Source: Sulfurospirillum sp. SCADC (GTDB lineage: Bacteria > Campylobacterota > Campylobacteria > Campylobacterales > Sulfurospirillaceae). Taken from it: DNA of 64,000 nucleotides. Numbering within the stretch: the stretch's first letter is position 1; each line of letters starts with the position of its first letter. The DNA is taken from assembly GCF_000743525.1 (NCBI RefSeq), contig NZ_JQGK01000001.1, forward strand, positions 62,001 through 126,000. The letters are read 5' to 3'. A program made the position numbers and the translations under genes. The notes beneath the pieces are model-generated. The model was not told the origin of the DNA, made no database searches, and saw nothing but the letters and a program-made list of their open reading frames with translations. Positions 1 to 64,000 of this stretch are shown here, piece after piece.

Positions 1-632
1 CACTCAACACCACAGCGCAAGAGATCAAACATTTGGTTGCCAATATTCAACAAGCTTCCGAAGTTGAATCGCACACCTCTGAGCGCTTACAACAGCTCAG
101 CACGGACGCCAATCAAGTGAAAAATGTCCTCACCGTCATCTCCGATATTGCCGATCAGACCAATCTTTTGGCACTCAATGCTGCGATTGAAGCGGCGCGT
201 GCGGGAGAACACGGTCGTGGATTTGCCGTTGTCGCGGATGAAGTACGCAATTTGGCAGAGCGAACGCAACGCAGTCTTACGGAGATTAACGCGACCATTA
301 ATGTCATTGTGCAGAACATCATGGATGCAAGTGGGCAGATGAGTGAAAATTATAAATTTATTGAGCAAATGGCGAATAATTCTGAAGAGGTTGAGCTTAA
401 GATTAGCACCACGGAAGCGATTATCAAAGAGGCGTCCGATGCTTCACAGATCGCATCTGAAGTGTCTCAGCGTCTTTCGCTTGATACCGCGACGATGATT
501 AAAAATATTGGTCAGATTTACGAATCATCTCTGCAAAATAGCAGCGATGTGAAGAACCTCAATGCCTCTTCGGATGAGCTTCTTAATCTCTCCAATACTC
601 TTGCTTCAAAGCTAGCGCTCTTTAAGATTTAG
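1..632 (+). CDS. Methyl-accepting chemotaxis protein, C-terminal part (5' truncated by window)
   Basis: This is the cytoplasmic signalling domain of a chemoreceptor. The open frame runs to the window's first base (codons from base 3), so the sensor, membrane segments and HAMP domain lie upstream. The hallmark hairpin tip is visible: [19 protein letters not shown] followed by [18 protein letters not shown], the part that contacts CheW and CheA. The rest is predicted coiled coil, and the protein ends without a CheR/CheB-docking pentapeptide. The TTG at base 33 is only an internal codon. The stop at 630-632 is followed within four bases by a TTTACATGTAAA palindrome shared with the convergent trmA gene. 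What it senses cannot be told from this fragment. Confidence 0.93.
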
Positions 633-635
633 CCC

Positions 636-647
636 TTTACATGTAAA
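636..647. repeat. Highly iterated palindrome TTTACATGTAAA (first of 34 TTACATGTAA cores)
   Basis: This copy sits between the convergent stops of the chemoreceptor gene and trmA. First bases of the exact 10-base cores found by eye in the window: 637, 1638, 4220, 5922, 7410, 9905, 12323, 12358, 15485, 19086, 21015, 22435, 25020, 30924, 34921, 36780, 36800, 40318, 40683, 42085, 42362, 44357, 48266, 51776, 51832, 55281, 57114, 57229, 58456, 59535, 59645, 60815, 61823 and 63358. One-mismatch forms lie near 3111, 24144, 36098, 37537, 41688, 45147, 49171 and 60501. Inside genes the motif is mostly read as Leu-His-Val or (Phe/Leu)-Thr-Cys. Its function is unknown. Confidence 0.9.
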
Positions 648-651
648 AAGG

Positions 652-1755
652 TTAAAGGCGTTTTAAGATCACGCCAGATTCCAAATGCTCGGTGTTCGGG
701 AATTGATCGAACAGGGCAAAATGGAGGATGGCGTACTGAGACGTTAAAATTTCCAAATCGCGTTTAAGCGTCTCAGGATTGCACGAAATGTAGATGATAT
801 TTTCAAACTGGGAAATAAATGCTAAGCTCGCCTCATCCATCCCCGAACGAGGAGGATCGACAAAGACATGAGAAAATCGATACTCTTCTAAATCGATGCC
901 CACCAAGCGGTTGTATTCACGCTCTTTTTTCAGCGCCGAGGTCAACTCTTCAGCGCTCATACGCAAAAAAACGATGTTATGGACATCATTGAGTTCACAG
1001 TTTTGAAGCGCTGATTTGATAGAGGTTTTAGAAATCTCCGTGGCTAAAACTTTTTGAAATTTCTGTGCCATAGGAATCGTAAAATTGCCATAACCACAGT
1101 AGAGTTCCAATAAATCTTCACAATTTTCAAGATGACTTAACACCCAATGAATCATTGTTTGATTCATCAGACGATTGGGTTGGGAAAAGCCTCCTTCGAT
1201 GATGTGATAACGATAGGTTTTACCTGCAATCTCCAAACGATCTTCCACAAAATCTTGACTAAGGACACGCTTCATCCCACGACTGCGCCCTATGATAAAA
1301 ATACCAAACGCTTGCTCCAATATTTTGGCTTCTTCCTCCCACTCACCATGTAAAGGTTTATGGTAGATAAGCGTAACCAAAAGATGTTCAGAGGAAGCTA
1401 AGAATTCAATCGCAAAAAGCTTTTCGCGAAGCATCGCAGACGCTTCAATTTTTTTTAATAACGCAGGCATAAGTGTATAGATTTTAAGCTCTACCTTAGG
1501 GCATGATTCTATGCAAACAGCGCCCTTTTTATCGAATGCACCCATAGCATAACTGATGGTATCGCCCTCTTTCCAAATGCGAAATTCAGAACGTCCACGG
1601 TAGTGTTCGGAGGGTGTTTGGAAGTACTCAAATGCGTTTACATGTAAAGGGGTAAATAACGTCTGCATCTGTGCTTTTTTATGCTCAACTTGCGCCTCAT
1701 AATCCAATGTATACAGCGTACAACTCCCACATTTCCCAAAATACGAACACTCCAT
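652..1755 (-). CDS. trmA: tRNA (uracil-5-)-methyltransferase TrmA
   Basis: It would make 5-methyluridine at position 54 of the tRNA T-loop using S-adenosylmethionine. At 367 residues it has the family's usual length and matches TrmA rather than RumA/RlmD. The SAM-binding motif ELYCGYGNFTI is near residue 218, DPPRSGMD near 300, and the catalytic cysteine motif ISCNPETL near 325. The N-terminus begins MECSYFGKCGSC, a cysteine-rich start that E. coli TrmA lacks; whether it binds a metal is unknown. The end, ALFDQFPNTEHLESGVIL, follows the family's closing motif. An iterated palindrome is embedded at 1637-1648 and is read as LHVN. Confidence 0.93.
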   Translation of the reverse strand: MECSYFGKCGSCTLYTLDYEAQVEHKKAQMQTLFTPLHVNAFEYFQTPSEHYRGRSEFRIWKEGDTISYAMGAFDKKGAVCIESCPKVELKIYTLMPALLKKIEASAMLREKLFAIEFLASSEHLLVTLIYHKPLHGEWEEEAKILEQAFGIFIIGRSRGMKRVLSQDFVEDRLEIAGKTYRYHIIEGGFSQPNRLMNQTMIHWVLSHLENCEDLLELYCGYGNFTIPMAQKFQKVLATEISKTSIKSALQNCELNDVHNIVFLRMSAEELTSALKKEREYNRLVGIDLEEYRFSHVFVDPPRSGMDEASLAFISQFENIIYISCNPETLKRDLEILTSQYAILHFALFDQFPNTEHLESGVILKRL

Positions 1756-1786
1756 GAAACCTCTTTAGTATGTATTATTTTATGTA

Positions 1787-2497
1787 TTATAGAACGAGCG
1801 TTGAAAGCAGACCGATCACTGCACCAAAAAAACCGCCCCAAACGACGAGCCAGCCTAAATGATCTTTGATGAAATTCTGCACGATCTCTTTCACCATTTG
1901 CGGTGTCAGCTCATTCAGCCGTGCATCGATCATCTGTTCGATGGTAATGAGCATATCATCACTAAGTGATGAATTTTGGATACTTTGAGCTATTTTTTGT
2001 TGAAATACATCACTTTCACTGATTTCGATGATCGCATCTTTCAGTTTTTCGCTAAAAGGTGCACGAAGTCCCTCTAATGCGCGCTCTCCGCCAAACATAC
2101 CGAGCATGCCGCCAAAAGATGACTCCATCACGGTTTTAGTCAACGCGTCAAAGGCAGGTGAAAAGTCCATATCTGCGATGACAGGCGCTAAATCAAGCGT
2201 TTTCTTCTCTTTTTCAAAGAAAGCATCTAACTGCTCTTTGGTAAAAAACTGATTCATCATCAAATGTTTAATCGACGTTTTAAACGCCTCAAATTGCAGT
2301 TGAATCACGCCGCTGCCGTACAAAAAAGGTACTTTTTCAAACAGCATATGTATCGCAATTTGATTGGTAATCGCACCTGAAAGCGCAAAAAGACCTGCAA
2401 GCAAACTCCAGTGCGCATACGGTTCTGGTATAGCAAACGAAACTACGACCAGTGACGCACTTAAACTATCGGTTAACCAACTTTTATCAATTTTCAT
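1787..2497 (-). CDS. DUF445 family membrane protein
   Basis: This 236-residue protein resembles the DUF445 (YheB/YjiN-like) family. Two hydrophobic stretches near residues 14-45 (SLSASLVVVSFAIP and SLLAGLFALSGAITNQIAI) and one at the C-terminus (WLVVWGGFFGAVIGLLSTLVL) flank a long helical soluble middle part. The GAITNQIAIHMLFEKVPFLYGSG stretch is typical of the family's N-terminal membrane hairpin. The start has a good ribosome-binding site (AAGGAGAAAG). It probably sits in the inner membrane. No function is established for the family, and the neighbours (trmA and a radical SAM gene) give no hint. Confidence 0.8.
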   Translation of the reverse strand: MKIDKSWLTDSLSASLVVVSFAIPEPYAHWSLLAGLFALSGAITNQIAIHMLFEKVPFLYGSGVIQLQFEAFKTSIKHLMMNQFFTKEQLDAFFEKEKKTLDLAPVIADMDFSPAFDALTKTVMESSFGGMLGMFGGERALEGLRAPFSEKLKDAIIEISESDVFQQKIAQSIQNSSLSDDMLITIEQMIDARLNELTPQMVKEIVQNFIKDHLGWLVVWGGFFGAVIGLLSTLVL

Positions 2498-2520
2498 TCT
2501 TTCTCCTTAAAAAATCGCCA

Positions 2521-4044
2521 TTATACTGTGGCATGTTTTAACTGACGTTTATTGAGCTTTAAAGATCCCTCTTTTTGGTCATTATTGGGTACGTAATTTT
2601 CACGTAAAAAAGAGGGCATTTTGCGTCCGCGCACCGTCATAATATCTTCGATCAGCATCGCTTTGACCTGCGATGCTTCAAGCTTCATGACATCACAAAG
2701 GTAGCGAAAGATCAACTCCGCTAAACGATCCAGTGAAATTTGCCATGTTGATTTTGTTTGCGCATACAGCCATTCACTAAAGGCGTAAAAACCTTCATAA
2801 ACTTTGCCTTCACACCACAAATAGGTGGCACTTTTTTTGAAATTGCCGCTGTTGTAGATCATATCCCAAAAACGGGCAAAACGTTTCATCTTTTGCATTT
2901 GCTCAAAAGGTATGAGGTCATTTTGCAAGATGTCATAAGGCGATTTATCGGAGTATTCCATACCGTAAATCTCATCGTGCCTTGAAATCGTTGTGCCTGA
3001 GAGCTTTTTGAGGATGCCGATTTGTATCTCACACTGTGTGAGCGAATAGAGCTTATCTAAATTGCGCCCAAAACCCTCCAAACTCTCTCCTGGCAAACCA
3101 ATAATCAAGTCTACATGTAAATGCGCATGCGTCTCATTTTGCAAGAAGGCAAGATTTTCTTCAATCTTGGGTAGGTTTAGCCGCCTGTGGATATTTTTCG
3201 ATATTTCAGGATCAAGCGTTTGAATACCGACTTCCAGTTGCAGTGCTGCTGGAGGAAATTGTGCTATTTTTTCACGTAGGATTGAAGGAAAGTGGTCGGG
3301 TATGACTTCAAAATGGACAAAATACTCCTCTTTTTTTGAGAGGAAAAAATCCAAAAGTTTTGTCGCATTTTCAATGCTCAAGTTAAACGTTCGATCGATA
3401 AATTTAAAATTGCGCACCCCTCGAAGCCACAGTTTTTCAAGCTCAGAAAGAAAGCGTATTATCTCTAAGTCGCGTACTTTTTTATCCGCTGAGGAGAGAC
3501 AAAACTCACAGGTAAACGGACACCCACGACTCGCTTCCACATAGCAGTAACGGTTTTTGATGTCGTGGTCTGTGTAGTAATCGTATGGCAGTTTGATGGC
3601 GCTTAAATTGACCATAGGTGCTTTAATGACACGCTCTGGTGGAAGGTTGCCTTCTAGAAGGGTTTTACACAGCGCATAAAAGGCGATGTCTCCCTCCCCT
3701 TGGATGATGTAGTCCGCTTTACTAAAATCAACACGATGGGGAAAATGGCTCGCTTCAGGACCTCCGAGAATAATCAAAATCTGAGGTGCAACTTTTTTAA
3801 GAATGTTGCTAAGCTCTTGCACCTCCAACGCATTCCAAATGTAAGCGCCAATACCGACGATTTTGGGCTGGTAACTCAAAATCTCTTCGGCGGCATCGAC
3901 CACTTGAGAATTAATGACAAACTCCAGTATTTTCGCTCTTTCTTGAAGCTCCTCAAGGTTGGCAAACAAGTAGCGTTGGGCGATGGACGTGTGTGCATAG
4001 CGAGCATTAAACGTGGTTAAGAGAATTTCTTTCATTGCTTCCAT
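2521..4044 (-). CDS. B12-binding domain radical SAM protein (DUF4080-type)
   Basis: A 507-residue radical SAM enzyme with a cobalamin-binding-like N-terminus. The N-terminal 130 residues form a Rossmann-like domain (VGIGAYIWNALEVQELSNI, then ILGGPEASHFP). The [4Fe-4S] cluster motif CPFTCEFC is near residue 175, followed by the radical SAM barrel (FKFIDRTFNL, LQLEVGIQTLDPEISK, VDLIIGLPGES). The C-terminal 150 residues match the DUF4080 region often attached to these proteins. The substrate is unknown. The start is ambiguous: ATG at 4044 or ATG at 4035 (MKEILLTTFNARYAHTS), the latter preceded closely by GGAAG. A one-mismatch copy of the palindrome lies near 3110. Confidence 0.85.
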   Translation of the reverse strand: MEAMKEILLTTFNARYAHTSIAQRYLFANLEELQERAKILEFVINSQVVDAAEEILSYQPKIVGIGAYIWNALEVQELSNILKKVAPQILIILGGPEASHFPHRVDFSKADYIIQGEGDIAFYALCKTLLEGNLPPERVIKAPMVNLSAIKLPYDYYTDHDIKNRYCYVEASRGCPFTCEFCLSSADKKVRDLEIIRFLSELEKLWLRGVRNFKFIDRTFNLSIENATKLLDFFLSKKEEYFVHFEVIPDHFPSILREKIAQFPPAALQLEVGIQTLDPEISKNIHRRLNLPKIEENLAFLQNETHAHLHVDLIIGLPGESLEGFGRNLDKLYSLTQCEIQIGILKKLSGTTISRHDEIYGMEYSDKSPYDILQNDLIPFEQMQKMKRFARFWDMIYNSGNFKKSATYLWCEGKVYEGFYAFSEWLYAQTKSTWQISLDRLAELIFRYLCDVMKLEASQVKAMLIEDIMTVRGRKMPSFLRENYVPNNDQKEGSLKLNKRQLKHATV

Positions 4045-4114
4045 TCATGATTTTTTCTTAATTATAATAAAACTTTTTGGTTATCTTTGTTAAAATCCAA
4101 ACTCTTAAATGTGT

Positions 4115-4192
4115 CGGGGTGTAGCGCAGCCTGGCTAGCGCGCTACCTTGGGGTGGTAGAGGTCGCAGGTTCGAGTCCTGTCACTCCGACCA
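4115..4192 (+). tRNA. tRNA-Pro (anticodon TGG)
   Basis: A full cloverleaf can be drawn. The acceptor arms CGGGGTG and CACTCCG pair (one G-T wobble), and the anticodon stem CTACC/GGTAG encloses TTGGGGT with TGG in the middle. The T-arm holds GGTTCGAGTCC, and the gene encodes its own CCA end at 4190-4192. A likely -10 box (TAAAAT, 4091-4096) precedes it. Confidence 0.95.
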
Positions 4193-4252
4193 TTTGACGA
4201 TTTTGTAGACATTTTTTTCTTACATGTAAAATCCAATAGCATAGCTGGTTTT

Positions 4253-4468
4253 ATGAAACCAGAGACGCTTCACACTTTTCACAAAAAACCTATCGTTATC
4301 ATTGCACTTCTTATCGCGGTCTGTTTAGTAGGCGATATATAAGTTTTACCGACTGCCCTTCTTTGGTTCGCATCGTTTTATTTTATTGGGTACGACGGTA
4401 GTCTGTATGAAGAGCTGATTGAAGCAAAAATAACGCATTTTGCTTTACATATAATCTTCTTTTTATAG
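4253..4468 (+). pseudogene. Small two-helix membrane ORF split by an in-frame TAA (possible remnant)
   Basis: From ATG 4253 the frame reads a short leader and a hydrophobic helix (KKPIVIIALLIAVCLVGDI), then TAA at 4340-4342. The same frame continues open (VLPTALLWFASFYFIGYDG, then SLYEELIEAKITHFALHI) to TAG at 4466-4468. Both halves look like membrane-protein sequence in one frame, so a single nonsense change in a roughly 70-residue gene is the simplest reading. No convincing ribosome-binding site is seen and the family is not recognised. It fills most of the 330-base gap between tRNA-Pro and ppsA, a typical spot for remnants of integrated DNA. Confidence 0.35.
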
Positions 4469-4525
4469 CGATCTTGATTCTGTTTTGTGCTACTATAGAA
4501 GTAACTTTTCATACGGGAGGTTACA

Positions 4526-6907
4526 ATGCGTTATATTCGATTCTTCAATGAACTTCACCTCAGTGATATTGCCCTTGTGGGTGGTAAAAATGCCAATCTT
4601 GGTGAGATGTACCAAAAATTATCGACCAAAGGCATTCATGTCCCCAATGGTTTTGCGACCACGAGCGATGCCTATTGTCTGTTACTAAACGAAAATGGCA
4701 TTGATGCAAAGATCCAAGAAGCGTTAAAAAATCTTGATTGCACCGATACGCTTGCGCTACAAACGTGTGGTCATGCCATTCGTGAGCTTATTTTAAATGC
4801 TACACTTCCTGAGCCACTCCTTAAAGAGATACAAAGTGCTTATCATATGCTCTCGCAAGAGTATGGTGCAGAACATATCGATGTGGCTGTACGCTCCTCT
4901 GGCACGGCGGAAGATCTTCCTGATGCCAGCTTTGCAGGACAACAAGAGACTTTCTTAAACATTCATACTCCTGAAAAACTTTTGCACAGCGTGAAGCAGT
5001 GCTATGCTTCTTTGTTTACAGATCGTGCCATTAGTTACCGTAGCAGTCGGGGGTTTGATCATCTGAGCGTTGCACTTTCTGTGGGTGTTCAAAAAATGGT
5101 ACGCAGCGACAAAGCCAGCAGTGGCGTTATGTTTAGCATTGACACTGAGAGTGGTTCCGAAAATATCATCTTGATCAATGCCATTTGGGGATTGGGTGAA
5201 AATGTGGTCAGTGGCAAAGTCAATGCCGATGAATTTTTTGTTTTTAAACCCACCCTTAAACAAGGACACCATACCATTTTAAAGCGCTCTTTGGGGAGTA
5301 AAAAAGAGAAGATGCTCTACAGCGAAGAAACCCATACGATCAATGTGCCTACAATACAAGAGGAGCAAAATAGCTTCTGTATCACTGAGAGCGAAGTGCT
5401 ACAATTAGCGCGTCATGCACTCATTATTGAGGAGTATTATAAACGTCCGATGGACATTGAGTGGGCAAAAGATGGCTTGGATGGCAAACTCTACATCGTT
5501 CAAGCGCGTCCTGAAACCGTACAAAGCAAGCTTCAAAACCATATTTCCATCGAAAAATATACACTCGATAGCACTAAAGAGGCAAAGCTTCTCACCTCAG
5601 GTCGCGCTGTGGGCGATAAAATAGGTAGTGGGAAAGTCAACATTATCCACAATACCTCCGAATTTGCTCGCTTTAACGAGGGCGATGTTTTGGTTGCCGA
5701 TACAACCAACCCTGACTGGGAACCTATCATGAAAAAAGCTTCTGCACTCATCACCAACCGAGGCAGCCGAACCTGTCATGCCGCTATCGTTGCACGTGAA
5801 ATCGGTGTACCTGCGGTCGTAGGATGTGGCGATGCCACTGAAGTGCTGAGTAACGCTCAAAAGGTCACCGTCAGCTGTGCACAGGGTGATGAAGGCTACA
5901 TCTATGAAGGTGAAATTGCCTTTACATGTAAAACGATGGACCTAAGTTCCCTCAAAGAGACAAAGACAAAACTCATGATGAATGTGGGCAATCCAGCCGA
6001 AGCATTCAATCTTGCCAAAATGCCCAATGATGGCGTCGGACTGGCTCGCATGGAGTTTATTATGACGCATTCTATTAATGCCCACCCGATGGCACTGGTG
6101 AATCTGCACAAAGGAAATAAGGTCAAAGATGAAGAGGCGATCAAAGCGTTTATGGCTCCTTGCTGCGATGCTAAAGAGTTTTTCTTGCAGAAAATTAGCG
6201 AAGGTGTGGGCATGATCGCCGCGGCATTTTACCCCAAACCTGTCATCATTCGCACGAGTGATTTTAAAAGCAATGAATACCGCAATATGCTAGGAGGTCT
6301 TGCTTACGAAGCAGTCGAAGAAAACCCTATGATAGGTTTTCGTGGAGCAAGTCGCTATTACGATGAAAGTTATAAAGAGGCATACGCATGGGAGTGTGAA
6401 GCGCTCAAACGCGTACGAGATGATATGGGACTCACCAATGTGATCATCATGCTTCCGTTTGTGAGAACACCCGAAGAAGGCGCTAAAGTCATTGCTATTA
6501 TGAACGCGCAAGGTTTGGTGCAAGGGAAAAATGGGCTTAAAATTTACGCCATGTGTGAGATACCAGCCAATGTGATCATCGCCGATGAATTTTTGAAGAT
6601 TTTTGATGGCTATTCAATTGGTTCGAATGATCTGACACAGCTTGTTTTAGGGGTAGACAGAGAGAGTGGGATGATCGCACATATTTTCGATGAGCGTAAT
6701 CCTGCGGTGACAGAAATGCTAAAAATGGCAATCGAAGCGTGTAAGACACACGGTAAATACATCGGTATTTGCGGACAAGCGCCTTCTGATTACCCTGAAA
6801 TTACAGAGTTTCTGGTCAAAAATGGGATCAATTCGATCTCTCTCAATCCTGATTCACTGTACAAAATGCACCAAGTGGTCGAAGCGTTGGAAGCAAAATT
6901 GATTTAG
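4526..6907 (+). CDS. ppsA: Phosphoenolpyruvate synthase
   Basis: It converts pyruvate, ATP and water to phosphoenolpyruvate, AMP and phosphate, the entry step of gluconeogenesis. At 793 residues it has the standard length. The N-terminal ATP-grasp part begins VGGKNANLGEM and includes AVRSSGTAEDLPDASFAGQQ. The swivelling phosphohistidine domain carries the catalytic histidine in SRTCHAAIVAREIGVPAVVG near residue 417. The C-terminal PEP-binding barrel ends with the catalytic cysteine in GICGQAPSD near residue 748. GGGAGG eight bases upstream supports the start. Its stop overlaps the convergent slyD stop by four bases. An iterated palindrome at 5921-5932 is read as Phe-Thr-Cys-Lys. Confidence 0.96.
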   Translation: MRYIRFFNELHLSDIALVGGKNANLGEMYQKLSTKGIHVPNGFATTSDAYCLLLNENGIDAKIQEALKNLDCTDTLALQTCGHAIRELILNATLPEPLLKEIQSAYHMLSQEYGAEHIDVAVRSSGTAEDLPDASFAGQQETFLNIHTPEKLLHSVKQCYASLFTDRAISYRSSRGFDHLSVALSVGVQKMVRSDKASSGVMFSIDTESGSENIILINAIWGLGENVVSGKVNADEFFVFKPTLKQGHHTILKRSLGSKKEKMLYSEETHTINVPTIQEEQNSFCITESEVLQLARHALIIEEYYKRPMDIEWAKDGLDGKLYIVQARPETVQSKLQNHISIEKYTLDSTKEAKLLTSGRAVGDKIGSGKVNIIHNTSEFARFNEGDVLVADTTNPDWEPIMKKASALITNRGSRTCHAAIVAREIGVPAVVGCGDATEVLSNAQKVTVSCAQGDEGYIYEGEIAFTCKTMDLSSLKETKTKLMMNVGNPAEAFNLAKMPNDGVGLARMEFIMTHSINAHPMALVNLHKGNKVKDEEAIKAFMAPCCDAKEFFLQKISEGVGMIAAAFYPKPVIIRTSDFKSNEYRNMLGGLAYEAVEENPMIGFRGASRYYDESYKEAYAWECEALKRVRDDMGLTNVIIMLPFVRTPEEGAKVIAIMNAQGLVQGKNGLKIYAMCEIPANVIIADEFLKIFDGYSIGSNDLTQLVLGVDRESGMIAHIFDERNPAVTEMLKMAIEACKTHGKYIGICGQAPSDYPEITEFLVKNGINSISLNPDSLYKMHQVVEALEAKLI

Positions 6908-7401
6908 TCTTGGTGTGCAACTAAAGACTCTTCATGCCCGAGGAGTCTTTTTTCGATCTCATCACTGGTCGCGTCACGCACTCCAATAACGGTGCCATCA
7001 AAGACGATGCTAAGCCCTGAGAGAGGGTGGTTGGCATCTAAAATAACGCGATCTTCGAGGATTTCAACCACCGCGTACGTTAACATGATCTCGCTCTCGT
7101 CATCTTCGCTAAAAACCATTTCAACATTTTGCCCAACTTCCAAATCCTCTTCAAACATCGTACGCTCTTCAATTAAAACAAACTCTTGCTTGTACTCGCC
7201 AAATGCCTCTTTGGGTGAGAGTTGAATATGAATACTCTCTCCCACACTTTTGCCCTCAAGTGTTTTTTCGATTTTTTCAAAAACATCGCCGTACCCTCCA
7301 TGCAGATAAACAAGCGGTGTAACGCCACTGTCCAAAAGGTTATTTTCCGTGTCAAAAACAGTGTAGTCAAGGGTTACAAGGCAGTTTTTAGTGATAATCA
7401 A
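6904..7401 (-). CDS. slyD: SlyD-type FKBP peptidyl-prolyl cis-trans isomerase
   Basis: A 165-residue prolyl isomerase and chaperone of the SlyD branch. The FKBP fold is interrupted by the insert-in-flap domain: LDYTVFDTENNLLDSG, then LVYLHGGYGDVFEKIEKTL, then PKEAFGEY, returning with the diagnostic DANHPLSG. The histidine-rich nickel-binding tail of E. coli SlyD is absent; the protein ends EESLVAHQD. I start it at TTG 7401 (MIITKNCLVTLDYTVFD) because AAGGA lies seven bases upstream. A longer frame to 7512 would read through a terminator and a repeat with no homology. The iterated palindrome at 7410-7419 runs directly into the ribosome-binding site. Confidence 0.88.
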   Translation of the reverse strand: MIITKNCLVTLDYTVFDTENNLLDSGVTPLVYLHGGYGDVFEKIEKTLEGKSVGESIHIQLSPKEAFGEYKQEFVLIEERTMFEEDLEVGQNVEMVFSEDDESEIMLTYAVVEILEDRVILDANHPLSGLSIVFDGTVIGVRDATSDEIEKRLLGHEESLVAHQD

Positions 7402-7423
7402 AAATATCCTTACATGTAAAAGT

Positions 7424-7450
7424 AAAAGCCACCCAAAACGAGTGGCTTTT
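7424..7450 (-). terminator. Hairpin terminator downstream of acnB and its repeat
   Basis: AAAAGCCAC (7424-7432) pairs perfectly with GTGGCTTTT (7442-7450). Read on the minus strand the hairpin is followed by a T-rich run, so it should end the acnB transcript before slyD. The structured repeat at 7462-7583 therefore lies inside the acnB 3' untranslated region. Confidence 0.75.
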
Positions 7451-7461
7451 GTAGGTTTTAT

Positions 7462-7583
7462 GCTTCTTATAAAAGAAGTAAAGCACCAAAGGTGCGTGGG
7501 CCTACTGCCCAAGTTTACCCAGTGTTAACGTAGTTTTTAAAGCTTTGCTTTAAAAACGTGTCAAGAGTTCTTTGAAGAACTCT
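7462..7583 (-). repeat. Stop-codon-anchored structured repeat, copy A (after acnB)
   Basis: One of three related elements (see 36645 and 57449). In the sense of acnB it starts one base after the stop codon. It has hairpin AGAGTTCTT/AAGAACTCT, then a 9-bp hairpin TTTTAAAGC/GCTTTAAAA, then CTACGTTAACACTG, a small GGGC/GCCC hairpin, the shared block CCCACGCACCTTTGGTGC that can form a GCACC/GGTGC hairpin, and a last hairpin CTTCTT/AAGAAG. It does not look coding. Function unknown. Confidence 0.85.
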
Positions 7584-7584
7584 A

Positions 7585-10143
7585 TTAGTTCGCGAGTTCG
7601 TAATCTTCTATGAGGTTAAAATTGAGGTATTTATAGACTTTATCTGTCTTACCTGCAAGCTTTTTAGGCACTAAACTCATATACTCTTCTACGCTTGGAA
7701 GGCGTCCTAAGAGTGCGCAAAGTGCCGCTAACTCAGCGCTCCCAAGGTAAACTTTAGAGTTAGGCCCCATACGGTTATCAAAGTTACGAGTTGATGTGGA
7801 AAACACAACCGCACCCTCTTTCACATTGGCTTGGTTACCCATACACAACGAACATCCAGGAATTTCAATACGCGCTCCTGATGTTCCAAAGATGGAATAA
7901 TACCCTTCGTTGGTAAGTTGATCTTTGTCCATTTTTGTAGGAGGTGCGATCCACAGTGTAGTTGGCACTTTGCCCTCGCCTTGTAATACTTCACCAAGCG
8001 CACGGTAATGACCAATGTTCGTCATACAGCTTCCTACAAAAACTTCATCGATTTTCTTAGGACGATTCTCATCAGCGAGTACTTCGCTCAGCGTTGCGAC
8101 ATCATCTGGATCATTCGGACATGCCAAAATGGGTTCTTTGATCTCAGCAAGATCAATTTCAATGACTTCGGCATACTGTGCATTCGCATCCGCTTTTAAA
8201 AGCTTAGGATCAGCTATCCACGCTTTCATTTTATCGGCTCTTCGTTGCAATGTTTTGGCATCCGCATAACCTGCTTTGACCATCGCTTCAAGGAGTGTAA
8301 TATTGGATTTGAGATACTCAACGATAGGTTCAACATCAAGCGCTAAGGCACATGCTGCGGCGCTTCGCTCTGCTGAAGCGTCACTGAGTTCAAACGCTTG
8401 CTCGACTTTGAGTTTTGGAAGTCCTTCAATTTCAAGGATTTTTCCTGCAAAAATGTTCTTTTTATTTTTCTTAGGAACGGTTAAAAGCCCTTTTTTGATC
8501 GCATAGTAGGGAATGGCATTCACAAGATCACGAAGCGTGATACCCGGTTGCATTTCACCTTTAAAACGCACCAAAACCGATTCAGGCATATTAAGCGGCA
8601 TACTTCCTGTCACAGCAGCAAAGGCAACAAGACCAGAACCAGCAGGGAATGAGATACCAATCGGGAAACGTGTATGACTGTCTCCGCCCGTTCCTACGGT
8701 GTCTGGAAGCACCATACGGTTCAACCATGAGTGGATAACACCATCGCCTGCGTTGAGACTCACACCTGAACGTGATGTGATAAAGGCTGGAAGCGTATGG
8801 TGAAGTTTGACGTCACTGGGTTTAGGGTAAGCCGCCGTGTGGCAAAAACTTTGCATCACAAGATCGGCACTAAAGCCAAGTGCTGCAAGCTCTTTGATCT
8901 CATCTCTGGTCATCGGTCCTGTGGTATCTTGACTACCAACCGTTAGGGTATGCGGTTCTACATACATACCTGCTCGAACACCTTCTACGCCACATGCTCG
9001 TCCAACCATTTTTTGAGCCAATGTATAGCCAACACCTTTTTGCTCTTCAGGTTGTTCTGGTTTGGCAAAGATAGTTTCAGCACCCATGCCAAGGCTCGCT
9101 CGTGCTTTTGTCGTAAGGCCACGACCAATGATAAGCGGAATGCGTCCACCAGCACGGTATTCATCCGCTAAGGTATTGGGAGAGAGTTTAAACGTTGCAA
9201 CCACTGTGCCATTTTTTTCAATTTTCCCCTCAAGAGGATAAATATCAATCAAATCGCCCGTTTCCAAGCCTTCTACGTTAACTTCGATTGGCAATGCACC
9301 GCTATCTTCGGCAGTATTAAAGAAAATAGGTGCAATCGTTGAGCCTAAAATCAAACCACCTGTTTTTTTATTGGGAACATTGGGGATTTCACGTCCCATA
9401 AACCATTGAATCGAGTTAATGCCTGACTTTCGACTGCTTCCTGTGCCTACAACATCACCGACATAAGCGACCTCATAGCCTTTTGCGATGAGCTCTTTAA
9501 TCTTTTCGATGGAGCCTGGAAGTCTTTTAACCAACATCGCATTGGCATGAAGAGGAATGTCACTTCTGGTAAACGCTTCACTGGCAGGACTGAGATCATC
9601 GGTATTGGTTTCACCGGCTACTTTTAAAACAGCCACCGTGATGTTTTCAGCAAGGGAGGGTTTGTTGGTAAACCACTCTGCATTTGCCCACGAGGTCATC
9701 ACTTCTTTCGCATAAGCGTTCGTTTTGCAGAGTTCTTCAATATCGTTAAAGGAGCCATAAACGAGTACAGTATGCTTAAGTGCATTACAGGCGGCACGCG
9801 CTACGGCATCGTCCTTTGAACTCAGGGCATCAACGAGAGGTTGAACATTGTACCCACCAAACATGGTACCCAATAATTCGATGGCATAAACAGGAGAAAT
9901 CGCTTTACATGTAACCTTTTTTTGAGCCACATCATTCAAAAAAGCCGCTTTAACATACGCTGCTTCATCAACGCCAGGAGGAACACGGTTCGCCAATAGA
10001 TCTCTTAAAAAAGCTTGGTCACCCTCTTCTTTTTTTAAAAGTTCAACAACCTCGGCTGTCTTTTTAGCATCAAGAGGTAAAGGAGGAACCCCTAACTTTG
10101 CTCTTTCATTCACTTCTGCTTCATACGCTTGGAAAAAACTCAT
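7585..10143 (-). CDS. acnB: Aconitate hydratase B (bifunctional 2-methylisocitrate dehydratase)
   Basis: It interconverts citrate and isocitrate in the TCA cycle using a [4Fe-4S] cluster. At 852 residues it has AcnB length. The order is as in AcnB: an N-terminal HEAT-like region ([20 protein letters not shown]), the swivel domain ([13 protein letters not shown]), then the three catalytic domains. The cluster cysteines are in [12 protein letters not shown] near residue 704 and CSLCMGNQA near 766, close to E. coli positions 710, 769 and 772. AAGGAG sits nine bases before ATG. It is followed by a structured repeat and a terminator. An iterated palindrome at 9904-9915 is read as VTCK. Confidence 0.96.
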
Positions 10144-10167
10144 TGTGACTGACTCCTTACGATTTGG

Positions 10168-12312
10168 TTAGTTTACGATGATCTCACGCTGCCCTTTAGC
10201 GTTTTGAGAAGAGAGTATTCCCATAGCCTCCAGTTGCTCGACAATCGTCGCTGCCCTATTATAGCCAATATTCAATCTTCTTTGAATATAAGAAATTGAG
10301 CTCTTTCTTTCATTAAGGACAATCGCTTTTGCATCATCAAAAAGCTCATCTAACTCACCACTCTCTTTGCTGCTAGAAGAGCCTGAGAAGCCCTCTTCAC
10401 TCTCTTTAAGAAAACTCTCATCGTATACGACGGGGCGCTGTTTCTTGAGGTATTCAACCACCTTGTCAATCTCATCTTCTGAGGTGTAAGGAGCATGCAA
10501 ACGAATGAGCCCAGAAGTGCCTGGAGGAGTAAAAAGCATATCGCCATTTCCAAGCAAAGAATCTGCCCCCATCGCATCTAAAATGACTTTTGAGTCAATT
10601 TTCTGCCCTACTTTAAAACTAATACGCGAAGGTAAGTTTGCCTTAATAAGTCCCGTGACAACATCCACTGATGGTCTTTGTGTCGCTACGATGATATGAA
10701 TTCCACTTGCCCTTGCCATTTGAGCAAGTCGTGCAATATAAAATTCAACATCTTTACCACTCGTCATCATAAGATCCGCTAATTCATCAATAATAATGAC
10801 AATATACGGCAATGGCTCTACACCAATTGCTTTTGCTTTTTCATTGTAATTTTCAATATTTTTAGTCTTTGAACGACTCATCATCTGATAGCGTCGCTCC
10901 ATCTCACTCACCATATTCGCCAGTGCCACAATCGCCTGTTTAGGTTTGGTAATCACCGGTGTTAAAAGATGCGGGATGTCATTGTAAATCGAAAATTCCA
11001 ACATCTTAGGATCAATCATCAAAAAGCGTAAAGTATCAGGGGAATTACGGTACAAAAGGGAAAGCAACATCGCATTAATGCCCACACTTTTACCACTACC
11101 TGTTGTTCCAGCAACGAGTAAATGAGGCAATTTTTTCAAATCTGTTACAAACGCATTACCCACAATGTCTTTGCCCAGTGCAATGGTTAAAGGTGAAGAA
11201 GATTTTTTAAAAATATCACTCTCTAAAATCTCTTTGAGATAAATGGTCTCTATTTTTTGATTGGGTACTTCAATACCGACAACATCTTTACCTGGAATTG
11301 GAGCTTGAATACGAATCGTCTTTGCTTTTAATGCCATCGCAAGGTCATCTTGAAGTGTTAAGATACGTGAGACTTTGACATGCGGGGCCGGTTTAAACTC
11401 AAATGTGGTAACAACAGGTCCAGAGTAAGTACGCACCACATCACCTTCAATTTTAAAGCGTCTCAGTTTTTCAAGCAAATCTTGAATTTTTTGATCGATT
11501 TCACTCTCGTTGACATGAACCACCTTGCTAGGAGGATTGGCTAAAAAGGAGAGCGGTGGCAGTTTAAAATCTTTAGGTTTGTCGCATTCGCCTTGATCGA
11601 TTTGAGAAAGTAACTTGGTGTTTTCGGCTACTTCACTGAGAATCTCAACTTTTTTGGCACTTTTAAGACGAACCAGTGGCTGTTTGGGCTCTTCGTTTTC
11701 AGGATACAGTGGCGCTATAATAGCGGGGTTTTCATCAGGCGTATCATCGTCTAATGTTACTTTTTCCTCAAACGACGCGTCTTGCTTTTTCGTAACTTTA
11801 CTCTTTTTCGTCTCAACGCTTGGCTCTTCTTCTGCTTGGTACTCTTTAATTTTTGTTTTGGTGAAGGTCGGCTTCATAATCGTCAGAAAATCACTGATAC
11901 TGGATTCAACCAGCAGGGTCATTGAGAGAAGAAAAATGGCAACAATAAAAAGCCACACACCCATAATCCCAATAGAAGCAATCAACATATCAACAATCGC
12001 ACGCCCAAAAGAGCCACTCAATTCACTCTTGACAATTACAGACTGAGCCATTAAAAAAGCAAACAACACAATGGTTGAAGCTAAAAACACTCCAATACGT
12101 CGCTCTGTGAGTCTACTCTCTTTGTAGAGTGTAAAAGCGGGAAAGATCAATACAAACGGATAGATAAAAGCCGCATAGCCAAAGGCATGTTGATTGGATT
12201 TTCCAAGAAATGCACCAAATTTCCCCACAACGGAAGCATCGGGTAAAATGGTTGCTACGCCCAAGAAAAGTGCAATAGCAATGAAAATAATAAAAAGAGT
12301 CTCTTTAAAGAT
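10168..12312 (-). CDS. ftsK: DNA translocase FtsK/SpoIIIE family, possible non-canonical start codon
   Basis: It should pump chromosome ends across the division septum. Several N-terminal membrane helices are followed by an acidic linker (EEPSVETKKSKVTKK), the motor domain with Walker A AGTTGSGKSVGINAML and Walker B IVIIIDELADLMM, and a C-terminal gamma winged helix (ELFDDAKAIVLNERKSSISY onward) that reads orienting DNA sites. The first ATG/GTG/TTG codon in frame is TTG 12264 (698 residues), but it lies inside the first helix and has no ribosome-binding site. The frame is open up to tandem stops at 12355-12360, with AAAGGA just before an ATC at 12312. I extend it there (714 residues) with low certainty on the start. 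E. coli FtsK is far longer; this length suits Campylobacterota. Confidence 0.88.
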   Translation of the reverse strand: MFKETLFIIFIAIALFLGVATILPDASVVGKFGAFLGKSNQHAFGYAAFIYPFVLIFPAFTLYKESRLTERRIGVFLASTIVLFAFLMAQSVIVKSELSGSFGRAIVDMLIASIGIMGVWLFIVAIFLLSMTLLVESSISDFLTIMKPTFTKTKIKEYQAEEEPSVETKKSKVTKKQDASFEEKVTLDDDTPDENPAIIAPLYPENEEPKQPLVRLKSAKKVEILSEVAENTKLLSQIDQGECDKPKDFKLPPLSFLANPPSKVVHVNESEIDQKIQDLLEKLRRFKIEGDVVRTYSGPVVTTFEFKPAPHVKVSRILTLQDDLAMALKAKTIRIQAPIPGKDVVGIEVPNQKIETIYLKEILESDIFKKSSSPLTIALGKDIVGNAFVTDLKKLPHLLVAGTTGSGKSVGINAMLLSLLYRNSPDTLRFLMIDPKMLEFSIYNDIPHLLTPVITKPKQAIVALANMVSEMERRYQMMSRSKTKNIENYNEKAKAIGVEPLPYIVIIIDELADLMMTSGKDVEFYIARLAQMARASGIHIIVATQRPSVDVVTGLIKANLPSRISFKVGQKIDSKVILDAMGADSLLGNGDMLFTPPGTSGLIRLHAPYTSEDEIDKVVEYLKKQRPVVYDESFLKESEEGFSGSSSSKESGELDELFDDAKAIVLNERKSSISYIQRRLNIGYNRAATIVEQLEAMGILSSQNAKGQREIIVN

Positions 12313-12343
12313 AGCAGATCCTTTACATGTAATAAGTGTAGGT

Positions 12344-12349
12344 ATTATA
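12344..12349 (-). promoter_or_regulatory. -10 box of the ftsK promoter
   Basis: TATAAT read on the minus strand, with the start of transcription expected near 12337. The short leader then holds the iterated palindrome (12323-12332), whose right arm merges with the AAAGGA ribosome-binding site. This supports translation starting near 12310 rather than at TTG 12264. Confidence 0.6.
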
Positions 12350-12357
12350 ACAAATTA

Positions 12358-14757
12358 TTACATGTAATTGGCTAGCGACATCGACATAACCTTAGAAATC
12401 GTTGATAACATCGTTTGATACGAGGTCGAAATAGAGGTGTATTCTAAGTAAGCTTCTGTTAAATCGACACCCACAATATCGGTTTGAATCGTTGTAATAC
12501 TGGTTGTCAGAGTTGTAGCTGTTGCATTGGCACTTGTGAGGGCATTGGAGAGAGCACCAATTTTAGTATGTGCCTTTTCAACGTGATCTGCAATATGATC
12601 AATAACCGCTAAGGCATTTTGCATACCTATGTTACGAGGATCGTCTGATTCTGAATCCATACGGAATGTGCCTGAACGAACAGCCTCAATCATTTCATCT
12701 AATTGGTCGAAAAGATCAATTGTAGGGCTTGCTGTCGTTACAGAGTCGTTTGCCATAAAAGAGAGTGCTGTACTGGTTGTTCCACTGTAATCTCCTGTAT
12801 CACTATCATACATACTAAACTGAATTTTAGACTCCGACGCAGTCCGATCTACGATTGATAATTTTCCTTCATCATCAATACTAGCAGAAACGCTACTAGC
12901 GGCTGTTTTAAGTGCATAATTGTACTCTTCAAAATCGGTACTGGAAGCTGGGACACCATCGGTTGGAAGCGTGCCAGATGTAAGCATGCTCATCACATCC
13001 GTTAATTGCTGATACGTTACATCATTTGCGGCAGTCGTATTACCTTGACTATCAAAAATAGTAAAGTTTTCATCCGCATCTGTAGTATCGCCATCGCCAT
13101 TAAGATCTACCGCAACCGTACTTCCGGCATTGCTTAAATTGATAGTTGCGGTATAGCTTGCACCACTTTTATCGGTATACGCTACCGTTAATGCTTTGCC
13201 ATTTAAGTCCTCTCCAGCAACCTCACTTAATTTTGTCGTTGCTGTCGCATATTCATCCGTTGCAATGACCACTTGAGAAACATTTCCCGTCAGAGTATTG
13301 CCATCTTTTTCAAAACCACGTACCGTATAATTGGCAGCATCTGGAATACTAAAACCAGCCGTAGCAGTTGTCGTAGCATCTTGTGCCGTAAGCTGAATAC
13401 TCACGGTAGCAGTACTCTCAACAATCATTTGTCCATTTTCGATGCGTGCCGTTCCGCCTGTTTCCGTTGCAACAACATCCAATAAATCTTGAACCGTTGT
13501 CGTTGCTGTGATCGCTAATGTTGTCGCGCCCACTACAATACTATCAACATTGGAAGGCATCATATCACTTAAAAGCGTTGTTGCTTTTGCAGTATTGCCA
13601 CTGCTGTCTTCAAGAGGATACCCAATATAATAAATATCTGATTCGTAAGTATCCGCACGTGACGCTATTGTTGAAGCTGAATTGGTGGTTGTATAGTTAC
13701 TTGCATTGAACTCAATAATATCAACATTTCCCTGCGCAACAAGGTCTTCAACGCTGTTTTGATCAGCATTACCTGAGGTTCCAGAAGCAGCATCTCGATC
13801 CACCGCAGCAAAAAGATTCATCTCGATTACATTATTTCCACTGGATAGATCAGTGACTTCTATTTGCCCACGGGCATTCATACTAACATCAACAAGTTTA
13901 TTCGTTGATGTGTTGCCATAAGCGTTACCAATACTCTCTAAAAGATCGGAAATAGAAGAGGAAGGGCTTATTGTCAATTTAGTCGTAAACGTTTCACCGC
14001 CGGTATCTCGACCTGAAAGATAAAAAACAGTATTGGGATCATTCGTGGCATCACTGTCTGTATCACCGACCATATCGCGTATTGTGTCATCTTCAGTCAA
14101 ATACTCTTCTGTGGACGTACTATTCGTTCCACTGGTCGACATAATATCAGGATGCAAAGACGACTGATTGTACATCGATACATTGGTAGAAATTGTTTTT
14201 GTATAGTCACTATCTGAACCTAAAAAAAGTGATTGTCCATCAATATTGTAAGCAAGAGACAATCCTGAACCAACAACAGCAGTTAAACTCGCTCCATTAC
14301 CATTATACGAACCATCACTACTAATAGGTTGTGTATTCAGTGCTGACCCGGAGAAAAGATACTGTCCATTAATGGAGGTATTCGCTAAATTTTTGATCTG
14401 ATTTCGAATGGTTTCAAGTTCCAAAGCAATTGCTTCTAAACTTGTTGTAGAATTAGAAGCATTGGACGCTTGGGTAAGAAGTGTTTTAAAATTTTCAAGT
14501 TGTTCAGTCATATCACTGAGAGTTGAGTCCGTATTTTTCGCAAATGAACTTGCCTTAGAGCTACTTTCAGTTGTTTGAGATAGCGAGCTGAGTTGAGAAT
14601 TTAAACGCATCGTATCAACATATATACCTGTGTCTTCATAACTGTTCTGTATCTTTAGCCCTGTTCCTAACTGTTGGTTAACATTATAAAGCTTTTCACT
14701 GGCTGTTCGATAGTTACGAATCGAACTAGTGTACAAAAGGTTATTTGTGATTCTCAT
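12358..14757 (-). CDS. flgL: Flagellar hook-associated protein 3 (hook-filament junction protein FlgL)
   Basis: It forms the second junction layer between hook and filament. It starts MRITNNLLYTSSIRNYRTAS with GGAG upstream; the longer frame from 14835 is discarded. At 799 residues it is more than twice the E. coli protein, as in other Campylobacterota. The helical D0/D1 N-terminus (residues 1-130) and C-terminus (last 100, ending LEYTSISTSYQTMLSTISK) frame a central block of about 550 residues rich in Thr, Ser, Asp and Gly, presumably surface-exposed. The last codons and stop are formed by the iterated palindrome TTACATGTAA (12358-12367). A sigma-54-like promoter precedes it. Confidence 0.9.
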   Translation of the reverse strand: MRITNNLLYTSSIRNYRTASEKLYNVNQQLGTGLKIQNSYEDTGIYVDTMRLNSQLSSLSQTTESSSKASSFAKNTDSTLSDMTEQLENFKTLLTQASNASNSTTSLEAIALELETIRNQIKNLANTSINGQYLFSGSALNTQPISSDGSYNGNGASLTAVVGSGLSLAYNIDGQSLFLGSDSDYTKTISTNVSMYNQSSLHPDIMSTSGTNSTSTEEYLTEDDTIRDMVGDTDSDATNDPNTVFYLSGRDTGGETFTTKLTISPSSSISDLLESIGNAYGNTSTNKLVDVSMNARGQIEVTDLSSGNNVIEMNLFAAVDRDAASGTSGNADQNSVEDLVAQGNVDIIEFNASNYTTTNSASTIASRADTYESDIYYIGYPLEDSSGNTAKATTLLSDMMPSNVDSIVVGATTLAITATTTVQDLLDVVATETGGTARIENGQMIVESTATVSIQLTAQDATTTATAGFSIPDAANYTVRGFEKDGNTLTGNVSQVVIATDEYATATTKLSEVAGEDLNGKALTVAYTDKSGASYTATINLSNAGSTVAVDLNGDGDTTDADENFTIFDSQGNTTAANDVTYQQLTDVMSMLTSGTLPTDGVPASSTDFEEYNYALKTAASSVSASIDDEGKLSIVDRTASESKIQFSMYDSDTGDYSGTTSTALSFMANDSVTTASPTIDLFDQLDEMIEAVRSGTFRMDSESDDPRNIGMQNALAVIDHIADHVEKAHTKIGALSNALTSANATATTLTTSITTIQTDIVGVDLTEAYLEYTSISTSYQTMLSTISKVMSMSLANYM

Positions 14758-14792
14758 GATATTCTCCATCCATTTTCTTTGTATCAACATAC

Positions 14793-14810
14793 AAGCAATT
14801 TTGATTCCTT
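14793..14810 (-). promoter_or_regulatory. Candidate sigma-54 promoter of flgL
   Basis: On the minus strand AAGGAATCAAAATTGCTT has the GG-N10-GC spacing of sigma-54 promoters and a perfect TTGC at -12. The -24 half is weaker (AGGAAT against TGGCAC). It ends about 36 bases before the flgL start codon. The rpoN gene for this sigma factor lies 2.5 kb away at 17296-18567. Confidence 0.5.
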
Positions 14811-14885
14811 GAGCAAAATATCGACTTTTTGGCACTATTCTTTAACTTTTTAAAAAATATTATTGTCTTTTTTTTAAAAAAATTG

Positions 14886-14891
14886 TACAAT
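14886..14891 (+). promoter_or_regulatory. -10 box of the HU gene
   Basis: TACAAT preceded by an A/T-rich tract of about 25 bases, as is common for strong Campylobacterota promoters that lack a clear -35 box. It lies 37 bases before the HU start codon. Confidence 0.5.
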
Positions 14892-14927
14892 CCTCACATT
14901 ACAACACTTTATATTAAGGAATGGGCA

Positions 14928-15206
14928 ATGAAAAAAGCGGAATTTATCCAAGCAGTCTCTGAGAAAGCAGGTCTTTCTAAGAAAGATAGTCAAAAAGCTG
15001 TCGATGCAGCTTTAGAGGCAATCAGCGAAGCACTAGTTGCTGGCAAAGATGTAAGCTTTATCGGTTTTGGTACATTTAGTACTGCTACAAGAGCTGCTAG
15101 AAAAGCTAGAGTTCCTGGTACAAACAGAGTCGTTGATGTTGCAAAAACAACAGCTGTTAAATTTAAAGTTGGTAAAAAACTTAAAGACGCTGTAGCAAAA
15201 GCTTAA
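14928..15206 (+). CDS. HU family DNA-binding protein
   Basis: A 92-residue nucleoid protein that bends DNA as a dimer. It follows the HU pattern throughout: MKKAEFIQAVSEKAGLSKKD, a second helix ending EALVAGKDV, the signature SFIGFGTFSTATRAARKAR on the first beta arm, GTNRVVDVAKTTAVKF, and a C-terminal helix. AAGGA lies seven bases before ATG 14928; the longer frame from 14829 contains the promoter and is rejected. A strong hairpin terminator follows, so it is probably transcribed alone. Confidence 0.95.
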   Translation: MKKAEFIQAVSEKAGLSKKDSQKAVDAALEAISEALVAGKDVSFIGFGTFSTATRAARKARVPGTNRVVDVAKTTAVKFKVGKKLKDAVAKA

Positions 15207-15218
15207 TATCTCGCTTCT

Positions 15219-15263
15219 AAAGCTTAAACATTCAGTTTTACTGATGTTTAAGCTTTTTTTTTG
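15219..15263 (+). terminator. Rho-independent terminator after HU
   Basis: AAAGCTTAAACAT and ATGTTTAAGCTTT form a long stem around a short loop (CAGTTTTACTG also pairs in part). A run of nine T follows. The hairpin lies between HU and tRNA-Leu. Confidence 0.85.
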
Positions 15264-15289
15264 TACACTTCCAAACTCTTATTTACAGT

Positions 15290-15374
15290 GCCTGAGTGGT
15301 GAAATTGGTAGACGCGCTAGACTCAAAATCTAGTATGGAGACATATGCCGGTTCGAGTCCGGCCTCAGGTACCA
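15290..15374 (+). tRNA. tRNA-Leu (anticodon CAA)
   Basis: The acceptor arms are GCCTGAG and CTCAGGT, with a G-T wobble at the terminal pair. The anticodon stem CTAGA/TCTAG encloses CTCAAAA with anticodon CAA. A long variable arm typical of Leu tRNAs, a T-arm with GGTTCGAGTCC and an encoded CCA end are present. Nine C and eight T follow immediately. Confidence 0.94.
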
Positions 15375-15462
15375 CCCCCCCCCTTTTTTTTATATTTTTT
15401 CTTAAATTTTTTTTAAAACGTACAATCACTCTCTTTCTAAGGCTCTTTGTATGAAATTTTGC

Positions 15463-15468
15463 TATAAT
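15463..15468 (+). promoter_or_regulatory. -10 box before the 56-residue protein gene
   Basis: TATAAT in an extended context (TTGCTATAAT), 36 bases before the ATG at 15504. It likely drives the small protein, the aminoacyl-tRNA-protein transferase and perhaps the J-domain gene. Confidence 0.65.
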
Positions 15469-15503
15469 CTGACCCTATTTATCTTTACATGTAAAGGCAT
15501 GCA

Positions 15504-15674
15504 ATGCAAGGCAATCTATTTGAAGATCTCAAATCCCTCAAAGACAAAATGAATCAAGAAGAAAAAAATACCAAAGAGCAACTCATTGTCGAGCAAAAAG
15601 AGGAAAAAGAGAAGAAATTACACGTTCACTTTGAAAAGTTTATGCAAAACTCTGGAGTTAGAAAACTATATTAA
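15504..15674 (+). CDS. Small highly charged protein (56 residues), unknown
   Basis: The frame starts MQGNLFEDLKSLKDKMNQEE and ends FMQNSGVRKLY. It is almost all charged and polar residues with a long Lys/Glu stretch in the middle, so it is probably one long helix. A promoter, an AAAGG ribosome-binding site formed by the end of the iterated palindrome (15484-15495), and a stop three bases before the next start all support it as real. It is probably co-translated with the transferase gene. I do not recognise the family. Confidence 0.65.
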   Translation: MQGNLFEDLKSLKDKMNQEEKNTKEQLIVEQKEEKEKKLHVHFEKFMQNSGVRKLY

Positions 15675-15677
15675 CCC

Positions 15678-16406
15678 ATGACGACGCCCTTTTCACGTAT
15701 TATCGAATTTTCCACATTAGAAACAAAATGCTCCTACCTTGATGGGTGTAAAACACGCATGGAGTATAAATACATTGATAATGCGACCATGGAGCTCAAT
15801 CAGGCTTTGATTGAACGAGGGTGGAGACGTTTTGGGCATTATTATTCACGTCCACAATGCCAAAACTGCAAATCTTGTTTGAGTCTTCGCATTGATATTA
15901 AAAACTATCAATTTTCGCGCTCGTTTAAACGTGCTTTTAAAAAAGCTGAGGGAATTCGCTATGTAATTCAAGCTCCTACGATTAGCACTGAACATTTAGA
16001 ACTTTATGACAAATATCATCACCATATGGAAGCAAAACGTGGTTGGCAATACTACTACCTGAAGCCGCAAAGCTACCATGAACTCTATGTAAGTGGTGCG
16101 CAAAATTTTGGCAAAGAGGTGCTCTATTTTCAAGAGGATAAACTCATCGGTGTTGATCTCATCGATTTTTTAGATGATGGTATTTCTTCAATCTATTTTT
16201 ATTATGACCCTGATTATGAAAAACTCTCTTTAGGACGACTTTCCATTTACGAGCAGATCATTTTAGCCAAAGAGTATGATTTAGATTGGATCTATCTTGG
16301 CTACTATGTAGAAAATTGTCAAAGCCTCAAATACAAGGCTTCCTATCAGCCTTATCAGATACTCCAAGGCAATCCAGATTTGAATGAAGATGCCATTTGG
16401 GTCTAA
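15678..16406 (+). CDS. bpt: Aminoacyl-tRNA-protein transferase (ATE/Bpt family)
   Basis: It transfers an amino acid (Leu in the bacterial Bpt branch, Arg in eukaryotic ATE1) from tRNA to acidic N-termini, marking proteins for degradation by the N-degron route. The 242-residue protein has the family's N-terminal cysteine cluster (YSRPQCQNCKSCLSLRI near residues 57-73) and the later GNAT-like core with DGISSIYFYYDP, SLGRLSIYEQI and DWIYLGYYVENCQSLKYKA. Length and motifs agree with bacterial members. It follows the 56-residue protein gene by three bases. Confidence 0.9.
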   Translation: MTTPFSRIIEFSTLETKCSYLDGCKTRMEYKYIDNATMELNQALIERGWRRFGHYYSRPQCQNCKSCLSLRIDIKNYQFSRSFKRAFKKAEGIRYVIQAPTISTEHLELYDKYHHHMEAKRGWQYYYLKPQSYHELYVSGAQNFGKEVLYFQEDKLIGVDLIDFLDDGISSIYFYYDPDYEKLSLGRLSIYEQIILAKEYDLDWIYLGYYVENCQSLKYKASYQPYQILQGNPDLNEDAIWV

Positions 16407-16468
16407 TCGTTTAAACTTGGAATCTTTTTTGCTTTAAGCTTCATAACTTGACACAAAAGGATGGATAG

Positions 16469-17299
16469 ATGCACCTTTCACTCTCTCATGATATGCTCGC
16501 TCTGACGATTCAAGAGGATTCAAAAACTTTTTATTATTTGCAAAATATTGCTGATAAGAATTTTCAGAAAAAGATTGGTCGCAAAGAAAAAATGATTATC
16601 TTTAAAGAGCAAGACGAGTTAGTGCAACGTCGCTATTTTTTAAAACTGATTGGTAAAATCTATCTGCGTAAAACGGGCAATACGGAACAGGCACAGATCA
16701 TTGAAAATGCCATCGATAAAACCATTAAAATTTCTCTTTTAAAATCCAATCAAGTGCTTCAAAAAATGAGTATAAACCTTGTGATCGAAGACAGTTACGC
16801 CGTTGTCTTTCATCTAGGTTCCCACAACACCCTTTTTGCTTCGTATCTCAAAAGTTATTTTAAAGACCATTTGGTCAGAATTCGCCCCAAAAATGGCACT
16901 ATTACGCTTTATCCCAACTCTGATGTCACCGTACATCTTTTAGAAAAACTATTGGAGCAAAAAGAGCTTTTTGGTTGCTTTGTGGAATTTTCCTATGCGA
17001 TGGAAGAGTTCTTAGCGTACAAAAGAAGTTTTGTGGTCAAACGCGCCAAGCGAAGTCGCCATAGCGCCCTTTTTTCTTTACTTGAAGAGTATTTTGGCAT
17101 TCTAGGGTGTCGAGTGGAAGACTCGTTTGAGATGATTCGCAAAAACTATCTAACGCTGGTTAAAAAGTACCATCCGGACAGTTGTGGGCTTTACGATGGA
17201 GATTTATATGTAAAGTATGTGGCGAAGTTTCAAGAGGTTCAAAATGCCTATGAAATGCTCAAAATGCACTTTAGACATCTGGATGCTAAAATCGCTTAA
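16469..17299 (+). CDS. J-domain (DnaJ-like) protein
   Basis: A 276-residue protein whose last 70 residues form a J domain: EYFGILGC, then FEMIRKNYLTLVKKYHPDSCG with the essential HPD triad near residue 237, then AKFQEVQNAYEMLK. It should therefore stimulate a DnaK-type Hsp70. The first 200 residues match nothing I recognise; they look alpha/beta with basic patches (AYKRSFVVKRAKRSRHSALF). J domain at the C-terminus is the reverse of classical DnaJ, with no zinc fingers. AAAGGATGG precedes the start. The stop overlaps the convergent rpoN stop within a 17-base inverted repeat. Confidence 0.8.
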   Translation: MHLSLSHDMLALTIQEDSKTFYYLQNIADKNFQKKIGRKEKMIIFKEQDELVQRRYFLKLIGKIYLRKTGNTEQAQIIENAIDKTIKISLLKSNQVLQKMSINLVIEDSYAVVFHLGSHNTLFASYLKSYFKDHLVRIRPKNGTITLYPNSDVTVHLLEKLLEQKELFGCFVEFSYAMEEFLAYKRSFVVKRAKRSRHSALFSLLEEYFGILGCRVEDSFEMIRKNYLTLVKKYHPDSCGLYDGDLYVKYVAKFQEVQNAYEMLKMHFRHLDAKIA

Positions 17300-17309
17300 A
17301 ATTTAAGCG
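17293..17309. terminator. Inverted repeat covering both stop codons of the J-domain gene and rpoN
   Basis: CGCTTAAA and TTTAAGCG are perfect arms around one A. The TAA of the plus-strand gene and the TAA of the minus-strand gene both lie in the left arm. The hairpin is small and lacks a long T run, so its strength as a terminator is uncertain. Confidence 0.4.
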
Positions 17310-18567
17310 TGTAGAGTTTTTTACGCTCGGATGAGCTGGCGATATTGAACTGCTGGCGGTATTTTGTAATCGTTCGTCGCACCATTTTGATATTGAATTT
17401 TCCCTCAATCAACTCCAGAAGTTTAATATCACTGAGTGGCTTTAATTTGCTCTCATTTTTGACCAACTCAATCATATACTCCTTAATCGCACTGTTAGAG
17501 ATGTCCTCCTCAACCGCTGTGGCAAAAAACTGTTTTAAAGGGATGACACCGCGGGAACATGAGAGGTATTTACCAGCAATAGCGCGCGAAATCGTTGAAG
17601 GATTGCGCCCCAAATCATCGGCGAGGTCTTTGAGTTTCATAGGTTTAATCGCTTTTCCAAAGAAAAAATCATACTGATACTCCACGATCATTAACCCGAT
17701 TTTGTACAGCGTTGCTTTGCGCATTTCAAGCGCATCAATAAGATCTTTGGCATCTTTAATTTTTTGAGAGACAAAACTATGGTTTTCATCTAAGCCTTCG
17801 GTATCCAGAATCACTTCGGGATAATAAGCATCATTGAGCCGTACTTCAATCGCCCCTGCTAAATCATAGATAAAAATATCAGGAATCACCTCTTTTTCAT
17901 CTTCTAAAAAATCAATGGCAGGAGGATTGCGAAACCGCTTGATAATATTTAGTGCATCATGAAAAAGGGGCTCTTTGCCGAAAGATTCAATAGCTTCAAA
18001 ATTGATGATGAGCTTTTCGGTCATCGCGTAGAGTTCATTTTCCAAGGAGAGATCTTGAAGCTGAAATAAAAAGGTCTCTTTCACATCAAGTGCGCCAACA
18101 CCCAAGGGCTCAAGGTAGGCAAAACGTTGCCGTATCTTTTCCACTTCTTCAACTTTCACATCCAATTTTTTGGCAATTCCCATCAAGGATTCCACTTCAA
18201 AATAGCCCTCAGAATTGATGTTTTCGATAATTTCATACGCAATACGTTGAGATTTTTCCGTAGGAAAAAGGGAAGGATTCACCTGTTCATTGAGGACTTG
18301 AAAGAGTGATTTTTTATCTAATGTGAGCGCTTCAATGGTATCGGAAACCGATGTTTTAGCGATTTCTGAGAAAAAACTTCTCTTTTCAAAACGTTTATCG
18401 GGTGTTTCAGAGCCTGATTTGACGCTGATAAAGGGATTTTCTTGTACAAACGGTTCCAGTGTCTCCACCAAGCTATCCAGATTGGCTTGGAGTATGGGAA
18501 GCCAACCTCGAAGTGTTGAGGAGAACTTTTGTTTGGTGGTTTGTGTACCCGAAACCCTCAGTTTCAA
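17296..18567 (-). CDS. rpoN: RNA polymerase sigma-54 factor RpoN
   Basis: Alternative sigma factor that in this phylum directs hook and basal-body flagellar genes together with FlgR. The 423-residue protein has the activator-interacting N-terminus (STLRGWLPILQANLDSLVETL), an acidic linker, the core-binding region (LGVGALDVKETFLFQLQD), the helix-turn-helix (LKDLADDLGRNPSTISRAI) and the C-terminal RpoN box as VRRTITKYRQQF near residue 395, close to the canonical ARRTVAKYR. Two TTG codons are possible; the second (18567, MKLRVSGTQ) is seven bases from AAGGAG while the first (18573) is too close. Last gene of the S4-trpD-tsaE-lptB-rpoN operon. Confidence 0.93.
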   Translation of the reverse strand: MKLRVSGTQTTKQKFSSTLRGWLPILQANLDSLVETLEPFVQENPFISVKSGSETPDKRFEKRSFFSEIAKTSVSDTIEALTLDKKSLFQVLNEQVNPSLFPTEKSQRIAYEIIENINSEGYFEVESLMGIAKKLDVKVEEVEKIRQRFAYLEPLGVGALDVKETFLFQLQDLSLENELYAMTEKLIINFEAIESFGKEPLFHDALNIIKRFRNPPAIDFLEDEKEVIPDIFIYDLAGAIEVRLNDAYYPEVILDTEGLDENHSFVSQKIKDAKDLIDALEMRKATLYKIGLMIVEYQYDFFFGKAIKPMKLKDLADDLGRNPSTISRAIAGKYLSCSRGVIPLKQFFATAVEEDISNSAIKEYMIELVKNESKLKPLSDIKLLELIEGKFNIKMVRRTITKYRQQFNIASSSERKKLYTLKF

Positions 18568-18585
18568 AAACAATCTCCTTGTGGG

Positions 18586-19308
18586 TTAAAACCTGAAATC
18601 TTCGCCAAGATAGTAAGTTTTGACCAGTTTGTTTTGAGCGACTTCATCACTGCTGCCACTGGCTAAAAGTGCACCATCTTTGAGCACATACGCCCTATCG
18701 CAAATAGCAAGTGTTTCACGGACATTATGGTCGGTAATCAAAACACCAATGCCTAGTTTTGCAAGCTCTTGCACAATGGCTTGAATATCGGAGACTGCGA
18801 TAGGATCGACTCCTGCGAAAGGCTCATCCAGTAGAAGAAATTTGGGTTGTAAGACTAAAGAGCGCGCGATTTCACAACGACGTCTCTCACCACCACTCAG
18901 GCTTACGCCATTGCGTTTGCGAATCGGCTCGATGTTGAGCAGATTTAACAGCTCTTCCACACGTTTCATCGCATCTTCTTTATTCGGGTAGACAATTTCA
19001 GCGGCAAGCATAATGTTCTCTTCCACGCTAAGATCTTTAAAGATACTTGATTCTTGCGGAAGATAGCCAATGCCCAGTTTTGCTCTTACATGTAAAGGTA
19101 TTTTGGTCACATCATGATTGTCAAAATAAACCGTTCCAGACGTAGGTGGGATAAGCCCACAGATCATATAAAACATCGTTGTTTTACCCGCACCATTGGG
19201 TCCTAAAAGTCCTACGACTTCGCCACTTTTCACATCCAGTGAAACCCCTTTGATAATCTGAGTTTTTTTAATCGTTTTTTGTAATTCTTGAACGTTAAGC
19301 GTATGCAT
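18586..19308 (-). CDS. lptB: Lipopolysaccharide export ATP-binding protein LptB
   Basis: Cytoplasmic ATPase of the LptB2FG transporter that extracts lipopolysaccharide from the inner membrane. The 240-residue protein has Walker A GPNGAGKTTMF near residue 36, the Q-loop in GYLPQESSIFKDLSVEENI that is typical of LptB, the signature SGGERRRCEIARSL near 138, Walker B LLLDEPFAGVDP and the switch histidine in LITDHNVRETL. lptB next to rpoN is a widespread arrangement. It overlaps tsaE by 14 bases. An iterated palindrome at 19085-19096 is read as LHVR. Confidence 0.95.
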   Translation of the reverse strand: MHTLNVQELQKTIKKTQIIKGVSLDVKSGEVVGLLGPNGAGKTTMFYMICGLIPPTSGTVYFDNHDVTKIPLHVRAKLGIGYLPQESSIFKDLSVEENIMLAAEIVYPNKEDAMKRVEELLNLLNIEPIRKRNGVSLSGGERRRCEIARSLVLQPKFLLLDEPFAGVDPIAVSDIQAIVQELAKLGIGVLITDHNVRETLAICDRAYVLKDGALLASGSSDEVAQNKLVKTYYLGEDFRF

Positions 19309-19726
19309 TGATGTGAACCTTATAATTGCGTTTTAAATCTATTGTTTCGATATCAATTGTACTGTATCCGATCCCAAAATGGTGCAGTAATTTTTCGAAT
19401 TCAGCGTCACCCCACTCGATGAGATGGTAACCTTCTGCGTCTAATTTTTCGATCAAACCACTTTGCAAAAAACCGTTGCTCCCACATTGGTAAATATCAT
19501 AGTGAAACAATTTTCTTTCATATTCATGTAAAATTGAAAAAGTGGGCGACGAGATCGCGTCTTTAATGCCTAAAACCTGAGCAAATGCTTTGACAAAAGC
19601 GGTCTTTCCACTAGCAAGATTCCCTCTTAACAGGAGCACACTCGCATTTCCAAGCTGATTGCGTATCTCTTTGGCAAACGCATTTAAATGTGCTAAATCG
19701 CACACTTTTTCATAGCGTTGGCTCAT
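19295..19726 (-). CDS. tsaE: tRNA threonylcarbamoyladenosine biosynthesis ATPase TsaE
   Basis: Partner of TsaB and TsaD in making t6A37 of ANN-decoding tRNAs. The 143-residue protein has a P-loop LRGNLASGKTAFVKAF near residue 35, the switch region SSPTFSILHEYE, HYDIYQ and the LIEWGD motif near residue 105 that define the family. It overlaps trpD by four bases and lptB by 14, so translation of the three is probably coupled. Confidence 0.92.
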   Translation of the reverse strand: MSQRYEKVCDLAHLNAFAKEIRNQLGNASVLLLRGNLASGKTAFVKAFAQVLGIKDAISSPTFSILHEYERKLFHYDIYQCGSNGFLQSGLIEKLDAEGYHLIEWGDAEFEKLLHHFGIGYSTIDIETIDLKRNYKVHINAYA

Positions 19727-20706
19727 ATGAGATACGAGAGCTTAATAATTTCGCCCAGTTTATCCCACGCTTTTTTGCTTTCAATGGCTTCTTTCATAAG
19801 CGCTATGCCTTCTTGCATATCTCTGGCTTTTCCATCGATTATTAAAGCACAAGCACCATTTAAAAGAACGATATCGCGTTTGGCGCCTTTTTCATCACCA
19901 CGTAAAATGGAGTGGGTAATCTCTGCATTTTGAAGACTATCGCCACCTTTAATCGCCTCAAGTGGCGCTAATGCAAAGCCATAATCTTCTGGGTTGATTT
20001 CACCTTTGGTGATGATCTTATTTTCAATCATCGTGTAACGTGTTGGTGCCGTGATGCTCACTTCATCCAGTCCATCTAAAGAGCTTACCACCATACTTTT
20101 TGTTGTTCCAAGCTCTCGTAATGCTTTGCTAAAACGATCAATGTAATCCACATGAAACACACCGATCATCTGTTTTTGAGCACTCGCAGGATTGGCAAGA
20201 GGTCCCAACATATTGAAAATCGTACGATGTGAGAGGCTTTTTCGAATCGGCATAATGTGTTTCATGCAGGGATGATGATTCCTCGCAAACATAAAGACAA
20301 AACCGCACTCTTCAAGCATTTTGATCTGTTTTTCAGGTGTTAAACTAAGGTTGAGCCCTAAAGCTTTAAGCACATCGGCACTCCCAGAGAGTGAAGTAGC
20401 AGAACCACTGCCATGTTTGGCGACTTTACATCCCAGTGAGGCTAAAACGATGGAAGTTGTTGTGGAGATATTAAACGTTCCGCTTTTATCGCCACCTGTT
20501 CCTACAATGTCGATGAGTTCTGCTTGTAAATGCGCTGGAATATCCAGTTTAACGCTGTGTTCACGCATCACATTGGCTGCGGCTGCGATCTCCTCAAAAC
20601 TCTCACCTCGCTCGTAGAGTTCGACTAAAAATTGTGCTGCTGCTTCGGAACTGAGTTCATTTTCAAAGAGCGCATTAAACTGTGCATAAGCCTCTTGGTA
20701 ATTCAT
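19723..20706 (-). CDS. trpD: Anthranilate phosphoribosyltransferase
   Basis: Second step of tryptophan synthesis, joining anthranilate to PRPP. The 327-residue protein shows the PRPP-binding glycine loop GTGGDKSGTFNISTTTS near residue 68, KHGSGSATSLSGSADVLKALG, and RNHHPCMKHIMPIRKSL with the conserved arginine. It lies apart from other trp genes, between an S4-domain gene and tsaE, with overlaps of 1 and 4 bases. It is a stand-alone enzyme here, not fused to a TrpG glutaminase domain. Confidence 0.95.
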   Translation of the reverse strand: MNYQEAYAQFNALFENELSSEAAAQFLVELYERGESFEEIAAAANVMREHSVKLDIPAHLQAELIDIVGTGGDKSGTFNISTTTSIVLASLGCKVAKHGSGSATSLSGSADVLKALGLNLSLTPEKQIKMLEECGFVFMFARNHHPCMKHIMPIRKSLSHRTIFNMLGPLANPASAQKQMIGVFHVDYIDRFSKALRELGTTKSMVVSSLDGLDEVSITAPTRYTMIENKIITKGEINPEDYGFALAPLEAIKGGDSLQNAEITHSILRGDEKGAKRDIVLLNGACALIIDGKARDMQEGIALMKEAIESKKAWDKLGEIIKLSYLI

Positions 20707-20951
20707 TACGCTTCCCTTACGTATTCGTTTTGTTTTGTTTTTGGAATGGTTTTGGCTTCAGGAATTTGCAAAACCTCGTATTTCACTGCTTTTTCAAGAT
20801 AATTAATCGTAATAATATCACCCACTTTAACATCTTTGGCAGGCTTTGCAACGGCACCATTGATGCAAACAACACCATTTTTGCACATATCTTCCGAGAT
20901 GGCGCGACGCTTGGTGATATTCACGCTGTTTAAAAATTTATCGACTCTCAT
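20706..20951 (-). CDS. S4-domain RNA-binding protein
   Basis: An 81-residue protein made mainly of an S4 RNA-binding fold: [20 protein letters not shown], then [20 protein letters not shown], then [18 protein letters not shown]. It resembles the small heat-shock protein 15 / RqcP-like group, some of which act on stalled large ribosomal subunits. That function is inferred from the fold only. First gene of the operon leading to rpoN; a -10 box is at 20977-20982. Confidence 0.82.
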
Positions 20952-20976
20952 ACCCCATCCTTAGGATTTAACGCCC

Positions 20977-20982
20977 ATTCTA
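20977..20982 (-). promoter_or_regulatory. -10 box of the S4-trpD-tsaE-lptB-rpoN operon
   Basis: TAGAAT on the minus strand (context TTTTGATAGAAT), 25 bases before the S4 gene start. No other promoter-like box was seen before rpoN, which suggests one transcript for the five genes. Confidence 0.45.
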
Positions 20983-21013
20983 TCAAAAGAATATTTAAAC
21001 TTGCTTTTTTGAC

Positions 21014-21025
21014 TTTACATGTAAA
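21014..21025. repeat. Iterated palindrome TTTACATGTAAA in the divergent S4/argG gap
   Basis: A perfect 12-base copy roughly midway between the two divergent start codons. The rest of this 156-base gap holds the minus-strand -10 box (20977-20982) and a possible plus-strand TATAAA near 21083 for argG. Confidence 0.85.
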
Positions 21026-21107
21026 ATGCTACCTAAAGCATAAGCAAAGTTTTTACAAAGTTGCGCTACCATCACGCAATTCTATAAATTCTGTGAGGAT
21101 TCGTATT

Positions 21108-22349
21108 ATGAAAAAAAATGTCAAAAAAGTAGTTTTAGCCTATTCAGGTGGACTTGATACCAGTATTATTTTAAAATGGCTCCAAGATGAGTATAAATGT
21201 GAAGTTGTGACCTTTACAGCGGACATCGGTCAAGGCGAAGAGTTAGAGCCAGCGCGCAAAAAAGCGATCTCTTTGGGCATCAAGCCAGAAAATATTTTTA
21301 TTGAAGATTTAAAAGAAGAATTTGTGAAAGATTATGTATTTCCTATGTTTAGAGCGAATGCCATTTACGAGGGCGAGTATCTTTTAGGAACATCCATTGC
21401 AAGACCTTTGATTGCAAAACGCCAAGCTGAAATTGCTGCAATGGTGGGAGCCGATGGTGTTAGTCATGGCGCAACGGGTAAAGGAAATGACCAAGTTCGT
21501 TTTGAAATGGGTTATCTTAGCATGAATTCAGACCTTGTCATCATCGCTCCTTGGCGTGAATGGGATTTGAACTCTCGTGAAAAACTTCTTGCGTATGCAG
21601 AGAAAAATGGCATTGTGATTGAGAAAAAACCGGGTAAATCACCCTACTCTATGGACGCAAACTTGCTTCACATCTCTTATGAAGGACTTGTGCTTGAAAA
21701 TCCAGCCGCAGAGCCTGAAGAAGATATGTGGCGATGGACTGTTAGCCCTGAAAAAGCACCAGATCAATCCGAAGTGATTGAAATTACCTATGAAAAAGGT
21801 GATCCAGTCGCATTAAACGGTGTAAAACTCAGTCCTGCAACCATGCTAGCAAAATTGAATGAAATTGGTTGTAAACACGGTATTGGGCGTATTGACATCG
21901 TTGAAAACCGTTTTGTGGGTATGAAAAGTAGAGGCTGTTATGAAACTCCAGGCGGTACAATCATGCTTCGTGCGCACAGAGCGATAGAGAGCATTACACT
22001 AGACCGTGAAGCCGCACACTTTAAAGATGAGATCATGCCAACGTATGCCAAAACCATCTATAACGGATTTTGGTTTTCACCAGAACGTGAGATGATGCAA
22101 GCTGCAATTGATAAATCGCAAGAGACTGTTAATGGCACCGTCAAACTCAAACTCTATAAAGGCAATGTTTCCGTCATCGGAAGAGATTCTAAAACCAATA
22201 ATCTTTTCAGCGAAGCGTTTTGTACGTTTGAAGAGGACGAAGTGTATAACCAAAAAGATGCGGCAGGCTTTATCAAACTGAACGCCCTTCGCTTTATCAT
22301 TAGCGGTAAAAACAGAAGAAATCAAGGCAAGCGTAACCCCAGTGGATGA
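21108..22349 (+). CDS. argG: Argininosuccinate synthase
   Basis: It joins citrulline and aspartate with ATP on the way to arginine. The 413-residue protein starts [19 protein letters not shown] with the PP-loop SGGLDTSI, followed by [24 protein letters not shown] and [16 protein letters not shown], all at the usual places. GAGG precedes ATG 21108; the track from 21009 has no homology and is dropped. Its last codons overlap the GTG of the next gene by eight bases. Confidence 0.95.
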
Positions 22350-22761
22350 GCCAATTGAGGATGAATGGAATGAAGAAGCCATGATGAATTTAGTCAAAAC
22401 CGTAACCAGAAGCTGCGAAGTCAGTGGCGAAGCGTTACATGTAATGCTGAACCTCAGAGCTCAAAAGAGGCTTGATTTTGTCTTGATAGACATCAGAGAG
22501 ATGTATGAATACACACATGAGAGCATCAAAGGCACGGATATTCTTATGCCGACTTCAACCATTCATCAGCAGATGGATGAGCTGAAAAAGCTTTCCGGTA
22601 AGCTTTTGATTTTTTATTGCCATGTCGGTGGACGCACAACGCAGATGATCTTTATTTTACGCAGAATGGGCTTTTCAAACATCGCCCAACTCAGTAGCGG
22701 CATTGATGCTTTTCATGGCGAAAAGCTGAAAAATGCCCCACTTCCAAAAATAATGAAATAG
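22342..22761 (+). CDS. Rhodanese-like domain protein
   Basis: A single rhodanese domain of 139 residues. The family landmarks are DVREM-like [17 protein letters not shown], and the active-site loop CHVGGRTT with its cysteine near residue 93, followed by [19 protein letters not shown]. It should handle persulfide sulfur, but the natural donor and acceptor are unknown. The start is uncertain: GTG 22342, overlapping argG, or ATG 22381. A palindrome at 22435-22444 is read as LHV. Confidence 0.8.
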
Positions 22762-22780
22762 AAAACGAAAGGATCTTAAT

Positions 22781-23227
22781 ATGAAAGTTTTATTGATTAA
22801 AGATGTAAAAGATTTAGGTAAAAAAGGCGAAATTAAAGAGGTTAAAGACGGTTACGGTCAAAATTTCTTGATTGGTAAAGGCTTTGCGCTTCTTGCAACC
22901 AATGAAGTTATGCGAAAATACGAATCAGACCAACGCAAAAAAGCAGCCGCTGAGGCGGAAGAGATCGCTAATCTTAAAGCGATAGAGACAAAACTCGGTG
23001 CGTTAAAGCTTACGGTTAAACGTAAACTTGGTGCCAACGGAAGTCTTTTTGGTGCTGTTACCAAAGAGGAAATTGCGCATGAACTGAAAGAGCAATACAA
23101 AATCGAAATCGATAAAAAAATGGTTGAGCTTGAACATGCGATCAAAACAACGGGTAATTTCGATGTGAGCATTAAACTGGGTCATGGCATTCATGCCACA
23201 TTGGCACTTATTATTCTTGGAGAATAA
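22781..23227 (+). CDS. rplI: 50S ribosomal protein L9
   Basis: A primary 23S rRNA-binding protein of 148 residues. It shows the L9 signature [19 protein letters not shown] near residues 24-43, a long connecting helix rich in Lys, Ala and Glu, and a C-terminal domain ([20 protein letters not shown]). AAAGGATC precedes ATG. It is five bases from hslV, so it probably shares a transcript with hslVU. Confidence 0.96.
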
Positions 23228-23232
23228 ATTTT

Positions 23233-23778
23233 ATGTTTGAAGCAACCACCATTCTTGCGTGTCGCGGAGATAAAAAAGCGGTTATTGGCGGTGACGGACA
23301 AGTCACCTTCGGCAATACGGTGCTTAAAAGTAATGCCACAAAAATTCGCAAACTCTACAATGGCAAAATCTTAGCAGGCTTTGCAGGAAGTACTGCCGAT
23401 GCGTTTAACCTTTTTGATATGTTTGAAGGCATTCTAGAGCAGAAAAAAGGCGATTTGTACAAATCGGTCATCGAATTTTCCAAAGAGTGGCGCAAAGATA
23501 AGATGCTCAGACGTCTTGAAGCGATGATGATTGTACTCACATGCGAGCATATTTATATTCTCAGTGGAACGGGAGATGTGGTTGAACCAGAAGACGGTAA
23601 AATTGCGGCGATTGGAAGTGGTGGAAACTACGCCATTTCAGCGGCGCGCGCGCTGGATCGTCACGCCCATTTGGATGAAGAGACACTGGTCAAAGAGAGT
23701 CTTAAAATCGCCAGTGAGCTGTGTATTTACACCAACGATAACATCAAAACATTTGTTTTAGAGAGTACCGAAGCATGA
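23233..23778 (+). CDS. hslV: ATP-dependent protease subunit HslV
   Basis: Peptidase of the HslUV complex, a proteasome-like dodecamer with an N-terminal threonine nucleophile. The 181-residue protein begins [20 protein letters not shown]. The catalytic Thr is expected after a four-residue leader (MFEA), so the leader must be removed, whereas E. coli HslV only loses its Met. [24 protein letters not shown] and [14 protein letters not shown] are the conserved blocks. It overlaps hslU by four bases. Confidence 0.95.
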
Positions 23779-25100
23779 ATTTAACACCCAAACAAACCGT
23801 TGCCTATTTGGATGAGTATATCATCGGACAGTTTAATGCTAAAAAAGCCATCGCTATTGCGCTTCGCAATCGTTACCGAAGGCTCAAACTTGAAGGGGAA
23901 ATGGCAGAAGAGGTCATGCCTAAGAACATTTTGATGATCGGCTCAACCGGTGTGGGAAAAACAGAGATTGCACGTCGTATGGCAAAAATGCTCTCTTTAC
24001 CGTTTGTCAAAGTAGAAGCGAGTAAATACACCGAAGTGGGTTTTGTCGGACGCGATGTCGAGTCGATGGTGAGAGATCTGATGATGGCATCCATCAACCT
24101 TGTTAAAACCGAACACAAAGAGAAAAATCAAGACGATATAGCGTTACATGTAGAAAAAACGATCATCGAAAAACTCCTTCCGCCACTTCCTAAAGGTGTG
24201 AGCGAAGAGAAAAAAGCGGATTATGAAAAAAGCTATGAAAAGATGCGCCAACGACTTCATGATGGCGAACTGGATGATCTAAAAATTGAAGTCGAAATTT
24301 CTCAAAACAGCAGTGATTTAGGCGATTCGTCGCTGCCTCCTGAGATGATTAAAGTGCAAGAGTCTTTTATCAAAATTTTAGGCTCAGGCCAAAATAACAT
24401 CAAAAAAGAGATGAAAGTCAAAGATGCCAAAGAGGCACTTAAAATCGAAGCAAGCGAAAAACTTTTGGACATGGAAGCGGTTAAAAGCGAAGCCAGAGAG
24501 CGTGCTCAAAATGGCGGTATTATTTTCATTGACGAGATCGATAAAATTGCGGTAAGCTCTTCACAATCGCACCGCAGTGATCCAAGCAAAGAAGGCGTTC
24601 AACGCGATCTTCTGCCTATCGTGGAAGGCAGCGATGTCAATACCAAATACGGAAGCATTAAAACCGACCATATCCTTTTTATCTCAGCAGGTGCGTTTCA
24701 TGTGAGCAAACCCAGTGATCTCATCCCTGAGCTTCAAGGTCGTTTTCCTTTGCGTGTGGAACTCAGCTCTCTCACAGAAGAGGTGCTTTACAAAATTTTA
24801 ACCCAACCCAAAAACTCCCTCTTACGTCAATATCAAGCCCTTTTAAAAACCGAAGGTGTTAAGCTGATTTTTGAGGATGATGCCATTGCTTCGATTGCAA
24901 AAATTGCACAAATCACCAATGAAAAGACTGAAGATATTGGAGCACGAAGGCTTCATACCATTATCGAAAAAGTCTTAGAAGACATCAGTTACACCGCTGA
25001 TGAACACGCGGGCGAAACCTTACATGTAAGCAAAGCACTTGTCCATGAAAAACTCGATGCGATTGTCGAGAGCGAAGATAGCAGCCGCTATATTTTATAA
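23775..25100 (+). CDS. hslU: ATP-dependent protease ATPase subunit HslU
   Basis: AAA+ unfoldase that feeds substrates to HslV. The 441-residue protein has Walker [17 protein letters not shown] near residue 58, the pore loop [14 protein letters not shown], an intermediate (I) domain around residues 110-230, Walker [14 protein letters not shown], and the sensor region [22 protein letters not shown]. The last residues (EDSSRYIL) form the tail that docks in HslV. It carries a palindrome at 25020-25029 and a one-mismatch copy at 24144. Confidence 0.96.
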
Positions 25101-25114
25101 AGAAAAGAAGCACA

Positions 25115-26005
25115 ATGAACGAAAAAACAAAAACAGGGTACGTTGCCGTTATTGGTAGACCCAATGCAGGTAAAAGTTCCCTACTCAACTGGCTTGTCGG
25201 TGAAAAGCTTGCCATGGTTTCTCACAAAGCCAATGCGACACGAAAGCGTCTGAACATCATTGCAATGTATGAAAACACCCAAATTATTTTTATTGACACA
25301 CCTGGTATTCACGAACAAGAACGCCTTTTAAATCAATTTATGCTTGAAGAGGCGATGAAGGCGATGGGGGATTGTGATCTTATCCTTTTCTTAGCGCCTG
25401 CAAGTGATACCCTTCAAAATTATATTGATTTTTTAGCGCTCAATAAAGCCAATATTCCCCATATGGTTCTTCTTACAAAAACGGATAGCATTTCGCAAAC
25501 GGCTCTTTTTGATAAAATCACAGAATACCAAGCGTATCAAGATAAATTTGTAGCCCTTATTCCTGTTTCGGTTAAAAAAGGAATCTCACAATCCTATCTT
25601 TTAGAAGCGATCTCCAAATTTATGCCTGAACATCCTTACCTTTATGATCCTGAAATCCTCACAACAGAGCGTGCTCGCGATATTTACAAAGAACTGATAC
25701 GAGAAGCTATTTTCGAGAATACCAGCGATGAAATTCCTTATTTTGCGGATGTTATCATCGATAAAGTCGATGAAAAAGAGACAATCGATAATATTTATGC
25801 TACTATTATTGTCGACAAAAAAAGCCAAAAAGGTATTATGATTGGCAAAGAGGGTCAAACCATTAAAAGAATCGGCTCTAGCGCACGTTTACTGATTGAA
25901 TCGCTGTCACAAAAACGTGTCTTTTTGAAACTTGTTGTGGTTGTCAAACAAGGTTGGAGCCAAGATAAAGAAATGTTGAAGAAAATTGGTTATATAGTAG
26001 AATAA
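25115..26005 (+). CDS. era: GTPase Era
   Basis: Ribosome assembly GTPase acting on the 3' end of 16S rRNA. The 296-residue protein has G1 GRPNAGKSSLLN near residue 11, G3 DTPGIHEQ, and G4 as TKTD rather than the canonical NKxD. The C-terminal KH domain follows (DKKSQKGIMIGKEGQTIKRI). It starts 14 bases after hslU and probably ends the rplI-hslV-hslU-era transcript. The next 86 bases lead into the msh-like operon. Confidence 0.95.
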   Translation: MNEKTKTGYVAVIGRPNAGKSSLLNWLVGEKLAMVSHKANATRKRLNIIAMYENTQIIFIDTPGIHEQERLLNQFMLEEAMKAMGDCDLILFLAPASDTLQNYIDFLALNKANIPHMVLLTKTDSISQTALFDKITEYQAYQDKFVALIPVSVKKGISQSYLLEAISKFMPEHPYLYDPEILTTERARDIYKELIREAIFENTSDEIPYFADVIIDKVDEKETIDNIYATIIVDKKSQKGIMIGKEGQTIKRIGSSARLLIESLSQKRVFLKLVVVVKQGWSQDKEMLKKIGYIVE

Positions 26006-26091
26006 AGTCTGTCACCATAATGCAATAAAATCACTGTATGATTCTCATCAGTGGAATGACGATAATTTTTAGAATAAAAGGGGTTTAAAAA

Positions 26092-27618
26092 ATGGCCGCA
26101 CCTGAGAATAAACGTTATAGCTCAGAAATTGTATCTATAGACCCTTCGTCGCTTGTTTCTTACTCTTATTCTAAAAATGAAATCAAACTCAATAAGCTCG
26201 AAAAAAGTGACAAAAATGCTTTTTTTATCTCCTACCTTCAAGCACGCGACGTTATTAGTGCCACGATAGATGTTAGCCGAAATATTCCCGATAGCGATCT
26301 TAAAGATGCTATAGAAATCAAAGTTTATGATGAATTAGCCCTTGATTCAGCGATTGAATACGTTATTAGCTATATTGAAACGGAATCTAAAGATGCCAAA
26401 AATCGCTCTTTTAATATCTTTATTATTGATGCAACGCTTATTCATTCCAAACTCACACCTATAAAAGAAAAAACGCGCTATATCGATTATGTTACCGCTG
26501 CACCTTTTTTAATTAAAGCACTTTACCGCAAAAATTTCATTGAGGCTGAGGGCACACACTGTTTTGTCTATTTTCAAAAAGCCGATGCTTTTTTGACCAT
26601 CTACAAAGGTGGTGAATACATCTATTCTAAATCACTGCACTACTCACTCAAAGAGATCAACGAAAAATTTTGTGAACTCATTGGTGAACGCATTGATGAA
26701 GAAGATTTTTACAAACTCTTAACCAACGAAGGACTGAGAGCAACCAATAGCCAATACCAACAGAGCTTAATGCAACTTTTTGGAGAAATTTTCTTATACA
26801 TTAGCGATGTTTTAGTCTTCACCAAACGCTCTTACAACATTGATTTTATTGATCGCATCTATTTAGGATCTGAAATTGGTGCATTCTCTGGCATTGAAGA
26901 GTATGGTAAAAGTTACCTTGGATTAGAATCTTTTGAGTTCAATTTTAGCATTGCGATTAACTCCAAAGAGTGGTACATCGATCAAATTCATATTTTAATG
27001 ATGTTGAGTGCTCAGCTTTATATGGAAAATCAAGACGACAATCTTAATTTTTCAATCTACAAAAGACCTCCACCGCTTAAATACAGAGCCTCCGGTAAAC
27101 TGTTAGCCATTATGGCTGCGAGTATTATCTTCAGTCTTGCCTACCCAGCGTATCAATTCGCATACCACTCATTTCTAAGCCTCAAAGCAGCAAAAGAGAC
27201 CAGTGAATACAACGAGCTCTTTCAAAAAACATCCGCGATTCGACAAGAGTTAGCCCAACTCAAAGTTGAAAAAGAAAAAGTGGATACTTTGGTCAACAAT
27301 GAGACCAGTAAGTTTGAATTTAGAAAAAAACTTTTGAGTGAAATCTACAATAAAAAGATCTCCTACCCAATGAAAGCGTTAATACTTTTAGAAATTTTCC
27401 AACTTTCAAACCAAAATGGCTGCAAAGTAGAAGCCATAGAATTTAAGCAAAAACAACTCAACTTTTTTGTGCGTAATCAAAGTGAAAAAAGAATTACAGA
27501 GTTTATCCAAGATTTAACGGCTTTAAAAAAATACAGGATTACAACCGATAAAATTATTCAAGATGATAAAATCAAACTCTATACCAGTAAAATCTCTATA
27601 GGATTGAACGATGAATAG
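26092..27618 (+). CDS. mshI: MshI-like protein (PilM/PilN-type inner-membrane assembly protein)
   Basis: I assign this mainly by position as first of eight genes colinear with mshI-J-K-L-M-N-E-G. The 508-residue protein has a cytoplasmic domain (residues 1-320) with actin-like PilM/GspL character (CFVYFQKADAFLTIYKGGEY), a membrane helix near residues 335-355 (LLAIMAASIIFSLAYPAY) and a periplasmic coiled-coil plus compact end like PilN (FFVRNQSEKRITEFIQDLTA). Such proteins link the motor ATPase to the periplasmic ring. AAAGGGG precedes the start. Sequence identity to known MshI looks low, so the name is provisional. Confidence 0.6.
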   Translation: MAAPENKRYSSEIVSIDPSSLVSYSYSKNEIKLNKLEKSDKNAFFISYLQARDVISATIDVSRNIPDSDLKDAIEIKVYDELALDSAIEYVISYIETESKDAKNRSFNIFIIDATLIHSKLTPIKEKTRYIDYVTAAPFLIKALYRKNFIEAEGTHCFVYFQKADAFLTIYKGGEYIYSKSLHYSLKEINEKFCELIGERIDEEDFYKLLTNEGLRATNSQYQQSLMQLFGEIFLYISDVLVFTKRSYNIDFIDRIYLGSEIGAFSGIEEYGKSYLGLESFEFNFSIAINSKEWYIDQIHILMMLSAQLYMENQDDNLNFSIYKRPPPLKYRASGKLLAIMAASIIFSLAYPAYQFAYHSFLSLKAAKETSEYNELFQKTSAIRQELAQLKVEKEKVDTLVNNETSKFEFRKKLLSEIYNKKISYPMKALILLEIFQLSNQNGCKVEAIEFKQKQLNFFVRNQSEKRITEFIQDLTALKKYRITTDKIIQDDKIKLYTSKISIGLNDE

Positions 27619-28258
27619 TATTGATACGCTTATGGATAAAATTGATCTCTACTTTCAAGGTAAAAAAAGTAGTGAGACGTATCTTGTCTTTGCAATGGTT
27701 TTTACATTGATTGGCTTTTTATTTTACAGCTATCTCTTTCCTATTACTGAAAAAATGCTCAATCAAACCATGCGCAACGCTAAAGAGGTCGAAAAAAAGC
27801 TTCATGATGAGCAAGCCTACTTAACCTCAGTTTCTCGCGATGGAGATTCAACGTTTCTCATTAGAAAAGTAAAATCTGATATTGAAAATGCGAAGCTTCT
27901 GTTGGAAAAAACGACGTTTACCAATGCCTATGTTGACGGTAAGCTCAAAGAGCTCTCTTACCTTCTTTTTAATGACGAAAATTGGGCAAATTTTTTACAC
28001 TCCATTACGCAATTGGCGCAAAAATACGCTGTACGTATTAAGGTCATTGAAAATAAAATCAATGAGCCAAGTATGCAAAAAATTGAACAAATTTTAACCC
28101 TCAAAGTTGATTTTAGTGGCTCATTTGCCAATACCATGAAATTTATGAATGCCATTGAAGAGAGTGAACTGGTTGTGGATATTTATGAACTGAATTGCAC
28201 CGGACAGAAAAACATTGATGGGCAATTTAATATCGCTGTTTGGGGGATGAAGTATTGA
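27611..28258 (+). CDS. mshJ: MshJ-like (PilO-type) pilus assembly protein
   Basis: A 215-residue single-pass protein: a short cytoplasmic start, a membrane helix (YLVFAMVFTLIGFLFYSYLF, residues 25-45), a coiled coil (residues 50-105), then a ferredoxin-like periplasmic domain (LTLKVDFSGSFANTMKFMNA, then ELVVDIYELNC). This is the PilO/GspM plan. It overlaps mshI by eight bases and shares its stop with the start of the next gene. Confidence 0.6.
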   Translation: MNSIDTLMDKIDLYFQGKKSSETYLVFAMVFTLIGFLFYSYLFPITEKMLNQTMRNAKEVEKKLHDEQAYLTSVSRDGDSTFLIRKVKSDIENAKLLLEKTTFTNAYVDGKLKELSYLLFNDENWANFLHSITQLAQKYAVRIKVIENKINEPSMQKIEQILTLKVDFSGSFANTMKFMNAIEESELVVDIYELNCTGQKNIDGQFNIAVWGMKY

Positions 28259-28683
28259 AACCATTACTAAAAACAGTTATAGGGTTATGTTTTTACCTCA
28301 CCCTGATAGATGCAAAAGAGGCTTTATCTCTAGGAAGCGAGGTCAAAGAGTATGACAAAATTTTTGAACGCATTGCTGAGCGCAGAGTGGGTGCTGATGT
28401 CATTATGCTAGACAAACTTGAAAATCCATTTATCAGCATCACGACCGATCAACAAAATCATGATGGCAATGAAACGATGCAACCCATTGTTTATATTTTA
28501 GAAGCAACCTTTGATCAAAAAGCAAAAATTAGTGGCACTTGGTATAAACGAAATGAGACGATAGGCTCCTACAAGCTGACAAAAATTACCCACAATAGTG
28601 TTATTCTCCAAAATGAAATTGAAAAAAAAGAACTTGTAATAAGGACAAAAGATGAGAGCAATGTTAAAATATTTTCCAAATAA
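28255..28683 (+). CDS. mshK: MshK/CtsR-like (PilP-type) periplasmic protein
   Basis: A 142-residue protein with an N-terminal signal helix (KPLLKTVIGLCFYLTLIDA). Its C-terminal beta-rich domain contains YILEATFDQKAKISGTWYK and GSYKLTKITHNSVILQNE, like the secretin-binding domain of PilP and GspC. I use TTG 28255, which overlaps the previous TGA and has GGGGGA six bases upstream. It probably connects the inner-membrane ring to the secretin encoded next, whose start it overlaps by 32 bases. Its position matches ctsR of Campylobacter. Confidence 0.6.
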   Translation: MKPLLKTVIGLCFYLTLIDAKEALSLGSEVKEYDKIFERIAERRVGADVIMLDKLENPFISITTDQQNHDGNETMQPIVYILEATFDQKAKISGTWYKRNETIGSYKLTKITHNSVILQNEIEKKELVIRTKDESNVKIFSK

Positions 28684-30178
28684 CATTATTGCAATAGCAG
28701 CGATATTAGCGATCGCTCTTTCGCCCGTTCACGCTGCTGAAAAAAGTAAGCCATGTGAATATCGCACGTTTAATATCAAAACTAACAACAAAGCCACAGG
28801 GGCTGAGCTCCTTGCCGAACTTGGTGACGTGTGTGATTTTAGTATTGTTGTTAAAGATACCGAAGCAGAAAAAGCACTTGCAAAAAACTTAAATGGTGTC
28901 AACATTAAAAATCTCTCTTTAGATGAAGTCTTTCAACTCGTGATTCAAGACAATGACCTTTTTTACACCTATGATAAAAACTATTTGAAAGTTTCAGCTC
29001 TCAGTACCAAATCCTTTAAAGTAGACTACATCTCTTCCATTCGTGAAGGCAAAGCGGTTATTAACGCCTCTGTAGATGCTACCCCTGTTGAAGCAACAGG
29101 AAGTGGAACCAAAAACACAACAACCCAAAGTCAAAACTCTATCTCTTCCAATGAATCCTTTGATTTTTGGAAGACAATCTCAACGGAGCTTACCTCTGTT
29201 TTAAACACAGGAGGAGAGAGTTACAAAGCCTCTTCACCGATTATCAACGCCAATGCAGGTATGATCACCGTCACAGCAACCAAAAAGCAGTTGGATCGTG
29301 TTTCTGATTATATCGATCTTTTGAAAGATAGGCTCCATAGGCAAGTGTTGATTGATGTCTCCATTATCTCTGTCGCACTAAGCAGTAGCAATAAAACAGG
29401 TGTAGATTGGAGTAAGTTTCAACTTGGATTTAGCAGTAGCTCTATTTTGAACAATAGCAATCAAGGACAAACAGGACATACCTATACAGATTCGACTGCA
29501 GCAACATATTATGATAATGCGATTACGAAAAATTATAATAGTTTAACCGTTGTGAATGACGCTGTCTTCTCCGTTTCTGGTTTGATTGATTTTCTAGGTT
29601 CAAGTGGTGACACTAAGGTTGTTTCGAGTCCAAAAGTTCTCACAATGAATAATCAACAAGCATTGATCACGGTTGGTGATAATATCAATTACCGAATACC
29701 CGAAGAGACAAGCTCAACAGAGACCACCACAAGCATCGCTACAACGTATACGAATTACTCCATTTTTATTGGCGTGCTACTTAATATCACCCCTGAAATT
29801 TCAGAAGATAATGAGATTATTCTTCGCATTAACCCTTCGGTCAGTAATTTTAAATACTCTAGTGATGATGAGCAGCAAACAACGCCTAGAGAAATTGCAC
29901 CTGATACCCAAGAGAAAAAGCTCTCCACGGTTGTTAAAGTAAAAGATGGCAGTACGATCATTCTAGGAGGTCTTATTGCGACAACCAAAGGCAAAGAAGA
30001 AAGCAGCGTGCCCCTGCTCAGTAGCATTCCTCTCTTAGGAGAAGCGTTTAAACACTCTGCCGATACCGTATCAACCAATGAGCTTGTTTTTGTCATTACC
30101 CCACGCCTTATAGGGACGAAAGGGACGGATAAGGCAACGCTTAAAGATCTTGGATACAGCCAAAGAATATATGAATAG
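28652..30178 (+). CDS. mshL: Secretin of MSHA/Cts type (outer-membrane pilus pore)
   Basis: The outer-membrane ring through which a pilus or DNA would pass. The 508-residue protein has a signal peptide (IIAIAAILAIALSPVHAAEK), an N-terminal secretin/TonB-type domain, a Ser/Thr/Asn-rich linker near residue 150, and the C-terminal secretin core with RQVLIDVSIISVALSS, VVSSPKVLTMNNQQALITVG and the signature VPLLSSIPLLGEAFKH. It corresponds to MshL of MSHA pili and CtsD of Campylobacter transformation. AAGGACAAAAG precedes the start. Confidence 0.88.
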   Translation: MRAMLKYFPNNIIAIAAILAIALSPVHAAEKSKPCEYRTFNIKTNNKATGAELLAELGDVCDFSIVVKDTEAEKALAKNLNGVNIKNLSLDEVFQLVIQDNDLFYTYDKNYLKVSALSTKSFKVDYISSIREGKAVINASVDATPVEATGSGTKNTTTQSQNSISSNESFDFWKTISTELTSVLNTGGESYKASSPIINANAGMITVTATKKQLDRVSDYIDLLKDRLHRQVLIDVSIISVALSSSNKTGVDWSKFQLGFSSSSILNNSNQGQTGHTYTDSTAATYYDNAITKNYNSLTVVNDAVFSVSGLIDFLGSSGDTKVVSSPKVLTMNNQQALITVGDNINYRIPEETSSTETTTSIATTYTNYSIFIGVLLNITPEISEDNEIILRINPSVSNFKYSSDDEQQTTPREIAPDTQEKKLSTVVKVKDGSTIILGGLIATTKGKEESSVPLLSSIPLLGEAFKHSADTVSTNELVFVITPRLIGTKGTDKATLKDLGYSQRIYE

Positions 30179-30980
30179 CCACTATAGCGATCTGAAAACC
30201 ATCTTTGTTGATGGTGAAATCTTTGATTATGTGAATTTAGATAAATCGGCAATGGCCTATGATAAATTGGTGCAAACATTAGATAAGCCTTTAAAGCTTA
30301 TCTTATTTTATGGAAAACCAGGTACGGGTAAAACCTTTTTGCTCCAAAAAATTTACAATGACTTAAAAACCAAAAAACGTATTATTTTTTTCCCGCGTCC
30401 TTTTTTTGAAGAGCGAGCTTTGATTAAAGCACTGTATGAGCATATTTTTGGGAGAACTTCTCCAGAGTTTTCCAATTACAATGAATTTTTAGCGCTACTT
30501 AGTAAACATATTACGTCTACCGATCAAGCTATTACGGTTCTCATTGATGAGGCACAGCTTTATCCCACAGATTTGATCGAGAAAATTCGTCTGATGGCAG
30601 ATTCTCGTTTATTCAAATTTTTGTTTACCGTTCATAAGACCGAAAAAGAGGACTTACTCGCCAAAGATTACTTCCAAACACGTATTTGGGAGACCATTGA
30701 GATAGACAATGCCTCACAAAATGAGATCAAAACCTATATCGAAAAAAAGCTTCTGTTTCATAATCGTTTTGAATTTCTGAATCTTTTTAAGGATAAACAC
30801 TATAAATTAATTGCAAAATTGACAGGTGGAAATTTGAGAACGATCAACAAACTTCTCTATAAACTCTTTGAAATTTTAGAGTATTATGATGAGCATAAAC
30901 CCTCTGTTGTCAAAAGTAATGCTTTACATGTAAAATACCTTGAGATGGCTGGCATTAGTTTAGGGATGATCCATGCTTAG
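30171..30980 (+). CDS. mshM: MshM/CtsP-like AAA ATPase
   Basis: An ExeA-type ATPase of 269 residues with Walker A FYGKPGTGKTFLLQK near residue 50 and Walker B TVLIDEAQLYPTDLIEKI near residue 130. The C-terminal part with GGNLRTINKLLYKLFEIL is typical of the lid. The family helps assemble secretins. I choose ATG 30171, which overlaps the mshL stop; TTG 30150 is an alternative. It contains the only exact iterated palindrome of the operon body (30923-30934, read as LHVK). Confidence 0.75.
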   Translation: MNSHYSDLKTIFVDGEIFDYVNLDKSAMAYDKLVQTLDKPLKLILFYGKPGTGKTFLLQKIYNDLKTKKRIIFFPRPFFEERALIKALYEHIFGRTSPEFSNYNEFLALLSKHITSTDQAITVLIDEAQLYPTDLIEKIRLMADSRLFKFLFTVHKTEKEDLLAKDYFQTRIWETIEIDNASQNEIKTYIEKKLLFHNRFEFLNLFKDKHYKLIAKLTGGNLRTINKLLYKLFEILEYYDEHKPSVVKSNALHVKYLEMAGISLGMIHA

Positions 30981-31851
30981 TACCGCAGAAATTGTTGAGC
31001 TCGAAAAAAAAGTTTCTCAGTACCGACTGAAGCAGCGTTTGCATTACCTCATTATCGGCTCATCTCTCTTCCTCTTTGTACTGATTGGACTCTTTTTTTA
31101 CCCTCTGGTACTCAATCTTCTCAATTCAAAAGAGAAAGAGTCTGCTGCAGTTACACAGATGTACAATGGGGAACATAATCTTTCAACCACAACCATCGTT
31201 TCAGCAAACGTATCTGAAGTCAATAATAGCACACCAAAAGAGACACCTTTAGCATCCAACAGTATACAAAAAGCAGATGACACGCTTGTTCTTCAGCTTC
31301 CTGTCATTGGAAAAAATAGTTCTGAAAAGAAGCCATCCTATCTTCCTGAACCGGTAGAAAAGAAGAGTACTTCTGGCATTTATGAAGAAGAACTTGAAAA
31401 TAAAGTGCTTACACGAAAAACACCTAACACCATTAATGATGAGAGTTTTTATCGAAGCAAAGAGGAAAAAATCGATACTATGCTCCTTCCACCACCTCTT
31501 TTGGAAGAACCCAAGCCAAAGGGGGTTATTAAAATTGAAACCCAAGAGGTTCATTCCATCCAATATCTCAAAGATAAATTTGAAAAAACACACAACATTA
31601 CTTTTGCATTAATGCTTGCGGAAGAGTATTACCTTGCTAAAAATTACACTGAAAGTAATAAGTGGGCATTGATTGCCAATAATGTTGATTCTGAAAATGA
31701 AAAAAGCTGGATTTGGTTTGCAAAATCCAAAATCAAATTAGGGCATAAAGAAGATGCGGCACTAGCACTTAAAGCCTATTTGAAAAACAATAAGTCACAA
31801 GCAGCGCAAAGTTTACTCAACCAAATCGCAGTAGGAGAAGTCATTGATTAA
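30973..31851 (+). CDS. mshN: MshN/CtsX-like single-pass TPR protein
   Basis: A 292-residue protein with a short cytoplasmic start, one membrane helix (LIIGSSLFLFVLIGLFFYPL, residues 25-45), a low-complexity Ser/Thr/Pro/Lys linker, and a C-terminal tetratricopeptide-like region (FALMLAEEYYLAKNYTESNK, then SWIWFAKSKIKLGHKEDAAL). This is the architecture of MshN, and its place matches ctsX in Campylobacter. It overlaps the ATPase gene by eight bases. The name rests on position and architecture. Confidence 0.6.
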   Translation: MLSTAEIVELEKKVSQYRLKQRLHYLIIGSSLFLFVLIGLFFYPLVLNLLNSKEKESAAVTQMYNGEHNLSTTTIVSANVSEVNNSTPKETPLASNSIQKADDTLVLQLPVIGKNSSEKKPSYLPEPVEKKSTSGIYEEELENKVLTRKTPNTINDESFYRSKEEKIDTMLLPPPLLEEPKPKGVIKIETQEVHSIQYLKDKFEKTHNITFALMLAEEYYLAKNYTESNKWALIANNVDSENEKSWIWFAKSKIKLGHKEDAALALKAYLKNNKSQAAQSLLNQIAVGEVID

Positions 31852-31917
31852 AATGAATTGGTTTCTTTGTATGAGAAATGGTACAATAGCCAAAATTTAT
31901 CAACAATGGTAGAGACA

Positions 31918-33669
31918 ATGAACGATATTACAAACACCCTCTTAACCTATCTTATTCACAACCGTATTATCGATGAAACCAGTGCTGCTAAAATCAAAGA
32001 CGAGATAAAACAAAATAGCCACAAAGTTTTGGGTGAAATTCTCTTGGAGAATAACTTTTTCACCAAAGAAGATCTGCTAATTTTAGTGATAGAGTTTTTT
32101 AAAAAAGGGTATTTGAACTTAGAAGATGTCAATGCTAACTTTGCCATTGAGAGTGAAAAATTCTTACAAGCTTTAGCCAAAAATCTTAACTATGAGTATC
32201 TTGATCTTGACTCGATTGACATTGACTATCGTCTAGCCTCTAAACTTCCTTTTGCACAGCTCAAAAAATACAAAGCATTGCCGATTCACGAAGATGAGAT
32301 CAATATTTTTGTAGCGCTTAAGGATCCTTTGGATATTAATGCCCAAGAGGGCGTTCAGCGAATTTTTCCACGAAAACTCCTCAAAGTCATCATTGCAGAG
32401 CCTTCTCAAATTGATAAATACCTGATCAAAATGGAACTGGGCGAGAGCATTAAAGGATTGATTGGCGAGATTCGCAAAGAGATTACCTCCAGTGCGGCTG
32501 AAAATCCTCAAGAGTCTTCAGGTATTTTAAAACTGATTGAGATTATTCTTAAAACTTCGATTCTAGCACGTGCGAGTGATATTCACATTGAACCAACCGA
32601 GAACAACTGTATTGTCCGTAGCCGAATTGATGGCATGCTGACAGAGACATTTATTTTTGACAAAGATATTTACCCTCCGCTTGCATCACGCATGAAACTG
32701 CTCTCAAATATGGATATTGCCGAGAAACGCAAACCCCAAGATGGTCGCTTTTCGGCTACGATTCTTGGGCGTGAGTATGACTTTAGGATTTCAGCCCTTC
32801 CTACGATCAATGGCGAGTCCATTGTTATTCGTATTTTGGATAAATCCAAAGTGATGATTAAGATTGAAGATTTGGGAATGCAACCAGCAACCTATGCTAA
32901 GTTTGCTCAAGCGATGCGTACCCCTTATGGTATTATCTTTGTAACAGGACCTACAGGTAGTGGTAAAACAACCACACTGTATGCAGCGCTTAATGCGATT
33001 AAAAGTGTGCAAAGTAAAATCATTACCGTTGAAGATCCGGTGGAGTACCAACTCAACCTAACTCAGCAAGTTCAAGTCAATGAAAAAGCAAATCTTACCT
33101 TTGCCTCGGCTCTGCGCTCAATTTTACGCCAAGATCCTGATATTATCATGATTGGTGAGGTACGTGATACCGAAACCTTGCGCATTGCTGTTCAAGCAGC
33201 ACTCACAGGTCACTTGGTCTTTTCAACACTCCACACCAATGATGCCATTAGTGCTGTTACAAGGGTCGTAGATATGGGAATTGAACCTTATTTGATCAGT
33301 GGTTCTCTCATTGCCATTGAAGCGCAACGATTGGTACGTAAACTCTGCCCTTATTGCAAAACAAAATACACTCTTCCTAAAACAGCTTTAGATGAAATCC
33401 AAGCAATGCTGCCTGAAGATTATCAATTTTACAAACATAATGGCTGCGAGAAATGTTCTCAAACAGGCTATTTAGGACGTGAAATGATCTCAGAAATTCT
33501 ACCCATTAGTGAGAAAATTTCCAGCATGATCGCCCAAGGTGCTTCCAAAAGTGAAATTAAAGAGCAAGCCATTAAAGAGGGCTTTTGTGACATGTATCAA
33601 GATGGTATTACACGCGCAGCCAAAGGCATTACCTCACTCGATGAGATTGCAAGGGTGGCAAAAGGATGA
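31918..33669 (+). CDS. mshE: MshE/CtsE-type secretion ATPase (GspE family)
   Basis: The extension motor of the pilus-type machine. From ATG 31918 it has 583 residues (TTG 31858 and ATG 31906 are alternatives). The N-terminal half carries two GspE/MshEN-type domains. The motor has Walker A GPTGSGKTTTLYAAL near residue 345, the Asp box, Walker B ILRQDPDIIMIGEVRDTETL, the His box LTGHLVFSTLHTNDA, and a tetracysteine zinc site (CPYC and CEKC near residues 478-520). Strong match to the GspE/PilB/MshE family; colinear with ctsE. It overlaps the next gene by four bases. Confidence 0.92.
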   Translation: MNDITNTLLTYLIHNRIIDETSAAKIKDEIKQNSHKVLGEILLENNFFTKEDLLILVIEFFKKGYLNLEDVNANFAIESEKFLQALAKNLNYEYLDLDSIDIDYRLASKLPFAQLKKYKALPIHEDEINIFVALKDPLDINAQEGVQRIFPRKLLKVIIAEPSQIDKYLIKMELGESIKGLIGEIRKEITSSAAENPQESSGILKLIEIILKTSILARASDIHIEPTENNCIVRSRIDGMLTETFIFDKDIYPPLASRMKLLSNMDIAEKRKPQDGRFSATILGREYDFRISALPTINGESIVIRILDKSKVMIKIEDLGMQPATYAKFAQAMRTPYGIIFVTGPTGSGKTTTLYAALNAIKSVQSKIITVEDPVEYQLNLTQQVQVNEKANLTFASALRSILRQDPDIIMIGEVRDTETLRIAVQAALTGHLVFSTLHTNDAISAVTRVVDMGIEPYLISGSLIAIEAQRLVRKLCPYCKTKYTLPKTALDEIQAMLPEDYQFYKHNGCEKCSQTGYLGREMISEILPISEKISSMIAQGASKSEIKEQAIKEGFCDMYQDGITRAAKGITSLDEIARVAKG

Positions 33670-34907
33670 AGTATTTTGAAGTGAACTACCTTTTTAAAGG
33701 TCAAAAAACCAAAACTATTGTCAAATCACCGAATCGTAGCGATGCCATTGCCATTGCCAAAGTTAAGATTCCTGGCGTTATTATAAACGTTAAAGAGACT
33801 TCTGCGCCCCTTGAAGACCAACTGGGTGAATTAAAAACGCAGTTTTTAGGAGCTCTTTTTCGTAAAAAAATTAAAATGCCAAACCTTATTGCTGCGATTA
33901 GGCAACTGAGTGTTATGACCAATGCAGGTATTTCCATTCACGATAGCGTCAAAGAAGTTGCCAATGTAACGGTTGATAAATCGCTTAAAGAGATCTTTAA
34001 CAGTGTCAATGATGATCTCAACTCGGGGCTTAGTCTTACACAAGCCTTAATGAGTTACCGTGAAGAGGTTGGCGATGTGACACTCGCACTGGTTGAGCTG
34101 GGTGAAAGTACCGGTAACATGGCAGAATCTTTGGAAAAACTTGCAGAGATTCTTGAAGAGATAGAAGAAAACAGACAAAAATTTAAAAAAGCGATGCGGT
34201 ATCCTATTACAGTTGTTATTGCCATTGCCATTGCTTTTTCAATTTTAATGGTCTATGTTGTCCCTAAATTTAAAGATATTTTCTCAAAACTTAAAGCGGA
34301 ACTTCCTCTGCCTACGAAGATTCTTCTTTTTATGGAAAACCTGATTAATCATTACGGGCTCTATCTTCTTGCGGCGATTTTTATCACTATTGTTCTTTTT
34401 AAATACCTACTGGTGCATAACGAAGAGTTCAAGAAAAAGTATGATCAATATATTCTCAAGCTTTATCTGATTGGTAACATTATCTTTTATGCCACACTGA
34501 GTCGTTTTTGCCTTGTCTTCACCGAACTTATTCGTGCAGGTATTCCCATCGCGGATGCTTTGGATACAGCTTTGTTAACGCTGGATAATACCCATCTTAA
34601 AAAAAGACTCTCCGCGGTCAAAGTCTCCGTTCAACGCGGTATCTCACTGACCGAATCGTTTCGTGATACAGGGCTTTTTGAAGGAATGTTGATTCAGATG
34701 ATTCAAGCAGGTGAGCAAAGTGGTACGCTGGATAAAATGCTTGAAAAAGTGACACAATACTTCAAGTCACGCTTTAGTCAAATTATCGATAATATCGCAA
34801 GTTATATTGAGCCGATCCTGCTTGGATTTATCGCAGCGATGGTTCTGTTAATGGCACTTGGTATTTTTATGCCGATGTGGGATATGGCAAAAGCGGTTAA
34901 ATCGTAA
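33666..34907 (+). CDS. mshG: MshG/CtsF-type inner-membrane platform protein (GspF family)
   Basis: The polytopic platform that the ATPase turns. The 413-residue protein has the two repeated GspF domains, each with the pattern seen in AIRQLSVMTNAGISIHDSVK (near 75) and SRFCLVFTELIRAGIPIADA (near 275). Three membrane helices are present near 172-195, 225-250 and 380-405. Last gene of the operon; a perfect 22-base hairpin centred on the iterated palindrome follows at 34915-34936. Confidence 0.92.
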   Translation: MKYFEVNYLFKGQKTKTIVKSPNRSDAIAIAKVKIPGVIINVKETSAPLEDQLGELKTQFLGALFRKKIKMPNLIAAIRQLSVMTNAGISIHDSVKEVANVTVDKSLKEIFNSVNDDLNSGLSLTQALMSYREEVGDVTLALVELGESTGNMAESLEKLAEILEEIEENRQKFKKAMRYPITVVIAIAIAFSILMVYVVPKFKDIFSKLKAELPLPTKILLFMENLINHYGLYLLAAIFITIVLFKYLLVHNEEFKKKYDQYILKLYLIGNIIFYATLSRFCLVFTELIRAGIPIADALDTALLTLDNTHLKKRLSAVKVSVQRGISLTESFRDTGLFEGMLIQMIQAGEQSGTLDKMLEKVTQYFKSRFSQIIDNIASYIEPILLGFIAAMVLLMALGIFMPMWDMAKAVKS

Positions 34908-34914
34908 TCAAAAT

Positions 34915-34936
34915 CTTGCCTTACATGTAAGGCAAG
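34915..34936. terminator. 22-base perfect palindrome centred on TTACATGTAA between convergent genes
   Basis: CTTGCC, the core TTACATGTAA, and GGCAAG form one uninterrupted palindrome between the convergent mshG and 147-residue protein genes. It could end transcription from both sides. There is no long T run, so terminator function is likely but not certain. Confidence 0.55.
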
Positions 34937-34944
34937 TGTCGTCC

Positions 34945-35388
34945 TTAAAACTCTTTAGGAATCGTACAATCAAGTTGATCTTTAAACCGCTCATTGGCTA
35001 AAGCAATGAGCTCTTTTTGCCCTATTTTGGCGATCAAACATAAGGCGCCCAGTTTTTTACACCACAAACGCTCGACTTTGATGCGGTAATCATCCTCTTT
35101 CACTTTCGTGTAAATACTCCAACTACGAATGCTCTTTTTCTCTTTATACCCTAAAAGAGTAATAATCTCTTTATCATCAATTTTGCGCTCAATTACGGAG
35201 CGGAGTTGTGTCTCATTGAGTCCTAATCGCCATGCTTTGTAGCCAATTACCATGGCTCTAGCACGCTCAGGGGTATTGGTTTTGAGTTTATCAAAACTGA
35301 CACCAAAATATTTGAGCGCTACAATAATATCTTTGGCTTTAAAAATTTTATCTCGTTCGATAAATTTAGGTGCGTTAACGTTTTCCAA
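34945..35388 (-). CDS. Unknown protein following flgH (147 residues)
   Basis: I do not recognise the family. The protein is basic and mainly helical, with KAKDIIVALKYFGVSFDKLK at the start and a middle part (RAMVIGYKAWRLGLNETQLR) resembling a DNA- or RNA-binding helical domain. No signal peptide or membrane helix is seen. It starts at TTG 35388 with AAAGGA six bases upstream, 24 bases after the flgH stop on the same strand, so it is probably co-transcribed. A flagellar role is possible only by association. Confidence 0.6.
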   Translation of the reverse strand: MENVNAPKFIERDKIFKAKDIIVALKYFGVSFDKLKTNTPERARAMVIGYKAWRLGLNETQLRSVIERKIDDKEIITLLGYKEKKSIRSWSIYTKVKEDDYRIKVERLWCKKLGALCLIAKIGQKELIALANERFKDQLDCTIPKEF

Positions 35389-35412
35389 TCACTGTCCTTT
35401 GTCATAAATACA

Positions 35413-36117
35413 TTAAAATGGCCAAATGGTTTCCATAAATTTGGTGCCCCATGGCTTTGTGTTCGTTTGATCAATATCGCCTTCTGTTTTATAGAGAATC
35501 TTCGCTTCAGCGATGTATTTTGAATCAATGTTGTTGTATTGATCGATGTCATACGGGCGAATCACGCCACTGACTTGGATCATCTGTTTTTCACCGTTGA
35601 TCAGTAATTCACGACTCCCCTCAATAAAATAGTTGCCATTATTTAAAATTTTAATAATACGTGCGGAAATCGTCGTTGAAAAACTCTCATTGCGGGTATT
35701 CGTTCCTGATCCTGTAAACGAGCTGCTTGATCCTGCCGTAAAGCCGATATTGCCCACTTTATTGAGTTGTCTAGCCGCGTTACCCGCTACACCACCAGCA
35801 GCGGTTGTGATGCCTGCTCCAAGGTTACTGGAGTTCTCTTTTTCAAGTGATTTTTTCCCTGAAGAGCTTTGGGCTGTCTGCTCGGTAATCGTCACGGTAA
35901 CGACATCGTTGACGTGCATTGCTTTAAGATCGGCAAAAAGAGGATTGTCACCTTGCCCAAAGAGGCTTCCAGGGTTAGGTGTCGTATTTTCATTCACGCG
36001 CGAAGGAATCTCATCGACATAAACAGGTGCTTTCATGCTAATTTGAGGACTGGCAGGGTGTGCAGAACAACCCACTAAAGCCACAACAGCTACAAAGCTA
36101 CATGTAAGAATTCTCAT
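35413..36117 (-). CDS. flgH: Flagellar L-ring protein FlgH
   Basis: Lipoprotein of the outer-membrane L ring around the flagellar rod. From ATG 36117 (MRILTCSFVAVVALVGCSA) it has 234 residues with a lipobox ending in cysteine at about residue 17. Conserved blocks include GSLFGQGDNPLFADLKAMHV, DVVTVTITEQTAQSSS, ESFSTTISARIIKILNNGNY, GSRELLINGEKQMIQVSGVI and the closing GDIDQTNTKPWGTKF. GGAG precedes the start; the longer frame from 36147 is rejected. A one-mismatch palindrome lies in the signal-peptide codons. Confidence 0.94.
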   Translation of the reverse strand: MRILTCSFVAVVALVGCSAHPASPQISMKAPVYVDEIPSRVNENTTPNPGSLFGQGDNPLFADLKAMHVNDVVTVTITEQTAQSSSGKKSLEKENSSNLGAGITTAAGGVAGNAARQLNKVGNIGFTAGSSSSFTGSGTNTRNESFSTTISARIIKILNNGNYFIEGSRELLINGEKQMIQVSGVIRPYDIDQYNNIDSKYIAEAKILYKTEGDIDQTNTKPWGTKFMETIWPF

Positions 36118-36199
36118 ACAACTCCATTTTATTCTATTTTTTATCATTATACTATAAAATGCACTGCTCTAAAGCAAATTAAGTTCCTAAGGAAAAAAG

Positions 36200-36646
36200 A
36201 TGTCACAACTCAAAACAAAACTCCAAGATGATCTCAAAGAGGCAATGAAAACCAAAGATAATTTTAAACGTGACGTGATCCGTTTTTTGATGAGTGCGCT
36301 AAAACAAATCGAAGTCGATGAACGCAAAGAGCTCAGCGATGCTGACATCATGAAAATCATCCAAAAATCACTCAAACAACGCGATGACGCCTCAATTGCC
36401 TTTAAAGAGGCTGACCGAATGGACCTTTATGAGAAAGAGATGGCAGAAGCGGCTATTTTAAAATCGTATTTACCACAACAACTTGACGATGAAGCGCTTA
36501 AGATCATCATTCAAAAGCACATTCAATCCAGTGGCGCTACGAGCCTAAAAGAGATTGGAAAGATTATGGCTGGTGTGCTTGCAGAATGCGAAGGGGTGGC
36601 AGATGGTAAACGCATTAACGCTATTGCTAAAGAACTTTTAATTTAG
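36200..36646 (+). CDS. yqeY: GatB/YqeY-domain protein
   Basis: A 148-residue protein of the YqeY family, related to the tRNA-binding tail of GatB: MSQLKTKLQDDLKEAMKTKD, FLMSALKQIEVDERKELSD, IQKSLKQRDDASIAFKEADR and a C-terminal helical domain ending GKRINAIAKELL. It may bind tRNA or assist amidation, but no activity is established for stand-alone members. AAGGAAAAAAG precedes the start. Its TAG stop forms the first bases of structured repeat copy B. Confidence 0.85.
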   Translation: MSQLKTKLQDDLKEAMKTKDNFKRDVIRFLMSALKQIEVDERKELSDADIMKIIQKSLKQRDDASIAFKEADRMDLYEKEMAEAAILKSYLPQQLDDEALKIIIQKHIQSSGATSLKEIGKIMAGVLAECEGVADGKRINAIAKELLI

Positions 36647-36764
36647 AGTTCTATTAGAACTCTTATCACGCTTTTAAAGCAAAGCTTTAAAAACTACGTT
36701 AACACTGAGTTTTGCTCGGCGCAAAGCCCACGCACCTTTGGTGCTTTGACTTTTGCAAAAAGTC
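36645..36764 (+). repeat. Stop-codon-anchored structured repeat, copy B (after yqeY)
   Basis: Second copy, starting inside the yqeY stop codon in its sense orientation. Hairpin AGAGTTCT/AGAACTCT is followed by the 9-bp hairpin TTTTAAAGC/GCTTTAAAA, CTACGTTAACACTGAG, the GGC/GCC hairpin, CCCACGCACCTTTGGTGC and a last hairpin GACTTTT/AAAAGTC. The block from CACG to GGTGC is nearly identical to copy A (7462-7583). It fills most of the 172-base gap to the convergent ackA; the rest holds two iterated palindromes. Confidence 0.85.
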
Positions 36765-36778
36765 TATTAATCAAGAGG

Positions 36779-36810
36779 TTTACATGTAAAGATTTGTCTT
36801 TACATGTAAA
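36779..36810. repeat. Tandem pair of TTTACATGTAAA palindromes
   Basis: Two perfect 12-base copies (36779-36790 and 36799-36810) with centres 20 bases apart, about two helical turns, in the gap between the convergent yqeY and ackA genes. It is the closest pair in the window. Confidence 0.9.
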
Positions 36811-36818
36811 CACTGATT

Positions 36819-38027
36819 TTAGTGATGTTGTTCGATCATCTCCATCGTTTCCATTGCGATTTCCAACTCTTCATTGGTCGGGATGACTAACACTTTGACT
36901 TTGCTATCACGTGTGCTAATTTCTAAAATATCGCTTGAGCGAATTTTATTCAGTATTGGATCAATTTTAATGCCAAAATTCTCTAAATTTTCACATGACT
37001 TAAGGCGAACCCCACTGTCATTTTCACCAATTCCGCCCGTAAAGACGATACAATCAACACGCCCAAGCACAGCACTGTACGAACCAATGTACTTTTTCAG
37101 ACGGTAATTAAACATATCGCGCGCAAGCTGCGCTTTCTCATCGCCCTCTTCTGCCATTTGCGTAATTTCTCGCATATCGTTGCTTCCGCATATCCCTTTT
37201 AAACCACTCTCTTTATTGAGCATTTTATCGAGATCATCGAGTGTCAGTCCACGCTTTCGTGCCAAATAGAACAAAATAGCAGGGTCAATATCGCCACTGC
37301 GTGTTCCCATAATAAGCCCTTCAAGCGGCGTTAACCCCATGGAAGTATCCACACTTTTACCATTTTCAATCGCGGCAACACTCGCACCATTACCTAAATG
37401 CAGCGTAATAGCATTGAGGGTATTGACATCTTGCTTCAGGTATTTAGCAGCTTCTTTCACGATGTAACGATGTGACGTTCCATGAAAACCATAACGACGA
37501 ATGCGTAAATCTTCATAATATTTATAAGGAATCGCGTACATGTAAGCGTATTTTGGCAATGTTGAGTGAAAAGCAGTGTCAAAAATCGCCACTTGTGGCA
37601 CATTGGGACTTTGATGTACAGCAACCCTCATGCCTGCTAAATGCCCAGGATTGTGCAAGGGTCCCAGTGGGATCAAACGCTCAATCTCCGACATAACATA
37701 CTCATTGACCATCGCAGGTTCTTGAAACGAAGCGCCTCCTTGAACAACACGATGCCCAATGCCATCGAGCTCATTGAGATCCTCAATCACACCCGAATGA
37801 ATCAATGCTTGACTCATCCATTTAAGGGCTTCATCATGATCAGGAATGGCGCATTTTAGCTCTCGTTTATGCTCAACATCGTCGGCATCTTTGTACTTAA
37901 TTTTAGCCATGGACTCTTTTTCGCCAATTTGCTCAATCATACCACTGGCTAAAACAGCATTATTGGTCATATTAAAGAGTTGATATTTAACAGAAGAACT
38001 GCCCGCATTTAAAACTAAAATTTTCAC
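36819..38027 (-). CDS. ackA: Acetate kinase
   Basis: It interconverts acetyl phosphate plus ADP with acetate plus ATP. The 402-residue protein starts MKILVLNAGSSSVKYQLF and has the family blocks VAIFDTAFHSTLP, YGFHGTSHRYI, LGNGASVAAIENGKS, DTSMGLTPLEGLIMGTRSGD and FTGGIGENDSGVR. Its start overlaps the pta stop by four bases, so the pair is translationally coupled. Transcription probably starts upstream of pta. Confidence 0.96.
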   Translation of the reverse strand: MKILVLNAGSSSVKYQLFNMTNNAVLASGMIEQIGEKESMAKIKYKDADDVEHKRELKCAIPDHDEALKWMSQALIHSGVIEDLNELDGIGHRVVQGGASFQEPAMVNEYVMSEIERLIPLGPLHNPGHLAGMRVAVHQSPNVPQVAIFDTAFHSTLPKYAYMYAIPYKYYEDLRIRRYGFHGTSHRYIVKEAAKYLKQDVNTLNAITLHLGNGASVAAIENGKSVDTSMGLTPLEGLIMGTRSGDIDPAILFYLARKRGLTLDDLDKMLNKESGLKGICGSNDMREITQMAEEGDEKAQLARDMFNYRLKKYIGSYSAVLGRVDCIVFTGGIGENDSGVRLKSCENLENFGIKIDPILNKIRSSDILEISTRDSKVKVLVIPTNEELEIAMETMEMIEQHH

Positions 38028-40132
38028 TTATTCTCTCCGTCATTGGTTTGTGCTTGAATGGCTGTAATGGCTACGGTATTGACAATATCAGGGACTAGAC
38101 ATCCACGGCTTAAGTCATTAACCGGTTTTCTAAGGCCTTGTAAAACAGGACCAATGGCAACCGCACCTGAGCTTCTTTGCACCGCTTTGTAGGTGTTATT
38201 GCCTGTATTGAGATCGGGGAAGATAAAGATCGTTGCTTTACCGGCTACTTGACTGTTGGGAAGTTTGGTTTTAGCAACACTTGGATCAATCGCAGCGTCG
38301 TACTGAATCGGTCCTTCAACCAATAAATCAGGACGTGTCTCTTTGACGATTTTCGTTGCAAGACGCACTTTTTCAACCTCCTCACCCTTACCTGAATCAC
38401 CGGTGGAGTAAGAGAGCATCGCGATTTTGGGTTCAATGCCAAACATCTTCGCGGTATCAGCAGAAGAGATCGCAATTTGCGCTAGTTCTTCAGCATTTGG
38501 GTCTTGATTGACAGCACAATCGCCATACACCAAAACACGTGTGTCCAAACACATAAAGAAAAGACTCGAAACAATGGAGATACCTGGCTTAGTTTTGATG
38601 ATTTGAAGCGCAGGTCGAATCGTCTCTTGCGTCGTGTGAATCGCACCCGAGACCATACCATCGGCATAGCCTGTATAGACCATCATCGTTCCAAAATAAT
38701 TTTTCATCATCATACTATCGCGTGCCACATCCAGTGCAAGCCCTTTGGCTTTTCGCATCTCGTAAAAAGAGTTCACAAACTCATCCATCAAAGGAGAGCT
38801 CAACGGATCAATAATGGTTGCTTTGCTAATATCAAGTCCAAGGCTTGCACTTTTGTGAAGCACCTCTTCTTCAACACCTAAAAGAATAATATCAGCCACA
38901 TCACGACGCAACAAAATCTCTGTTGCACGTAAAATGCGTTCATCATTACTCTCAGGCAATACAATCTTTTTACGATCCCGTCGTGCGCGCTCAAAGAGAG
39001 CATATTCAAACATAATCGGGGTAATAGAACTGGTAGAAGATTCGGTATCAATACACTTTTCGATCTCTGCGCTATTGACATTGGACGAGAAGAGTCCCAT
39101 AGCCAACGCAATTTTTCGCACACTTTGGGGTGTAATAGTTGCAGGAACCTTCGCAACATTCACCGCCGTATTAAAGGTGCCATCTTCCACACTTAAGATA
39201 GGAATGGAGAGATCTTTAAATCCTGCGACCAGTTTGTTGATAGATTTGTGAGGCATCATGCCAGCGGTGAGCAAAATACCTGAGATGTTTGGGTAATTGT
39301 TGGAAAAAACCGTGCTCAAACAGCCGACAATAATATCAGAACGATCGCCCGAAGTGATGACTAAGTCGCCATCTTCGATGTATTCTAAGAAATTATCGAG
39401 TTTCATCGCTGCAATTTTGCTCTGCTTAACCACACGTCTAAGATCTTTTTCTTCACCGTAAATGTGCATACAGCCAAGCGCTTTTTTGATCTCCGCTACG
39501 GTTGGTGTGTCAAGTTCGGGAACTTCGGGTAAGAAATAAAGGGGCGCACCTTGTAAAGCATCTTGTTTGGAAAGCGCTTTGAGCTCTTCGGCTTCGTCTT
39601 CGCCTAAACGGTTGACAAAGGTTGCAAAGTGTTGACAGCCTGCCCCTTTAATCGCCTCTGCTTCAATCAAAATCTCATCCATCACCTCTTTGACGCTCTT
39701 ATGTTTGCCTTTGAGGACACCAATAAAAGGGCTACTGAGATTTTTAGCTATGGAAAGATTGATGTCAAAATCAAGGGCTTGCGAAAAGTTAGACTGATTG
39801 AGTCCTTCGATAAGGACAAAATCATACTGGCTTTCCAAGACTTTGAGTTTATCAATAAGGTTCTCTAAAACGTGATTGAACTTATTTTCTGCAATTAAGC
39901 TTTCAACTTCATGTACCGTATAGCCATAGGTATCTTTATACTCCATGCCTAGTGCATAATACTCTAACATAAAGTTAATATCTTTATCGGCTCCACTGCC
40001 ATCTACAATGACAGGGCGAAAAAAAGCAACTTTCCCAAGACGGCTTTTTAACAGCTCCATAATACCCATCGCTACGATCAAACTGCCCGCTGCTGGTGCA
40101 AGCGATGAGATATATAAACTCTTCGTTTTCAT
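38024..40132 (-). CDS. pta: Phosphate acetyltransferase (long, three-domain form)
   Basis: It interconverts acetyl-CoA and acetyl phosphate. The 702-residue protein starts MKTKSLYISSLAPAAGSLIV with AAAAGGAG upstream; the track start at 40180 is rejected. The domains are an N-terminal BioD-like part (residues 1-210), a central DRTGG regulatory domain (around 215-330) and the catalytic C-terminus (KKIVLPESNDERILRATEIL, MVSGAIHTTQETIRPALQII, LVEGPIQYDAAID). A -10 box TATGAT lies on the minus strand at 40157-40162. Confidence 0.95.
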   Translation of the reverse strand: MKTKSLYISSLAPAAGSLIVAMGIMELLKSRLGKVAFFRPVIVDGSGADKDINFMLEYYALGMEYKDTYGYTVHEVESLIAENKFNHVLENLIDKLKVLESQYDFVLIEGLNQSNFSQALDFDINLSIAKNLSSPFIGVLKGKHKSVKEVMDEILIEAEAIKGAGCQHFATFVNRLGEDEAEELKALSKQDALQGAPLYFLPEVPELDTPTVAEIKKALGCMHIYGEEKDLRRVVKQSKIAAMKLDNFLEYIEDGDLVITSGDRSDIIVGCLSTVFSNNYPNISGILLTAGMMPHKSINKLVAGFKDLSIPILSVEDGTFNTAVNVAKVPATITPQSVRKIALAMGLFSSNVNSAEIEKCIDTESSTSSITPIMFEYALFERARRDRKKIVLPESNDERILRATEILLRRDVADIILLGVEEEVLHKSASLGLDISKATIIDPLSSPLMDEFVNSFYEMRKAKGLALDVARDSMMMKNYFGTMMVYTGYADGMVSGAIHTTQETIRPALQIIKTKPGISIVSSLFFMCLDTRVLVYGDCAVNQDPNAEELAQIAISSADTAKMFGIEPKIAMLSYSTGDSGKGEEVEKVRLATKIVKETRPDLLVEGPIQYDAAIDPSVAKTKLPNSQVAGKATIFIFPDLNTGNNTYKAVQRSSGAVAIGPVLQGLRKPVNDLSRGCLVPDIVNTVAITAIQAQTNDGENK

Positions 40133-40201
40133 CTCACTCCTTTTAAATGATCCCCTATCATACTTTAGATCGTATAACATTCGTATAATAAAATAGGATT
40201 T

Positions 40202-41638
40202 TTAGATAAAAGTTGGAGCATCATTCGAAAAAAGTATCACATCTCCTGCATGAGTCTGTTCTGCCAAGGTCTCTTGGAGTTTTGATTTATCGCTGAGTAT
40301 TATCTTCTGCGCTTTGTTTACATGTAAGTCTAAAACCTCCACATTGGCTTTGCCTGTGAGGATCACGAGATCAAACACATCATCTATTTTTTGCGCTAGG
40401 GTCGCATTGGCTGCTTGAGTGCTTTCGACAATACCGGGTGTGATGATCACTTTGCGCCCCACATGCGTTGCAACAAGATCATATGAGCTCAGCATGCCTT
40501 CTAAATTGCCATTGTAACTATCATCAATGATGAGCTTTCCACCCGCCTCAATTTTTTGCAAACGATGCTCTACGCTTTGCAGATTTGAAACCGCTTCTTT
40601 AATCACAGACAGATCCAGCCCAAGGGAACGTGCGACGTGAATTGCGGCTGCAATATTGATGGCATTAAAAGCGCCCAAGAGCTTACATGTAAAGTGCTCT
40701 TTAACCCCATCAAGGAGCATATTAAAGCTCAGTCCTTGCAAAGTTGCTTCAATATCGCTCAGCTCAGAGCCAAACGAATGGATCATCGAGGTTGGGTTAA
40801 TGTTGGCGCTCTCATGCACAAAAGCGCTCTCAAGTCGCGTTGAGTTGAGCATCTCCATTTTGGTATTGCGGATGTTTTCAAGCGTTTTAAAGTACTCAAT
40901 GTGCTGTTCACCAATGCAGCCCACCACGGCGATATGCGGATTAATGAATTGCGCAATCTCTTCAATGTCACCTCGAACACGTGCGCCTGCTTCAACGATG
41001 TACACATCACACACCTTGGGCAGTGATTCATTAATATCTTTGATGATGCCACCAAGCGTATTGACACTGCGAGGTGTTTTGTAGACCTTGAGTTGGCTAC
41101 TTAAAATCTGTGCCAGAAAGTTTTTAATGCTCGTTTTACCGTAACTGGCAGTAATAGCAACCACTTTGAGCGCTGTATTGCTCATCAATTTCTGCTGTGC
41201 CTCTTTTTTAAACCCATCAAAAAGGATCTTCTCATACACCATGCTCGCACATTGAGCCACAACTAAAGGAATGATAATGCCCAGTTTAAGGCACGATGCA
41301 AGCAGTAAACAGAGCAGGTCTTGAAACAGGGTTGCTAACACTAAAAAGAGGAAAAAGCGTTTGACGCGCGCCGTCCAGACCAATTTTTTGTCCATTTTTG
41401 TCTGCCAGACAAACAGCAAGAGTAAAAAAAGTGCCACAAAAATGTCGAGAAAAATGCCGTCTAAGAGATAGTAACCGATTAAGGGAATCACAAAAAAGTA
41501 AAGATGCCAGTCATAACGGTTGTAATGAAAGAAAATACGCTCAAGTCGGTAGCTGTACCACTGCATGGCGGTGATAAAATAAAACCCGATGCCTACCATA
41601 AAACAAAAATGTACCACGCTTAAAACCATTTGATCCAT
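40202..41638 (-). CDS. murF: MurF-type Mur ligase with N-terminal membrane domain
   Basis: It would add D-Ala-D-Ala to UDP-MurNAc-tripeptide, the last cytoplasmic step of peptidoglycan precursor synthesis. The 478-residue protein has two parts. Residues 1-155 carry several hydrophobic helices (HLYFFVIPLIGYYLLDGI, FVALFLLLLFVWQTK, LVLATLFQDLLCLLLASCL). The rest is a Mur ligase with P-loop VAITASYGKTSIKNFL, VYIVEAGARVRGDI and LIIDDSYNGNLEGML. The N-terminal uridine-binding domain of E. coli MurF is not evident. ddl, which makes its substrate, is in the same operon. Two palindromes lie inside (40318, 40683). Confidence 0.85.
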   Translation of the reverse strand: MDQMVLSVVHFCFMVGIGFYFITAMQWYSYRLERIFFHYNRYDWHLYFFVIPLIGYYLLDGIFLDIFVALFLLLLFVWQTKMDKKLVWTARVKRFFLFLVLATLFQDLLCLLLASCLKLGIIIPLVVAQCASMVYEKILFDGFKKEAQQKLMSNTALKVVAITASYGKTSIKNFLAQILSSQLKVYKTPRSVNTLGGIIKDINESLPKVCDVYIVEAGARVRGDIEEIAQFINPHIAVVGCIGEQHIEYFKTLENIRNTKMEMLNSTRLESAFVHESANINPTSMIHSFGSELSDIEATLQGLSFNMLLDGVKEHFTCKLLGAFNAINIAAAIHVARSLGLDLSVIKEAVSNLQSVEHRLQKIEAGGKLIIDDSYNGNLEGMLSSYDLVATHVGRKVIITPGIVESTQAANATLAQKIDDVFDLVILTGKANVEVLDLHVNKAQKIILSDKSKLQETLAEQTHAGDVILFSNDAPTFI

Positions 41639-41643
41639 ACCCT

Positions 41644-41916
41644 TTATCTCTTTTCAAAATCATCAAAGATCATCGCATCGATCTTTTGACATGTAACGTC
41701 ATGAACCGCTGAAAACAGTGTTCCATCGTAAAGCTTGCTGATAAAAAACTCCAACTCTTCTTCAAATTCGGTGTTGATGACCACTTCAACACTCCCATCT
41801 ACAAGGTTTTTCACATAACCCACATAGTCCAAAGCCTTTGCCACACTGAGCACAAAACGACGATACCCTACGCCTTGCACATGCCCTGTGACATTTAGCA
41901 TATAGGTACTCACCAT
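41644..41916 (-). CDS. acyP: Acylphosphatase
   Basis: A 90-residue enzyme hydrolysing acyl phosphates. The phosphate-binding loop GHVQGVGYRRF (catalytic Arg near residue 19) and GYVKNLVDGSVEVV (catalytic Asn near residue 37) are intact. It overlaps the hydrolase gene by seven bases and ends five bases before murF. A one-mismatch palindrome lies near 41688. Confidence 0.93.
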   Translation of the reverse strand: MVSTYMLNVTGHVQGVGYRRFVLSVAKALDYVGYVKNLVDGSVEVVINTEFEEELEFFISKLYDGTLFSAVHDVTCQKIDAMIFDDFEKR

Positions 41917-42629
41917 CCAAACGCTCCTACTGTTTTTTCAATCTCTTTTGCCTGTTTGATAAAAAAGAAATGATCGCCTTCCATCGCATAAAAATGGCTT
42001 CCTTTGATGAGCGCGTGCATCTTTTCACCACTTGAAAGAGGGGTTGCGGTGTCAGCTTTGCCCCAAAACAGAAAGCTTTTGGCTTTACATGTAAGAAATT
42101 GCTCGCTAAAGTCTTCATTGACCACACGTTTGAGGATTTCATACATCACATTACTCATTCCCTCTACATCTTTGGTCGCAAAAAAGCGGTAGAACGATTT
42201 AGGAGCAAAAGGTTTGAGCATTTTGAAAAGTGCAATTTTTGCTCTTATTTTCAAAGATTTTGGAGCAACGATACCAGCACTGGAGAGCAAAACCAGCACA
42301 TCTGGCTGAAGCAAGGTGGCGACTTTTCCACCAAAAGAGTGTCCCACAATGATAAGAGGCTTTACATGTAAGGCTTTTAAGAAGACATGAACAATATCTG
42401 CATAAGTTCCTGTTTCGATAACGTCATTGATCGAAGACGCTCCAAAACCCGGAAGATCAAGATAGAGATGCTGATACGCAGGAAAACACGTGCCAAACGC
42501 TTGCTTCATGATCTCTTTATTGCTTCCCCAGCCATGCAGAAACAGAATCGTTTGAGGTTGATGGTGGTTGAGTAGCTCGTAGGAGAGCGCATACGTGCTA
42601 TTTTGAAATACAATCTCTTTCTTAGCCAT
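41910..42629 (-). CDS. Alpha/beta hydrolase
   Basis: A 239-residue alpha/beta-fold hydrolase. The oxyanion region FLHGWGSNKEIM is near residue 30, the nucleophile elbow GHSFGGKVATLL has its Ser near residue 97, and the C-terminal histidine is in EGDHFFFIKQ. Substrate unknown. A hydrolase at this place beside murF and ddl is conserved in Campylobacter. ATG 42629 overlaps the upstream antitoxin-like gene. Palindromes at 42085 and 42362 are read as LTCK and LHVK. Confidence 0.88.
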   Translation of the reverse strand: MAKKEIVFQNSTYALSYELLNHHQPQTILFLHGWGSNKEIMKQAFGTCFPAYQHLYLDLPGFGASSINDVIETGTYADIVHVFLKALHVKPLIIVGHSFGGKVATLLQPDVLVLLSSAGIVAPKSLKIRAKIALFKMLKPFAPKSFYRFFATKDVEGMSNVMYEILKRVVNEDFSEQFLTCKAKSFLFWGKADTATPLSSGEKMHALIKGSHFYAMEGDHFFFIKQAKEIEKTVGAFGW

Positions 42630-42846
42630 CACTCTTCTTTTTCGTGCTGGCGTAGATTTTTTCCAAAATATGAACCGCTTCGCTCATTTTTTCGTATTCG
42701 TCCACCGTGATCATCACCGCTTCAAAACGGTTATTTTTCACGATGACGATACGTTTGTTTTCACCTTTGCTGAGGCTTCCTAAAACGGAGCTAAAGTTTC
42801 GCACCATGTCGGTTGCAGTCATTATCTCATTTTTAGCGTAGGTCAT
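42622..42846 (-). CDS. Phd/YefM-family antitoxin-like protein without an obvious toxin
   Basis: A 74-residue protein of the Phd/YefM fold: MTATDMVRNFSSVLGSLSKG, then KRIVIVKNNRFEAVMITVDEYEKM, and a short C-terminal helix. In toxin-antitoxin pairs the N-terminal half binds DNA and the tail binds a RelE or Doc toxin. Here the adjacent genes are ddl and a hydrolase and no toxin is seen, so it may be a free-standing regulator of this cell-wall operon. A perfect inverted repeat lies upstream at 42867-42888. Campylobacter has a small conserved gene at the same place. Confidence 0.75.
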   Translation of the reverse strand: MTYAKNEIMTATDMVRNFSSVLGSLSKGENKRIVIVKNNRFEAVMITVDEYEKMSEAVHILEKIYASTKKKSDG

Positions 42847-42866
42847 TTCATACCTTTGTGCAAAAT

Positions 42867-42888
42867 TTTATGTAATATCTTACATAAA
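42867..42888 (-). promoter_or_regulatory. Perfect inverted repeat upstream of the Phd/YefM-like gene (candidate operator)
   Basis: TTTATGTAA and TTACATAAA are nine-base perfect arms around TATC, 21 bases before the start codon. On the minus strand the repeat overlaps an A/T-rich stretch that could serve as a -10 box (CATAAAAT). Phd/YefM proteins usually repress their own promoter by binding such palindromes. Confidence 0.55.
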
Positions 42889-42896
42889 CAACACTG

Positions 42897-43931
42897 TTAC
42901 TTCCCTTTAGCCGCTTGAATCGAGTTAATATAACGGTACTCTTTGCTCATCGTAATCTGTTGAGGTAAGAAGTTTGCAAGGAGTTTAATCACACCATCAA
43001 AATCATCAAAAAGGTAATTGGCCATGCTTCCTGGAATGGGATTGATCTCGTTTAGATAAGGCTTACCATCGATGACAAAAAAGTCGCAACGAATCAGTGC
43101 ACCTAAAAAGAGAGGATCGTACAGCCTCTCAAATGCCTCTTTAATGCCTACTTCTTCTTGGGCATTAAGGGTGGCTTCATTAACCCTTTTCGTGCGGGAA
43201 AAGTCCAAATATTTTTTATCAAAGTCTAAAAATTCCTCTTTTTGAGGCTCTTCAATGATCGAAAATTGGAACGCATCGGTCTTACACCCTGCAAGATTGT
43301 ACTCTTTGACACCACTGATAAAAGGCTCTATTAAAACCGTGTTATCAAATTCAAAGGCGACGTCAAGCGCGTAAGCAAGCTCTTTTTTCTCTTTGACAAT
43401 GCTAATACCAATGGAGCTTCCAAGGCGTAATGGTTTAAGAATAAAAGGATATGGAATCCGAATCAGCTCATCACTGCCTTTGCGAAGCGCTTGATAATCG
43501 AGTACATTGACACCCACTTCCCCAGCGTAGAGTTTTGTGAAAAGTTTGTTGTAGCTGATACAACTCCCTTCCGTTCGCGGTCCAATGTAAGGCACGCCAA
43601 AAAAATCAAGCAGTGAGCTTAATGTTCCATCTTCGCCATCTCTCCCATGTACGAGGTTGATCATCACATCAAAGGCAACTTTCTCTTCTCCCAGCATTTT
43701 TTTAGTATAAAAACCACCCAGTTTAAGAAAAAGGGCTTTGTCTTTTTTGTACGCACCACTGCTAAAGCGTTTGGAGGTAATTTTATCGGTTGGGATCAGG
43801 TAAAAATTGCGTTCGTAATCACAAAAAATATAAACAATCTCACATTTAAGGACTTTTTTAAGCGCAATGGCACTCACCACGCTAATCTCATGTTCAAAAC
43901 TTTGGGCGCCAAATAAAACGGCTACAGTCAT
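42897..43931 (-). CDS. ddl: D-alanine-D-alanine ligase
   Basis: ATP-grasp ligase making the dipeptide used by MurF. The 344-residue protein has VAVLFGAQSFEHEISVVSAI at the start, VHGRDGEDGTLSSLLDFFG and PYIGPRTEGSCISYNK (substrate binding), PFILKPLRLGSSIGISIVKE (ATP grasp) and the metal-binding end YLNEINPIPGSM near residue 310. It is 12 bases from ruvA and shares its strand with murF downstream. Confidence 0.95.
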   Translation of the reverse strand: MTVAVLFGAQSFEHEISVVSAIALKKVLKCEIVYIFCDYERNFYLIPTDKITSKRFSSGAYKKDKALFLKLGGFYTKKMLGEEKVAFDVMINLVHGRDGEDGTLSSLLDFFGVPYIGPRTEGSCISYNKLFTKLYAGEVGVNVLDYQALRKGSDELIRIPYPFILKPLRLGSSIGISIVKEKKELAYALDVAFEFDNTVLIEPFISGVKEYNLAGCKTDAFQFSIIEEPQKEEFLDFDKKYLDFSRTKRVNEATLNAQEEVGIKEAFERLYDPLFLGALIRCDFFVIDGKPYLNEINPIPGSMANYLFDDFDGVIKLLANFLPQQITMSKEYRYINSIQAAKGK

Positions 43932-43943
43932 TTTCTTCCTTTG

Positions 43944-44501
43944 TTAACTAAGCTTTCTAAGAGCTTCTTTGATCAGTGTTTGGGTATCAATGCCCTGACA
44001 GGTGCTCAGGACTTTTTTAATCATCTCTTTCTTAAATCCAAGGCTTTCAAGCGCTAAAGAGGCTTCAACCATACTTCCAGAGCTGTGATCATCATAATTT
44101 AATTGCAATGAAAAATCACTCAGTTCCACTAAAATGCGTTTCGCACTTTTAGGCCCAATACCCGGAACTTTTTGGAAGGCTTGTACATTTTGGCTCACTA
44201 AGGCTTGGGCAAAATCATCGGGACTCAGCGTAGAGCAAACCGCCAAAGCCGTTGAAGGTCCAATACCATTGAGTTTGATCAATGTATCAAACACTTTTTT
44301 CTCATTTTCATCGATAAATCCGTACAAACTGTGCTGATCTTCACGGATAATTTGGCTTACATGTAACGCAATCGTATCGGTTGTAATTTTGCCAATGCAG
44401 ACCAAGGAGACAAACACTTTATACGTGAGTCCTGAGGCTGTTTTGACATGCACAAACGTCACCTCTTTTTTAACAACACTTCCTTCAATACCTACTATCA
44501 T
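43944..44501 (-). CDS. ruvA: Holliday junction branch-migration protein RuvA
   Basis: It binds four-way junctions and loads the RuvB motor. The 185-residue protein has the N-terminal OB fold (MIVGIEGSVVKKEVTFVHVK), two helix-hairpin-helix motifs (LIKLNGIGPSTALAVCSTL and FQKVPGIGPKSAKRILVEL) and a C-terminal RuvB-binding helical domain. It overlaps the FapA gene by four bases; ruvB and ruvC are not in the window. A palindrome at 44357 is read as LHV. Confidence 0.95.
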   Translation of the reverse strand: MIVGIEGSVVKKEVTFVHVKTASGLTYKVFVSLVCIGKITTDTIALHVSQIIREDQHSLYGFIDENEKKVFDTLIKLNGIGPSTALAVCSTLSPDDFAQALVSQNVQAFQKVPGIGPKSAKRILVELSDFSLQLNYDDHSSGSMVEASLALESLGFKKEMIKKVLSTCQGIDTQTLIKEALRKLS

Positions 44502-46429
44502 TTGTTGCTATACTCCATTGAACGCATCACTCGGTGTTCGCCCGTTCCCATATCTTTGAGGGTAATTTCACGTGCAATTTCGCGCTCTTTGGGATTATAC
44601 GTCACATCTTTTGGAGGATAAATCAGTCTAAAGCGCACTTCATTAAACTCTTTCCACGCCGAATGGTTAATGATTTTGGCAGAGAAAACCTTATTTTGGA
44701 CGCGGTTGAGCTCTTCGCGGTACTCTTGCAACTCCTCTTTTTTATCTTTAAATGTTTGCAAAAAGGTGTTGTAATCAATCACTTTTTCTTGGAAATCTTT
44801 GATCTTAGCAAAGAGTGTCACAGGAGGCTCTACACCGCTTCGCTTAAGCTCCATAATTTTCTCTTTGACCATCTCTGCCATCGGTTTATTTTTGTCAATA
44901 AACTCTTTTTTGCTACTCAGTTGCCTTGGAAATGCTTTGAGCTCTTCTTCAAGTTTTTCGATCTTTTTATTGATCGACTCAATGAGCTCATTAAACTCTT
45001 TGGTGACACTTGGATCAATGATAAATTTATTATTGGTTCCTTTAAGCTCTGTTACTTCCAAAATCTCTGAAGCTGTTATTTTGGCATTGGACATAAGATT
45101 GTCGATTTTGACAATCTTGGCGATGATTTCACCCCCGATCATATGCTTTACATGTACGGTATCGCCAACCACTTTGCCGCCTTCTAAGCGGTCAATGTCA
45201 ACATCAATCCCATTGGCTTCGCCACGGTGAACCGCAATGATGATTTTATCGGCTTCGATGTAAGAGCTTTGATGGGTTTGCCCACCAATTTCAGCAATTT
45301 TAGCTTTAATTTTTGCCCCACTTCCGATGTTGCCTTCTACATGCACTTCGGTCGTCTCAACACTCATTCCCGCACCAATCGCGTCTTTAAGAATATCTTT
45401 TTCTTTGATGTTGATCTTAATGTTAGAGCCTAAACTTGCATCGATAGATCCCGTGGATTTAAAGCTAATCTCGTTAATCTCCATCTGATCTTGAATATCG
45501 TAGGTGCCTTTATCAAAATTGACATAACCACCACGATTGGCGATGTATTTGATGCTCGTTTCGCTCTCTTTTTTCGTCAAATTAGGGGTGATCAGAACAG
45601 GAGCATCGTTGGCTTTTCGAGGCTCTTTCACAGGAATAAAAGCACCCCTGCAATTGCGCCCAGGCATGCCAACTTGCGGTTTAATGTACTCAATAATGCA
45701 CTCATCTTTATCTACGGCTAAAACAAACCCTCGCTTGGAATAGTCCACTTTTCCATCGCTGCTTTTCGCATTAATTTTCTTTTTATAATGAAAGATCAGA
45801 TCGTCATTCACACAAGGCACTTCATCCACACCTTGGCACACGACAAAGGTCTGATTTTGATCAATAATACCATTGACGCGAATATTGGCGACAATCTTTT
45901 TAACCTCTTTGTGCATGTTTTGATCACGAATTCCTACCAAAATTCCCGCTTTGATCTTTTTGATTTGAATATCTTCAATCATCTTCTCTTCAAGCTTCGG
46001 GGTAAATCGCACATCATTGCTTTTCGCAACCATTGCTATAATCTTGGTCAAGCTTTTATTGCCGCTGAGTGTTATATCAGGAAGGGGGGTGTGATCGTCC
46101 TCTTGATCTTCGATTTTATAAATCTCAATGCGGTAGTGTTGTGTCAGTTTCAGATTGGGGTTCAGTAAGAAGCTATCATCCTGTAAGAGTTTGAGCTCGT
46201 CCTCATTCATCTCATTGTTTTCACTCTTTTCATCGCTGTAGTACGTGGTGGTACGAAGCAGCGTAAACGCAAGGTCTGTTACATTAAGATGGTTTGCAAG
46301 AGCAACATTTTTAACCTCTTTGATGACATTGGTAGTGTCGATAACGATGGATTTAAATTCAGAGGTTCCACCATCGTTTTGCTTCGCCCCGTCGGTATGA
46401 GTTCCCTTAATTTTGTCAAATAGCCCCAA
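44498..46429 (-). CDS. FapA-family polar/flagellar assembly protein (DUF342)
   Basis: A 643-residue protein of the FapA (DUF342) family. The middle is a beta-helix-like stretch with the family pattern (GKVDYSKRGFVLAVDKDECI, CRGAFIPVKEPRKAND, VHVEGNIGSGAKIKAKIAEI, ANGIDVDIDRLEGGKVVGD). A long coiled coil follows (residues 490-610: LIESINKKIEKLEEELKAF). Members affect flagellar placement in some bacteria. The start codon is TTG 46429 with GAGG upstream. A one-mismatch palindrome lies at 45147. Confidence 0.82.
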   Translation of the reverse strand: MGLFDKIKGTHTDGAKQNDGGTSEFKSIVIDTTNVIKEVKNVALANHLNVTDLAFTLLRTTTYYSDEKSENNEMNEDELKLLQDDSFLLNPNLKLTQHYRIEIYKIEDQEDDHTPLPDITLSGNKSLTKIIAMVAKSNDVRFTPKLEEKMIEDIQIKKIKAGILVGIRDQNMHKEVKKIVANIRVNGIIDQNQTFVVCQGVDEVPCVNDDLIFHYKKKINAKSSDGKVDYSKRGFVLAVDKDECIIEYIKPQVGMPGRNCRGAFIPVKEPRKANDAPVLITPNLTKKESETSIKYIANRGGYVNFDKGTYDIQDQMEINEISFKSTGSIDASLGSNIKINIKEKDILKDAIGAGMSVETTEVHVEGNIGSGAKIKAKIAEIGGQTHQSSYIEADKIIIAVHRGEANGIDVDIDRLEGGKVVGDTVHVKHMIGGEIIAKIVKIDNLMSNAKITASEILEVTELKGTNNKFIIDPSVTKEFNELIESINKKIEKLEEELKAFPRQLSSKKEFIDKNKPMAEMVKEKIMELKRSGVEPPVTLFAKIKDFQEKVIDYNTFLQTFKDKKEELQEYREELNRVQNKVFSAKIINHSAWKEFNEVRFRLIYPPKDVTYNPKEREIAREITLKDMGTGEHRVMRSMEYSNK

Positions 46430-46566
46430 TGTTATGTACCTCTGTTTTTTGTATGAGCCCTAATAATGCTCTGAATTAAATATCGACAAATGTTATATAA
46501 ATGTTGCTTATCTTAGCGAAAAATAGATAAAAATTTCGTTTAAACGTTATTTAGATAAAATTCTAA

Positions 46567-47976
46567 ATGCTTATAAAATCATTTTTCACAAACAGTATCG
46601 GAACACTGGTCTCACGTATCTTTGGATTTATTCGAGATATGCTGAGTGCTTCTATTTTAGGGGCTAATATTTACAGCGACATTTTCTTTGTTGCTTTTAA
46701 ATTTCCCAATCTTTTTCGTCGTATTTTCGCCGAAGGGGCGTTTACGCAAAGCTTTATTCCCAGTTTTATCCAATCTTCACGCAAGGCACTCTTTACCTAT
46801 ACTATTTTTTCACGATTTTTACTTTTCCTCATTATCTTCGCATTAATCGTCACGATTTTTAGTGAGTTTTTTGCCAAAATGATTGCTTTTGGTTTTGATG
46901 ATGAGACCGTAGCACTCTCTTCTCCTTTTGTTGCGATTAACTTTTATTATCTGCCGCTCATCTTTTGTGTCACACTTTTTGGCTCACTGCTGCAGTACAA
47001 ACACCATTTTGCTATCACGGCTTTTTCAACGGCACTCCTCAACATCGGCATGATAACAGCACTGCTTCTGTTTCAAAATTACGACCGTAAAACGATTGTG
47101 TACGCCTTAAGCTATGGTGTTTTAGTCGGTGGACTTTTGCAAGTCATCGCACATCTTTTGGCGCTTAAAAAAGAGAATTTTTTCAAATTTTTAGCCCTTG
47201 GATTTAAATATCGCCATAAAAAAGATGCGGCATTAGAAGAGAGTCGTAAAAGCTTTAACCGCTCCTTTTGGCACTCGGTTATTGGCAATTCAACACCACA
47301 AATTGTCTCGTTTGTGGACACTACGCTGGCAAGTTTTCTCGTTACAGGCAGTATCAGCTATCTTTATTATGGTAACCGTATTTTTCAACTTCCGTTGGCA
47401 CTTTTTGCGATTGCGCTTACGACGGGTCTTTTCCCCAAAATGACCCGCTTACTCAAAGCAGACAAAGAAGATGAGGCTTCCAACCTCCTCTCTCAAGGTT
47501 TTTGGGTTTTAGCCTTTTTACTCACGACCTCCACACTCGGAGGTTTTATACTCAGCGATGAAATCGTTTGGCTACTCTTTGAACATGGCTCATTTTCAAA
47601 ACAAGATACCGCCAATACAGGCTTTGTCCTTGCAATGTACATGATCGGATTGATTCCTTTTGGGCTTTCGAAACTTTTTTCATTGTGGCTGTATGCAAGA
47701 ATGCGCCAAAAAGAGGCAGCCATCATTGCGATGTACGCACTAACAGCCAATCTCATCTTCTCATTTTCCCTGATCAAGCCCATGGGAGCCGCAGGACTGG
47801 CACTTGCTGGTTCCTTGTCTGCGTTTATTTTACTCTTTTTTACCCTTCGCTCGTTTGGGCTAGCGAAGTTTTTTGCTATACTGTATAGTAAAAAAACACT
47901 TATTTTAGCAGCGCTTCTTCTTATGGAATGGGGCATTTTATGCTATGCAAAGGAACTTATTCATGCTTATTTATGA
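46567..47976 (+). CDS. murJ: Lipid II flippase MurJ
   Basis: It flips undecaprenyl-linked peptidoglycan precursor across the inner membrane. The 469-residue protein has about 13 hydrophobic helices and the MVF family start LVSRIFGFIRDMLSASILG, followed by SDIFFVAFKFPNLFRRIFAEGAFTQSFIP (split over residues 38-66). No ribosome-binding site is visible, and a -10-like TAAAAT ends only five bases before the ATG, suggesting a leaderless message. Its last 14 bases overlap cysS. Confidence 0.93.
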   Translation: MLIKSFFTNSIGTLVSRIFGFIRDMLSASILGANIYSDIFFVAFKFPNLFRRIFAEGAFTQSFIPSFIQSSRKALFTYTIFSRFLLFLIIFALIVTIFSEFFAKMIAFGFDDETVALSSPFVAINFYYLPLIFCVTLFGSLLQYKHHFAITAFSTALLNIGMITALLLFQNYDRKTIVYALSYGVLVGGLLQVIAHLLALKKENFFKFLALGFKYRHKKDAALEESRKSFNRSFWHSVIGNSTPQIVSFVDTTLASFLVTGSISYLYYGNRIFQLPLALFAIALTTGLFPKMTRLLKADKEDEASNLLSQGFWVLAFLLTTSTLGGFILSDEIVWLLFEHGSFSKQDTANTGFVLAMYMIGLIPFGLSKLFSLWLYARMRQKEAAIIAMYALTANLIFSFSLIKPMGAAGLALAGSLSAFILLFFTLRSFGLAKFFAILYSKKTLILAALLLMEWGILCYAKELIHAYL

Positions 47977-49360
47977 TTCGGTACAGAAGAAAAAAGTACC
48001 GTTTATCCCCCTTAAAGAAAACGAAGTTAAAATCTATGTCTGCGGGCCAACCGTGTATGATGATGCCCATTTAGGACACGCTAGAAGTGCGATTGCTTTT
48101 GATCTTTTACGTCGCGTGTTTACAGCACTAGGGTATACCGTCACGTTTGTTAAAAATTTTACCGACATTGATGATAAGATCATCACTAAAATGAAAGAGA
48201 GTGGTAGGTCGCTTGAAGAGATCACTTCCTTTTACATTGAGCGCTATAAAAACGAAATGCACGCTTTACATGTAAACGATGCAGACATTGAGCCAAAGGC
48301 GACGGAGACGGTTGCGGAGATCATTTCGTTCGTCACTTCAATGCTGGATAAAAAAGTCGCGTATGTGACGAGTGATGGTATCTATTTTGATACCGCAAAA
48401 GACGCTAAATACCTCTCCTTAAGCCACCGAATCATTGAAGAAGACGCGAGTCAATCACGCATTGAGCAAAAAGAAGAGAAAAAAGATCAAAAAGATTTTG
48501 CCCTGTGGAAATTCTCCAAAGCGAATGAACCAAGCTACCCTGCTCCTTTTGGTGTGGGACGTCCTGGTTGGCACATTGAGTGTTCAGCGATGATTGAAAA
48601 ACATCTGGCTAGCAGTGGTGATTTTCAGATTGATATTCACGCAGGTGGAGCCGATCTACTCTTTCCTCACCATGAAAATGAAGCGGCGCAAACGAGGTGC
48701 AAAAGCGATCAAGAACTTGCCAAATACTGGATGCACAACGGCTTTGTAACGATTAGCGGTGAGAAAATGAGCAAATCCTTGGGAAACAGCTTCTTTTTAA
48801 AAGATGCCTTATCCATTTACAGCGGTGAAGTGCTTCGTTTTTATCTGTTGGCGACGCATTATCGTGCCAACTTTAACTTTGCCGAAGAAGATCTTTTAAA
48901 TACGAAAAAACGCCTTGATAAACTCTACCGCCTGAAAAAACGCGTTTTTGAAAACGCGCCTAGTGAAATTTCTGTGAGTTTTAAAGAGGCAATGCTTGAA
49001 GCTTTAAGTGATGATCTTAACATCTCAAAAGCCTTAGCAAGTCTGGATGAGATGATCTCCTCAGCCAATGAAACACTCGATGCCAATCCCAAAGACAAAG
49101 CGCTTAAAGCGACCACCCATGCCAATTTACAATGGATAGAATCTCTGCTTGGCATTGGACTTTACAATCCTTACATGTATTTTCAAATCGGAGTCAGTGA
49201 GACCGAAAAAACAGAGATTGAGTCGCTTATCGAAGAACGTACACAGGCTAAAAAAGCGAAAGATTTTGCCAAAGCAGATGAGATTCGCACACTTTTAGAA
49301 GCCAAAGCGATTCAACTGATGGACACAACACAAGGAACACAATGGGAAAAGGTCAACTAA
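47963..49360 (+). CDS. cysS: Cysteinyl-tRNA synthetase
   Basis: Class I synthetase of 465 residues. CGPTVYDDAHLGHARS near residue 26 holds the HIGH-like motif and a zinc cysteine, WHIECSAM and the LLFPHHENEAAQ block complete the zinc site, and GEKMSKSLGNSFFL near residue 270 is KMSKS. AAAGGA lies eight bases before ATG 47963; the track start at 47945 is rejected. A palindrome at 48265-48276 is read as LHVN. The ABC exporter gene follows with no gap. Confidence 0.96.
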   Translation: MLIYDSVQKKKVPFIPLKENEVKIYVCGPTVYDDAHLGHARSAIAFDLLRRVFTALGYTVTFVKNFTDIDDKIITKMKESGRSLEEITSFYIERYKNEMHALHVNDADIEPKATETVAEIISFVTSMLDKKVAYVTSDGIYFDTAKDAKYLSLSHRIIEEDASQSRIEQKEEKKDQKDFALWKFSKANEPSYPAPFGVGRPGWHIECSAMIEKHLASSGDFQIDIHAGGADLLFPHHENEAAQTRCKSDQELAKYWMHNGFVTISGEKMSKSLGNSFFLKDALSIYSGEVLRFYLLATHYRANFNFAEEDLLNTKKRLDKLYRLKKRVFENAPSEISVSFKEAMLEALSDDLNISKALASLDEMISSANETLDANPKDKALKATTHANLQWIESLLGIGLYNPYMYFQIGVSETEKTEIESLIEERTQAKKAKDFAKADEIRTLLEAKAIQLMDTTQGTQWEKVN

Positions 49361-51076
49361 ATGCTCAGTATTAAAGGTGTTCTAGCGCGGTTTTTCCCTT
49401 TTTTTAAAGACTATATTCCCTACTTTCTCTTAGCCATTTTAGGCATGGCGCTTTCCAGTGGTGGAACGGCGTATTCGGCGTATTTGGTGAAGCCTCTTTT
49501 GGATGAAATTTTCATCGCCAAAGATAAAGAGATGCTGCAACTCTTACCCTATGCGATCATCGCCGTTTATGCGACTAAAGAGGCAGGACGTTACATGCAA
49601 GCTTACTTTACGGCGTATATTGGGCAAGATATTATCAAACGTTTTCGTGAAAATATTTTAGAAAATCTTTTAAAACTGGATCTTACATTTTTTCATGAGT
49701 ACCGAACGGGCGAGCTGATCAGTCGCAATACCAACGATGTAGAGCGCGTTAGAACCGTTGTTTCCAATCTTATTCCTGAATTTTTACGCGAGACATTGAC
49801 TATTTTTGGGCTTGTGGGCGTTGTCATTTATCAAAGTCCTGAGCTTGCTTTTTACGCGTTAATTGTTATGCCCTTGGCTGTTTATCCCCTCAGCAAACTT
49901 TCCAAACGAATGAAAAAAGTTTCACGCGCTTCGCAAGAGAAGGTCTCTGACATTACCGCCAAACTGAGTGAAATTTTCAATAATATCGAAATTATTCAAG
50001 CCAATAATGCCCAAGGCTACGAACATTCGCTCTTTAAAAAAGATAACGAACGCTATTTTAAACTTACAATGAAATCGGTTAAAGTCAATGAACTCGTCAG
50101 CCCTATTATGGAGACATTGGGTTCCATTGGCGTTGCGGTTGTCATCATCGTTGGTGGCAATGAAGTCATCGATGGCACGATGAGTGTGGGCTCCTTTTTC
50201 TCCTTTTTAACGGCTCTTTTTATGCTCTACACCCCTATCAAAAAAATCTCAGGTCTTTACAACAAGATGCAAGATGCCATTGTGGCAAGTGAGCGCATTT
50301 TCTTTTTGTTGGATCAAATCCCTTCTATCACTGATGGCGATGAAGAGGTTCCTTCCAAAATTGAGACCATCACCTTTGAGAATGTTTCGCTCTCGTACGG
50401 CGAAAAGCAGGCTTTAAAAGATGTGTCACTTGAGGCAAAATCAGGCGAAATGATCGCACTGATTGGCGATAGCGGTGGTGGAAAGAGTTCGCTTATGAAC
50501 ATGCTGATGCGCTTTTACGACCCAAGTGAGGGAAGTATCAACATTAATGGAATTGATTTAAGAGCTTTTAATTTGCACCATCTTCGCGATAATATTGCGA
50601 TGGTTACGCAACGCGTTTACATTTTTCACGACACCATTGCGGCGAACGTGGCGTATGGCAAAGAGGTTAATGAAGCCAACGTCATTGATGCACTTCAAAA
50701 AGCCAATGCATACGAATTTGTGCAAAATCTGCCGTTGGGGATCCACACCCATTTGGATGAATTTGGCACCAATCTCTCAGGCGGTCAACGCCAGCGCATC
50801 GCCATTGCACGCGCGATTTACACCAATCCTCAAGTGCTTATTTTGGATGAAGCCACTTCAGCACTTGATTCACACAGTGAGCAAAAAATCACCGAAGCGA
50901 TTGAATATCTGATTAAAGATAAAATTACCTTTGTGATTGCACACCGTTTGAGCACGATTAAAAAAGCCGATAAAATTGTCCTGCTCAAACACGGCAAAAT
51001 TTGTGCCATCGGCAGTGACGAAGAGCTCTTAAATAGCTCCAAAGAGTACCTCAAACTCAAAGGTCTGCAACACTAA
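49361..51076 (+). CDS. ABC exporter, MsbA-like (lipid A flippase type)
   Basis: A 571-residue half-transporter: six membrane helices in the first 310 residues (TM exporter fold, FFHEYRTGELISRNTNDVER), then an ATPase with Walker A IGDSGGGKSSLMNMLMRF near residue 370, signature NLSGGQRQRIAIARAI, Walker B VLILDEATSALD and the switch His in IAHRLSTI. It acts as a dimer. The same gene follows cysS in Campylobacter and is called msbA there. Lipid A is the likely substrate, but a glycolipid cannot be excluded. Confidence 0.88.
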   Translation: MLSIKGVLARFFPFFKDYIPYFLLAILGMALSSGGTAYSAYLVKPLLDEIFIAKDKEMLQLLPYAIIAVYATKEAGRYMQAYFTAYIGQDIIKRFRENILENLLKLDLTFFHEYRTGELISRNTNDVERVRTVVSNLIPEFLRETLTIFGLVGVVIYQSPELAFYALIVMPLAVYPLSKLSKRMKKVSRASQEKVSDITAKLSEIFNNIEIIQANNAQGYEHSLFKKDNERYFKLTMKSVKVNELVSPIMETLGSIGVAVVIIVGGNEVIDGTMSVGSFFSFLTALFMLYTPIKKISGLYNKMQDAIVASERIFFLLDQIPSITDGDEEVPSKIETITFENVSLSYGEKQALKDVSLEAKSGEMIALIGDSGGGKSSLMNMLMRFYDPSEGSININGIDLRAFNLHHLRDNIAMVTQRVYIFHDTIAANVAYGKEVNEANVIDALQKANAYEFVQNLPLGIHTHLDEFGTNLSGGQRQRIAIARAIYTNPQVLILDEATSALDSHSEQKITEAIEYLIKDKITFVIAHRLSTIKKADKIVLLKHGKICAIGSDEELLNSSKEYLKLKGLQH

Positions 51077-51150
51077 AACTGCCCAAAAATCAACCATCTT
51101 TTATCTTTAATAGAGTATAATCGCGTACTTAATATCGAAGGAAATTGAAG

Positions 51151-52215
51151 ATGGTTGATTATTTTGGTTTGATGAAAAAATGTATGTTTAATTTCTCACC
51201 AGAGAATGCACACCATATCGCAGAATTTTTCTTTAAACAGGGTGCTAATTTAACACCTTTTATCCTTACACCTTTAGCCGAGCACTTTTTTATCCACGAT
51301 AAACGCCTTGAACAGCAGCTTTTTGGCAAAACGTTTCTCAATCCACTCGGTCTTGGTGCTGGTTTTGATAAAAATGCCACGATGATTAAAATGCTCACAG
51401 CCCTTGGATTTGGGTATATTGAGTACGGCACGATTACGCCTGAGCCCCAAAGTGGCAATGCAAAACCACGATTGTTTCGCTATGTTGAGCAAGAGTCCAT
51501 CCAAAATGCGATGGGTTTCAACAATGAAGGCATGTACAAAGTGGGCAAACGACTTGAAGAGCTCTACCCTTTTGCAACACCGTTGGGGGCTAACATTGGA
51601 AAAAACAAAACGACAACGGCTGAAAATGCGCTCAAAGATTACGAAAAATTGATTAAGCGTTTTAAAGATTTGAGTGATTATTTGGTCATCAATATCTCTT
51701 CTCCCAATACACCTGGTCTTCGAGATTTGCAAAATGAGCAGTTTATTCAAGATCTTTTTGTGATGGCAAAAGAGCTTACATGTAAACCAGTGCTTCTTAA
51801 AATTGCACCCGATCTTGCGATAGAGGAAGCCTTACATGTAAGCTCCGTTGCACTGGAAAATGGCGCTGCTGGCATCGTGGCAACGAACACAACGATTGAC
51901 TACTCTTTGCTTCCTAATGCCAAGGATTTTGGTGGTATTAGCGGTAAAGTCTTGTGTGAGAAAAGTTTTGCGATGTTTGAAGCCCTTGCCAAAGAGTTTT
52001 TTGGCAAAACAACCCTCATTTCCGTCGGTGGCATCGATTCAGCCGATGAAGCGTATCGAAGGCTTAAAGTGGGGGCGAGTTTGATCCAAGTCTATTCCGC
52101 GTTTATTTTCAAAGGACCTTCGCTCAATCGAGCGATCAATCTAGGGATTTTAGAACGTATGGACCAAGATGGATTTACACATATTAACGAAGTTATAGGA
52201 AGCGACAGGAGATGA
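51151..52215 (+). CDS. pyrD: Dihydroorotate dehydrogenase (quinone), class 2
   Basis: Membrane-associated flavoenzyme of pyrimidine synthesis. The 354-residue protein has the N-terminal amphipathic helical extension typical of class 2 (MVDYFGLMKKCMFNFSPENA), then NPLGLGAGFDKNATMIKML, MGFNNEGM, GANIGKNKTTT, NISSPNTPGLRDLQ with the catalytic serine, and GVISVGGIDSADEAYRRLK-like FMN-binding end. ATG 51151 is eight bases from AAGGA. Two palindromes (51776, 51832) are read as LTCK and LHVS. Confidence 0.94.
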   Translation: MVDYFGLMKKCMFNFSPENAHHIAEFFFKQGANLTPFILTPLAEHFFIHDKRLEQQLFGKTFLNPLGLGAGFDKNATMIKMLTALGFGYIEYGTITPEPQSGNAKPRLFRYVEQESIQNAMGFNNEGMYKVGKRLEELYPFATPLGANIGKNKTTTAENALKDYEKLIKRFKDLSDYLVINISSPNTPGLRDLQNEQFIQDLFVMAKELTCKPVLLKIAPDLAIEEALHVSSVALENGAAGIVATNTTIDYSLLPNAKDFGGISGKVLCEKSFAMFEALAKEFFGKTTLISVGGIDSADEAYRRLKVGASLIQVYSAFIFKGPSLNRAINLGILERMDQDGFTHINEVIGSDRR

Positions 52216-52221
52216 TAACGT

Positions 52222-53523
52222 ATGAAAAAGGTACTACTATTTTTAACATTTTTAGGAGCATTGATGGCTAATTCACTTCCTGAGCATTTTACCAAAACCT
52301 TGGAGAATGGTCTACAGATCGTCGTCATTCCCATGCACAACAAAAGCGATGTCATCACCACAGACATTTTTTACAAAGTCGGCAGTGGCAATGAAATTAT
52401 GGGAAAAAGTGGCATCGCCCACATGTTGGAGCATCTTAATTTTAAATCCACCAAAAACCTCAAAACGGGTGAGTTTGATGAAATTGTCAAAGGATTTGGT
52501 GGGGTGAACAATGCCTCTACAGGGTTTGATTTTACCCACTATTACATCAAAAGTTCCTCCAAAAACTTGCCAAAATCGTTGGAGTTGTTTGCAGAACTGA
52601 TGCAAAATCTCAAACTTTCCGATGAAGAGTTCCAACCAGAGCGCAATGTCGTCCTTGAAGAGCGCCTTTGGAGAACCGATAACTCTCCGATTGGGTATCT
52701 CTACTTCAGACTGTTTAACAACGCATTTACCTATCATCCCTACCACTGGACACCGATTGGGTTTAAAGACGACATTAAAAACTGGAGCATTGAAGATATT
52801 CGTAGTTTTCATGCTAAATATTATCAACCTTCCAATGCAATCGTCGTGGTGGCAGGTGACATTGAGCCTGAAACGGTTTTTAGCAATGTGAGCAAATACT
52901 TTGGTGAGGTCAAAAATACGACACCAATTCCTCCTAAGCATCATCAAGTTGAGCCACAGCAAGATGGCGCAAAACGCCTTCTCATTAAAAAAAAGAGTGA
53001 AGTGGAGATGGTGGCGATTGCCTATAAAATCCCGAATTTTGCGCACAAAGATCAAGTCGCCCTCTCTGCTTTAAGCGAGCTTTTAAGCAGTGGAAAGAGC
53101 AGCAAGCTTCACCGTATTTTGGTCGATGAGAAAAAACTGGTCAATCAAATCTATGGCTATGCAATGGAAGCCAAAGACCCTTCTGTCTTCTTATTTTTAG
53201 CGGTGTGTAACCCTGATGTCAAGGCAGAGAGTGTCGAAACAGAGATCTTAAAAATCATTGAGAGCCTTAAAAAAGGCGATGTGAGTGATCGAGATATTGA
53301 AAAGATCAAAATCAACACGAAAGCTGATTTTATACACAATTTAGAGAGTTCGAGTGAGCTTGCAACCTTGTTTGGCTCGTACTATGCCAAAGGGGACATC
53401 TCTCCACTACTCACCTATGAAGAGAGCATTAACACACTAAAAAAAGAGGATATTATCAAAGCTGTCAATACCTATTTGGTTCCACAATCATCCACGACCG
53501 TGATATTAAGAAAGGATTACTAA
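52222..53523 (+). CDS. M16-family zinc peptidase
   Basis: A 433-residue peptidase of the pitrilysin/processing peptidase family. The inverted zinc motif is [11 protein letters not shown] near residue 75, with the distal glutamate about 76 residues later in NVVLEERLW. The second, non-catalytic half carries the usual arginine-tyrosine region. An N-terminal signal peptide ([17 protein letters not shown]) suggests the periplasm. It starts six bases after pyrD and ends one base before dapA. Substrate unknown. Confidence 0.9.
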
Positions 53524-53524
53524 C

Positions 53525-54418
53525 ATGCAACAGGCGTTACAAGGAGCGATGACCGCGCTTATCACACCGTTTAAAAATGGAAAACTTGATGAAGTTCAAT
53601 ACGCAAAATTAATCGAAAGACAGATAAAAAATGGGATCGATGTTGTTGTTCCTGTAGGCACAACGGGGGAGAGTGCGACGCTTGATCATGACGAGCACCG
53701 TCGCTGTATCGAAATAGCCGTTGATGTCTGTTCCAACAGCGATGTCAAAGTACTGGCAGGGGCTGGAAGCAATGCAACGCATGAAGCCATTGGTTTAGCC
53801 AAATTTGCGCAAGCGCATGGTGCACATGGCATTCTCTCCGTCACACCGTACTATAACAAACCAACGCAAGAAGGGCTTTTTCAGCACTATAAAGCTATCT
53901 CTTGCTCTGTAGACATTCCTGTGCTTTTGTACAATGTCCCTGGACGTACAGGCTGTGATTTATTGCCTGACACTATCTTTAGACTTTTTGAAGCTTGCCC
54001 CAATATTTATGGGGTAAAAGAAGCAACTGGTTCGATTGATCGTTGTGTTGATTTGCTCGCACACCAACCCAAACTTTCTGTTTTTAGTGGGGAAGATGCG
54101 ATTAACTACCCTATCTTATCTAATGGTGGATCGGGCGTTATTTCGGTAACTTCGAACATCTTGCCTGATCAAATTGCAGAGCTCACGCATTTGGCACTTA
54201 AAGGTGATTTTCACGGTGCAAAAGCGATCAATGACTCACTCTATGAGATCAATAAAACACTTTTTTGTGAGAGTAACCCAATTCCTATTAAAGCTGCCAT
54301 GTACATTGCAGGATTATTGGAGAGTTTAGAGTATCGCTTACCACTGTGTGCACCAAGCAACGAAAATATGAAACGTATTGAAAATACGCTCAAAAAATAT
54401 ACGATCAAAGGATTTTAA
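53525..54418 (+). CDS. dapA: 4-hydroxy-tetrahydrodipicolinate synthase
   Basis: First committed step of lysine and diaminopimelate synthesis, condensing pyruvate with aspartate semialdehyde. The 297-residue protein has [31 protein letters not shown], the proton-relay tyrosines in [16 protein letters not shown] and [10 protein letters not shown], and the Schiff-base lysine in [13 protein letters not shown] near residue 166. It overlaps the next gene by one base. Diaminopimelate links it to the cell-wall genes nearby. Confidence 0.96.
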
Positions 54419-55185
54419 TGAAGGGAAAAACACTTGTCATTAGTGGCGGTACCAGAGGTATCGGACAAGCTATTGTGTATGAATTTGCCAGAGCGGGTGT
54501 GAATATTGCGTTTACCTATAACTCCAATGAAGAGATTGCAATGGAGCAAGTTAAGGATTTGGAGGCAAACTATGGCATTAAAGCCAGGGCCTATACTCTC
54601 AATATCTTAGAGCCAGAGACCTATAAAGACCTCTTTTTAGAGATCGATAAAGAGTTTGATCGTGTGGATTTTTTCATCTCCAATGCCATCATCTCGGGTC
54701 GCCTCGTAGTAGGTGGATACACAAAGTTTATGAAACTCAAACCACGTGGCATCAACAACATCTTCACGGCAACTGTTAATGCTTTTGTTGTGGGAGCACA
54801 AGAATCCGCCAAACGTATGGAAAAAGTCGGTGGTGGGAGCATTATCTCTCTCTCCTCTACGGGCAATCTTGTTTACATCGAAAACTATGCCGGTCATGGT
54901 ACCGCCAAAGCAGCGGTTGAGACGATGGTACGTTACGCAGCAGCAGAACTTGGCTGTAAGGGCATTCGTGTCAATGCCGTCAGCGGTGGTCCCATCGAAA
55001 CCGATGCTTTAAGAGCGTTTACGAACTACGAAGAGGTGCGTGATGTCACTGCAAAACTCTCTCCTTTGGGACGTATGGGTCAGCCACAAGACCTTGCAGG
55101 GGCGTGTCTGTTCCTTTGCTCTGAGAAAGCTTCGTGGATCACAGGTCATACCATGCTCATTGATGGTGGAACGACGTTTAAATGA
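54418..55185 (+). CDS. Short-chain dehydrogenase, enoyl-ACP reductase-like
   Basis: A 255-residue SDR protein. The NAD(P) loop is ISGGTRGIGQAIVYEF near residue 8. The active site shows SLSSTGN and YAGHGTAKAAVE, that is Y-x6-K rather than the classical Y-x3-K. That spacing is typical of enoyl-ACP reductases (FabI, FabL), and VNAVSGGPIETDALRAF fits the same group. Campylobacter has a homologue after dapA. I infer a role in fatty acid synthesis, supported by the adjacent pgsA, but the substrate is not proven. Confidence 0.82.
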   Translation: MKGKTLVISGGTRGIGQAIVYEFARAGVNIAFTYNSNEEIAMEQVKDLEANYGIKARAYTLNILEPETYKDLFLEIDKEFDRVDFFISNAIISGRLVVGGYTKFMKLKPRGINNIFTATVNAFVVGAQESAKRMEKVGGGSIISLSSTGNLVYIENYAGHGTAKAAVETMVRYAAAELGCKGIRVNAVSGGPIETDALRAFTNYEEVRDVTAKLSPLGRMGQPQDLAGACLFLCSEKASWITGHTMLIDGGTTFK

Positions 55186-55724
55186 TGAACTTACCCAACG
55201 CACTTGCAAGCATGAGAATCGCCTTAGCACCTCTTATGTTTATTTTTTTAGTCAATCGCGATTCAAGCCTCTTTTCAGGTTTACATGTAAGCTGGATAGA
55301 CTACTTTGCCACACTCATTTTTGTGATCGCCAGTGCGACGGATTTTTTTGATGGCTACATCGCACGCAACTGGGATCAAAAAACGCAACTGGGTGCTATC
55401 CTAGATCCCCTCGCCGATAAAATGCTCACCCTAGCCGCTTTTTTAGGACTGATGATAATCGATCGTGCCAATCCTTGGGCGATTTTTCTCATCCTGACGC
55501 GTGAATTTTTCATCACGGGACTTCGCGTGGCTGCGATGGGTGAAGGTAAAGATATTGCTGCGAGCATGGCAGGCAAAGTTAAAACGGTTCTTCAGATGAT
55601 CGCCATTGGCTTTTTAATGATGAACTGGCCTTTTGCAAACCTCCTTTTGTGGGCAGCTGTGGCACTGACACTTTACTCTGGCTATGAATACATCATCGGC
55701 TACACCCAAAAAGGAACCCACTAA
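55182..55724 (+). CDS. pgsA: CDP-diacylglycerol-glycerol-3-phosphate 3-phosphatidyltransferase
   Basis: Membrane enzyme making phosphatidylglycerol phosphate. The 180-residue protein has the full CDP-alcohol phosphotransferase motif DG-x2-AR-x8-G-x3-D-x3-D (from DGYIARNWDQKTQLGAILD onward, near residues 57-80) and four to five membrane helices. It overlaps the SDR gene by four bases and the rseP gene by one. A palindrome at 55281-55290 is read as LHVS. Confidence 0.94.
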   Translation: MMNLPNALASMRIALAPLMFIFLVNRDSSLFSGLHVSWIDYFATLIFVIASATDFFDGYIARNWDQKTQLGAILDPLADKMLTLAAFLGLMIIDRANPWAIFLILTREFFITGLRVAAMGEGKDIAASMAGKVKTVLQMIAIGFLMMNWPFANLLLWAAVALTLYSGYEYIIGYTQKGTH

Positions 55725-56782
55725 TGGGAACACTTACCTCCATTCTGGTTCTCTCGTTTCTGATTTTTTTTCATGAATTGGGACACTTTTTAGCCGCACG
55801 TTTTTTTGGCGTGCATGTCGAAGTTTTCAGCATCGGATTTGGCAAAAAAGTCTTCTCCAAAGTGGTTGGAAAGACGGAATATTGCCTCTCGCTCATTCCT
55901 CTAGGCGGTTATGTGCAGATGAAAGGGCAAGACGATCGTGATCCGACCAAAATCAGTTATGACGCGGATAGCTACACGACTAAAACGCCGTGGAAGCGCA
56001 TTATCATCCTTTTTGCAGGCCCTTTTGCGAACTTTTTACTTGCTTTTTTACTCTTCATCGCCATCGGTTCCATGGGTGTTACCAAATTTGCTCCGATTAT
56101 TGGTCAAATCAGCCCAAGCTCACCCGCACTTGAGGCAGGTCTTCAAGAGAATGACCGCATTGTGATGATCAACGGCACGCTCATTGAGGCATGGGATGAA
56201 GTAAGTCAACTGATTCAAGAGAGCACAGGCAAACTCGAAGTCAAAATCGAGCGTTTAGGCAGTCTCCAAACCCTTCTTTTAACCCCAAAAATCAACGAAT
56301 ACCAAAATATGTTTGGCGAGACCAAACAGAAAAAGATGATCGGCATTGCACCGAGTGGAAAAACAATGGAAGTGGTCTATGGCATCAGCGAGCTTCCAAA
56401 CTTTGCGTGGCAGCAGACGGTTAAATCGACCACGCTCATTTTGACCAGTCTTCAAAAATTGATCGAAGGCGTTGTTTCACCTAAAGAGTTAGGCGGTATC
56501 ATCTCCATCGTTCAAGTCACATCCGAAGCGAGCGAAGCAGGTCTTGTAGCACTTTTTGCGTTAACAGCGCTCATTTCAGTCAACCTTGGCGTGCTCAATC
56601 TTCTTCCCATTCCTGCCCTTGATGGCGGACACATTATGTTCAATCTGTACGAGCTTATCACAAAACGAGCACCGAGCGAGCGCGTACTGACCAGTATGAC
56701 AACCGCCGGTTGGATGTTGCTTTTAAGTCTGATGGCGCTCAGCATTTTTAATGATATTTACAGGCTAACCAATGGAAGCTAA
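55724..56782 (+). CDS. rseP: Site-2 intramembrane zinc protease RseP
   Basis: A 352-residue S2P-family protease. The zinc motif HELGH (in LIFFHELGHFLAARFFGV) is near residue 18, one PDZ domain lies in the middle (SPALEAGLQENDRIVMING), and the third zinc ligand is in the membrane motif LPIPALDGGHIMF near residue 300. One PDZ domain rather than two is seen. It would cleave membrane-bound anti-sigma factors or signal peptides. It overlaps yggS by 11 bases. Confidence 0.93.
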   Translation: MGTLTSILVLSFLIFFHELGHFLAARFFGVHVEVFSIGFGKKVFSKVVGKTEYCLSLIPLGGYVQMKGQDDRDPTKISYDADSYTTKTPWKRIIILFAGPFANFLLAFLLFIAIGSMGVTKFAPIIGQISPSSPALEAGLQENDRIVMINGTLIEAWDEVSQLIQESTGKLEVKIERLGSLQTLLLTPKINEYQNMFGETKQKKMIGIAPSGKTMEVVYGISELPNFAWQQTVKSTTLILTSLQKLIEGVVSPKELGGIISIVQVTSEASEAGLVALFALTALISVNLGVLNLLPIPALDGGHIMFNLYELITKRAPSERVLTSMTTAGWMLLLSLMALSIFNDIYRLTNGS

Positions 56783-57449
56783 AAATTGTGTCACCACACT
56801 GGATGAAATTCTCACACGCGTTGAAAAAGCGCGTTTGAGTGTCGATCAACACCTGATTGTTAAGATCGTTGCGGCAAGTAAAAGTGCCGATCCTTCAATG
56901 ATCGAAGCGATGTACAACGCAGGGCAACGCTGTTTTGGAGAAAATAAAATCCAAGATATGAGCGATAAAGTGCACGCCCTCTCCCATTTGCCATTAGAGT
57001 GGCATTTCATCGGGCGTTTACAAACCAATAAAATCAATCAGCTCATCGACCTAGACCCTTCGTTAATGCACTCGCTTAGCTCACTCGAACTCGCACTAGA
57101 GATCGACAAACGGTTACATGTAAAACATAAAACGATGAACGTTCTGCTTCAGATCAACAGTGCGTATGAAGAGCAAAAAACAGGCGTTCTGCCTGAAGAG
57201 GCGATGGAAGTGTATGAGCAAATTAGCCTTACATGTAAGAACCTTCACCTCAAAGGGGTCATGAGCATCGGTGCGCACAGCGAAGAGAGTGCCATCATTC
57301 AAAAAAGTTTTGAAACCACGCACAAAATTTTTGAATCCCTCCAAAAGCATGGTGCAAAGTACTGTTCGATGGGCATGAGCGGTGATTTTGAACTTGCCAT
57401 TGCGTGTGGCTCTAATATGATTCGTTTAGGCAGTATCCTATTTAAATAG
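56772..57449 (+). CDS. yggS: YggS-family pyridoxal phosphate homeostasis protein
   Basis: A 225-residue PLP-binding protein of the alanine-racemase N-terminal fold without catalytic activity. The PLP lysine is in KIVAASKSADPSMIEAMY near residue 37, followed by RCFGENKIQDM, WHFIGRLQTNKI, and the phosphate-binding end CSMGMSGDFELAIACGSNMI. Two palindromes (57114, 57229) are read as LHVK and LTCK. Its TAG stop is the first base of structured repeat copy C. Confidence 0.93.
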   Translation: MEAKNCVTTLDEILTRVEKARLSVDQHLIVKIVAASKSADPSMIEAMYNAGQRCFGENKIQDMSDKVHALSHLPLEWHFIGRLQTNKINQLIDLDPSLMHSLSSLELALEIDKRLHVKHKTMNVLLQINSAYEEQKTGVLPEEAMEVYEQISLTCKNLHLKGVMSIGAHSEESAIIQKSFETTHKIFESLQKHGAKYCSMGMSGDFELAIACGSNMIRLGSILFK

Positions 57450-57552
57450 CGTTCTGTACAGAACGCTTAACACGCTTTTAAAGCAAAGCTTCTTAAGCTA
57501 CGTTAACGCTGAGTTTTCCTCAGCGGAAAGCTCACGCACCTTTGGCGCTTTC
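57449..57552 (+). repeat. Stop-codon-anchored structured repeat, copy C (after yggS)
   Basis: Third copy, starting on the last base of the yggS stop in sense orientation. Hairpin GCGTTCTG/CAGAACGC occupies the place of the AGAGTTCT hairpin in copies A and B but with different, still paired, bases. The second hairpin is degraded (AAGC/GCTT only), GCTGAG/CTCAGC pairs well, and the end block CTCACGCACCTTTGGCGC is one or two changes from the others. The remaining 40 bases before the next gene hold only its ribosome-binding site. Confidence 0.8.
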
Positions 57553-57593
57553 ATTTAAATAAGTTCTCTACCTTTTTTAAAGGAGATGATCAC

Positions 57594-58862
57594 ATGTCAC
57601 ACCTCACTTCACGAGAAGGTTACACGCACCTCATTGAGCGGCTTAACCGCTTTCCTTTGGGTGCGCCTCCCTCTCAAACCCTCTATGAAATTCTAAGCCT
57701 TCTTTTTACACCCAAAGAAGCCGAACTGGTTGCTCTCCTTCCCATCAAACCTTTTAAAGTAGAAATTGCCGCACAAAGCTGGAACGTCAGTGTTTTGGAA
57801 GCACACAAAATGCTCGATACACTCTGTTCCAAAGCACTTTTGATCGACATTGAACAAGAGGGAAGTTCAACCTATGTGCTTCCTCCTCCGATGGCTGGTT
57901 TTTTTGAGTTTAGCTTGATGCGCACAGGCGGCAATATTGATCAAAAATTGATCTCAGAGCTTTTTTACCAATACCTCAGTGTCGAAGAGGATTTCATCAA
58001 AGCGCTCTTTACCGGTGAAACCAAACCCGGTCGTGCCTTTGTCAATGAAAATGCTCTCTCGCCTCAAAACAGCCTGCATGTGCTTGATTATGAGCGTGCT
58101 TCACATATCATCGAGAGTTCTAAATTTATGGGTGTGGGACTCTGTTATTGTCGTCATAAAAAACAACATCTTGGCACGGCATGTGATGCCCCACTGGAGA
58201 TTTGTATGACGTTTGGAAACACAGCACATTCACTCTCCAAACATGGCTACACAAGGCTTGTTGAAAAAAGTGAAGGGTTAGAACTTTTAGAGCAAGCCAG
58301 AGAGTATAAGCTGGTACAATTTGGTGAAAATGCCCAAAGTGGAGTCAATTTTATCTGCAACTGTTGCAGTTGTTGTTGCGAAGCACTCACTGCCGCGCGC
58401 CGTTTTGCCTTTTTAAATCCCGTAGAAACCACCAATTTTTTACCCAAAATGGGTCTTACATGTAATGGCTGCAGTAAGTGTGCGCAAGTGTGTCCCGTAG
58501 AGGCTATTTCAATGGTTTCAACGCACGATCCACAAAAGCCAAAAAGACTAAAAGCGATGCTTGATGAGAGTCGATGTTTGGGATGTGGTGTTTGTGCGAC
58601 GGCCTGTAAAGAGAAAGTTATTTCTCTCAAAGAACGTGCTAAACGCATCATAACACCCGTGAATTCAGCACATAAAACGGTGATGATGGCAATAGAGCGA
58701 GGGAAACTGCAAGAGCTTATTTTTGATAACCACGCACTCTGGAATCACCGCGCAATGGCAGCCATTTTAGGCGTGCTGCTCAAACTTCCACCCATCAAAC
58801 AGATCATGGCAAGTGAGCAGATCAAATCGCGTTATTTTGCAAAACTTTTGGCAGATCTCTAA
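57594..58862 (+). CDS. Multi-cluster 4Fe-4S protein with CNCCSCCC motif
   Basis: A 422-residue cytoplasmic protein. Residues 1-110 look like a winged-helix region (QTLYEILSLLFTPKEAELVA). Then come GLCYCRHKKQHLGTACDAP with a CxC-type cluster, CNCCSCCCEAL near residue 260, and two ferredoxin clusters, CNGCSKCAQVCP near 297 and CLGCGVCATACK near 330. The combination is seen in an unnamed iron-sulfur protein family of anaerobes. The C-terminal 70 residues are helical. It probably transfers electrons; the partner is unknown. A palindrome at 58456 is read as LTCN beside a cluster cysteine. A good AAGGAGATGATCAC start. Confidence 0.85.
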   Translation: MSHLTSREGYTHLIERLNRFPLGAPPSQTLYEILSLLFTPKEAELVALLPIKPFKVEIAAQSWNVSVLEAHKMLDTLCSKALLIDIEQEGSSTYVLPPPMAGFFEFSLMRTGGNIDQKLISELFYQYLSVEEDFIKALFTGETKPGRAFVNENALSPQNSLHVLDYERASHIIESSKFMGVGLCYCRHKKQHLGTACDAPLEICMTFGNTAHSLSKHGYTRLVEKSEGLELLEQAREYKLVQFGENAQSGVNFICNCCSCCCEALTAARRFAFLNPVETTNFLPKMGLTCNGCSKCAQVCPVEAISMVSTHDPQKPKRLKAMLDESRCLGCGVCATACKEKVISLKERAKRIITPVNSAHKTVMMAIERGKLQELIFDNHALWNHRAMAAILGVLLKLPPIKQIMASEQIKSRYFAKLLADL

Positions 58863-58865
58863 AAC

Positions 58866-59522
58866 CTAGTACTCTTTTGGACTTAAAAGTTTTTTGTAAT
58901 AAGAACCTGTTGTATAAAGTGCGACAACCGGATTGTGCCCTAAAACACGATCTTTGACGACAAGATAGGTCGTCGTCGCTTTGGCGTATTTGATAAACAG
59001 TGAATCATGCCCAACGCATAAACCCATAATGACATTGAGATCGCTCTTGGCTTTGTTTAGGTACTTGGCTTGAAGCACGGGATTGCACATCGGCTCAAAG
59101 GTATTGGGGCGAATCTTTTGCGCTTCTTTGAGTCCTATCTCAACCTTATCACGTGAACCTACTTTGCAAATTGCCATAAAAACGTCAAAACCATTGACTT
59201 TAAGAATTTCTGCAAAGATTTTCGACTCAGCCGCTAAGCCAACACAGGATGCAATGCCAATTTTCTTCGCACCAATGCGTCTTGCAAAAGCTAAAATCTC
59301 TTCAACCCGTGTGAGTTGTCCATAATATTTGCCTTCGATCTCAGCCGCAGCCATCGCAATTTTACGATCAATCCCCTCTTCTTGGTAGCACTCAAGAGAC
59401 TCTTCAAGCATCGCATCATCGACATTCGTGGTCAAACAAAACTTAGGGTAACGGCTCTCATGTTTATGGCAATTCAGCGTTCCACACTCAGTACAACTGA
59501 GCTCTTTTTCATCTTCTTTCAT
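58866..59522 (-). CDS. DUF1847 cysteine-rich metal-binding protein
   Basis: A 218-residue protein with an N-terminal CTECGTLNCHKHES motif and further cysteines in GIASCVGLAAESKIF, MAICKVGSRDK, PMCNPVLQA and IMGLCVGHDSLFIKYA, the pattern of the DUF1847 family. The spacing suggests bound metal or an iron-sulfur cluster. The function is unknown. It is convergent with the Fe-S protein gene, with three bases between stops. The palindrome at 59534-59545 lies upstream of it. Confidence 0.82.
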   Translation of the reverse strand: MKEDEKELSCTECGTLNCHKHESRYPKFCLTTNVDDAMLEESLECYQEEGIDRKIAMAAAEIEGKYYGQLTRVEEILAFARRIGAKKIGIASCVGLAAESKIFAEILKVNGFDVFMAICKVGSRDKVEIGLKEAQKIRPNTFEPMCNPVLQAKYLNKAKSDLNVIMGLCVGHDSLFIKYAKATTTYLVVKDRVLGHNPVVALYTTGSYYKKLLSPKEY

Positions 59523-59534
59523 CTAAAATCCTTT

Positions 59535-60140
59535 TTACATGTAAAGGTGTTTGCCATACAAACTTAGGTAAACACCAAGCAACTCTTTAAGCCCTTGGCT
59601 CAGTAAAGCGTTCTCTTCTTCGTTAAAAACAAGCTCCAAAAGCTTTACATGTAAAGCTTCTCCAAACGCAACTAAACGCTCTGGCGTAAAGGATGAAGCC
59701 TCCTCTTTGCCTAAGACAAAAAAGAGTGCAAGGGCGCGATTGAGTCCTGAAACGTAGGCTAAAAGATTTTCGTAGATGCTCTTTTCCACGGGTTCGAGTT
59801 GGGAAAGAAACAGCTCCAACGAGACCGATAAAAAGCTTTTTTTCTTAGGAAAATTTGCATTCAAAAGGGTTATGAAAAGGCTTTTTTTCGCCTCTTGCAA
59901 GGGGAGTGGAAGCAGTTGCTCCAACGCAGCATCAAGCGCCTTAACGCCCACATCATAAGAAGAAGGTGCACACAAGCCTTGACGCATCATCAGTGCGCCA
60001 ATCTGTGGTTGTGTAAATTTGGTCGGCGTGTAAAGCTCGAACGTTGCGAGGGTTTGCACCAACACTGCGTAAAAAGCGCTCACGTGCGCATTGTCACTTT
60101 TGGCTAAATATTCGGTTAGGTAAAGGATCTCTTTTTTCAT
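59535..60140 (-). CDS. Helical protein of TorD-like appearance, unknown
   Basis: A 201-residue protein predicted all-helical: FYAVLVQTLATFELYTPTKF, ALDAALEQLLPLPLQEAKK, FLSVSLELFLSQLEPVEKSI, LNRALALFFVLGKEEASSF. Size and helix content resemble TorD/DmsD chaperones for molybdoenzymes, but I see no diagnostic motif, so the family is not assigned. It lies just upstream of the DUF1847 gene on the same strand. A 20-base perfect palindrome, AAGCTTTACATGTAAAGCTT, is inside at 59640-59659, and another copy covers the last codons. Confidence 0.6.
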   Translation of the reverse strand: MKKEILYLTEYLAKSDNAHVSAFYAVLVQTLATFELYTPTKFTQPQIGALMMRQGLCAPSSYDVGVKALDAALEQLLPLPLQEAKKSLFITLLNANFPKKKSFLSVSLELFLSQLEPVEKSIYENLLAYVSGLNRALALFFVLGKEEASSFTPERLVAFGEALHVKLLELVFNEEENALLSQGLKELLGVYLSLYGKHLYM

Positions 60141-60205
60141 GCCTCCATTCTGCCAAAGCCCAACTGAAAAAGTGCTATAATGCCAACTCTTTTTAAGGAG
60201 ATACT

Positions 60206-60811
60206 ATGATTCACCTCTCTGCTTTTTTTGCGATTTATGTCAAATTTTTTTTTATTATGACGCCATTTTTTGTCACAACCATCTTTTTATCGGTGACAAA
60301 AGGGATTGACGAGAGCGATAAACGTCGCCTTGCGATCAAAGTGACCTTGGCGATTGCGATTAGCTGTCTGATTATTCTCTTTTTTGGCAAATATATTTTT
60401 GAACTTTTTGGCATTACCCTCGATGCGTTTCGCATTGGTGCAGGTGCACTTTTGTTTTTAACCGCCGTTGATTTGGTGCAAAAAGATGTCAATGCTGAGC
60501 CTACATGTAAAGCTGACATCCTCAAACATGCCGTTGTGCCGTTGGCGATTCCCGTCACCGTGGGACCTGGAACCGTGGGTGCGCTGATGGTCATGGGTGC
60601 CGATATGGATGGGCTTGAAGATCTTATTTTAGGCTCTAGCGCGCTTTTAGGGGCGATTTTAAGTATTGGCGTGTTGCTTTATCTCTCTGGGCATATTGAA
60701 AGGCTCATCGGTCGCACAGGACTCATCGTGTTCAGTAAAGTGACAGGGCTTGTGCTCTCAGCCCTTTCGGCGCAACTTATCTTTACAGGCATTAAAAACT
60801 TTTTACATTAA
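60206..60811 (+). CDS. MarC-family integral membrane protein
   Basis: A 201-residue protein with six predicted membrane helices, for example FFVTTIFLSV near residue 22 and AIAISCLIILFFGKYIFELF near 50. It has the family motifs AFRIGAGALLFLTAVDLVQ, VVPLAIPVTVGPGTVGALM and IVFSKVTGLVLSALSAQLIF. MarC proteins are of unknown function despite the name; an early link to multiple antibiotic resistance was not upheld. AAGGAGATACT precedes ATG. The palindrome at 60815 follows the stop. Confidence 0.88.
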   Translation: MIHLSAFFAIYVKFFFIMTPFFVTTIFLSVTKGIDESDKRRLAIKVTLAIAISCLIILFFGKYIFELFGITLDAFRIGAGALLFLTAVDLVQKDVNAEPTCKADILKHAVVPLAIPVTVGPGTVGALMVMGADMDGLEDLILGSSALLGAILSIGVLLYLSGHIERLIGRTGLIVFSKVTGLVLSALSAQLIFTGIKNFLH

Positions 60812-60814
60812 GCT

Positions 60815-60824
60815 TTACATGTAA
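60815..60824. repeat. Iterated palindrome between convergent marC-like and ankyrin genes
   Basis: TTACATGTAA three bases after the MarC-family gene stop and eight bases before the convergent ankyrin gene stop, in a 21-base gap. It is another example of the motif lying between convergent genes. Confidence 0.85.
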
Positions 60825-60832
60825 CGCTCTGT

Positions 60833-61273
60833 TTACAAGCTGCTCGCTTTAAGCATCTTGTAAATCGTAGGCGTACTTGCAAGATCAATCGCTTTAAAAT
60901 CATCCAAATTGCTGATGGACGCATCGGCGTGAAAATCCAATAAAAGCCGTGTCATCGCCTCTTTTCCTGAACTCGCACAGTACATCAACGCCGTTACGCC
61001 ATTGTCATTTTGACTGTTGAGTTCAATGCCAGCTTTCACCAAAAGCTCCACACAGGTAAAATCCCCACCAAAACAGGCGTTCAAAATCGCCGTATTGCCA
61101 TCGATGTTTCTAAGCTCCAGATCAACCCCTACTTCGATGAGTTCCGTAGTCACAGCCGCATTGCCTTCGCGCACCGCTTTCATCAAAGCTGAGTTGCCGT
61201 GCTTTCCCACGCGGTTCAAATCATTGGTATCATACCCATTGGAAGAGAGCCAAAGCAAAGTTTGCTCACTCAT
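60833..61273 (-). CDS. Ankyrin-repeat protein
   Basis: A 146-residue protein made of about four ankyrin repeats: GNSALMKAVREGNAAVTTEL, GNTAILNACFGGDFTCVELL, GVTALMYCASSGKEAMTRLL, with typical linker asparagine and aspartate residues. No signal peptide, so it is probably cytoplasmic and binds a protein partner. Its ATG overlaps the final TGA of the peroxidase-like pseudogene (ATGA), so it was probably translated by coupling to that gene. With the upstream reading frame now broken, its expression may be reduced. Confidence 0.85.
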   Translation of the reverse strand: MSEQTLLWLSSNGYDTNDLNRVGKHGNSALMKAVREGNAAVTTELIEVGVDLELRNIDGNTAILNACFGGDFTCVELLVKAGIELNSQNDNGVTALMYCASSGKEAMTRLLLDFHADASISNLDDFKAIDLASTPTIYKMLKASSL

Positions 61274-61767
61274 GCGCCCATCCAGTTCTCGTGCGCATGC
61301 CCTTTTTTCTTAAAATGGATCGCTTCATCAAGCTTCGTCTCAAACATCTCTAGATCAAACGCATCTTCCACATCGCTCGTGATCTCTTTGTAGACAAATT
61401 GTCCATCTTTATTGATGATAAAGATGGATTTTGCACAAAGTGTTTCATCGACGTAAACACCAAATTTCTTAGCAAATTCTTCAAAATCAACTGAAGTACA
61501 GGAAGGATTGGTTGCTTGATCTAACGGCTATGGGCTGATAAAGTAGATAAACACTTGTTCATGGTATTTTTGGATAATCTCTAACAGTGAGGAGCTTAGC
61601 GAATCGTGATACGGCAAAGTGATCATCACCTGCACCTTGGTTGCCAACATACCGATGACTTTGCTTTCACCATCTTGCATCACAAGACTGATAGCAGGCG
61701 CTTCAGAGCCCATTTTTCGCTCATTTTTAAGTAAGGGTTTACGGACACCTTTAACGATTGTTTCCAA
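61270..61767 (-). pseudogene. Thiol peroxidase (Tpx)-like gene interrupted by an in-frame TAG
   Basis: The frame from TTG 61767 reads KMGSEAPAISLVMQDGESKV, VQVMITLPYHDSLSSSLLEI and FIYFISP, then TAG at 61528-61530. It continues in the same frame (PLDQATNPSCTSVDFEEFAK, then KFGVYVDETLCAKSIFIINK, then DGQFVYKEIT) to TGA 61270-61272. The whole is 165 codons, the normal Tpx length. The peroxidatic cysteine expected after LPYHDS is missing, although a cysteine remains at the resolving position. The start lacks a ribosome-binding site. I call it a pseudogene of an already divergent Tpx-like protein; a sequencing error is the main alternative. Confidence 0.7.
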
Positions 61768-61822
61768 GAAGTCTAATGTTTAAGGAGTTTATGCAAAAGC
61801 CATACCATGCGTCACAAAAGTG

Positions 61823-61832
61823 TTACATGTAA
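61823..61832. repeat. Iterated palindrome between fumC and the Tpx-like pseudogene
   Basis: TTACATGTAA in the 104-base gap upstream of the pseudogene and downstream of fumC, both on the minus strand. No clear promoter or terminator is seen in the rest of the gap. Confidence 0.85.
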
Positions 61833-61871
61833 AGTGTGGCGACCCTATTTTGATCGCTACCTGTCTGCTTT

Positions 61872-63263
61872 TTACGCTTTGGGGTGAATCATCTCTGAGG
61901 GAATCACATAACGATCAAACTCTTCAGACGTGAGAAGGGAGAGTTTGATGCACGCTTCTTTGAGGCTGAGATGCTCTTTGTGCGCGAGCTTTGCCACTTT
62001 CGCTGCGTTTTCGTACCCAATGTACGGATTGAGTGCGGTGACCAGCATCAACGAATTTTGAAGGTTTGACGCGATCTTCTCACTGTTCGCTTCGATGCCT
62101 TCCACGCAGTGAATGCGAAACGACTCCATCACATCTGCAAGAAGTCTGACTTGTTGCAAGAAATTGAGGATGATGACGGGTTTAAAGACGTTGAGCTCAA
62201 AGTTACCTTGACTTGCACCAAAGGCAATCGCCGTATCGGCACCAAACACTTGGCACGCAACCATCGTGACCGCTTCGGCTTGCGTTGGATTCACTTTGCC
62301 TGGCATGATGGAGCTTCCTGGTTCATTTTCAGGAATGTTCAGCTCGCCAATACCACACCTTGGACCCGAAGCGAGCCACCTGATGTCATTGGCGATTTTC
62401 ATCAAATTTGCGGCTAATCCTTTGTTTGCCCCACTCGCAAAGACAAGCGCGTCGTGCGAGGTTAAAGCGTGAAATTTATTGGGAGAAGAGACAAAGGTTT
62501 TGCCTGTGAGTTTGCTCAGCTCAACGCTTACAAATTCGCTGAGTTTGGGATGCGCGTTGATGCCCGTTCCCACAGCCGTTCCACCGATGGCAAGCTCACG
62601 CAAGGATTGAAGCGCTAAGAGAATGTGTGAAGAAGAGTGCTCCAACATACTGCGATACCCGCTAAACTCTTGCCCAAGCGTAAGGGGCGTTGCGTCTTGA
62701 AGGTGGGTACGACCGATTTTAATGATGCCACCAAACTCTTTTTCTTTGATTTCAAGTGTCTCTTTGAGCTTTTCTAATGAGGGAAGCAGTTGCTCTTCGA
62801 TCTCAATGACGCTAGCGATGTGCATCGCTGTTGGAAACGTGTCGTTCGAGCTTTGAGACATATTGACATGATCATTAGGGTGAATCAGTTTCTCTTTTCT
62901 AAAATCGCCTCCGAGTATTTCTGTAGCGCGGTTGGCGATGACTTCGTTCAGATTCATATTGGTCTGAGTGCCACTACCCGTTTGCCAGATGGCGAGGGGA
63001 AATTCGCCATCAAACTTACCCGCAAGGATTTCATCGCACGCTTGAATGATCGCTCCTGCTTTGGTAGCATCGAGTTTGTTTAACTTTTGGTTGACCGTGG
63101 CTAAAGAGCGTTTTAAAAGTGCAAAAGCACGAATAAGCTCTTTGGGCATCTTCTCAGTACCGATCTTAAAATTCTCCAAACTACGCTCAGTCTGTGCTCC
63201 CCAATAACGCTCATTGGGAACGTTGATCTCACCCATCGTGTCTTTTTCGATTCTATAATCCAT
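61872..63263 (-). CDS. fumC: Fumarate hydratase class II
   Basis: Iron-independent fumarase of 463 residues that interconverts fumarate and malate. Key blocks: [34 protein letters not shown] near residue 96, [20 protein letters not shown] near 127, the active-site [18 protein letters not shown] near 180, and the superfamily signature [13 protein letters not shown] near 315. AAGGAG precedes the start. It completes a set of central carbon genes with acnB and ppsA, though not in one operon. Beyond its start the base composition drops to AT-rich. Confidence 0.96.
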
Positions 63264-63356
63264 AATGACTCCTTGATTTCATTTCATTCATTATGGCACA
63301 GCAGAGTTTGAAAAAAATAGCACTTTAAAAACTATTTTTAAAAGCTAAAGTTTGTT

Positions 63357-63368
63357 TTTACATGTAAA
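63357..63368. repeat. Iterated palindrome TTTACATGTAAA upstream of fumC
   Basis: Last copy in the window. The 436-base gap 63264-63699 also holds TATAAT-like boxes (near 63400), a 12-base palindrome ATTCTATAGAAT (63430-63441) and the promoter region of the methyltransferase. I see no gene in the gap; it is markedly AT-rich. Confidence 0.85.
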
Positions 63369-63610
63369 GATTTTACACGACTTCACCAGCCGAGTGTGCT
63401 ATAATGCCTCCTTATAAAAGGTAGGTGTAATTCTATAGAATAGAGAAATATTCTTATGAAATAAGCATTTATAAAGCTTCTAAAAATTAAGAATTTATTA
63501 TGTTAAAATCATACTATACCCATGTAAATCTATATAAAATGACGGAAAAGCAATAATAGCTATGAAAATATTATTGTTAAAATTTTAAGTTAGAGATCAA
63601 TAAATAAATT

Positions 63611-63657
63611 GGTCTTTAGGTAAATTTTACTTAGACCTATACTTTTTTAGATAAAAT
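63611..63657 (+). promoter_or_regulatory. Promoter and imperfect inverted repeat before the DNA methyltransferase
   Basis: An imperfect inverted repeat (GGTCT at 63611 and AGACC at 63633-63637, with further pairing TAAA/TTTA inside) lies where a -35 element would be. A TAAAAT box follows at 63652-63657, 42 bases before the start codon. The layout suggests an operator for a restriction-modification control protein or self-control by the methyltransferase. Neither is shown. Confidence 0.4.
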
Positions 63658-63699
63658 CAAAAAAATTAATCGACTGAAAATAATAAGGCTCTCGAAGAA

Positions 63700-64000
63700 A
63701 TGAATGATAAACGACCAATTGGAATTGACTTATTTGCTGGAGCGGGAGGGATGTCACTTGGATTCGAAAAAGCTGGATTTAATATACTTGGCGCAGTAGA
63801 AATTGACCCCGTCCATTGTGCAGTGCACGAATATAATTTTCCTAAAACAAAAATGATTTGTTCAGATATTTGCAAAATTACAGGTCAAGATATTAGAGAG
63901 TACTGTGGATTGAAAAACGACGAAGCGATTCATGTTGTTTTTGGGGGGGCTCCTTGTCAAGGGTTTTCAATGATTGGGAAAAGAACATTTGATGATCCGA
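63700..64000 (+). CDS. DNA (cytosine-5-)-methyltransferase, N-terminal part (cut by window end)
   Basis: The first 100 residues of a C5-cytosine DNA methyltransferase. Motif I is IDLFAGAGGMSLGFEKAG near residue 8 (SAM binding), motif II AVEIDPVHCAVHEYNFP, and motif IV VFGGAPCQGFSMIGKRTF with the catalytic Cys near residue 86. The codons of motif IV include a run of seven G (63943-63949). Codon use is much more AT-rich than in fumC, in keeping with an acquired restriction-modification locus. Target sequence and any partner endonuclease lie outside the window. Confidence 0.9.
   Translation, partial: MNDKRPIGIDLFAGAGGMSLGFEKAGFNILGAVEIDPVHCAVHEYNFPKTKMICSDICKITGQDIREYCGLKNDEAIHVVFGGAPCQGFSMIGKRTFDDP

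Follow-up and report, generated by a model that had tools for sequence, protein, structure and literature searches.

The window, the whole 64,000-nucleotide stretch that was analysed, corresponds to bases 62001-126000 of contig C1 of a 2.66 Mb Sulfurospirillum genome (38 contigs, 99.99% complete). It carries a broken gene derived from thiol peroxidase (Tpx), an intact ankyrin-repeat gene and a gene resembling fumC, all on the same strand (Table 1). The preliminary description had recognised a frame of 165 codons and Tpx length with a single TAG, without giving its strand. The frame lies on the minus strand and the TAG is its codon 80; several stops interrupt the plus-strand frame across the same bases (61270-61767). 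With the stop written as X, the window protein matches an intact orthologue at 92% identity over 165 of 165 residues (E 5.8e-101), so the frame is not a chance ORF.

Table 1 Features of the broken gene and its neighbourhood, in window positions.
Feature	Position	Strand	Detail or basis
Ankyrin-repeat gene, intact, 146 aa, partner	60833..61273	minus	Start overlaps the stop of the broken gene (ATGA)
Broken gene, Tpx-derived, HENWM-tailed, lacking the peroxidatic Cys	61270..61767	minus	TTG 61767-61765, 165 codons, TGA 61272-61270
Tail codons GHAHENWMGA, C-terminal family signature, behind the TAG	61273..61302	minus	Translation and tail comparison
In-frame TAG, codon 80	61528..61530	minus	Sense codon (A, Q or T) in 10/10 intact orthologues
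Codon 59, a Ser in the column of the Tpx peroxidatic Cys	61591..61593	minus	Alignment
Leader, 23 bases instead of 29, lacking a Shine-Dalgarno sequence	61768..61790	minus	Comparison with intact orthologues; TTG start at 61765-61767
Sigma54-type -24/-12 promoter-like site, TGGTAT-N5-TTGCA (GG-N10-GC)	61792..61807	minus	Conserved in 9/10 intact orthologues
Fumarate hydratase-like gene (fumC), upstream	61872..63263	minus	Putative, named by recognition

TAG is an ordinary stop in the window, since it closes 7 of the 48 long ORFs there. Selenocysteine and a genome-wide recoding of TAG were both rejected on this ground; selenocysteine had been dismissed earlier too, rightly, although the point has no bearing on the case. 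Behind the TAG follows a GTG-started frame of 33 codons that carries the tail and is a mechanical ORF only.

The gene was searched for in 24 Sulfurospirillum genomes (the window genome and 23 others) and found in 11 of them. Apart from the window copy, these are ten intact orthologues of 74-92% identity, which contain no internal stop at codon 80 or elsewhere. The preliminary description proposed comparing this codon in orthologues, which might all have ended there; 0 of the 10 does. No single ancestral residue is claimed for codon 80, since the orthologues vary there. The remaining 13 genomes gave much weaker matches (<80 bits), and those read are Tpx proteins with the peroxidatic Cys, which lies within VPSLDT[PA]VC in the Sulfurospirillum paralogues read.

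A second lesion, unseen in the preliminary description, affects the leader. AAGGAG is found at -11 in all ten intact orthologues and is missing from the window copy, where the distance between the promoter-like site and the start is 6 nt shorter than in the orthologues. The TAG and the loss of the Shine-Dalgarno sequence each occur in 0/10 intact orthologues, which marks the window copy as a pseudogene. A hairpin sequestering the Shine-Dalgarno sequence in the orthologues (ACTCCTT...AAGGAGT) was considered and discarded, because most of the left arm would lie upstream of a transcript that begins some 12 bases past the -12 GC.

The upstream site has the GG-N10-GC spacing of the sigma54 consensus. 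The window copy has it at -39, and nine of the ten intact orthologues have it at -45 (L006 lacks it). Within the window, an exact match is expected 0.04 times and was found once. When one mismatch is allowed, 2 matches are found against 1.98 expected, so conservation, not rarity, carries the argument for a promoter. The nifH gene of the window genome, examined by eye, also has the GG-N10-GC spacing upstream. A NifA-type TGT-N10-ACA element was not found within 250 bases upstream in any of 12 loci examined.

The absence of the peroxidatic Cys, already noted in the preliminary description, was confirmed. Its place is taken by Ser59 in the window protein and by S, P, P, H, M, D, K, K, K and E in the ten intact orthologues. 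Because all ten lack this Cys and are open at codon 80, the loss of the cysteine is old and the stop is private to the window copy. Pairwise dN/dS values of 0.08-0.20, obtained for nine rows that include the window and leave out G014 and G016 (proteins identical to that of G023), indicate that the intact orthologues are under purifying selection. The earlier proposal that the function had changed before the gene was broken is thus well supported. Cys111 is retained in the window copy and in all ten orthologues, and Cys90 in the window copy and five of the ten. A thiol function other than that of Tpx, exerted through the invariant Cys111, is therefore conceivable. The C-terminal stretch EAIHFKKKGHVHENWMGA has a single variable place among eight aligned rows.

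The tail of the window copy has changed as well: Val158, invariant in the ten intact orthologues, is Ala. At the nine codons changed only in the window, where L003-L006 agree, 6 changes are synonymous and 3 nonsynonymous, against a selection-free expectation of 79% nonsynonymous among non-stop single-base changes (P = 0.004). This count is restricted to codons identical in the four orthologues and leans towards conserved codons; codon 80 is excluded, since the four differ there. Most of the window branch thus appears to have been under constraint, which suggests that the lesions are young and the decay of the window copy is probably recent. An earlier polarisation with L003 as sister (8 synonymous and 6 nonsynonymous changes assigned to the window, 10 and 1 to L003) was replaced, because the tree places the window outside L003-L005.

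The ankyrin gene starts inside the stop of the broken gene, and AAGGAG is absent from the bases printed before its start. This arrangement suggests that its translation is coupled to that of the broken gene, in which case both lesions probably lower the output of the ankyrin protein. Close ankyrin copies (76-100% identity; weaker matches elsewhere, at 24-35%, are left out of the count) were found in 8 of the 24 Sulfurospirillum genomes, all eight directly behind the HENWM gene, as we call the gene with this tail. Across 19 regions read from other genomes, an ankyrin-type gene lies directly behind the HENWM gene in ten (L075, L079, L080, L081, L084, L085, L087, L088, L092 and L093); it is missing from that place in three Sulfurospirillum regions (L076-L078) and six others. 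Ankyrin genes were named by searches in four Sulfurospirillum regions, L084 and L092, and by eye in the rest. The fumC-like gene is the upstream neighbour in 7/7 Sulfurospirillum orthologue regions read (by eye).

A scan of 398 genomes from the order for the tail pattern HENWM or DENWM gave 57 places in 54 genomes; 50 of these places are C-terminal tails of Tpx-like proteins, one being a fragment only (L063), and the other seven are chance matches (L059, L062, L074, L122, L130, L131 and L134). Three S. diekertiae-like genomes escape the pattern, their tail reading HETWM. In a profile comparison, the family and Tpx align over 149 columns with a hhalign probability of 99.1% (E 5.8e-19), indicating common descent with Tpx (NF001808; Redoxin, PF08534). 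As judged from these comparisons, the proteins are a distinct, Tpx-derived family ending in GHxHENWM.

Major differences from Tpx can be observed. In addition to the GHxHENWM tail, both the peroxidatic (TxxC) and the resolving Cys are missing in the Sulfurospirillum rows; where the latter would stand (RFC in Tpx, ahead of the EGI segment), the nine aligned rows have an 8-column gap. The orthologue L004 scores 27.5 bits against a curated cut-off of 123 for NF001808 and 18.8 against 26.6 for PF08534. The best NCBIfam match is the thiol peroxidase Prx-SUH (NF045827), with 34.4 bits for L004 and 38.3 for the window protein with X. These scores are far below the cut-off of 298 bits, and the best stretch covers residues 95-142 only. 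A curated model for the family was not found in Pfam and NCBIfam as searched, the best matches being under their cut-offs. Modelling of the intact orthologues with AlphaFold, from four rows, gave a poor structure (mean pLDDT 54.7). The order of its strands and helices fits the thioredoxin fold, and peroxiredoxins or other proteins of that fold make up most of the top Foldseek matches in the PDB, with TMq of 0.27-0.42 among the matches listed, a consistent but weak result. The gene is unnamed in the titles and abstract starts of the open-licence PMC matches listed, and the family may still have been published; the words 'peroxidase' and 'ankyrin' occur 0 times in the portions consulted of PMC4794192, PMC4674564 and PMC12029903.

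Fifty rows of the family were placed in a tree that leaves out L063, the chance matches and the near-copies L010 and L011. By motif, 22 rows have the peroxidatic Cys and 28 lack it, the match in L132 (DEPC) being doubtful. All but one of the 28 form one clade (95/89) drawn from families f1, f6, f9, f17 and f21; L058 stands apart from it, with a long branch of its own. L013 is a meeting point of long branches, and the position of the root is insecure. Read in this way, the tree shows that one branch lost the peroxidatic Cys, either ahead of the divergence of the order's families or with a later spread between families.

The proteins that keep the Cys (e.g. L060, L064, L066) share the tail and the fold family with the window gene, from which they differ in retaining SLKTEVC and in being unbroken. 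In the alignment they have no Cys at the resolving place of Tpx; a Cys is present four positions later in several (e.g. L067, L071) and near the C-terminus in many. Their context includes nif genes in L090, the region of L060, and ankyrin and SagB-like neighbours in L092. A further relative is a 129-aa protein encoded beside NifN (L084:4725-5111, L085:4708-5082, L087:4899-5276, L088:3711-4097), whose L084 copy has no Pfam or NCBIfam match. It also lacks the peroxidatic Cys and, unlike the HENWM family, has no tail. On the strength of profile homology (99.5%, E 1.9e-22), the nif cluster holds in it another degenerate relative of the peroxiredoxins.

The family is linked to nitrogen fixation. 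Calling nifH by TIGR01287 (E up to 1e-60) in the 398 genomes, we found it in 89, of which 86 are over the curated cut-off. It is present in 47 of the 50 tail-bearing genomes vs 42 of the 348 others (Fisher p 2e-32, uncorrected for kinship). The set of 50 results from reading all places; earlier tables took 54 and 52. The tail-bearing genomes without a nifH match are G005 (78% complete), G053 and G130. Within Sulfurospirillum, 10/11 carriers of the gene and 9/13 non-carriers have nifH (p 0.33, not significant), and the nine latter genomes indicate that the gene is not needed for nitrogen fixation.

In other families of the order the HENWM gene lies in or near nif clusters, which is not so by position in Sulfurospirillum, where 135-170 kb separate it from nifH in the seven genomes in which both genes are on one contig (the window genome G000, and G007, G011, G014, G016, G019 and G023). 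The order in L084 is NifE, NifN, the 129-aa relative, the HENWM gene, ankyrin, a SagB-like protein, NifX, a NifX-associated protein, flavodoxin and a NifW-like protein. NifN, NifX, the NifX-associated protein and flavodoxin score over their cut-offs; NifE is just under and NifW under. Two regions agree in part with L084: L088 has NifN and the NifX-associated protein over the cut-off and NifX just under, and L090 has NifX over and NifA under. As a separate observation, a gene for a SagB-family dehydrogenase or nitroreductase recurs in the nif regions, beside the ankyrin or HENWM gene (L084:2521-3771, L088:5054-6295, L090:3146-4405, L092:4693-5916).

The window genome itself has open frames for the Mo-nitrogenase proteins NifH, NifD and NifE, with NifK and NifN assigned by position and weak matches. 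Its Fe-only nitrogenase, by contrast, is wrecked. An anfD remnant at C1:13210-13877 (L114, L137) encodes residues 1-81 and 77-221 in two frames, or 221 of 535 residues. The same genes precede it as precede anfD in G007, and it is followed by a GntR-like gene and transporter genes (named by eye) where G007 has the remainder of its cluster. Nothing in the 19 kb read of the window genome matches that remainder, apart from a weak hit on the AnfD remnant. The four AnfD-profile matches of the genome are the two anfD fragments, NifD and NifE. In other genomes, NifE-like matches to this profile contain one inner stop (G011:C2:121482-122759, G023:C1:1184297-1185553, G016:C1:1039207-1040463, G008:C1:1106656-1107939), which is probably an overhang of the profile past the real stop.

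An iron-iron nitrogenase has been reported in S. multivorans and two S. cavolei strains in the part of PMC4794192 consulted. Over the cut-off, AnfD was found in 7 of the 24 genomes (G002, G007, G014, G016, G019, G021 and G023). In G005 it lies in two pieces under the cut-off on one contig (749 and 266 bits), and this genome was counted as positive. The intact pair of HENWM and ankyrin genes is present in G005, G007, G009, G014, G016, G019 and G023. AnfD thus accompanies six of the seven intact pairs, G005 included, vs 2 of the 16 genomes without the pair (p 0.0017). The link is confounded by relatedness, and p rises to 0.011 once the near-copies G014, G016 and G023 are merged. For any intact gene, with or without ankyrin, the figures are 6/10 vs 2/13 of the genomes lacking the gene (p 0.04). 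The exceptions are G009, with the pair and no AnfD, and G002 and G021, with AnfD and no HENWM gene.

We propose, with a probability of roughly 60%, that the window carries a copy, disabled not long ago, of a gene for a protein associated with nitrogen fixation, and that this protein was a helper of nitrogenase which could eventually be spared; the biochemical role is inferred. The gene would be expressed from the putative sigma54 promoter when nitrogen fixation switches on. Its product would be a non-catalytic thioredoxin-fold protein whose His-rich tail may bind a metal, a cofactor or a partner, and which, together with the ankyrin protein, could assist or protect nitrogenase. In the window lineage the need for it may have relaxed after the Fe-only nitrogenase cluster was lost. 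A more tentative extension, which we regard as possible but somewhat unlikely, is that the HENWM-tailed pseudo-peroxiredoxins make up a class of nitrogenase helpers in Campylobacterota that has gone unrecognised. They would act as non-catalytic carriers or shields through the His-Glu-Trp tail and the ankyrin partner, in Sulfurospirillum above all for the Fe-only nitrogenase, and the window copy would be dying after the loss of that enzyme.

Nitrogenase needs many helpers, and several conserved genes of nif clusters have no known role. A family with the peroxiredoxin fold, no catalytic Cys and an odd tail, adjoining NifE-NifN, is a clear candidate for such a helper. The window genome amounts to a natural experiment, as it combines Mo-nitrogenase genes that look functional with the remains of an Fe-only nitrogenase and a putative helper that is dead.

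It is possible, though we do not consider it probable, that the pseudogene is nif-associated and its loss unrelated to the Fe-only nitrogenase, a gene of small effect having simply drifted. Thirteen of the 24 Sulfurospirillum genomes do without the gene, nine of them with nifH, and G009 keeps both gene and ankyrin partner without AnfD. However, the sole broken copy is found in the very genome whose AnfD is frameshifted and less than half its length, and AnfD accompanies the intact pair in six of seven genomes, in one of them in two pieces.

That the gene still works, either by read-through of the TAG or by a restart behind it that yields a tail peptide, appears improbable. In its favour, neither the promoter-like site nor the ankyrin partner is damaged, a TAG before C may be leaky, and the GTG-started frame behind it would supply the tail. 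Against this stand a TTG start deprived of its Shine-Dalgarno sequence, the normal use of TAG as a stop in the window and the mechanical nature of the 33-codon frame.

The TAG could be an error of sequencing or assembly in a gene that works, for which a single substitution would suffice, the frame being otherwise uninterrupted and largely constrained. This explanation is nevertheless quite improbable: an independent second lesion removes the Shine-Dalgarno sequence kept in all ten intact orthologues, the invariant V158 of the tail is changed as well, and the assembly is 99.99% complete in 38 contigs. An ordinary thiol peroxidase, broken and covered by paralogues, is highly improbable, since despite the Tpx ancestry, the retained Cys111 and two other Tpx-like matches in the genome (C2:177279 and C10:25548), the intact orthologues conserve the tail instead of the peroxidatic Cys and the nif linkage would be unexpected for a housekeeping Tpx.

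Apart from the gene, the palindrome TTACATGTAA occurs in 34 copies in the window vs 0.08 expected, both within and between genes (e.g. at 61823 and 63358). The whole genome contains 1309 copies, vs 1 for the reversed control. This repetition in Sulfurospirillum is unreported in the titles and abstract starts of the open-licence PMC matches. All 24 Sulfurospirillum genomes have the palindrome, in 49 to 1496 copies (controls, 0 to 10), and twelve loci of 5-9 kb from other genera have 0 or 1 copy each. It looks like a highly iterated palindrome of the HIP1 kind or an uptake sequence.
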